Virus record (IMG/VR): IMGVR_UViG_3300010883_017752
Span: 1-20,435 of that record
Strand: one strand, 5' to 3'
Source of the DNA: a virus
Length of the DNA stretch: 20,435 nucleotides
Shown: one piece after another, positions 1 to 20,435 of the stretch
Layout of the letters: each line of letters begins with the position of its first letter
Numbering within the stretch: the stretch's first letter is position 1
The notes under the pieces: generated by a model
Told to the model about the DNA's origin: nothing
What the model saw: only the letters and a program-made list of their open reading frames with translations
Database searches by the model: none
Made by a program: the position numbers and the translations under genes

Positions 1-1446
1 AGTGCTACCATTTGCCTCTTTTCGCCAGATGATGAGGAGATGGCACTCGCAAAAACTGGTAATTGGTTTCACGATAATCCTCAACGTGGCCGTTCTAATA
101 ATTCTGCTCTCCTACTTCGTGATGAGACCACTCCTGAACAATTTGCTGCATTGATGGAATCGGTCAAAGAGTTTGGGGAGCCGGGATTTGTTTGGTCAGA
201 TTCTACAGAGCTTATCGTAAATCCCTGTGTTGAAATTGGCCTTTATCCTGTTGATGAAGTAACGGGAAAAACCGGTTGGCAAGCATGCAACCTAAGCACG
301 ATCAATTGCGCAAAGGTAAAGACCAAAGAAGAATTTCTAGAGTCTTGTAAAGCAGCAGCCATCATAGGAACTCTTCAAGCTGGCTTTACTGAGATGACAT
401 ATCTTGGAGAGGTTACAGAAAGAATCCTAAAAAAAGAGGCTCTTCTTGGCGTTTCCATGACGGGAATAATGGAACAGCACGAATTATGTCTAGATCCTGC
501 CACACAGAGAGAGGGAGCTAGAATTGTTAAGAAGACAAATAAAGAGCTTGCGGCAAAAATCGGAATTAATGTTGCGGCTAGAACGACATGCGTAAAGCCC
601 GAAGGTACTGCCAGTTGTATCCTTGGTACTAGTTCCGGCATTCATCCCCATCACGCCAAACGTTATATTAGACGTGTACAAGCCAACAAGATGGAAAACA
701 TATACCAGCACTTCAAAAAGATAAACCCCCGTGCTTGCGAAGAATCGGTATGGTCTGCTAATGACAGCGATGACGTGGTTTCTTTCTGCATAGAAGTTCC
801 AGACGGAGCCAAACTAAAAAACAAAGTGGGGGCGATTGACCTTCTAGGCTGTGTTAAATTGACTCAAAAGAATTGGGTCATGACAGGAAGAAATGAAGAG
901 CTTTGTGTTCAAAAATTCCTTCAACACAATGTATCCAATACGATCAATGTTAAGTTAGAAGAATGGGATGAGGTTACTGACTTCATTTTTAAAAATAGAA
1001 GATACTTTTGTGGAGTGTCTCTACTCCCAGTCAGCGGAGATAAGGATTATCCTCAAGCGCCCTTTACAACAGTATACCTTCCTAGCGAGGTGGTGTCTCA
1101 TTACGGAGATGGGGCTGTTTTTGTGAGCGGACTGATAGAGGTCGCCCTCAATCTATGGGAAGACAATCTGTGGACAGCCTGCGATTCCTTACTCGGGCTA
1201 GGAGTTAAGGTCAAAGGCAACGGGAAAAAAGATTGGACCGACAGATGTGTTCGTTTTGCAGACAAGTACATGGACGGAGACGTAAAGAGACTCTCTTATT
1301 GCATGAAAGATGTGTACAATTGGAAAGAGTGGGTAGACGTTAAGAGATCTTACGAATCAGTAGATTATACTAAATGCATTGAAGAAGAAGATAACACAAC
1401 CCCTGAACAAGAAATAGCATGTGCCGGTGGAGCTTGTGAGATATGA
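1..1446 (+). CDS. nrdJ: Class II (adenosylcobalamin-dependent) ribonucleotide reductase, 5'-truncated
   Basis: This enzyme reduces ribonucleotides to deoxyribonucleotides and so supplies dNTPs for phage replication. The reading frame is open from base 1, so the N-terminal part lies outside the window; 481 codons are visible. The active-site segment 'NPCVEIGL' (Cys codon 226-228) holds the Asn, the thiyl-radical Cys and the Glu of the family. The second redox Cys is in 'ACNLSTIN' (codon 286-288). The protein ends in 'CAGGACEI', whose two cysteines (codons 1420-1422 and 1435-1437) match the C-terminal shuttle pair of the monomeric Lactobacillus leichmannii type. 'AKTGNWF' and 'GRSNNSALL' are also typical. 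The fit to the monomeric NrdJ type, and hence B12 dependence and a triphosphate substrate, is from family knowledge. No intein or frameshift is visible. The stop overlaps the next start (ATGA). An ATG at base 40 exists but is internal. Confidence 0.93.
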   Translation, partial: SATICLFSPDDEEMALAKTGNWFHDNPQRGRSNNSALLLRDETTPEQFAALMESVKEFGEPGFVWSDSTELIVNPCVEIGLYPVDEVTGKTGWQACNLSTINCAKVKTKEEFLESCKAAAIIGTLQAGFTEMTYLGEVTERILKKEALLGVSMTGIMEQHELCLDPATQREGARIVKKTNKELAAKIGINVAARTTCVKPEGTASCILGTSSGIHPHHAKRYIRRVQANKMENIYQHFKKINPRACEESVWSANDSDDVVSFCIEVPDGAKLKNKVGAIDLLGCVKLTQKNWVMTGRNEELCVQKFLQHNVSNTINVKLEEWDEVTDFIFKNRRYFCGVSLLPVSGDKDYPQAPFTTVYLPSEVVSHYGDGAVFVSGLIEVALNLWEDNLWTACDSLLGLGVKVKGNGKKDWTDRCVRFADKYMDGDVKRLSYCMKDVYNWKEWVDVKRSYESVDYTKCIEEEDNTTPEQEIACAGGACEI

Positions 1447-2399
1447 GTAATAAACGAGTTTTTTATGCCACTCAGGCTGTTTTATTAGGCGCTGCTGGTT
1501 CAACTTTAGGCGCATCCAGCGTAGTAAAAGGCGTTCAAAGCGTTGGCATTAACACTTCGGTAGAAAAAAGGCTGATTAAAGATTTAGGTAAACCTGACCC
1601 TATTTCAATTCTAGAAAGCAAGCCCACTGTTGAAGTTTCTTTAGAAAGAATTATAGCTTCCACTAGTGATATTATTTTCCCGTCTTCTGGGGGAGATCTT
1701 TTGGCTGACGCCACACACGCCACAGAATATGATGTACTTTTACTGGTTGGACAAGAGTCAGGGGATCAGATAGACACTCTAAGTGCATCAACTCAAGCGG
1801 AACTGAGTCTAACGTATCTACAGATTTCATCTGTGTCTTACGAATTCAATATCGATGGGCCGGTGTCGGAGTCCATTACATTTACGGGACATAACAAAGA
1901 TTGGTCCACAATCCGAACTTTCGCTTCAACTGGGGAACTCGGATACCCGCACGATGCGAATGTTTCAAAAAGGGAAGACTATAGCGTTGCATCATCCGTA
2001 ATTCCATCTGAAGTTCAGGGGGCTTTGCAAAGTATTAGCATTTCTTTTGATCTAAGCAGGAGAGAAATTTTAGATCTTGGGAAAAGACAAGGGGTATCTT
2101 CGGCCTCACAAGCAAATCGATACAAGCTTTTAGACTTGCCGGTAGAGATTACTACGACATTAAACACTGTTGTCGCGGCCAAAGACTTTAGCGGTGATAT
2201 AAATGCTCAGTCGTTTACCAACACCCCTAGCAGCGAGCAAATAAAAGTTGTTCTTAACGCCAACGGATCTAACATTACCTTTGACATGGGTTCAGGAAAC
2301 GCATTAGGAGACGTTAGTCGCTCAGGTGGAGATGCCGGAGGAGGAAACGTAGAAGCCTCCTACACATATAAAAATTACAATACGTTTAGTATTTCTTAG
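1443..2399 (+). CDS. Probable virion structural protein, possibly tail tube
   Basis: A 318-residue protein with no predicted membrane segment or catalytic motif. The N-terminal region contains 'VQSVGINTSVEKRL', followed by 'KPTVEVSLERII'. This pattern (a 'VQSV' strand, then a 'P.VEV.LE.I' strand) recalls tail-tube and related beta-rich virion proteins of tailed phages. The rest alternates Ser/Thr-rich beta strands with Gly/Asn turns and ends in a Gly-rich segment, 'GGDAGGGNVEAS', near residues 295-306. The start ATG overlaps the reductase stop by 4 bases, with a GGAG 10 bases upstream, so the two genes are probably translationally coupled. A structural gene between ribonucleotide reductase and dUTPase is out of the usual module order. 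The assignment rests on pattern resemblance only; an unrelated beta-rich protein is possible. Confidence 0.5.
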   Translation: MSNKRVFYATQAVLLGAAGSTLGASSVVKGVQSVGINTSVEKRLIKDLGKPDPISILESKPTVEVSLERIIASTSDIIFPSSGGDLLADATHATEYDVLLLVGQESGDQIDTLSASTQAELSLTYLQISSVSYEFNIDGPVSESITFTGHNKDWSTIRTFASTGELGYPHDANVSKREDYSVASSVIPSEVQGALQSISISFDLSRREILDLGKRQGVSSASQANRYKLLDLPVEITTTLNTVVAAKDFSGDINAQSFTNTPSSEQIKVVLNANGSNITFDMGSGNALGDVSRSGGDAGGGNVEASYTYKNYNTFSIS

Positions 2400-2409
2400 G
2401 AACTACACC

Positions 2410-2835
2410 ATGGACATTATTAAAGTGAAGAAGTTGGCCGATAGCGCGACTCTACCTACGAGGGCTAACGAGAGTGATGCTGGATGGGATCTATATGCAT
2501 CTGAAAGTTTGTCTATTCCTCCCAATGGTCGTACACTCGTTGGGACCAGTGTGTCTCTAGCGATTTCTTCTGGTTCTGTTGGCCTTATTTGGCCTCGATC
2601 TGGACTTGCTGTTAAACATGGGATAGATGTTTTTGCGGGAGTCATTGACGCTGGGTATAGGGGTGAAATTAAAGTTTGCCTATTTAACTCTAGCGATAAG
2701 ACCGTGGAAATTATGGAAGGTGACCGGATAGCTCAGCTACTTGTTCAAAAAATTAACAATGTCATTTTCAAAGAATCCAACAATCTTTCTAACACAGTCA
2801 GGGGCGAAGGAGGGTTTGGATCGTCAGGTGAATAA
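2410..2835 (+). CDS. dut: dUTPase (deoxyuridine 5'-triphosphate nucleotidohydrolase)
   Basis: Hydrolyses dUTP to dUMP and pyrophosphate, keeping uracil out of phage DNA and feeding thymidylate synthesis. All five motifs of the trimeric dUTPase family are present in order: 'DAGWDLYA' (residues 23-30), 'PRSGLA' (62-67), 'GVIDAGYRGEI' (77-87, with the catalytic Asp at 80), 'RIAQLL' (106-111) and the C-terminal 'RGEGGFGSSG' (131-140), which closes over the active site. The 141-residue length is normal for the family. An AGGA ribosome binding site lies 9 bases before the ATG. The gene sits 10 bases after the virion-like gene and 5 before phoH. Fully intact, so probably active. Confidence 0.96.
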   Translation: MDIIKVKKLADSATLPTRANESDAGWDLYASESLSIPPNGRTLVGTSVSLAISSGSVGLIWPRSGLAVKHGIDVFAGVIDAGYRGEIKVCLFNSSDKTVEIMEGDRIAQLLVQKINNVIFKESNNLSNTVRGEGGFGSSGE

Positions 2836-2840
2836 TTCGT

Positions 2841-3488
2841 ATGACAAAGAAAAAATCTAGAGGCAAAAAAATACTCAAACCAAAGACCGAAAATCAAGCC
2901 TCCTACATAAGGGCTATGATTGAATCGGACATTACTATATGTGATGGTCCTGCTGGGAGTGGAAAAACTGCCGTCGCTGTTGGCCTTGCTTGTCAATATT
3001 TAGACGAAGGAAAAGTAGATAGAATCGTTATAAGTAGACCAATAGTGGAGGCCGGAAAAGGCCTTGGATTTTTACCCGGAAGCTTTGAGGAGAAGGTTCA
3101 TCCCTATTTGGTTCCTGTATTAGAGGAGATGAACCAATATCTTTCTCGTGAAAAAGTTGAAGCTCACAAAAATAATGGTACAATTGAGATCTGCCCCCTT
3201 GAATATATGAGGGGGAGAAACTTTCATCAGTCGTTTATCATTTTAGATGAGGCACAAAACGCTACTCGTGAACAGATGAAAATGTTCGCAACAAGGATTG
3301 GCAGAAGATCTAAGTGCGTTATCAATGGAGACGTGGAGCAGTCTGACCTGCCTCACAGCCTCAGAGGAGCGTTGGAGCACTGGCTTGAAGTCTTAAGCGA
3401 CATCAGAGGTGTTTCTGTTGTGGAGTTAGATTTCAGTGACATCATTAGAAATGATATAATATCAAAAATTTTATCTGCGCTGGAATAA
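2841..3488 (+). CDS. phoH: PhoH family ATPase
   Basis: A PhoH-like P-loop NTPase of 215 residues. It has Walker A 'GPAGSGKT' (residues 36-43), 'ISRPIVEAGKGLGFLPG' (64-80), which is characteristic of PhoH, and Walker B 'FIILDEAQN' (132-140), followed by the sensor region 'VINGDVEQSDLP'. Bacterial PhoH proteins are linked to phosphate stress and RNA metabolism, and phages carry them very often, but the phage function is not settled. There is no N-terminal PIN domain, so this is the short phage form. An AGGTGA ribosome binding site overlaps the end of dut. The protein is complete and its motifs are unbroken. Confidence 0.94.
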   Translation: MTKKKSRGKKILKPKTENQASYIRAMIESDITICDGPAGSGKTAVAVGLACQYLDEGKVDRIVISRPIVEAGKGLGFLPGSFEEKVHPYLVPVLEEMNQYLSREKVEAHKNNGTIEICPLEYMRGRNFHQSFIILDEAQNATREQMKMFATRIGRRSKCVINGDVEQSDLPHSLRGALEHWLEVLSDIRGVSVVELDFSDIIRNDIISKILSALE

Positions 3489-3492
3489 GTAG

Positions 3493-3897
3493 ATGGAAAA
3501 ATATTTCTATGGTATAATGTGGTTAGCGATAGGAATTATTTCCTCTGTGGATGTCTATTGGTCTATAGTCAATCAAAAAATATTAATAGTAGAAGAAGAA
3601 AACCCTATTGGAAGATACCTAATAGAGCGTGAGGATGGAGACATCTCTCTTTTTATGTCCGTAAAGGTTGCGGGAACAATAGCGGCTTTAGGAATATTGG
3701 TTGTTCTTTATCATTGGAATAAGAGATACGCTTGGCCTATAATTATCGTGCTAACAGTTGCACAATTTTGTCTGCTTCATTATTTAAATAACGTCGAGGG
3801 ACAGAGGACAGCTTTAGAGAAAGAGAGATTAAAATGGCATATTATGAATATAGATGTGAAGCCTGTGAGCACTTCTTTGGGGAAGAACTCTCAATAA
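3493..3897 (+). CDS. Small three-helix membrane protein, unknown function
   Basis: A 134-residue protein with three likely transmembrane segments, roughly residues 8-27, 53-76 and 81-97. Between the first two lies 'EENPIGRYLI', and a Lys-rich stretch follows the last helix. An acidic 'ENP.GR' loop between the first two helices is seen in other small phage and bacterial membrane proteins, but I cannot name a family with confidence. It probably sits in the host inner membrane; lysis-related or envelope functions are possible but unsupported. The ribosome binding site is weak. The last 64 bases overlap the start of the next gene in another frame, so the hydrophilic C-terminal tail is encoded by doubly coding DNA. 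Confidence 0.7.
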   Translation: MEKYFYGIMWLAIGIISSVDVYWSIVNQKILIVEEENPIGRYLIEREDGDISLFMSVKVAGTIAALGILVVLYHWNKRYAWPIIIVLTVAQFCLLHYLNNVEGQRTALEKERLKWHIMNIDVKPVSTSLGKNSQ

Positions 3898-4175
3898 AAA
3901 AATACAAGCGTAGAAAAAAGTGTCCCTCGTGTGGCAAGTACAAGCTGAACAGAGTTTTGGACTCTCCCCTTCTTGCAATCAAGGGGCAGCCTACAACCGT
4001 TGGCCAGTTAGCCGAAGCCAACACTAAGAAAATGGGGCATTATGAGCTACAAGAAAAAGAAAACAGGGACAACAAAGAGTTGCGCAAGGCTAAGAAGGAA
4101 ACTAGAAAAAGTCAAAGATCTATTAATAAAATGACACCTGATCAACAAAAGAAGTATATAATAGAAGGAGATTGA
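3834..4175 (+). CDS. FmdB-like zinc-ribbon protein
   Basis: A 113-residue protein opening with 'MAYYEYRCEACEHFF', the signature start of the FmdB/CxxC zinc-ribbon family (usually 'MP.YEY.C..C'). The zinc ligands are C8, C11, C30 and C33. The rest is highly charged (Lys, Glu, Arg, Gln), probably helical or coiled, with no enzyme motif. Members of this family are poorly understood and are often called putative regulatory proteins; binding to nucleic acid or to another protein is a reasonable guess. The start overlaps the preceding membrane-protein gene by 64 bases. It is fixed by the family signature and by a GAGAGA-type ribosome binding site upstream. Confidence 0.8.
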   Translation: MAYYEYRCEACEHFFGEELSIKKYKRRKKCPSCGKYKLNRVLDSPLLAIKGQPTTVGQLAEANTKKMGHYELQEKENRDNKELRKAKKETRKSQRSINKMTPDQQKKYIIEGD

Positions 4176-4176
4176 T

Positions 4177-4440
4177 ATGGGAATTATGAAGCAGTTCGGT
4201 GGGGCGAAGTCTCCCCATGTAGCTTTAATCACAATGAATATTAAAATTCATGAGGTTATGGAAAACGGAGATGTCAGTCCCAGACATTTGTCAACAAAAG
4301 ACTTAGACAAGTTTGGCCTCAGCGAAAAAGCGTTGTTGAGAGTCGATGGTTTTGACAGATTCGATTGTATAAAAAAGATGATAGAGCTTTTTCAAAAGAT
4401 GAGTACCGATGGTTCAGTGGAGGGCATTAAAGATGTCTAG
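4177..4440 (+). CDS. Small protein of unknown function (87 aa)
   Basis: I do not recognise this protein. It starts after a strong ribosome binding site (AAGGAG, 6 bases before the ATG) and is immediately downstream of the zinc-ribbon gene. The middle, 'VSPRHLSTKDLDKFGLSE', and the C-terminal part, 'RVDGFDRFDCIKKMIELF', look like short amphipathic helices, so a small mixed or helical soluble protein is likely. There are no cysteine pairs, membrane segments or nucleotide-binding motifs. Its 3' end overlaps the next gene by 8 bases. It belongs to a run of small unknown ORFs (4177-5983) lying between PhoH and RecA. Confidence 0.72.
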   Translation: MGIMKQFGGAKSPHVALITMNIKIHEVMENGDVSPRHLSTKDLDKFGLSEKALLRVDGFDRFDCIKKMIELFQKMSTDGSVEGIKDV

Positions 4441-4774
4441 AAATGAAAATGAAAAGATTGACATTGACATCCCCGATCCTCCTCGGTATAATGAAGTGTT
4501 CTACACTGAGAAAGGCGACGAACAAGAAAAAGAAACAAACAAAAGCTTTGCGAAAACAAGGACGAATATTGACACTAATTATAATGTGTTCTATATTAAA
4601 TATGGGATAGGAGATATATTTGATCCTTGGGGTATGCAGGCTAATAAAATAAACTCTCCATCCTTTTCTTTCAGGAAGGTCGGGGAAAAAACTTTCAACT
4701 ACTACATGAAGTATCTAAAAACACGTAGGTTTACGTTTTATTTACAGGCCCAAAGAGAACTAATCAATGAGTAA
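4433..4774 (+). CDS. Small protein of unknown function (113 aa)
   Basis: Unrecognised. I place the start at the ATG at 4433 rather than the in-frame ATG at 4409, because GGAGG at 4419-4423 lies 9 bases before it and the shorter form leaves a normal 8-base overlap with the previous gene. The N-terminal half is acidic and rich in charged residues ('KIDIDIPDPPRYNEVFY'). The C-terminal half is aromatic ('NYNVFYIKYGIGDIFDPWG', then a Phe/Tyr-rich stretch), which suggests a small folded domain behind a flexible leader. No catalytic or metal-binding pattern is visible. The stop overlaps the next start by 8 bases. Confidence 0.7.
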   Translation: MSRNENEKIDIDIPDPPRYNEVFYTEKGDEQEKETNKSFAKTRTNIDTNYNVFYIKYGIGDIFDPWGMQANKINSPSFSFRKVGEKTFNYYMKYLKTRRFTFYLQAQRELINE

Positions 4775-5078
4775 AAAGGGACCACTAAGTAAAGTAGAAA
4801 AGTTTTACATCGAAAAGAATGTCGAGTCAGATGTAGGAACAATTTCTAAAGACCTAGGAAGAAGTTCTTCTATTGTAACGAAATATATAGAAGACAATTG
4901 TTCTAAGTCTGATCCAAGAATAATCAATGTTGGCGATTTGATGGCCAAGAAAGAAGAGAGAGGGGTTACTATCATGACAGAAAGCGCTTCTGCTGCTTCG
5001 GATACAAATAAAGAATTCAGAAAAAAGCCTAGTCCGTCTTGGCAGGAATCAATACATAAGATCAAGAAGGAAAAATAG
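4767..5078 (+). CDS. Small protein with a possible helix-turn-helix
   Basis: A 103-residue basic protein. Residues about 7-42 ('LSKVEKFYIEKN', then 'DVGTISKDLGRSSSIVTKYI') fit a homeodomain-like helix-turn-helix: a first helix, then 'ISKDLGRS' as the helix-turn and 'SSIVTKYIED' as the recognition helix. A second block, 'GVTIMTESASAASD' (about residues 66-79), stands out as a compact motif that could be a binding peptide. The C-terminus is Lys-rich ('KIKKEK'). It may bind DNA or RNA polymerase, but this is inference from the helix pattern alone. It overlaps the preceding gene by 8 bases, which suggests coupled translation. Confidence 0.72.
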   Translation: MSKKGPLSKVEKFYIEKNVESDVGTISKDLGRSSSIVTKYIEDNCSKSDPRIINVGDLMAKKEERGVTIMTESASAASDTNKEFRKKPSPSWQESIHKIKKEK

Positions 5079-5079
5079 T

Positions 5080-5559
5080 ATGTCGGTATGTACCGAATGG
5101 GATGCTTATATTAACGATTTTCGCCTAAGTAACACCATGTGGTTTGCGGAGCTTTCAAACGGAGAGAAAGTTTTGCAGGACGATGGTAGGCCGGGAGAAA
5201 GTCCTCCGAGTGCTTGGGTTCGATTGGTAGATTATTGTAGGGACAACGATCTATATATAAAAAAGCTGTACTTCAGTAACGGAGACGGCCTCACCCATCC
5301 CTTTGAAGACGAAGACGGTCTCGAAGGAGCTTTCTTTGTGAAGGGCGTCTCTGGAGACATGTTTTCCGACGACACTACTTACTCATATATTTTTGGTAAC
5401 GTAGACGGAGATCAACTACGAATTAAAAAATACAGTGTCCCTGATTGTCAGTTTATTACCGACAGTGAGATAAGACAGCTTACAGAAGATAATGTAAAGT
5501 TTATCATTTTTAAAAACAAGAATGCAAAAAGAAAGTTATCTGAAGTTGGCCACAAATAA
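5080..5559 (+). CDS. Protein of unknown function (159 aa), acidic
   Basis: Unrecognised, acidic and soluble. The N-terminal segment 'MWFAELSNGEKVLQDDGRPG' followed by 'SAWVRLVDYC' is well structured and looks like a conserved small domain: a beta hairpin with an Asp-rich loop, then an amphipathic helix. The central part is rich in Asp, Gly and Phe. No catalytic motif can be defended. The ribosome binding site AAGGA lies 8 bases upstream of the ATG. The 3' end overlaps the next gene by 38 bases, an unusually long overlap that makes the last dozen residues ('KNKNAKRKLSEVGHK') share DNA with the next protein's N-terminus. Confidence 0.72.
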   Translation: MSVCTEWDAYINDFRLSNTMWFAELSNGEKVLQDDGRPGESPPSAWVRLVDYCRDNDLYIKKLYFSNGDGLTHPFEDEDGLEGAFFVKGVSGDMFSDDTTYSYIFGNVDGDQLRIKKYSVPDCQFITDSEIRQLTEDNVKFIIFKNKNAKRKLSEVGHK

Positions 5560-5983
5560 AAGCGATTGTAGTAAATATAAATCTCCTTCCACCGGAGAAT
5601 ATTGCACGGCTGCACAATACATTTCCGAACTTATGTGTCAGAGAATGGCGGAGAACAATAACGAAGGTTCTCTGGCCTACAAGTTTTGGAACACTAAAAA
5701 ATGGAAACGAACTTATATTAATCAAGTCACAAAAGCGAATAAGCTTGTGGAGAAGTATGACGAGAGGGCTATAGTCAAGTTTCTTAATAGTGACAGAGGG
5801 AAAAGGATATACTCTCTGAGGTTTCCTAATCTAGAAGATATGATCGCAGAAGAGGAAAGAAAGCTTGAGACTCTTGATGAAAGTAGTAATACTGCCGACT
5901 ATAAAGATTCAAGTAGGTCGCAACCAAGAAAACCTTTCGGCAAACAGAGTGACATGTCGAGGCTAAGGAATCTAGATGAGTAA
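5522..5983 (+). CDS. Protein of unknown function upstream of recA (153 aa)
   Basis: Not recognised as a named family. It has an N-terminal Cys/Gly segment, 'CSKYKSPSTGEYCTAAQY' (cysteines near residues 16 and 28), then 'KFWNTKKWKRTYINQVTKAN', and a helical, charged C-terminal half ending in a Ser/Arg/Lys-rich tail. The KFWN..KW block looks like a conserved core that could contact DNA or a partner protein. Only one good ATG fits the N-terminus, at the cost of a 38-base overlap with the preceding gene and a weak ribosome binding site, so coupled translation is likely. It overlaps the recA start by 8 bases, so a recombination-accessory role is a fair but unproven guess. Confidence 0.72.
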   Translation: MQKESYLKLATNKSDCSKYKSPSTGEYCTAAQYISELMCQRMAENNNEGSLAYKFWNTKKWKRTYINQVTKANKLVEKYDERAIVKFLNSDRGKRIYSLRFPNLEDMIAEEERKLETLDESSNTADYKDSSRSQPRKPFGKQSDMSRLRNLDE

Positions 5984-6986
5984 AAAGAAATTTGATGATG
6001 CTCCCACAAAGGAAGTTATCAAAAAACATGGACACGTTGTCTCCAGAGGTAGCGATATTCTGGAGGAAAAGAATGACCTTGATACAATTGCCGTGAGTCC
6101 CTCTATAGACATAGCCCTTGGAGGTGGCATCAAGGAGGGAAGCTGGGTAATTCTTACAGGAGATCCTAAGAGCGGCAAGACAACTACTGCCCTCCAAATC
6201 GCCGCCAACTGTCAAAACGAAAAGAACCCTCGTCCCGTTATCTACATCGATGCAGAGGGTCGCCTAAAGGCCATGAACCTGTCTGGGGTAGACGGTCTAA
6301 ACCTTGAAGACGTAAGGGTGGTACACTCTAATGAAGAACCACTAAGTGCAGAACAATTTTTAGACATCGCCGTAAAGCTTATAAGCAGTGAAGAATTTTA
6401 TAGATGTGTGTGTATAATTGATTCTACGTCTTCTCTCATACCAGAGAAAGAGCTAAACGAAGATGTCACTGGATCATTCAGGGCTGGTCTTCCTAGGATT
6501 CTGGCTATATTCTGTAGGAAACTCTCTAATATTGTCACCATGCAGAGAGCTACAGTCATAATCATCACGCACTTCATTGCTAATACCTCTGGCTATGGCG
6601 CTCATAGGCTTCCTGATTGCGGTAGGAAAATTCAATATCAAGCCGACACAAGGATGGAAGTAAAGAATATCAAGCCGTGGGAATCTGGGAGCAAGCAAAT
6701 TGGACAGCAGATCAATTGGAAAATAGTCTGTTCGTCCATAGGACCACCCGGTGGAGAGTGTCTTAGTTGGCTCAGATATGGCACGGGGATAGACAACACA
6801 CAGGAGTTACTTACTTTAGGATGTGAGATTGGATTAATCTCTAAAGCTGGAGCTTGGTATCAGTGTGATTTTTTGGAAGAAGAAGAACCTAAAAAGTTTC
6901 AGGGACAGGACAAGCTCTATAATTTCCTTAAGGATAACCCTGAAGCTCTGACTAAACTTGAGAGCCGCATAAAAGAGATGCTGTGA
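5976..6986 (+). CDS. recA: RecA/UvsX-like recombinase
   Basis: A RecA-fold ATPase of 336 residues that would form filaments on single-stranded DNA for strand exchange and recombination-dependent replication. Walker A is 'GDPKSGKTT' (residues 62-70), 'YIDAEG' follows at the first acidic strand, Walker B is 'CIIDSTSSLIP', and 'VIIITHFIANTSGYG' leads into the loop region. The L2-like part is 'GYGAHRLPDCGRKIQYQADT', which differs from the Gly-rich bacterial RecA L2. The C-terminal 'GLISKAGAWY' matches RecA ('GI..KSGAWY'). The N-terminal oligomerisation helix is short. It overlaps both neighbours (8 and 4 bases). A non-recombinase RecA-like ATPase cannot be fully excluded, but the GAWY match favours a true recombinase. 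Confidence 0.88.
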   Translation: MSKKKFDDAPTKEVIKKHGHVVSRGSDILEEKNDLDTIAVSPSIDIALGGGIKEGSWVILTGDPKSGKTTTALQIAANCQNEKNPRPVIYIDAEGRLKAMNLSGVDGLNLEDVRVVHSNEEPLSAEQFLDIAVKLISSEEFYRCVCIIDSTSSLIPEKELNEDVTGSFRAGLPRILAIFCRKLSNIVTMQRATVIIITHFIANTSGYGAHRLPDCGRKIQYQADTRMEVKNIKPWESGSKQIGQQINWKIVCSSIGPPGGECLSWLRYGTGIDNTQELLTLGCEIGLISKAGAWYQCDFLEEEEPKKFQGQDKLYNFLKDNPEALTKLESRIKEML

Positions 6987-7411
6987 AAGTAACGGGATTA
7001 GACGGCAAAGAGAGATCTTGGAATCTATCTAAATATAGAAATGTCAAAAACTCTTCTAGACCCAGATCTCAATACCACATTAAAGCCAGAAAACTTCTTA
7101 GAAAACTATATCCTCGCGATAAAATTTTGGAAGAAGTTTCTCTGCCGGGTAGCGGCACGGATACAAGAAAATCAACTTTGTATGCCGACTTTTTTATTCC
7201 CAACAGATCTTTAATGGTAGAAGTACACGGTTGTCAACATTATGAATATGTTGCATTCTATCACAAGAAGAAGATCAATTTCTATAAAGCTCAAGCTAGA
7301 GACAGAGACAAATTGGAGTGGTGCTGCGCGAACGACATAAGAATTGTGGTACTAAAATACTCAGACAACTTAGAAGAATGGGAGAGGCAGGTAAAATATG
7401 ACTCCGCTTGA
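6983..7411 (+). CDS. PD-(D/E)XK endonuclease-like protein
   Basis: A 142-residue protein that starts at a GTG overlapping the recA stop by 4 bases (GTGA). The fold pattern is that of a small restriction-type nuclease: an acidic residue near E50/E51, then 'LYADFFIP' (D69), then 'LMVEVHGCQHYEY' (E80, with H82, Q85 and H86). The 'D-x10-E-V-x-G-x-Q-H' spacing resembles Vsr/DUF559-type endonucleases. It is followed by 'KAQARDRDKLEWCCANDI', where such families carry a helix packing on the core. It probably cuts DNA during recombination or host DNA breakdown, and coupling to recA favours a recombination role. No methyltransferase lies nearby, so a restriction system is unlikely. Confidence 0.7.
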   Translation: MKVTGLDGKERSWNLSKYRNVKNSSRPRSQYHIKARKLLRKLYPRDKILEEVSLPGSGTDTRKSTLYADFFIPNRSLMVEVHGCQHYEYVAFYHKKKINFYKAQARDRDKLEWCCANDIRIVVLKYSDNLEEWERQVKYDSA

Positions 7412-7823
7412 ACAGATCAAAGAGGGAATCTTGGCGGGCGACATAAGTGCGGTCGCCTTGGGATACAAGTCTCTTACGGGAGAAGACTTAAATCCACAAG
7501 CACAAAAGCCCACGTCGAAGGTGGTCGAAACAAAATCGCCTTCAATGAATGATTTTATAGCCCCCTCAAAGAAGGAAGATTCTGAAAGTGACGGAGGCAG
7601 AATAGCTAAGAATTCGCCAATCCCCCTTACAAAAAGAGACAACCTCTTTACGGACAATGGGGTAGATCATAAAGATATCTCTACTCCAGACGTAGAACTG
7701 TTTCCAAGACAAAGAAGTATCTTTGAGACGATTTCACAAGAGTGCCAAAAGTGCCACAAGATACTTGAAGTTCATCCGATACACAAAAGAGATCACTTTA
7801 TTTGCGACAGGTGTATTAAATAA
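7398..7823 (+). CDS. Small protein with C-terminal zinc finger, possible helicase accessory factor
   Basis: A 141-residue protein in three parts. The N-terminus (about residues 1-30, 'TPLEQIKEGILAGDISAVAL') is a likely helix pair. The middle (about 35-105) is rich in Ser, Pro, Lys and Asp and looks disordered. The C-terminus carries a zinc finger with C116, C119, C136 and C139 ('CQKCHKI ... CDRC'). I do not recognise the family. The stop codon is directly followed by the dnaB ATG, and the gene overlaps the endonuclease gene by 14 bases with an AGGT ribosome binding site. Its position suggests an adaptor in replication, such as a helicase loader or primase partner; this is inference only. Confidence 0.72.
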   Translation: MTPLEQIKEGILAGDISAVALGYKSLTGEDLNPQAQKPTSKVVETKSPSMNDFIAPSKKEDSESDGGRIAKNSPIPLTKRDNLFTDNGVDHKDISTPDVELFPRQRSIFETISQECQKCHKILEVHPIHKRDHFICDRCIK

Positions 7824-9275
7824 ATGGAATCAGATCAAGAACTACTGGATGTTGCGGCAGAGCGCGCCGTCTTATCAGGGCTGTGCCAGCATGGTTTAGA
7901 CGCTTTTTTAGATACAGAAGACATATTAACGTCGAATAGTTTTGTTGTAGAATCTAACCAAATAATTTACAAGTGTGTTAAAGAAGTACTTTCTGAAAGT
8001 AGTAGCGTAGATGCGTCTTCAATTCTCGCTGCGGCAAGCAAGCTGAGATTTAATGACCACATGGGTAAGAAAAAGGAGATGGATTATCTTAGATCTATTT
8101 TCAACTTCCCAATTCACCTAGAGAATGTTAAACGGCATGCGATTAAACTTCGCAAGTTGGAGGTAGCAAGAGAGGTAAAGAAAAGGCTTGCGCAATGCCT
8201 AAAAGATATCGCTAACGTAAGCGGGGAAGAGCGCATTGATGAAATCATAGCGATAGCAGAGAATCCGATCTTTGAACTTACGGCCCTTCTCAATAGGGGG
8301 AGAGAAGATAAGCCTGTCCTTCTGGGAGACTTGATTGATGAATATCTTATCGACCTAGAAGAGAATCCCTCAGACACGATAGGCGTTAGCACTGGCTTTA
8401 CAAGGTTTGACCACGCTATTGGTGGTGGATTACGAAGAAAATGCGTAGACCTTGTGGCCGCAAGACCAAAGGTTGGCAAAAGCATGTTCGGGGATAGTGT
8501 AGCCCTTCACGCTTCAGGGGAACTCGACATCCCCGTGCTGATGCTCGACACCGAGATGTCTAAGGAGGATCATTTTAATCGTATTTTAGCCAACTTGAGC
8601 GGTGTATCAATTAATGATATCGCCACGGGAAAATTCGCCAAAAATCCAGTGTCGAAAGAAAAGATTAAACAGGCGGCTGAAAAATTCAAGGAGATGCCCT
8701 ACGACTACATAAGTATTGCTGGTATGCCCTTCGAGCAAACCATATCCATGATGCGAAGATGGATACTGCAAAGGGTTGGAGTAGACGAAAATGGGCGAAC
8801 TAATAATTGCCTCATAATCTATGACTACCTTAAGCTCATGACATCTGATAGTATCAGCTCCAGTCTTCAAGAGTATCAGGTTCTCGGGTTCCAGATCACT
8901 GCTCTGCATAACTTTTGCGTTCAGTATGATTGCCCCTGCCTTTCGTTTGTGCAGTTGAACAGAGATGGTATAACAAAAGAGTCTACGGATGTGGTCAGCG
9001 GATCTGACAGACTTATTTGGTTGTGTACCAGCTTTACAATATTTAAGAAAAAGTCGGATGAGGAAATGGCCGAGGATGGAGAAGATACCGGAAACAGAAA
9101 ACTTGTGCCTGTTGTCGCTAGGCATGGGGCGGGACTGGAAGATGGAGATTATATCAACATATCTATGAGCGGTGAGATAGCTAGAATAAAAGAAAATAAA
9201 ACAAGAAACGAAATTAAGAAATCTAGACGGTCAGATGATCAAGGTTTTGAACATGACGCAACAAACGCCCAGTAA
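7824..9275 (+). CDS. dnaB: Replicative DNA helicase, DnaB family
   Basis: A hexameric 5'-3' helicase that unwinds DNA at the phage fork and recruits primase. At 483 residues it has the DnaB two-domain layout. The N-terminal helical domain (about residues 5-150, opening 'AAERAVLSGLCQHGLD') is followed by a RecA-type motor. Walker A is 'ARPKVGKS' (213-220), preceded by 'GFTRFDHAIGGGLRRK'. 'MLDTEMSKEDH' follows at the next strand, Walker B is 'LIIYDYLKLM', and the conserved Gln strand is 'FVQLNRDG'. The C-terminal arginine-finger region is 'GSDRLIWLC'. The last 40 residues are polar and look unstructured. The start ATG directly follows the previous stop, with an AGGTG ribosome binding site inside that gene. 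Confidence 0.95.
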   Translation: MESDQELLDVAAERAVLSGLCQHGLDAFLDTEDILTSNSFVVESNQIIYKCVKEVLSESSSVDASSILAAASKLRFNDHMGKKKEMDYLRSIFNFPIHLENVKRHAIKLRKLEVAREVKKRLAQCLKDIANVSGEERIDEIIAIAENPIFELTALLNRGREDKPVLLGDLIDEYLIDLEENPSDTIGVSTGFTRFDHAIGGGLRRKCVDLVAARPKVGKSMFGDSVALHASGELDIPVLMLDTEMSKEDHFNRILANLSGVSINDIATGKFAKNPVSKEKIKQAAEKFKEMPYDYISIAGMPFEQTISMMRRWILQRVGVDENGRTNNCLIIYDYLKLMTSDSISSSLQEYQVLGFQITALHNFCVQYDCPCLSFVQLNRDGITKESTDVVSGSDRLIWLCTSFTIFKKKSDEEMAEDGEDTGNRKLVPVVARHGAGLEDGDYINISMSGEIARIKENKTRNEIKKSRRSDDQGFEHDATNAQ

Positions 9276-10311
9276 GCTTAGTCAAAATCAATTAAGTCAG
9301 ATTTCGAAAAAGCTTTTTGAACGAGCCACTGACTTACTGAATTTATTTGATATTGAATATGAAGAATTGCAGAACAGGATTACATTTGCATGTCCCGTAC
9401 ATGGTGGAGATAACGCTACGGCTCTAACAATCTTCACCGAAGGAGATACCCTCGCGGGTAATTGGTGTTGTTGGACCCACAATTGTGAGGCCACATACAA
9501 AAATACCATGATCGGATTCGTGAGAGGGATTCTTTCTCACAGGAAAGGCTCTCCATACGGATTCTCTGAGACTATTAAATTTTGTTTAGATTTTGTTGAC
9601 TGCAAACTAGATAGTATTAAAGACATCCCCCAAGAAAAAGATAAAGATAACTTCATAAGAAGCAGCCAGATTTTGACGAAAGAAAAAAAAGAACAAACTG
9701 GTCAGATAACAAGGAAAAAGGTGAGGAAAGATCTGTGTAGGGAGGTACAGTATTATACGAACAGAGGATATCTTCCAGAGACTCTGGATAAATTCGACAT
9801 TGGAATCTGTGACAATCCTAAAAAGATGATGTACAACAGGATCGTCGTTCCAATATATGATGACGATCACAAACATATGATCGGATGCATAGCCAGAAGT
9901 CAATCCGATGGTGCAAAACCTAAATGGATACACAGCAAAGGTTTCAGAAAGAGTTCTTGTCTCTACAATTACTGGCACGCTAAAAAGTATATCTCTGAAT
10001 TGGAAACCGTTGTTTTAGTAGAGGGGCAGGGCGACGTTTGGAGACTGGATGAGGCCGGTATTTACAATGCTGTGGGTATTTTTGGATGTTCTCTGAGTGA
10101 CGAGCAATTAATAATCTTAGAAAGATCTGGGGCATTGAATTTAGTTTTAATTACAGATAACGATGAAGCCGGATCAGATGCTAAGGACAAAATTAAAGAG
10201 CAGTGTAGAAGATTATTTAACATACAAACACCTTATATCTCTAAAAAAGATGTTGGGGATATGACGATAGAAGAAATAGAGCTAACAATAAAACCATATA
10301 CAGGATTCTAA
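9253..10311 (+). CDS. dnaG: DNA primase, DnaG type (zinc finger plus TOPRIM)
   Basis: Makes RNA primers for lagging-strand synthesis. I choose the ATG at 9253 over the in-frame ATG at 9235, because AAGG lies 9 bases before it and the overlap with dnaB shortens to 23 bases. The N-terminal zinc-binding part has 'CPVHGGDN' (C47, H50) and 'WCCWTHNC' (C72 or C73, and C78), a CHC2-type finger. The catalytic TOPRIM domain has 'VLVEGQGDVWRL' (E257) and 'LITDNDEAGSDA' (D302, D304). About 352 residues is shorter than bacterial DnaG, and there is no obvious C-terminal helicase-binding domain. It follows dnaB, as in many phage replication blocks. Confidence 0.92.
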   Translation: MTQQTPSKLSQNQLSQISKKLFERATDLLNLFDIEYEELQNRITFACPVHGGDNATALTIFTEGDTLAGNWCCWTHNCEATYKNTMIGFVRGILSHRKGSPYGFSETIKFCLDFVDCKLDSIKDIPQEKDKDNFIRSSQILTKEKKEQTGQITRKKVRKDLCREVQYYTNRGYLPETLDKFDIGICDNPKKMMYNRIVVPIYDDDHKHMIGCIARSQSDGAKPKWIHSKGFRKSSCLYNYWHAKKYISELETVVLVEGQGDVWRLDEAGIYNAVGIFGCSLSDEQLIILERSGALNLVLITDNDEAGSDAKDKIKEQCRRLFNIQTPYISKKDVGDMTIEEIELTIKPYTGF

Positions 10312-10313
10312 AA

Positions 10314-11123
10314 ATGCAAAAGATACTAGGATTTGCTGGATCAAAGCAGTCTGGAAAAAGTAGCTGCTGCAACTTCTTGCACGGTTATCTTATGAAGATA
10401 AACAGTTGTATTGATCGATTCGATCTTACCGCCGATGGGAAATTGGTTGTCAACTCTGTCATCGTGAACGAGAAGGGGGAGACGGAAGACTCCATGGGAC
10501 TTCTCGACGTAGAAAGGGATGATTATGAGTTTGCCATGTGGGCGGCAAACAGCATGTGGCCGTATGTCAAGTCCTATTCTTTTGCCAAACCTCTGAAAGA
10601 TATTTCCATCGCTTTGTTTGGCTTAACTGAAGACCAGTGTTATGGATCTAACAAAGACAAGGACACACCGATTTCTATCAGGTGGAATTTCTTGCCCGGT
10701 TACAAGGGAAAGAAAAAGCATTTCATGACAGCCAGAGAATTTATGCAGTATCTAGGTACTGATCTTTTCAGAGCTATCAAGCCTGACATTTGGTCTGAGA
10801 AATGTATCTCGCAGATTAAGGATGAGGGAACTGATTTTGCTGTGATTAGCGATTGCAGATTTCCAGATGAAATAGAGGCCCTTAAAGAAGCGGGCGGTAA
10901 AATCATCAAGCTTAACAAAAAATCTTCCAAGCAAGATAAACACTCTAGCGAAAACGCCTTAAGTGATTTTGATGATTACGATGCTGTCATAGACAATACA
11001 GATTTAAAAATGATAGACACACATAAGCAATTAATTGAGCTACTATTTAAGTGGGGTTGGCTAAAAACAGTATCGGAACCAGTAGAGGATATCGGTGGAG
11101 TCACCAAGATAATCAAAAGCTAA
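10314..11123 (+). CDS. Deoxynucleoside monophosphate kinase-like protein
   Basis: A P-loop kinase of 269 residues resembling phage T4 gp1-type dNMP kinases, which phosphorylate dNMPs to dNDPs. The P-loop is 'GFAGSKQSGKSS' (about residues 6-17). 'SYSFAKPLKDISIALFG' is the substrate-binding helix typical of the family. 'TAREFMQYLGTDLFR' (about 142-156) and 'FAVISDCRFPDEIEALKEAGG' (split here by its Asp-Cys-Arg core) are also characteristic, the latter carrying the 'D.R...E' motif. The product would serve the same dNTP pool as the reductase and dUTPase at the left of the window. An AGGA ribosome binding site overlaps the primase end. Intact; substrate range cannot be read from sequence. Confidence 0.87.
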   Translation: MQKILGFAGSKQSGKSSCCNFLHGYLMKINSCIDRFDLTADGKLVVNSVIVNEKGETEDSMGLLDVERDDYEFAMWAANSMWPYVKSYSFAKPLKDISIALFGLTEDQCYGSNKDKDTPISIRWNFLPGYKGKKKHFMTAREFMQYLGTDLFRAIKPDIWSEKCISQIKDEGTDFAVISDCRFPDEIEALKEAGGKIIKLNKKSSKQDKHSSENALSDFDDYDAVIDNTDLKMIDTHKQLIELLFKWGWLKTVSEPVEDIGGVTKIIKS

Positions 11124-11127
11124 TCAA

Positions 11128-11895
11128 ATGAAAATATTCATAGCTACTCCAGTGCATTCTAATTGTGTAGATTACCGTTACATGATTAGTCTAATAAATT
11201 CTTTTCAATTTTTGTCTAGTTCGAGAATTGCTGTAACGTTAAGATTCTTGCAGGGGTCTTTGATAAATAGGTCCAGAAATGAGCTAGTGTCTTTGTTTTT
11301 GGAAGATACAGAGAGTACACATTTACTTTTTATAGATTCAGATATTTTTGACTTTGATAAAGGTTGTTTACAAAGGATAGTCAGCGCAGATAAAGATGTG
11401 GTTGGAGGTATCTATCCCATCAAAAAACTTGAAGAAGACAGAATAAAATTATTGTACAAAAATTTCTCAGAATCCAATCATAAAGAGATATTTTCTGGTT
11501 CTTACAAGTATAATATAAATGTAGGAAAGAGTTTATTTGCCGTGCATGAAGAGGCAAAGAATAACGATGGATTTTTAGAGGTTAATCAGCTTGCTACTGG
11601 ATTTTTGCTAATCAAAAGAACAGTATTTGAGGCGATGATTGAAGCTTATCCAGAAAGAAAATATACTCCCTACCCCGATCAAAAACAATTTCAGTCAGGC
11701 AATCTATATAACTTCTTTGACTCCTATATAGATCAGGATACAAACGAATACCTCTCTGAAGACTATGGTTTTTGCCAGCTTTGGACGAAACTGAACGGAA
11801 AAATCTACGCGGATTCTCATTCTTCACTTTCTCACGCTGGACTGTTTGACTATAAAGGAAGCTTTATAGACATGGTCAGAAAGTTTGTAGGCTAA
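11128..11895 (+). CDS. GT-A type glycosyltransferase-like protein
   Basis: A 255-residue protein with a GT-A nucleotide-sugar transferase layout. The first strand is 'MKIFIATPVHS', followed by a helix and 'GSLINRSRNELVSLFL' (about residues 43-58). The metal and nucleotide-sugar site is 'LLFIDSDIFDF' (DSD at 70-72). 'VVGGIYPIKK' and 'ATGFLLIKRTVFEAM' follow, and 'SEDYGFCQLW' is the likely catalytic acidic segment. This order is seen in phage and cellular GT2-like or Anp1-like enzymes. The acceptor is unknown; modified DNA bases, virion proteins or host surface glycans are all possible. The ribosome binding site is poor, so translation may depend on the preceding kinase gene, which ends 4 bases upstream. 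Confidence 0.78.
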   Translation: MKIFIATPVHSNCVDYRYMISLINSFQFLSSSRIAVTLRFLQGSLINRSRNELVSLFLEDTESTHLLFIDSDIFDFDKGCLQRIVSADKDVVGGIYPIKKLEEDRIKLLYKNFSESNHKEIFSGSYKYNINVGKSLFAVHEEAKNNDGFLEVNQLATGFLLIKRTVFEAMIEAYPERKYTPYPDQKQFQSGNLYNFFDSYIDQDTNEYLSEDYGFCQLWTKLNGKIYADSHSSLSHAGLFDYKGSFIDMVRKFVG

Positions 11896-11897
11896 AC

Positions 11898-12908
11898 ATG
11901 CTTGTCAGCTACATAAGAAGCTCTTCTTACAACAATTACGATTATTGCCAGCAGCAGTACTACATTAGTTATGTACTGGGGCACTCAACCGTATCTGGGA
12001 AAAAGGCTCAGATGGGGACGATAGTTCATAAAGTCATGGAGTGCTTGGCTAGAGCTAAAAAGTCTTTGCAAGACAATAAAAAGAGCTTTAAGGATGATGT
12101 GCTTGGCAGGGTTAGAATAACCAAGGACAAGGTTAAGTCTGAAAAATTTGTCAACACTCTAATAGAAAAAAGTTACGAGCATTATACAAACGATTCCCCC
12201 CACGACTTTACGAAAAAAGACTTTCGAGATTGTGAAAAATGGTCTTGGATGGCCATTCACTATAACAATGGCCAGTTTGATCCGAGAAATAGAAATGTAG
12301 TGGAGGCGGAGCCTCACTTCGACATAGAGATTACTGAGCCTTGGGCGAAGTATTCTTACGATCTTCCAGACGGGACTAAGCTGGAAGGCAACTTAGCCAT
12401 TAAGGGTACAATCGATCTCGTAACCCAGATAGATGATGGCGTCATCGAAGTTATAGACTGGAAGACTGGCCGCAGAATAGACTGGGCTAGTGGAGAAGAA
12501 AAGACCTACGAGAAACTATCCATAGATCCGCAACTTCTTTTGTACTACTACGCTATCTCTAAGATATTTCCCGACTACAAACAAGCAATCATGTCTATAT
12601 TCTACATAAGAGATGGAGGTCCATTTAGTCTATGCTTTGATGAATCTGACCAAACAATGTTTCTAGATATGCTGAGAACTAGGTTCGCGCAAATCAAGAA
12701 CAATACCAAGCCACAACTCATTTCAAAAAATAGATCTCACTGGAAATGCACAAGGCTGTGCGACTACTGCAAGAATGACTGGGAAGGTACGGACAAGAGT
12801 ATATGTCAATATGTTCAGGAAGAGGTGGAAAAAAATGGTATTGAACAAGCAACATTAACATGCACACAAAAGGGGTTTAGCCTTGGATACTACGACGCAC
12901 CCGGTTAA
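11898..12908 (+). CDS. Cas4/RecB-like PD-(D/E)XK nuclease with iron-sulfur-type cysteines
   Basis: A 336-residue nuclease of the RecB/AddB/Cas4 group. The nuclease motifs are 'GTIVHKVME' (H44), 'GTIDLVTQIDDGVIEVIDWK' (D173, D187, K189) and 'DPQLLLYYYAI', the QxxxY motif that positions DNA. One Cys near the N-terminus ('YDYCQQQYY', C17) and a cluster near the C-terminus ('CTRLCDYCKNDW', then 'SICQY') match the four-cysteine iron-sulfur arrangement known in Cas4 and AddB. Such enzymes degrade or resect DNA ends. There is no CRISPR array or other cas gene here, so a role in recombination or replication is likelier than adaptation. Its end overlaps the next gene by 26 bases. Confidence 0.86.
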   Translation: MLVSYIRSSSYNNYDYCQQQYYISYVLGHSTVSGKKAQMGTIVHKVMECLARAKKSLQDNKKSFKDDVLGRVRITKDKVKSEKFVNTLIEKSYEHYTNDSPHDFTKKDFRDCEKWSWMAIHYNNGQFDPRNRNVVEAEPHFDIEITEPWAKYSYDLPDGTKLEGNLAIKGTIDLVTQIDDGVIEVIDWKTGRRIDWASGEEKTYEKLSIDPQLLLYYYAISKIFPDYKQAIMSIFYIRDGGPFSLCFDESDQTMFLDMLRTRFAQIKNNTKPQLISKNRSHWKCTRLCDYCKNDWEGTDKSICQYVQEEVEKNGIEQATLTCTQKGFSLGYYDAPG

Positions 12909-13833
12909 ATATCTAACCAATGATGAAGTATGTAATATATTATCTGTCCCAGAATGTGTTGGAGTTGTAGAAGAGTTATTCAAAGACCTTAGCAACACCC
13001 AGATGCCCCCTAAGATATATCTAGATATACCAAACGGAGACTTCAGAGCAATGCCAGCAGTGGTTGGCTCTACGGCAGGAATAAAGTGGTGTGGAGTTCA
13101 TCTAGACGAAACAGGACATAGGCGGAAGGTTAATATCTTTGCCAAAGTTTTAATCAACGATACCGTATCTGGAAAGCTTTTGGCTATCATGGACGGAGAA
13201 TCAATAACCTCCATAAGAACAGCGGCCGTGACTGGGGTTGCCACTAAATATTTATCTCGTCTAGATTCAAAGATAGCTGCATTTATAGGATGTGGAAATC
13301 AAACTAAATATCAGATAGAAGCAATTCTTAGTGTTAGAGATATAAAAACGATTAAGTTATATGATTTGCACTCAGAAATCGCAGAAAAAATGGCCGCAAA
13401 TTTTGAAGGCTATGAAACAATTGTGTGTGAGACGCTAGAGGATTGTGTTGTAGATGCGGATATAGTAACTACGCTTACTCCGTCAAGAAATGGATATCTT
13501 AAATACGAATGGTTACTTCCAACCGTTCATATTAATGCCGTGGGAGCTGACGCTGAAGGCAAACAAGAATTAGACGGGTCAGTGCTAGACAATGTCGATT
13601 GGGTCATCTATGATAATTATGAGCAATGTTCTCACTCTGGAGAAATACAATACGTTAAGTATAAAGATAAGAAACAGGAGTGGAATTCTCTGGAAAATGT
13701 CGTGTCGAAACTGAACTTGAAACAGGGATGGATTCAGGATACACTGTTCGATGCCACGGGTCTGGCCATCGAGGATGTAGCCACAGGAAGGTATATTTAT
13801 GAAAAACTTATCAGGTCGGAACAGTCTAGTTGA
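12883..13833 (+). CDS. Ornithine cyclodeaminase / mu-crystallin family enzyme
   Basis: A 316-residue NAD(P)-dependent enzyme of the family that includes ornithine cyclodeaminase (ornithine to proline plus ammonia), bacterial ketimine reductases and SbnB-type synthases. Seen here: 'FRAMPA' (R55), 'GIKWCGVH' (K68), 'MDGESITSIRTAAVTGVATK' (R112), the dinucleotide-binding loop 'FIGCGNQTKYQ' (134-144, a G.GNQ variant) and 'INAVGADAEGKQELD' (D223, K227). R55, K68, R112 and D223 line up with the substrate-binding and catalytic residues known for Pseudomonas ornithine cyclodeaminase. The start must be the TTG at 12883 (AGGGG 7 bases upstream); the next ATG would cut off 40 residues. It overlaps nuclease genes on both sides. 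The exact substrate cannot be told from sequence. Confidence 0.9.
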   Translation: MDTTTHPVKYLTNDEVCNILSVPECVGVVEELFKDLSNTQMPPKIYLDIPNGDFRAMPAVVGSTAGIKWCGVHLDETGHRRKVNIFAKVLINDTVSGKLLAIMDGESITSIRTAAVTGVATKYLSRLDSKIAAFIGCGNQTKYQIEAILSVRDIKTIKLYDLHSEIAEKMAANFEGYETIVCETLEDCVVDADIVTTLTPSRNGYLKYEWLLPTVHINAVGADAEGKQELDGSVLDNVDWVIYDNYEQCSHSGEIQYVKYKDKKQEWNSLENVVSKLNLKQGWIQDTLFDATGLAIEDVATGRYIYEKLIRSEQSS

Positions 13834-14368
13834 AGTTAAGTTTACAGACGAAATGTTGGCTAGAGCCAAGATTAAGGCAAAAGGCCTAGGCTCAATAAAG
13901 AACTCTATCAGAAAAGGTAAGGGTAACATTGTTGGTTATCTTGGAGAGGAAATTGTAGCCCACTACATGAAAGCTGACATTATAAGTAACGATGAGGGTA
14001 CAGAAAAGTATAACTATGACTTAGTCAAAGATGGAAAAAAGATTGAGGTTAAGTCTAAAGAAAGAAATGTTGCCCCCCTAGATTTTTACGATGCTAGCGT
14101 TGCGGAGACTAGCAGACATCAACAAACCGACATCTATGTATTCACCAGCATAGAATGCGAAGGAGGCAAACCTGTCAGAGCTTGGATTTGTGGACAGAAG
14201 GATGCTAAGGAATATTTTGAACAGGCCCGCTTTTACGCAAAGGGTGACATAGATCCTTCTAACGATTGGAAAGTTAAAACCGATTGCCACAACATGCTGT
14301 ACAAAGATCTTGACCCAGTAGAGCTTGAAGGCTACGAGGAAGAGGAAGAATTTCCGTTTAAGTTTTAG
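13799..14368 (+). CDS. Putative PD-(D/E)XK nuclease-like protein (189 aa)
   Basis: A small protein with the core of a restriction-type nuclease. 'GYLGEEIVAHYM' (E50 or E51) is followed by 'YNYDLVKDGKKIEVKSKERN' (D74, E83, K85), which fits E...D...ExK. After this come 'TDIYVFTSIE' and 'RAWICGQKDAKEY', the strands expected to complete the fold. It resembles the small phage proteins annotated as PD-(D/E)XK endonucleases, but I cannot assign a named family. The tail is strongly acidic ('EGYEEEEEFPF'). The start is supported by AGGAAGG 6 bases upstream, and it overlaps the cyclodeaminase gene by 35 bases. A role in nicking or processing DNA next to the polymerase genes is likely but not shown. Confidence 0.72.
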   Translation: MKNLSGRNSLVEVKFTDEMLARAKIKAKGLGSIKNSIRKGKGNIVGYLGEEIVAHYMKADIISNDEGTEKYNYDLVKDGKKIEVKSKERNVAPLDFYDASVAETSRHQQTDIYVFTSIECEGGKPVRAWICGQKDAKEYFEQARFYAKGDIDPSNDWKVKTDCHNMLYKDLDPVELEGYEEEEEFPFKF

Positions 14369-14377
14369 GACAACAAG

Positions 14378-16297
14378 ATGCCAGTTTGGACACCTCTGCA
14401 TTTGCACACACACTACAGCCTCCTAGATGGTCTCTCAAAGCCGTCTCAGGTTGCCGATAGATGTTCTGATCTTGGGTACACCTCGTGCGCCGTCACAGAT
14501 CACGGAACAATCTCCGGGGCAATCTCTTTTGTGGGAGCCATGAAGGATAAAAATATTAAGCCCATCTTAGGCTGTGAATTTTATCTCTCACAACAATCAT
14601 GTAGTATTAAAGATAAGTCAAACCGCTCCTTAAGTCACCTAGTAGTCTTAGCGAAAAATAAGAATGGCTGGGATAAACTTATCCAAGCAACTTCTAAAAG
14701 TAACGACGACGGGATATTCTATTTTAAACCTAGATTAGATCTCGATTTGTTAGCGGACTACTGTGATGGAAGCTTGATTTCTTTTAGTGGTCACATGGGG
14801 AGCGACTTAGCCAACGTCCTGTTTACTGATTATCGAATTGGATACAACGCTTCAACATATGAAGAGGCCACGTCAGAGTTAGATCCCGACTGGAAAAGCA
14901 AAGCCACAAGGCTTGCAGAAAAGTATAGGGAAATTTTTGGGAAAGAAAACTTTTTTATTGAGATTCAACTAATAGATAAAGACAATGCCCCCTCCACAAT
15001 TCTGATAGCTGAATGCTTAAGAGAAGTTAGCAAACACACGGGGATTCCATGTGTCGCCACGGCAGATTCCCACTACCCGACAAAGGAGGATGCCCTAGAT
15101 CAGAGACTACTTCTTTGTTCCGCGATGAAGACCACCCTGAGTAAGATTGAAAGCAAGATGAACGCAGGAGAAGACGTTGGACTATCTTCCTTCTTTCGTT
15201 CTAATAATTATCACATCCCATCTAGAGATGAAATTGAAGCTATCAATACTCCAGAAGAGATTGCTAATACTGTTCTAATCGAGGGCATGTGCGAGGAGTA
15301 CAACATACTAGGTTCCCCGATGCTCCCCCAGTTCTCTTGCCCAAACGATTTAACAGAAGATGAATACCTCAAAGAGCTTTGTCGTCATGGTTGGAAAAGT
15401 CTTCTAAAGGCCGGGAATAAGATTGAAGAGGACGATAAGCTTCAGGCGTATTTGTATAGAATTAAAAAAGAATTGGAAATCATACAGGGTGCGAATTTAT
15501 CTGGCTATTTTTTGATAGTTAGAGATATAGTAAATTACATCAAGGACAACGGCTGGCTTCCGGGTCCGGGCAGAGGGTCAGCGGCGGGCTGTCTGGTTTC
15601 ATACCTTGTGGGTATCACCAAGGTAGATCCAATAGAACACGACCTTCTTTTCGAAAGATTTTATAACGCTGGCCGAAACACGGATGACCACATCTCTTTG
15701 CCAGATATCGACATAGATGTTCCCGCAGAGAAGCGCGATGATACAATTGGTTATATCCGATCTAAGTACGGAAACAACAAGGTTGGACAGATGATTACGT
15801 TTGGTAGACTTCAAGGGCGAGGAGCTTTGAAGGAGGTGTTTAGGGTTCATCAGGCGTGTAGCTTTGATGAGATAAATGCTATCACAAAAAATATTCCCCA
15901 AGAGCATGAGATTTCTGATCAACTAGAAAATATGAGTAAACCCTCTATTATCAAGTGGGCATTGATTAATCAGCCTGAAGGATTAAAAGAGTGGTGTCAT
16001 ATAAATGATGATGAGCAATTGGAAGGAAAATATTCTAAACTGTTTGAACAAGCCATAAGACTTGAAGGGACGTATAAATCTCAGGGTAAACATGCCGCAG
16101 GGGTTGTAATTTCTTCAGAGAATCTTAGTGATGTATGTCCCATGATAAGAGATAAGCATGGAGAAGAAAAAGTTGCGGGACTAGAAATGCAGGATTTAGA
16201 AGCTATGGGCCACGTTAAATTTGATGTATTAGGTATTAATTTCTTAGATAAAATTATGAAAATCATAAAGGATATCAGTAATGAAGAGCGCGAATGA
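14378..16297 (+). CDS. dnaE: DNA polymerase III alpha subunit, N-terminal half (PHP and palm)
   Basis: The first 639 residues of a DnaE-type replicative polymerase. The PHP domain opens with 'LHLHTHYSLLDG' (H8, H10, H12), continues with 'AVTDHGTISG', and includes 'TADSHYPTKEDA', so its metal ligands look intact. The palm has 'GPGRGSAAGCLVSYLVGITK', the catalytic 'SLPDIDIDVPAEKRD' (D445, D447) and 'GHVKFDVLGIN' (D616), equivalent to D401, D403 and D555 of E. coli. The protein then stops at 'DISNEERE', just before the region a full-length DnaE continues with. All three catalytic aspartates are in this half; most of the fingers are not. It would need the product of 17253-18845 to act. Confidence 0.95.
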   Translation: MPVWTPLHLHTHYSLLDGLSKPSQVADRCSDLGYTSCAVTDHGTISGAISFVGAMKDKNIKPILGCEFYLSQQSCSIKDKSNRSLSHLVVLAKNKNGWDKLIQATSKSNDDGIFYFKPRLDLDLLADYCDGSLISFSGHMGSDLANVLFTDYRIGYNASTYEEATSELDPDWKSKATRLAEKYREIFGKENFFIEIQLIDKDNAPSTILIAECLREVSKHTGIPCVATADSHYPTKEDALDQRLLLCSAMKTTLSKIESKMNAGEDVGLSSFFRSNNYHIPSRDEIEAINTPEEIANTVLIEGMCEEYNILGSPMLPQFSCPNDLTEDEYLKELCRHGWKSLLKAGNKIEEDDKLQAYLYRIKKELEIIQGANLSGYFLIVRDIVNYIKDNGWLPGPGRGSAAGCLVSYLVGITKVDPIEHDLLFERFYNAGRNTDDHISLPDIDIDVPAEKRDDTIGYIRSKYGNNKVGQMITFGRLQGRGALKEVFRVHQACSFDEINAITKNIPQEHEISDQLENMSKPSIIKWALINQPEGLKEWCHINDDEQLEGKYSKLFEQAIRLEGTYKSQGKHAAGVVISSENLSDVCPMIRDKHGEEKVAGLEMQDLEAMGHVKFDVLGINFLDKIMKIIKDISNEERE

Positions 16298-16511
16298 TTA
16301 TTACCAAAATGTACTTCTGGACGGATGCTCTATCGAGTATCAGAAATTAAGCATTTGTGATTTAAGAGATTACTATAATTTTTATAGCAGAAGAAAAACA
16401 CCTATCTATCAAGTGCATTGTGATGATTCTCAGAATAGATTTTCTCAAATCTATAAAGATATCAGCGAGGCAATCAACAGTTTCGTCGAATTGAAAAAGA
16501 AAATATCTTAA
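16281..16511 (+). CDS. Small protein of unknown function between the polymerase halves (76 aa)
   Basis: Unrecognised. It overlaps the end of the polymerase N-half by 17 bases and has a good ribosome binding site (AAAGGA, 8 bases before the ATG). It is rich in Tyr, Ser and Lys, with 'DLRDYYNFYSRRKTPIY' and a helical C-terminus, 'ISEAINSFVELKKKIS'. I see no GIY-YIG, HNH or LAGLIDADG signature, so it does not look like a homing endonuclease or a remnant of one, and it has no intein blocks. Its position inside the split polymerase locus suggests either a small replisome partner or a newcomer at the break. Confidence 0.62.
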   Translation: MKSANDYYQNVLLDGCSIEYQKLSICDLRDYYNFYSRRKTPIYQVHCDDSQNRFSQIYKDISEAINSFVELKKKIS

Positions 16512-16557
16512 TTATACGCTGGAGAAAGTTTAGAATTTAATAGTCACGCCCATAACA

Positions 16558-16564
16558 AAAGGAG
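16558..16564 (+). promoter_or_regulatory. Ribosome binding site of the exonuclease, defining an ATC start
   Basis: AAAGGAG followed by 6 bases and then ATC at 16571. The ssb gene has the identical heptamer with the identical 6-base spacing before its ATG. This is the main reason to place the exonuclease start at the non-standard ATC codon. Confidence 0.7.
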
Positions 16565-16570
16565 ATAGCC

Positions 16571-17260
16571 ATCAATTACAGGGACATAATTGTCTTCGAT
16601 TTTGAGACCGGTTCTAGAAATCCAGCAAAGACACAGCCGACACAAATTGCAGCAATAGCTCTTCATGGAAGAAAGCTAACCATCCAACCCGGAGGTATTT
16701 TTAACAGCGAGATCAGGCCGATCTTAAACGACGACAAGGCCACGGAGATGGGACTTGATCCGGTTGAAGAGGAAGCCTTAAATATTACGCATAAAACTCG
16801 CAAAGAACTTGCAAAAGCCCCGCATCTTAAAACGGTATGGAAAAAGTTTGGCGAGTTTGTCAACAAGTTTAACTTCAAGAAGACACCCTATTTTGCTCCT
16901 ATCCCAGCGGGCTATAACATTATTGGTTTTGATCTGCCCATTGTTCAAAGGGTTTGTGAAGAACATGGGCCAACCGACAAACAGGGTAGGCAATGTTTGT
17001 TTAATAAAATCCACAAAGTAGATGTCATGGATATGGTTTGGCAGTGGATGGAAAACAATCCCGACGTAAAGTCTCTCAGCATGGACAGCATGCGGGATTA
17101 CATGGGGTTTCCAGAGGAGAGCAAGGAAGGCGCCCATGATGCCCTACAGGACGTTAAAGATACGGCCAACATGATGATCAGGTTCTTTAAATTCTATCGC
17201 TCCCTCGCTCCAAAAGTGAAATTTGAAAAGGCTTTTGCAGACGGAAACTTCTATGTTTGA
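16571..17260 (+). CDS. dnaQ: DEDDh 3'-5' exonuclease (DnaQ-like), ATC start inferred
   Basis: A proofreading-type exonuclease of 229 residues. Numbered from the ATC codon as residue 1, the motifs are complete. Exo I is 'IIVFDFETGS' (D10, E12), Exo II is 'YNIIGFDLPIV' (D121) and Exo III is 'GAHDALQDV' (H189, D194), the H-x4-D spacing of the DEDDh class. The open frame begins after a stop at 16553-16555 and has no ATG, GTG or TTG before Exo I. The first ATG, at 16748, would remove it and leave an inactive protein. The stop overlaps the ATG of the polymerase C-half by 8 bases. It probably proofreads for the split polymerase in trans, like bacterial epsilon. The ATC could also be a mutated ATG or a sequencing error. 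Confidence 0.88.
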   Translation: MNYRDIIVFDFETGSRNPAKTQPTQIAAIALHGRKLTIQPGGIFNSEIRPILNDDKATEMGLDPVEEEALNITHKTRKELAKAPHLKTVWKKFGEFVNKFNFKKTPYFAPIPAGYNIIGFDLPIVQRVCEEHGPTDKQGRQCLFNKIHKVDVMDMVWQWMENNPDVKSLSMDSMRDYMGFPEESKEGAHDALQDVKDTANMMIRFFKFYRSLAPKVKFEKAFADGNFYV

Positions 17261-18845
17261 TATCAATGACACATCTTATGACTGCCGCAAAACTTGGAGC
17301 CTTATTTGTGACGGGAGAACTAAGGGTGTTTTTCAATTAGAGAGTCAGCTTGGGCGGTCTTGGGCGAAGAGACTGAAGCCCAGAAACATTGAAGAGCTTG
17401 CTGCTTTGTCCGCCTTGCTTCGACCGGGATGCTTAAAGGCTATCGTTGATGGCAAGTCAATGACTCAGCATTATGTGGATAGAAAAAATGGACACGAAGA
17501 AGCTTCTTATTTAGACGAATCTTTAAAGCCTATACTTAAACCCACATATGGAGTGTTGGTATATCAGGAGCAGTCTATGAGAATTGCTCAGGAGATTGCT
17601 GGCTTTAATCTCCAACAGGCAGATGATCTTAGAAAAGCTATTGGAAAAAAGAAGGCGGGCCTCATGGCGGAGGTCAAAAAAACTTTTATCAAGGGATGCA
17701 AAAATACATCCATTGTTTCTGAAGAAATTGCGGAGGAAATATTTGGTTGGATTGAAAAGTCAAATCGGTACGCATTTAATAAATCTCATGCTGTTAGTTA
17801 TGCTATTTGTGGCTATTGGTCTGCATACTGTAAAGCGCATTTTCCTCTACATTTCTATTGCAGTTACCTCTACCATTCACACGGCAAGCAAGATCAGCAA
17901 CAAGAAGTAAAAGAGCTGGTATCTGATGCCAAGATGCATGACATTATAGTTATGCCGCCGAAGGTTGACAATCTAAAAGGTCATTTTAACATTAAGGACG
18001 GCAATATTTATTTTGGACTACAAGATGTTAAGTATATTGGTGGTAGTCAGGTTGAGAAGGTAATCTCTGGGATAAAAGAAATAGAAGAGAAGTATGGTCA
18101 GGGGATTAAGGATATTAGTTGGCATAGAATATTGATTAATTTATCGGATAAGATCAACAGCAACGCTATGATAGCTCTTATCTCTATCGGGGCGCTTAAT
18201 TCTGATTATACCATTACTAGAAATAGAATGCTTTATGAGTTTGAAACTTGGTCTAGCTTAACTAAAAAAGAAAAAGATTGGGCGAAAGAAAACTGCGATG
18301 ACCCCAAGGGTTTGTTCCCAGAAAAAGGAAACAAGGGATTAGAGACAACGTTAGACAGACTGTTTCCTACCAAGAAAGAAGGTGGAGGAACTCATAATTC
18401 AAGGAGGAAGGATATAGTTAAGGATCTGAGAGACCTTTTAAAAAATCCCCCCTACGAACTAGACGATATGCCGGATTGGATAGCCTCCGAAGAGCAAAAA
18501 TATCTAGGAGTATCTCTTACATATTCAAAGATTGATGGTTGTGATACTGGAGCGTCAAACACCACATGTAAAGAATTCCTACAGGGCAAACCGGGCAAGG
18601 TTGTTTTGGGAGTAGAGATTATTTCATTAAGAGAATGGACTATTAGAAAGGGCAATAGTAAGGGCGATGTTATGGCTTTTCTTTCTGTGGAAGATAGCAC
18701 TGCCTCAATGGATTCTGTTATTCTCTTCCCCGAAGCTTGGTTAAAAAATAAGGCCTTGCTATATTCGGGGAACACGGTACTTCTATCTGGGAAAAAATCT
18801 TCCAAAGACACTACCCTCATAGTGGAAAAAGTTTTTCAAATCTAG
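17253..18845 (+). CDS. dnaE: DNA polymerase III alpha subunit, C-terminal half (fingers, HhH, OB-fold)
   Basis: The second part of the DnaE polymerase, 530 residues from the ATG at 17253. The in-frame TTG at 17223 has no ribosome binding site. It opens exactly where the N-half ends: 'MFDINDTSYDCRKTW' corresponds to the segment before the conserved 'KGVFQLESQLGRSW' (about residues 28-41). The fingers continue with 'ALLRPG', 'PTYGVLVYQEQSMRIAQEIA' and 'RYAFNKSHAVSYA'. 'FGLQDVKYIGGSQVEKV' is the helix-hairpin-helix region, and the last 100 residues form an OB-fold ending in 'LIVEKVFQI'. No canonical clamp-binding peptide is obvious at the end. With the N-half the total is about 1170 residues, close to one normal DnaE, so very little appears lost. 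Confidence 0.93.
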   Translation: MFDINDTSYDCRKTWSLICDGRTKGVFQLESQLGRSWAKRLKPRNIEELAALSALLRPGCLKAIVDGKSMTQHYVDRKNGHEEASYLDESLKPILKPTYGVLVYQEQSMRIAQEIAGFNLQQADDLRKAIGKKKAGLMAEVKKTFIKGCKNTSIVSEEIAEEIFGWIEKSNRYAFNKSHAVSYAICGYWSAYCKAHFPLHFYCSYLYHSHGKQDQQQEVKELVSDAKMHDIIVMPPKVDNLKGHFNIKDGNIYFGLQDVKYIGGSQVEKVISGIKEIEEKYGQGIKDISWHRILINLSDKINSNAMIALISIGALNSDYTITRNRMLYEFETWSSLTKKEKDWAKENCDDPKGLFPEKGNKGLETTLDRLFPTKKEGGGTHNSRRKDIVKDLRDLLKNPPYELDDMPDWIASEEQKYLGVSLTYSKIDGCDTGASNTTCKEFLQGKPGKVVLGVEIISLREWTIRKGNSKGDVMAFLSVEDSTASMDSVILFPEAWLKNKALLYSGNTVLLSGKKSSKDTTLIVEKVFQI

Positions 18846-18861
18846 TGCAAAAAAGTTTTCC
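18824..18861 (+). repeat. Imperfect inverted repeat at the polymerase stop
   Basis: Arms 18824-18836 and 18849-18861 pair at 11 of 13 positions (6 pairs, 2 mismatches, 5 pairs) around a 12-base loop. It spans the polymerase stop codon and lies just before ssb. It lacks a following T-run, so it is a poor terminator, and chance pairing in A/T-rich sequence is possible. Confidence 0.3.
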
Positions 18862-18873
18862 ATTTCGTATGAT
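18846..18873 (+). promoter_or_regulatory. Possible promoter upstream of ssb
   Basis: The 62-base gap before ssb is the largest in the window. It holds TATGAT at 18868-18873, a one-mismatch match to a sigma-70 -10 box. The best -35 candidate at normal spacing (TGCAAA, 18846-18851) matches at only three of six positions, so this is weak. Confidence 0.22.
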
Positions 18874-18894
18874 AGTATAGGATTTTGAACTTCT

Positions 18895-18901
18895 AAAGGA
18901 G
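18895..18901 (+). promoter_or_regulatory. Strong ribosome binding site of ssb
   Basis: AAAGGAG lies 6 bases before the ssb ATG, giving a near-ideal complement to the 3' end of bacterial 16S rRNA. It serves as the reference for the identical site before the exonuclease. Confidence 0.75.
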
Positions 18902-18907
18902 ATCGAG

Positions 18908-19276
18908 ATGAACAATTGTGCTTTCGTTGGCCGTCTAGCCTCAGACCCCGTAATCAAGGAAGTTAACAATACACATTTAGTTAATTTTACATTAGCTATT
19001 GAAGAACACAGGAGAGATAAAGACGGGACGAAAAGAAAGCGTGTGGATTTTCTCGATTTTGAAGCGTGGGATAGTGGAGCAACAACAATCGAAAAGTATT
19101 GCTCCAAGGGAGACCAGATTGCTGTTATCGCTACAGCGAGACAACAGAGATGGAAAGACGAGGGTGGAAGCAGTCGTTCTAGGATTAACTTCAGAGTAAA
19201 TAACTTCAAACTCTTCAACAATAAGAATGATAGTAATCAAGAAGAGGTTGAGGAGATGGCTATGGCCGCAGAGTAG
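18908..19276 (+). CDS. ssb: Single-stranded DNA-binding protein
   Basis: A 122-residue SSB of the bacterial OB-fold type, which coats single-stranded DNA at the fork and during recombination. It starts 'MNNCAFVGRLASDPVIKE', the classic SSB opening, followed by 'NFTLAIEEHRRDKDG', 'VDFLDFEAWDSGATTIEKYC' and 'KGDQIAVIATARQQRW', which match the successive SSB beta strands. The C-terminal tail after about residue 100 is acidic ('NQEEVEEMAMAAE') but lacks the DIPF-type ending, so contacts with partners may differ from those of bacterial SSB. The start has the strong ribosome binding site AAAGGAG, and a possible promoter lies upstream, fitting a protein needed in large amounts. Confidence 0.93.
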   Translation: MNNCAFVGRLASDPVIKEVNNTHLVNFTLAIEEHRRDKDGTKRKRVDFLDFEAWDSGATTIEKYCSKGDQIAVIATARQQRWKDEGGSSRSRINFRVNNFKLFNNKNDSNQEEVEEMAMAAE

Positions 19277-19279
19277 CTT

Positions 19280-19747
19280 ATGGATAACAATACCAAGGAG
19301 CTTGAGGAGCTACTCGTTCAACAACATTATGGACTAGTAGTTTCTCAAGCTCTATCATTTTGTGGGCGGACAAGCTTACTGGACGATTATATCCAAGTTG
19401 GATTAATAGGTCTTCTTAAAGCTATAAGAAATTATGATCCAATCAAAAGTAAGTTTTCTACATTCTCTACAACGTGCATAAGAAATGAAATCTTAAGATT
19501 TAAAAACAAGAATAAAAAGCACGAGAATTGTACGAATTTAGTTGAAAACGTTTCTTACTGTGAAAAAATACAGACATGGGAATTCTTTCCCGACAACTTG
19601 AGTGAAGAAGAATCTTTTATATTAAATCTGAAGCAGTCAAATTTCACTAAAAAAGAAATGTGCGAAATGCTACATTGTTCTAAGAGGGAACTAGATCAAA
19701 AAACAAACAGATTAATAAAAAAGCTTAAAATTTATAATGACGCATAG
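19280..19747 (+). CDS. Sigma-70 family RNA polymerase sigma factor, short phage type
   Basis: A 155-residue sigma-like protein that would direct host RNA polymerase to phage promoters. Region 2 is clear: 'LLDDYIQVGLIGLLKAIRNY', then 'FSTFSTTCIRNEILRF' (about residues 65-80), which matches the core-binding and -10 recognition helices. A C-terminal region 4-like helix-turn-helix follows ('FTKKEMCEMLHCSKRELDQK', about 124-143). The length and the missing regions 1 and 3 resemble small phage late sigma factors such as T4 gp55, although sporulation-type sigma factors share this core. The ribosome binding site is weak and the gene starts 3 bases after ssb, suggesting coupling. Its target promoter consensus cannot be derived here. 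Confidence 0.88.
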   Translation: MDNNTKELEELLVQQHYGLVVSQALSFCGRTSLLDDYIQVGLIGLLKAIRNYDPIKSKFSTFSTTCIRNEILRFKNKNKKHENCTNLVENVSYCEKIQTWEFFPDNLSEEESFILNLKQSNFTKKEMCEMLHCSKRELDQKTNRLIKKLKIYNDA

Positions 19748-20435
19748 AAAAAAGAAGATATTACTCTGTAACGAAGCCTCTTTTTTGAATACGGGTTATT
19801 CAACTTACGGAAGAGAGCTTATGAAGAGGCTGTATGCCTCCGATAAATATGAGCTTGCAGAGTTATCCACTTATGCATCTCCAGACGATCACAGATTTTC
19901 ACAGCTACCTTGGAAAACTTACTCCAATTTACCTGACCCCAATAATCCACAAGAAGGTGAGGTATATAAGTCTAATACAACATATCAATTTGGAGAGTTT
20001 AAGTTTGAACACACACTATTAGATTTTCAGCCTGACATAGTAGTAGACATCAGAGACTGGTGGATGCTTGAGTTTGAGGAAAGATCGCCGTTCAGGCGAT
20101 TATTTTATTGGGCAATAATGCCAACCGTAGACGCTTCTCCTCAAAATGAACAGTGGTTATCTACGTATAGTTCCGCAGATGCCGTCTTTAATTATTCTGA
20201 TTGGGGCTATGAGATTTTAAAAGAAGAGGGTGGAGGGCAAATCAACTGTCTCGGCAGTGCAACGCCCTCCGCAGACGCCTCATACGTCCCTGTGGATGAC
20301 AAAGACGCCCACAAACGAAAGATGGGATTGAATCCCGACTGTAAAATAATCGGAACGATCATGAGGAATCAGAGGAGAAAACTATTCCCCGATCTGTTCA
20401 AAGCTTTCAGAAAGTATCTCGATAAGACTAACGAC
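19737..20435 (+). CDS. GT-B type glycosyltransferase, 3'-truncated by the window
   Basis: The frame opens at the ATG at 19737, overlapping the sigma-factor stop by 11 bases, and stays open to the last base (233 codons). The N-terminus, 'KKILLCNEASFLNTGYSTYG' followed by 'RELMKRLYASDKYELAELST', is the donor or acceptor domain opening of GT-B glycosyltransferases: a beta strand, a Gly-rich turn and a helix. It continues with 'QPDIVVDIRDWWML', 'YWAIMPTVDA', 'ADAVFNYSDWGYEIL', and 'CKIIGTIMRNQRRKLFPDLF' at the start of the second domain. These steps match GT4-like enzymes found in phages. The catalytic nucleotide-sugar site lies beyond the window. It is the second glycosyltransferase-like gene here. 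Confidence 0.8.
   Translation, partial: MTHRKKKILLCNEASFLNTGYSTYGRELMKRLYASDKYELAELSTYASPDDHRFSQLPWKTYSNLPDPNNPQEGEVYKSNTTYQFGEFKFEHTLLDFQPDIVVDIRDWWMLEFEERSPFRRLFYWAIMPTVDASPQNEQWLSTYSSADAVFNYSDWGYEILKEEGGGQINCLGSATPSADASYVPVDDKDAHKRKMGLNPDCKIIGTIMRNQRRKLFPDLFKAFRKYLDKTND

Follow-up and report, generated by a model that had tools for sequence, protein, structure and literature searches.

A virus-only clade of putative alanine dehydrogenase-type genes of the ornithine cyclodeaminase family in uncultured phages

The ornithine cyclodeaminase (OCD) superfamily takes in ketimine reductases (PMC4113996) as well as OCD itself. In the OCD of Pseudomonas putida, Arg45, Lys69 and Arg112 touch the carboxylate of ornithine, Glu56 its delta-amine, and Asp228 its alpha-amine (PMC3840593, PMC3497308). 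A Haloferax homologue of archaeal alanine dehydrogenase (AlaDH), HVO_0454, is upregulated on alanine as a nitrogen source (PMC6801745). No AlaDH-type virus gene was reported in the open papers searched, and no family for the gene described here exists in PHROGs, nor did the viral structure library BFVD return a match. In INPHARED no match reached 33% identity, and nearly all matches were to records without annotation. Open-paper searches on arginine/lysine auxiliary metabolic genes (AMGs) and on split phage DnaE found nothing relevant. The "ornithine cyclodeaminase" of the archaeal virus BJ1 proved to be a truncated open reading frame (ORF) of a haloarchaeal insertion variant and is not comparable.

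The window analyzed here is a complete stretch of 20,435 bases, an IMG/VR record confirmed as viral, in which no tRNA was detected. A first-pass annotation had described a full-length, TTG-started member of the OCD family in this window, and that description holds. The ORF is intact, with no internal stop, and its product aligns with almost the full length of the PF02423 profile (residues 12-310 against profile positions 7-311 of 314; E 2.4e-73, 247.3 bits versus a gathering score of 24). The closest relative, L001, has the identical TTG start, with AAAGGGG as the ribosome-binding site. A homologue with 84% identity was found among virus contigs and dN/dS was 0.04-0.15 in eight pairwise comparisons, so the ORF is not a chance one; the same dN/dS values reveal purifying selection, with the protein kept for its function. 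The gene lies in a virus genome, is conserved among related viruses, and has phage genes on its flanks. The first-pass annotation had allowed for a bacterial window or a non-catalytic branch of the family; a bacterial contaminant was ruled out by the viral nature of the record and by the finding of its block again in related virus contigs, and the catalytic positions are intact.

Table 1. Positions of the window gene, its diagnostic residues and its neighbors, and of the linked operon in related contigs.
Feature	Position	Strand	Basis
AlaDH-type OCD/mu-crystallin family gene, 316 aa, TTG start	12883..13833	+	PF02423, TIGR02371, 1omo/1vll
Shine-Dalgarno-like AAAAGGGG, 7-base spacer before TTG	12868..12875	+	Sequence; common to L001
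Lys44 codon (OCD Arg45, AlaDH Lys41)	13012..13014	+	Alignment
Arg55 codon (OCD Glu56, AlaDH Arg52); residue distinguishing both types	13045..13047	+	Alignment
Lys68 codon (OCD Lys69; AF1665 Lys65)	13084..13086	+	Alignment
Arg112 codon (OCD Arg112; AF1665 Arg108)	13216..13218	+	Alignment
GCGNQ dinucleotide-binding motif, residues 136-140	13288..13302	+	G136, G138, Q140 invariant in 38 sequences
Asp161 codon, end of second Rossmann strand	13363..13365	+	Invariant in 14 viral copies, nearly so in 38 sequences
Asp223 codon (OCD catalytic Asp228; AF1665 Asp219)	13549..13551	+	Alignment
PD-(D/E)XK exonuclease gene, upstream, 26-nt overlap	11898..12908	+	PF12705 E 4.8e-19, phrog_69
Downstream ORF, 35-nt overlap	13799..14368	+	No family above cut-off
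Operon loci	L148:6245-13710; L137:6211-12112; L134-L149, L174

The residues that line the substrate site separate the two candidate types. At the five aligned positions the window protein reads K-R-K-R-D, identical at all five to the AlaDH of Archaeoglobus fulgidus, while R-E-K-R-D is the pattern in the OCDs from P. putida, from a Ti plasmid, and from a plasmid locus linked to arginase. Every viral copy checked had K-R-K-R-D, even the divergent L024 and L148; the cellular loci were partly fetched with a pattern containing the Arg, so that their Arg is not independent evidence. The conserved Arg, Lys and catalytic Asp positions of the first-pass annotation are borne out by Arg112, Lys68 and Asp223, with the caveat that the substrate-binding Arg45 of OCD is Lys44 here and its Glu56 is Arg55. 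Asp161 would be expected to favor NAD(H) in the window enzyme. Several residues (K88, E106, T117, Q256, W267) are invariant in the viral clade and unlike those of cellular AlaDHs, which suggests that the specificity of the viral enzyme may have shifted.

Profile and structure comparisons agree with the residue signature. The best NCBIfam model was that of the archaeal AlaDH, TIGR02371, at 234.1 bits, although its equivalog cut-off of 409.15 was missed, which we count against the AlaDH reading. The curated cut-offs for SbnB, EutC, BhcD, and the Pyr2C/Pip2C reductase equivalogs were missed by far, as were those of the OCD models. Among PDB sequences the best match was again A. fulgidus AlaDH (200 bits versus 74 for OCD). 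An AlphaFold (AF2) model of the protein (mean pLDDT 90.3) matched AlaDH (1vll/1omo) best in the PDB, with a VIA Z of 38.4 versus 34.0 for OCD, and each of the 25 superfamily entries among the matches listed scored a Z above 31; the model thus has the superfamily fold, together with the GxGxQ Rossmann motif. From the signature residues and the best sequence, structure, and NCBIfam matches combined, we read the gene as AlaDH type, and the family name ornithine cyclodeaminase is most likely misleading for it.

Two scans of viral contigs recovered 23 loci with the gene and a search for the operon described below added two contigs, for a total of about 25 virus contigs. The 16 core viral copies share 54.8-94.5% identity with one another and at most 43.8% with any cellular sequence recovered from the roughly 85,000 species genomes scanned. 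In a tree with OCD references, the viral clade joined the long OCD branch (91/78), without strong support, and the tree grouping it with AlaDH-type rows was not rejected (AU p 0.26). In a second tree, which left out the long OCD, BhcD, and EutC reference branches, the viral copies formed a virus-only clade (98/97), sister (97/84) to four loci from bacterial metagenome-assembled genomes. One of these, L026, has an alanine racemase directly downstream, and two others (L025, L072) have a sodium:alanine symporter and an M20 peptidase near the gene; the fourth, L043, has no such racemase or symporter link. By gene neighborhood, these bacterial loci point to alanine for the sister group. Neither an alanine racemase nor a symporter was found at the viral loci, which counts against an alanine reading for the phage enzyme. 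Judged by the cellular relatives alone, the habitat may be marine. One contig with the gene, L018, has Ldh_2, FBA, and volactin (actin-like; 13046-14311, minus strand) genes; a cellular archaeal origin was ruled out by its split DnaE block, which is viral.

The window gene lies in a replication block with genes for UvsX/RecA-like, DnaB, primase, deoxynucleoside monophosphate (dNMP) kinase, DnaE halves, DnaQ-like exonuclease, sigma factor, and ribonucleotide reductase (RNR) barrel domain proteins; dUTPase, PhoH, and SSB were read from the sequence. The first-pass annotation placed overlapping nuclease genes on both sides. This stands for the upstream exonuclease gene; the downstream ORF is at most a candidate nuclease, with a sub-threshold DUF6998 match (E 0.0098) and an E-V-K motif read by eye. 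In the slot between the dNMP kinase and the exonuclease, the window carries a glycosyltransferase-like gene (11128-11895) and relatives a gene resembling ThyX by eye (L009:6342-6995). DnaE is split into two genes with the DnaQ-like exonuclease gene between the halves (14378-18845), an order also seen in related virus contigs. As listed, the DnaQ-like ORF is without its N-terminus; the frame is open upstream with DFETG (approximately 16570-16748), and the Met start of the relatives is Ile in the window, possibly a non-standard start or an error. Between relatives, the RNR gene (40-1446) shows 85-89% identity, against 45-70% for most of their other replication genes, a hint of gene exchange or of strong constraint.

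Across related phages, the gene was found in at least five unrelated contexts, and always as a single copy in the records searched. In nine contigs (L001, L002, L004, L008, L009, L019, L022, L023, L137) it follows the exonuclease gene and precedes the 13799 ORF/DnaE, as in the window. A second group (L003, L005-L007, L010-L017, L021) has it between nucleotide-sugar dehydratase and HNH/ERCC4/terminase genes, except that L016 begins at the gene and shows no dehydratase. Elsewhere it adjoins PhoH (L018), ends an amino-acid operon (L148), or follows a GlmS-like gene (L024). The 161-kb record behind L012 has most of the window block, with the exonuclease gene and the 13799 ORF together and no OCD-family gene between them; that gene lies about 75 kb from the replication block. 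On this ground we rejected a function read from the replication-block position, which the first-pass annotation had called unexpected. Related phages conserve the gene but not its location, so the position says little about function. A single phage neighborhood can mislead on function: this gene adjoins replication, packaging, PhoH, GlmS, or amino-acid genes depending on the genome.

The amino-acid genes are the more novel lead. The 161-kb record encodes VOC (glyoxalase-fold), aldehyde dehydrogenase, and nucleotide-sugar-dehydrogenase-like proteins, an arginine-dihydrolase-like protein whose best PDB matches are the Alr4995/Sll1336 enzymes (206 bits versus 29 for DDAH), and a lysine-epsilon-transaminase-like protein (2cin, 348 bits). 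A core of aldehyde dehydrogenase, dihydrolase-like, and transaminase-like genes is shared by 17 virus contigs related to it, most with the VOC gene, and their transaminases are 63-100% identical to that of the 161-kb record. In L148 the order is VOC, aldehyde dehydrogenase, arginine-dihydrolase-like, lysine-transaminase-like, FBA, saccharopine-dehydrogenase-like, and, last, the OCD-family gene, which overlaps its predecessor by 8 nt. The saccharopine-dehydrogenase-like protein of L018 has as its best PDB match 3abi, which we take to be a lysine dehydrogenase. The association of the OCD-family gene with the operon is real and loose; 12 of the 14 operon contigs searched, all of them fragments, show no copy of the gene. 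In L137 and L149 the operon is inserted between the DnaE halves. The 161-kb record also has GlmS and class I FBA genes, and separate genes resembling the two halves of FadB, of fatty-acid oxidation (L111:18500-19522, L112:7275-8240).

With moderate confidence, we propose that the window gene is an AMG whose product would be an archaeal AlaDH-type amino-acid dehydrogenase, dependent on NAD(H) and with a predicted substrate. In the reaction expected of it, a hydride would pass between NAD and the alpha-carbon of a small amino acid; alanine is the likeliest substrate (alanine + NAD+ + H2O <-> pyruvate + NH4+ + NADH). Lys44, Lys68, Arg112, and perhaps Arg55 would hold the substrate, with Asp223 assisting at the amine; NAD+ would take the alpha-hydride, and water would then free ammonium and the keto acid. 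In the phage, the reaction would probably run in the deaminating direction, with ammonium, pyruvate, and NADH as products from the amino acids of the host, alongside the arginine- and lysine-processing genes of the same virus lineage. Since the gene occupies at least five places and is once joined to phage-borne genes of amino-acid breakdown, it is probably a tool with which large uncultured phages reroute host nitrogen during infection. An AMG of amino-acid metabolism, one of the first-pass suggestions, is thus still the best reading, and it fits that in L148 the gene closes the operon and overlaps the gene before it. Virus genes for amino-acid deamination bear on the sources of nitrogen and carbon for phage progeny.

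The strongest rival ties the enzyme to the arginine/lysine operon. Its specificity may have evolved in the virus, toward an amino acid or imine of that pathway (for example, lysine or ornithine ketimine) and away from alanine, a possibility that we regard as tentative. The 8-nt overlap in L148, behind VOC, aldehyde dehydrogenase, dihydrolase-like, transaminase-like, and saccharopine-dehydrogenase-like genes, argues for it, as do the ketimine reductases of the superfamily (PMC4113996) and the viral-only invariant residues, Glu106 and Lys88 among them. The neighbors in the viral operon concern arginine and lysine, which again counts against alanine. However, the five substrate positions are those of AlaDH without exception, and most viral copies are not next to the operon; 12 of the 14 operon contigs searched, all fragments, show no OCD-family gene. 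Somewhat more doubtful is the fuller version, in which these phages would encode a largely self-contained amino-acid pathway of arginine-dihydrolase-like, lysine/ornithine omega-transaminase-like, aldehyde dehydrogenase, VOC, and saccharopine-dehydrogenase-like proteins, with the OCD-family enzyme, its specificity virus-evolved, as the last step.

A true OCD, making proline from ornithine supplied by the phage arginine-dihydrolase-like enzyme, is quite unlikely. Superfamily membership, the conserved K68, R112, and D223, and the dihydrolase-like gene of the relatives, which would make ornithine, are consistent with it, but in every viral copy an Arg replaces the Glu56 with which P. putida OCD holds the delta-amine (PMC3497308), Arg45 is Lys, identity to that enzyme is 25%, and the NCBIfam OCD models fall far under their cut-offs. 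We therefore rejected OCD membership; OCD activity, one of those that the first-pass annotation listed for the family, is unsupported. Highly improbable, too, is its other suggestion, a supplier for modified DNA bases or for virion or glycan modification. Some copies adjoin a nucleotide-sugar dehydratase or GlmS-like gene, and in the window a deoxynucleotide kinase gene and a glycosyltransferase-like one lie close by; yet such neighbors vary by lineage while the gene stays, and no base-hypermodification enzyme or other evidence for such a link was recognized among the genes annotated (relatives scanned in part). Given the signature residues, the virus-only clade, and the operon linked to the gene, the question of function can be tested with one purified enzyme.

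Among characterized enzymes, the OCDs of P. putida (1u7h, 1x7d) and the Ti plasmid share with the phage protein the superfamily, the fold (Z 34.0), and the K69, R112, and D228 positions, and differ in Glu56 and Arg45. The Delta1-pyrroline-2-carboxylate reductase of Thermococcus litoralis (6t3e) is close in fold (Z 37.7; 32% identity), but its substrate positions read R-L-K-R-V, with no equivalent of Arg55 or Asp223. BhcD iminosuccinate reductase (6rqa), SbnB, EutC, and mu-crystallin have the superfamily and fold in common with it, whereas the substrate positions are V-G-K-R-D in BhcD and I-D-K-R-D in EutC. Like other phage amino-acid AMGs, the gene encodes a metabolic enzyme of the host type within the genome of a lytic-type phage; it differs from them in its AlaDH type, absent from the papers and viral collections searched. 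The closest system is AlaDH AF1665 of A. fulgidus (1omo, 1vll; TIGR02371). The phage protein differs from it in falling below the equivalog cut-off, in its own viral invariant residues, and in its varying phage neighborhoods, and resembles it in sequence (38% identity over 303 columns), in fold (Z 38.4), and in all five substrate-site residues.

Follow-up and report, generated by a model that had tools for sequence, protein, structure and literature searches.

How is the alpha subunit of DNA polymerase III put together in a phage which encodes it as two proteins, and what is the role of the exonuclease gene located between the halves? The question is raised by a 20,435-base virus fragment from IMG/VR (the window, that is the whole stretch of DNA analysed), in which DnaE-N, a short reading frame (orf76), an exonuclease gene and DnaE-C are arranged head-to-tail (Table 1), within a replication block comprising also a RecA-like protein, DnaB helicase, primase, dNMP kinase, a Cas4/RecB-like nuclease, SSB and a sigma factor. 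It is considered probable that this locus encodes a C-family replicase in three core pieces, in which the two DnaE halves assemble non-covalently and the exonuclease is the proofreading subunit.

Table 1. Features of the split polymerase locus in the window
Feature	Position	Strand	Remarks
PD-(D/E)XK nuclease	13799-14368	+	directly upstream of DnaE-N; AlphaFold2 fold
DnaE-N	14378-16297	+	639 aa, ends ...KDISNEERE; PHP, palm and thumb of Pol III alpha
orf76	16281-16511	+	76 aa, lineage-specific; 17-nt overlap with the end of DnaE-N
Break	16298-17252	+	holds orf76 and the exonuclease; residues about 578-584 in E. coli alpha, about 640-648 in Taq
DEDDh 3'-5' exonuclease (DnaQ-like)	16571-17260	+	putative proofreading subunit
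DnaE-C	17253-18845	+	530 aa, ATG at 17253 (MFDINDTSYDC...); fingers, HhH and OB

The domain order of Pol III alpha (PHP, palm/thumb, fingers, HhH, OB) is kept across the two proteins, as evidenced by Pfam, NCBIfam and PDB. DnaE-N matches PHP and DNA_pol3_alpha in Pfam, with the PHP domain continuous and PolC models scoring far under their cut-offs, and its sequence matches the DnaE structures 2hpi, 4jom and 5fku. DnaE-C matches DNA_pol3_finger and HHH_6 as well as DnaE sequence in the PDB, and its OB match is weak (Pfam E 0.11). No C-terminal tau-binding domain was seen, the alignment with E. coli alpha (1160 residues) ending near position 1058. The preliminary description of the locus had taken the halves for neighbouring stretches of one DnaE with little or nothing missing, and this was confirmed. 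DnaE-N covers positions 1-575 and DnaE-C positions 580-1021 of TIGR00594, and no residues are missing between the halves because their tblastn matches in an unsplit bacterial DnaE (L306) are separated by two codons. According to alignments with solved structures, DnaE-N ends at about residue 578 of E. coli alpha and about 640 of the Taq protein (the last 13 residues being counted on, unaligned), and DnaE-C begins at about residue 584 and about 643-649, respectively. These alignments put the break where it had been proposed, in the linker that follows the strand of the third catalytic Asp, at the palm/fingers boundary.

Recurrence of the split and of its gene order, named in the same description as a check of its reading, was found in IMG/VR searched with DnaE-N, DnaE-C, a divergent N half and an N alignment, which gave loci from several deep groups, all relatives in the clade being metagenomic contigs. 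Among viral loci holding all three genes the order N-exonuclease-C was present in 190 of 190, no two of the genes were fused in one open frame and a single-polypeptide form of Pol III alpha was not found. A reciprocal search from the exonucleases of two groups, sharing some contigs with the DnaE-based one, returned DnaE-N upstream in 157/157 cases and DnaE-C downstream in 139/139 where the contig reaches that far. Near-full-length genes were present in 166 of the 190 loci, which form 91 lineages at 92% identity of the C half; redundancy among overlapping metagenomes was lowered by this cut only.

The catalytic aspartates, all of which had been assigned to the first half, are indeed there (the four palm Asp checked are 443, 445, 447 and 616, in the PDIDID motif and KFDVLG) and are invariant in 91/91 lineages, and the fingers, HhH and OB lie in the second half, as claimed. 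The finger residues checked are invariant apart from K177, kept in 86 of the 91 lineages. The metal residues of the PHP domain are retained in about 65/91 lineages and lost in about a quarter, and the exonuclease residues D10/E12/D121/H189/D194 (DEDDh) are invariant in all 91; since the PHP metal site is not kept throughout, the separate exonuclease is the constant nuclease of the system. Strong purifying selection is indicated by dN/dS of 0.01-0.10 in eight pairs (N, exonuclease, C, and orf76 where computable).

In a joint tree of 45 representatives the split forms make up one group with support 100, and trees of the N half or the C half only, with 80 unsplit forms and with P1201 and phiST among the candidates, contain them as one bipartition each (0.94 for N, 1.00 for C). 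Because both halves recover the split group, they are parts of one polymerase and not of different ones, a possibility the preliminary description had wished to see checked, and a single origin of the break is the simplest reading. Distance correlations (N-C 0.88, N-exonuclease 0.85, exonuclease-C 0.86) show co-inheritance only, since any genes passed on together should give similarly high values. The searches brought up no unsplit form belonging to this clade; those closest to it come from bacterial DnaEs and gut phages, with near 33% identity over N. A GTDB scan gave only bacterial DnaEs among the matches listed, 78 of 80 being unsplit and two having a stop inside the N region at another site.

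The exonuclease is matched by RNase_T in Pfam (1e-11) and by the PHROG ‘DNA polymerase exonuclease subunit’ (8e-23). Its frame in the window has no ATG, GTG or TTG start, and the apparent start is an ATC behind AAAGGAG. The first 8 nt of DnaE-C lie within the end of the exonuclease frame; such an overlap occurs in 57 of the 91 lineages, in 16 more the genes are not more than 30 nt apart, and nothing resembling a terminator was found between DnaE-N and DnaE-C on the plus strand of the window. Programmed frameshifting to an exonuclease-C fusion was considered and rejected as a general feature, because the overlap is missing in 34/91 lineages. The identity of the exonucleases between groups is about 32-43%, nonetheless a C-terminal tail F-x-x-[AS]-F (FxxAF) is conserved in 86/91 lineages. 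In E. coli, epsilon binds the PHP domain of alpha through its C-terminal part (PMC3919608), and by this likeness the tail may be a docking peptide. No close match of the exonuclease was found among 50,697 phage records, apart from a 28% match in Bacteroides phage SJC03, in an unrelated context.

The claim that an exonuclease and a small protein lie between the halves stood for the former at every locus; the 76-aa protein is not core, other groups having either none or an unrelated one. Homologues of orf76 are limited to the group of the window, and in the spacers of other groups there is an unrelated 89-aa ORF, a 57-60-aa ORF (KFxDLxVGxxF) or none. In the pairs tested orf76 has dN/dS of 0.04-0.10, and its model is an alpha-beta-beta-beta-beta-alpha fold with pLDDT 92, for which no convincing structural match was found in the PDB (a second comparison gave YkuJ alone, at Z 6.6, within usual noise); neither Pfam nor PHROG gave any match. 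With its homologues so confined and no family match, it was rejected as a core part of the machine, and as a theta-like partner too, an idea suggested by size alone with nothing in its support.

The break of relatives houses diverse cargo: UDG, methyltransferases, sugar enzymes including epimerases, glutamate dehydrogenase and nucleases. The nucleases comprise Endonuclease VII in L031 (Endonuclease_7 by Pfam), an HNH-like one in L054 (by eye), MUG113/T5orf172 in L048 and PD-(D/E)XK proteins. In the window no endonuclease gene lies between the halves; nevertheless, the statement that the locus has no recognisable endonuclease has to be withdrawn, as the product of the gene directly upstream of DnaE-N has a PD-(D/E)XK fold (AlphaFold2 pLDDT 84; in VIA-align best Eco15I/NhoI, Z 10.1-9.3, then Hjc resolvases, 7.2), with E50, D74 and K85 invariant in 18 sequences. 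In relatives this gene is present inside the break, between N and the exonuclease in L051, L065, L074 and L079 and between the exonuclease and C in L107. This suggests that nuclease-driven insertion made the break site or keeps it open.

Could the two frames be only an assembly error, a frameshift or a decaying pseudogene? Artefacts of the frameshift type could occur, because phage P1201, a single isolate, has an overlapping two-ORF DnaE at the same site, with a single polymerase gene annotated in its relatives. In the split clade, however, the split recurs in 190 loci and 91 lineages, with intact frames, low dN/dS and invariant catalytic residues, and no fused form or unsplit clade member was found, so that such an error, like chance, is ruled out by recurrence and its probability is practically nil. 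Covalent rejoining of the halves by a split intein or a trans-spliced intron has a precedent, since split inteins rejoin cyanobacterial DnaE and a split intein is reported for PolB of phage MIJ3 (PMC3919608, PMC6892783), and the C halves of several groups carry an N-terminal extension of about 30 aa (FxCGCxF) which is not seen in unsplit DnaE. Against it, the extension is missing from the window and many relatives, DnaE-C has its own start codon, and DnaE-N reaches only 18-46 residues (median 24) beyond the start of the KxDxLG motif, too short for a normal N-intein. There is no Pfam intein match and no Rfam match at or near the junctions; the earlier statement that no intein is present is thereby upheld, and rejoining is scarcely credible.

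Erosion of the PHP domain in some clades could also mean that the halves are no longer a polymerase, N being a nuclease or regulator and C a DNA-binding protein, with the phage using the host replicase. This is highly improbable: palm Asp and finger motifs are invariant or nearly so, and genes of helicase, primase, SSB and recombinase adjoin the split polymerase in the window. Furthermore, in 22 records of 79-224 kb, genomes which may be incomplete, exactly one DNA_pol3_alpha match was present in each and no family A polymerase (PolA), family B polymerase (PolB) or beta clamp was found; the split DnaE is the only recognisable replicative polymerase there. A more serious alternative is that N and C form the polymerase and the exonuclease is a co-transcribed passenger of the break, acting elsewhere, in recombination or host DNA turnover. 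Its position is no proof of partnership because cargo genes without a replicative role (glutamate dehydrogenase, methyltransferases, epimerases, UDG) are found in the break as well. Nevertheless, it is the sole gene found there in all 190 loci, it was never met away from the halves in the IMG/VR searches starting from exonucleases of two groups, its active site is invariant and the PHROG label is that of a polymerase subunit; the passenger explanation is therefore rather unlikely. Genetic linkage is by itself no proof that the exonuclease binds the polymerase.

In the preferred explanation of a three-piece replicase, the sequences show dnaE to have been broken, most simply in a single event, in the common ancestor of a large phage clade, every member found having a DnaQ-like DEDDh exonuclease gene in the break. 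The break perhaps began with nuclease-driven or other gene insertion, and nuclease and cargo genes still gather there. The three products would be co-translated from one message, as the overlapping stop and start codons and the lack of a terminator seen between them indicate. DnaE-N, carrying the active site, and DnaE-C, carrying the fingers and DNA-binding domains, would dock via the old palm-fingers contact to give an active enzyme, to which the exonuclease would bind as proofreader, probably by its FxxAF tail. A stricter form, in which the exonuclease is the structural bridge between the alpha halves of an obligate heterotrimer and assembly of polymerase and proofreader is one event, is possible but doubtful.

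Split phage polymerases are already known; the clade-wide, fixed three-gene C-family replicase is a new variant, because known phage splits do not have this exonuclease between the halves. Gene 43 of the T4-like Aeromonas phages 25 and 44RR is likewise split into adjacent genes (43A/43B) for a two-polypeptide replicase, and in phage 25 the two products co-purify with polymerase activity (PMC2988022); these are, however, B-family enzymes of few phages with a homing endonuclease or an untranslated spacer between the genes, whereas here a C-family enzyme of a deep clade encloses an exonuclease of proofreading type. A split polymerase has also been described in OM43 phages (PMC10580990), and two DnaE genes in Microbacterium phages of cluster EF (PMC7302621). 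The preliminary description had named cyanobacterial DnaE and T4-type polymerases as the known splits, correctly but incompletely, since C-family alpha is encoded in two ORFs also in Cybele (Microbacterium, cluster EF), Papyrus (Mycobacterium), phiST (Cellulophaga) and P1201 (Corynebacterium) phages, in all four without the exonuclease of the present clade between the halves. In Papyrus and Cybele the break is between PHP and palm, and in phiST, where it is unannotated in the record, just before the PDIDTD motif, unlike the site after the third-Asp strand observed here. P1201 gp59/gp58 is broken at the same linker, with overlapping ORFs GATGTATGA, but this split stands alone, its relatives being annotated with a single gene, and a frameshift may account for it. 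In two further loci (L121 and L123) the break, close to KxDxLG, holds an ORF that matches homing endonucleases, and the exonuclease is missing again.

Cyanobacterial DnaE also has two genes, but its halves are rejoined by the intein. The cyanobacterial split falls in the ..Y/CFN.. segment, corresponding here to RYAFNKSHA, which lies inside DnaE-C; the two break sites therefore differ, as was stated earlier. A C-family polymerase together with a DEDD-type 3'-5' exonuclease is shared with E. coli alpha-epsilon, the exonuclease-fused DnaE1 of Bacteroidetes and PolC. In those systems alpha is one chain and the exonuclease has its own gene, is joined on in front of PHP or is inserted in PHP (PMC3919608), whereas here its gene stands between two alpha halves; no PolC-type insertion was found within the PHP domain of DnaE-N. 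No cultured phage with the fixed three-gene form was found among phage records, and no published description of the N-exonuclease-C arrangement was found in the literature searched, most subscription papers being outside its scope.

A Pol III alpha broken beside its active site and kept so throughout a radiation of phages suggests that C-family polymerases can do without a covalent link between palm and fingers. With alpha encoded as two proteins and a nuclease gene always between them, the polymerase would normally assemble from pieces. The split clade offers natural, separately expressible parts for studies of fingers-palm assembly and proofreading coupling, and a large natural series on how an insertion site inside an essential gene turns permanent. 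If the exonuclease is indeed a bridge, Pol III would have a third means of acquiring proofreading, next to alpha-epsilon and to exonucleases that are built in. In automatic annotation the halves may be listed as two partial polymerases, and joining them would correct the replication-gene inventories of many uncultivated phages.

In Corynebacterium phage P1201 (L313 4974-5002), DnaE is split by overlapping ORFs in the same linker as in the window, just past the third catalytic Asp strand (GATGTATGA). Matches in P1201 relatives are annotated as a single gene, unlike the two ORFs of P1201, which may represent either a natural split or a sequencing frameshift. Cellulophaga phage phiST (L314 2825-6425) carries an unannotated two-ORF dnaE, broken just ahead of the catalytic PDIDTD motif. 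Inside distant DnaE of two compared loci (L121 4052-5257 and L123 7818-8987), with the break near KxDxLG, lies an ORF with homing endonuclease PHROG matches; no group I intron was found by Rfam in L121. In another locus, L119, dnaE is interrupted near the catalytic motif by an ORF (7283-8035) which has no match in Pfam and by eye looks like a LAGLIDADG-type endonuclease.

DnaE-C of several groups (L002-L008, L095, L107-L150) bears an N-terminal extension of about 30 aa with FxCGCxF, often with a further Cys downstream, and this extension, perhaps a small metal-binding element, is missing from window DnaE-C and from unsplit DnaE. In some lineages with N proteins of the L024-L081 type the PHP domain is shortened and its metal ligands are gone (residues 112-230, window N numbering); the exonuclease active site is invariant despite this loss.

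Other genes of the window are listed in the table. The PD-(D/E)XK gene, for which Pfam and PHROG gave no family match, shifts its position around and inside the split polymerase (L051, L065, L074, L079, L107). No beta-clamp domain was found in the 22 long relatives (G001-G022), which may rely on the clamp of their host or replicate without one.

Further genes of the window
Feature	Position	Remark
Ribonucleotide reductase gene	1-1446	Incomplete; extends past left contig end
Ornithine cyclodeaminase/mu-crystallin family gene	12883-13833	Pfam 2e-73; within phage replication block
PD-(D/E)XK nuclease	13799-14368	Likeness to Eco15I/NhoI by fold

The exonuclease starts with ATG in 84 of the 91 lineages (near-full-length loci grouped at 92% C-half identity). 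The window gene (16571) and those of L012 (5322) and L042 (5322) are without an ATG, GTG or TTG start and apparently begin with ATC or ATT; L204 (8044) is perhaps a similar case. A strong, well-spaced Shine-Dalgarno sequence (AAAGGAG or AAGGAG) precedes the non-standard starts. ATC or ATT initiation may lower exonuclease translation.

Follow-up and report, generated by a model that had tools for sequence, protein, structure and literature searches.

A phage proofreading exonuclease gene within a split DNA polymerase III module that probably starts at an AUC codon

Introduction

Where does translation of a gene begin when its reading frame reaches an essential catalytic motif before any canonical start codon? 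This question is raised by an exonuclease gene in the window, a 20,435-nucleotide stretch of viral DNA (positions 1 to 20,435 of IMG/VR record IMGVR_UViG_3300010883_017752). Natural AUU and AUC starts are very rare. An earlier sequence-only reading of the window proposed that the gene starts at an ATC at 16571, which would be either a rare AUC initiation codon or a changed ATG. In this study, we compared the locus with related phage contigs; a functional phage Pol III proofreading exonuclease is very probably translated from a genuine AUC start at this position.

Results

First, the exonuclease frame was read codon by codon. A TAA stop at 16553-16555 closes it upstream, and from 16556 the codons are CAA AAG GAG ATA GCC ATC AAT TAC AGG GAC ATA ATT GTC TTC GAT TTT GAG. 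This agrees with the proposal that the frame is open from 16556 with no ATG, GTG or TTG between that position and the Exo I Asp; the conserved N-terminus is accordingly preceded by no canonical start. Counted from ATC 16571, the protein has 229 residues (stop at 17258-17260) and carries the DEDDh motifs, namely Exo I DxE with D10 and E12 (VFDFET), Exo II (NIIGFD), and Exo III HxxxxD (HDALQD). The first in-frame ATG, at 16748, opens an ORF of 170 aa from which Exo I is deleted, as had been stated. The matching families are labelled 'DNA polymerase exonuclease subunit' (phrog_192) and RNase_T/exonuclease (PF00929). The spacer between the Shine-Dalgarno (SD) sequence and the ATC is ATAGCC, 6 nt, and the SD ranks third of the 27 window starts by duplex energy. 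The layout claimed to match that of ssb does so: AAAGGAG stands 6 bases ahead of the ATC, and the ssb ATG at 18908 is preceded in the same manner (AAAGGAG ATCGAG ATG). The features are collected in Table 1.

Table 1 Features of the exonuclease locus, exonuclease genes without a canonical start in other contigs, and dnaE-N interruption sites.
Feature	Location	Strand	Basis or context
DEDDh 3'-5' exonuclease (putative proofreading subunit), 229 aa + stop	16571..17260	+	PF00929 E 1.1e-11; phrog_192 E 7.6e-23
Inferred initiation codon ATC of exonuclease	16571..16573	+	Aligned with ATG in 80 nearest relatives and with ATT/ATC in at least 4 other lineages
Shine-Dalgarno AAGGAG of exonuclease	16559..16564, within AAAAGGAG 16557-16564	+	Sequence; duplex -8.7 kcal/mol
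dnaE N-terminal half (PHP + catalytic palm) of split Pol III alpha	14378..16297	+	PF02811, PF07733; phrog_405
76-aa ORF between dnaE-N and exo	16281..16511	+	Homologs at same position in most relatives
dnaE C-terminal half (finger, HhH)	17253..18845	+	PF17657, PF14579
exo without canonical start	L204/L184		GAAGGAGATAGTC ATT AAT
exo without canonical start	L130/L131/L169		TAAAGGAGCTAGTC ATT AAT
exo without canonical start	L155/L252/L242/L245		CAAAGGAGATAATC ATC AAY
exo without canonical start	L247, grouped with L155/L252/L242/L245		CAAAGGAGATAGTC ATT AAT
exo without canonical start	L233/L234/L257/L259		GTGGAGGTGTCAG ATT AAY
exo without canonical start	L236-L239, grouped with L233/L234/L257/L259		GTGGAGGTGAAAA ATT AAT
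exo without canonical start	L261, grouped with L233/L234/L257/L259 and L236-L239		GTAGAGGTGCAAG ATT AAT
exo without canonical start	L246		CGGAGAACAGTC ATT ATA AAC
H of HVHS at dnaE-N interruption	L262:1964, L282:1951, L265:1948, L285:1955

In the window the module runs dnaE-N, 76-aa ORF, exo, dnaE-C, followed by ssb and a sigma factor gene, and the order of the first four is kept in nearly all related contigs examined. The 76-aa ORF gave no family match in profile searches. The ATG of dnaE-C overlaps the exo stop codon (ATGTTTGA). This neighbourhood suggests that the exonuclease proofreads with the phage Pol III alpha. Like the phage exonuclease subunits of phrog_192/PF00929, it is a DEDDh exonuclease adjoining Pol III alpha genes; it differs in that the isolates known are all remote. 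Bacteroides phage SJC03 shows 28% identity to the window protein, and the exonucleases of DAC19-type phages and of Chryseobacterium phage MA9V-3 show 26-28% identity to the protein of L236, from a distant AUU clade. Pol III alpha itself (14378-18845) is split into its two genes after the motif KFDVLG, which we take, by E. coli DnaE, to hold the third catalytic Asp; no intein was noticed. An extra stretch of about 0.7-2.3 kb lies between dnaE-N and the small ORF in L026, L027, L031, and L051, and one of the same size range between exo and dnaE-C in L058-L060 and L062-L064; these are possibly mobile genes.

Subsequently, the start codon was compared in related genomes. All 80 of the closest IMG/VR exo homologs (70-77% identity) have ATG in place of the window ATC. 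Since ATG is the usual codon there, the site can also be called a changed ATG, and that part of the alternative proposed earlier stood. A change introduced by sequencing or assembly, the true base at 16573 being G, was first suggested by the same 80 relatives, and a single contig carries ATC for the window's own species: the nearest exo is 77% identical, an exact-context scan for that species found no contig with this site, and contigs whose DnaB is 89-94% identical to that of the window end before exo. This explanation was dropped after AUU/AUC had been seen in other lineages, and we now regard it as improbable.

For the wider sampling, loci were collected via dnaB and dnaE-C, and IMG/VR was scanned with the start motif for ATH at the start codon; a start was scored as lost when no canonical start occurred within 25 codons of the Exo I motif. 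Besides the window, 20 contigs from at least four further lineages have ATT or ATC at the exo start and no nearby in-frame canonical start (Table 1). In the group of L233, L234, and L257, an in-frame ATG occurs 21 codons upstream of the ATT; a stop is found there in the sister lineages L236 and L261. In IMG/VR, the same start motif occurs with ATG in at least 120 rows versus 11 contigs with ATH; thus, AUH is the minority state in the window's clade. Matches of a second motif scan, mostly ATG-ATH-AAY (Met-Ile-Asn), are ordinary starts and were left out of the AUH count.

Because AUU/AUC recurs at this start codon in other lineages, an error in the window contig is unlikely. It would need to have landed by chance on the very codon where AUU/AUC recurs, whereas the same codon class and SD layout are found in the 20 other contigs, some AUH types come from several separate samples (the L130/L131/L169 type, for example, consists of three contigs), and the window's other ORFs are intact. 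As controls, orthologs of six further core genes were searched for lost starts, and none was found in phoH (0/31), recA (0/64), dnaB (0/85), primase (0/100), kinase (0/129), or ssb (0/192). The flags raised for dut, g13799, dnaE-C, and sigma seem to reflect drift in the N-terminal alignment and not a loss of start codons; for dnaE-C, the ATG overlapping the exo end is readable across the junctions of L204, L018, and L233. The flags remaining after inspection are those of g11898 and dnaE-N, described below.

The SD sequences of the AUH contexts were then compared with those of canonical starts of the same gene. GGAG, or a GGAGG/GAGG-type sequence, lies 6 nt upstream of the AUH starts with the sole exception of L246, and the window exonuclease likewise combines an AUH codon at its homologs' start position with a suitably spaced SD. 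GGAG occurred at -14 to -5 in 11 of 12 AUH contexts versus 26 of 91 AUG-type contexts. The median duplex energy was -8.8 kcal/mol in the former and -6.0 kcal/mol in the latter (Mann-Whitney P 8e-6, only a guide because related sequences are not independent).

The same contexts bear on whether frameshifting or readthrough from the 76-aa ORF, and not initiation at AUC, produces the exonuclease. That ORF lies directly upstream, and in several AUH relatives its stop falls between the SD and the AUY (AGATAGTCATT). In the window, however, it ends 59 nt upstream, in a different frame, and a TAA in the exo frame stands only 6 codons before the ATC; in L236, a stop lies a single codon ahead of the ATT. 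No shared slippery site was seen, and what is conserved is the 6-nt SD spacing. Production from the upstream ORF is thus hardly credible, and initiation at the AUC itself is the reading that we retain.

For INDEPENDENCE and selection, 68 exonucleases were placed on a quick maximum-likelihood tree, from which the start codon and first residues were left out. The AUH state requires 6 changes on this tree, all 6 forced by well-supported branches, or about 5 without the long-branched L246, and AUG rows are interleaved among the AUH lineages. The direction of the changes is not proven, because reversals may be among the 6. Pairs from AUH lineages gave dN 0.029 and dS 1.19 (L155/L242), dN 0.005 and dS 0.97 (L233/L234), and dN 0.11 and dS 2.5 (L236/L261). 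ATT is kept in both members of the last pair, so that AUU was held in one clade across near-saturated synonymous divergence. Among L155, L242, and L247 the start codon varies only between ATC and ATT, the third base never being G. In the AUH genes, differences in codons 2-15 are nearly all synonymous. Strong purifying selection acts on the exonucleases of the AUU/AUC lineages, dN/dS being at most about 0.06 for pairs with a measurable dS. In several pairs, among them every pair that includes the window, dS was saturated and no ratio was obtained. Maintenance of the non-canonical codon was found in these other lineages, the window's species being represented by one contig.

These data also speak to a start that was lost recently in a gene now decaying or silent. 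The step from ATG to ATC in the window lineage is a single base, on a branch without close relatives. Against this, the frame has its full length and every DEDDh motif, codons 2-15 differ from those of relatives almost entirely synonymously, the strong SD is retained, and AUH lineages elsewhere keep exo under the constraint given above. Decay is therefore very improbable. The rare AUC initiation proposed earlier is well supported by the comparison: the same codon is AUU/AUC in other lineages, it follows a strong SD at 6 nt, and the gene is intact and under selection. Taken together, the AUC start looks like a recurring natural tuning of a proofreading gene rather than a sequencing error.

Discussion

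Host IF3 normally selects against AUH-type starts, and a strong SD compensates in part. At the exo gene, the strong SD AAGGAG would place the 30S subunit at AUC 16571. Initiator fMet-tRNA would read this codon with a mismatch at the third position; the exonuclease should therefore still begin with Met. The weak start would lower or tune its synthesis, limitation being the likeliest effect. Given the overlap of dnaE-C with the exo stop codon, the exo start could also act on the second half of the polymerase, which would perhaps be tuned as well. The mRNA around the exo start showed no consistent folded structure.

Known weak starts offer two comparisons. In E. coli, infC (encoding IF3) and pcnB have AUU starts that limit synthesis and against which IF3 discriminates (PMC9410913), and host IF3 may discriminate against the exo AUC in the same way. 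The likeness is an AUU/AUC-class start on a potent nucleic-acid or translation protein; the difference is that infC and pcnB are host genes with known limited synthesis, whereas exo is a phage gene known here from its sequence. Autoregulation as for infC is not expected, because the exo protein is not IF3. In S. aureus, ccpN (AUA), cvfC1 (AUU), and infC (AUA) resemble exo in combining a conserved non-canonical start with a strong, suitably spaced SD (PMC13009471). Their output has been measured, AUU/AUA starts with extended SD giving about 10% of AUG expression, whereas the evidence for exo comes from sequence, in which a single gene family has changed repeatedly. By analogy with that study, it is plausible that the weak start keeps proofreading levels low (PMC13009471).

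An AUH start with a strong SD is thus already known as a kind, whereas repeated use of one in the replication module of phages seems not to have been reported; the literature searched, which covered few subscription papers, contained no report of phage AUU/AUC starts. Gene callers limited to ATG, GTG, and TTG would start the gene at 16748 and lose Exo I; consequently, such phages would be mis-annotated as lacking proofreading. Repeated AUU/AUC codons with a strong SD on a replication gene furthermore offer a natural way of testing whether the ratio between proofreading and polymerase is set by weak starts, which would perhaps bear on phage mutation rate. A broader interpretation is that several lineages independently reached a convergent translational control of replication fidelity or polymerase assembly, sensed during infection via host IF3 or 30S availability; the nuclease-like gene described below, whose canonical start is likewise missing in some relatives, would belong to this picture. 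We offer it tentatively and consider it rather unlikely. An IF3 homolog was looked for in 12 related phage contigs and not found, and a search for an altered initiator tRNA was likewise negative. Contig G003, of an AUU lineage, has genes for tRNA-Asp and tRNA-Ile(UAU) (the latter at L305:6519-6591) and a tmRNA gene (L305:7704-8038) with the tag AEKQFALAA.

Additional observations in related phages

The gene at 11898-12908, which starts with ATG in the window and looks like a RecB/Cas4-type nuclease, has homologs without ATG, GTG, or TTG in several relatives (L233, L234, L236-L239, L257, L259, L261, L217, L284, L285-L287, L289, and L292). In these homologs, translation seems to begin at an AUA or AUU codon that follows a GAGG/AGGA-type SD by about 7-8 nt, and the family would appear from these sequences to be a second gene of these phages with a non-canonical start.

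In about four related lineages (10 contigs), an insert breaks dnaE-N exactly behind the PHP motif HVHS, at the sites listed in Table 1 and also in L269, L283, L286, L287, L289, and L316. The insert opens with a TAA or TAG and has a length of 8, 10, or 11 nt, none of them divisible by three, and HYSLLDG resumes in another frame. This makes the site a candidate for a programmed frameshift or bypass. At its end, the insert of L262, L265, and L282 carries a Ser codon that resembles the take-off codon (TCT...TCT/TCC/TCA), a pattern reminiscent of translational bypassing; the insert of L285 and L316 does not.
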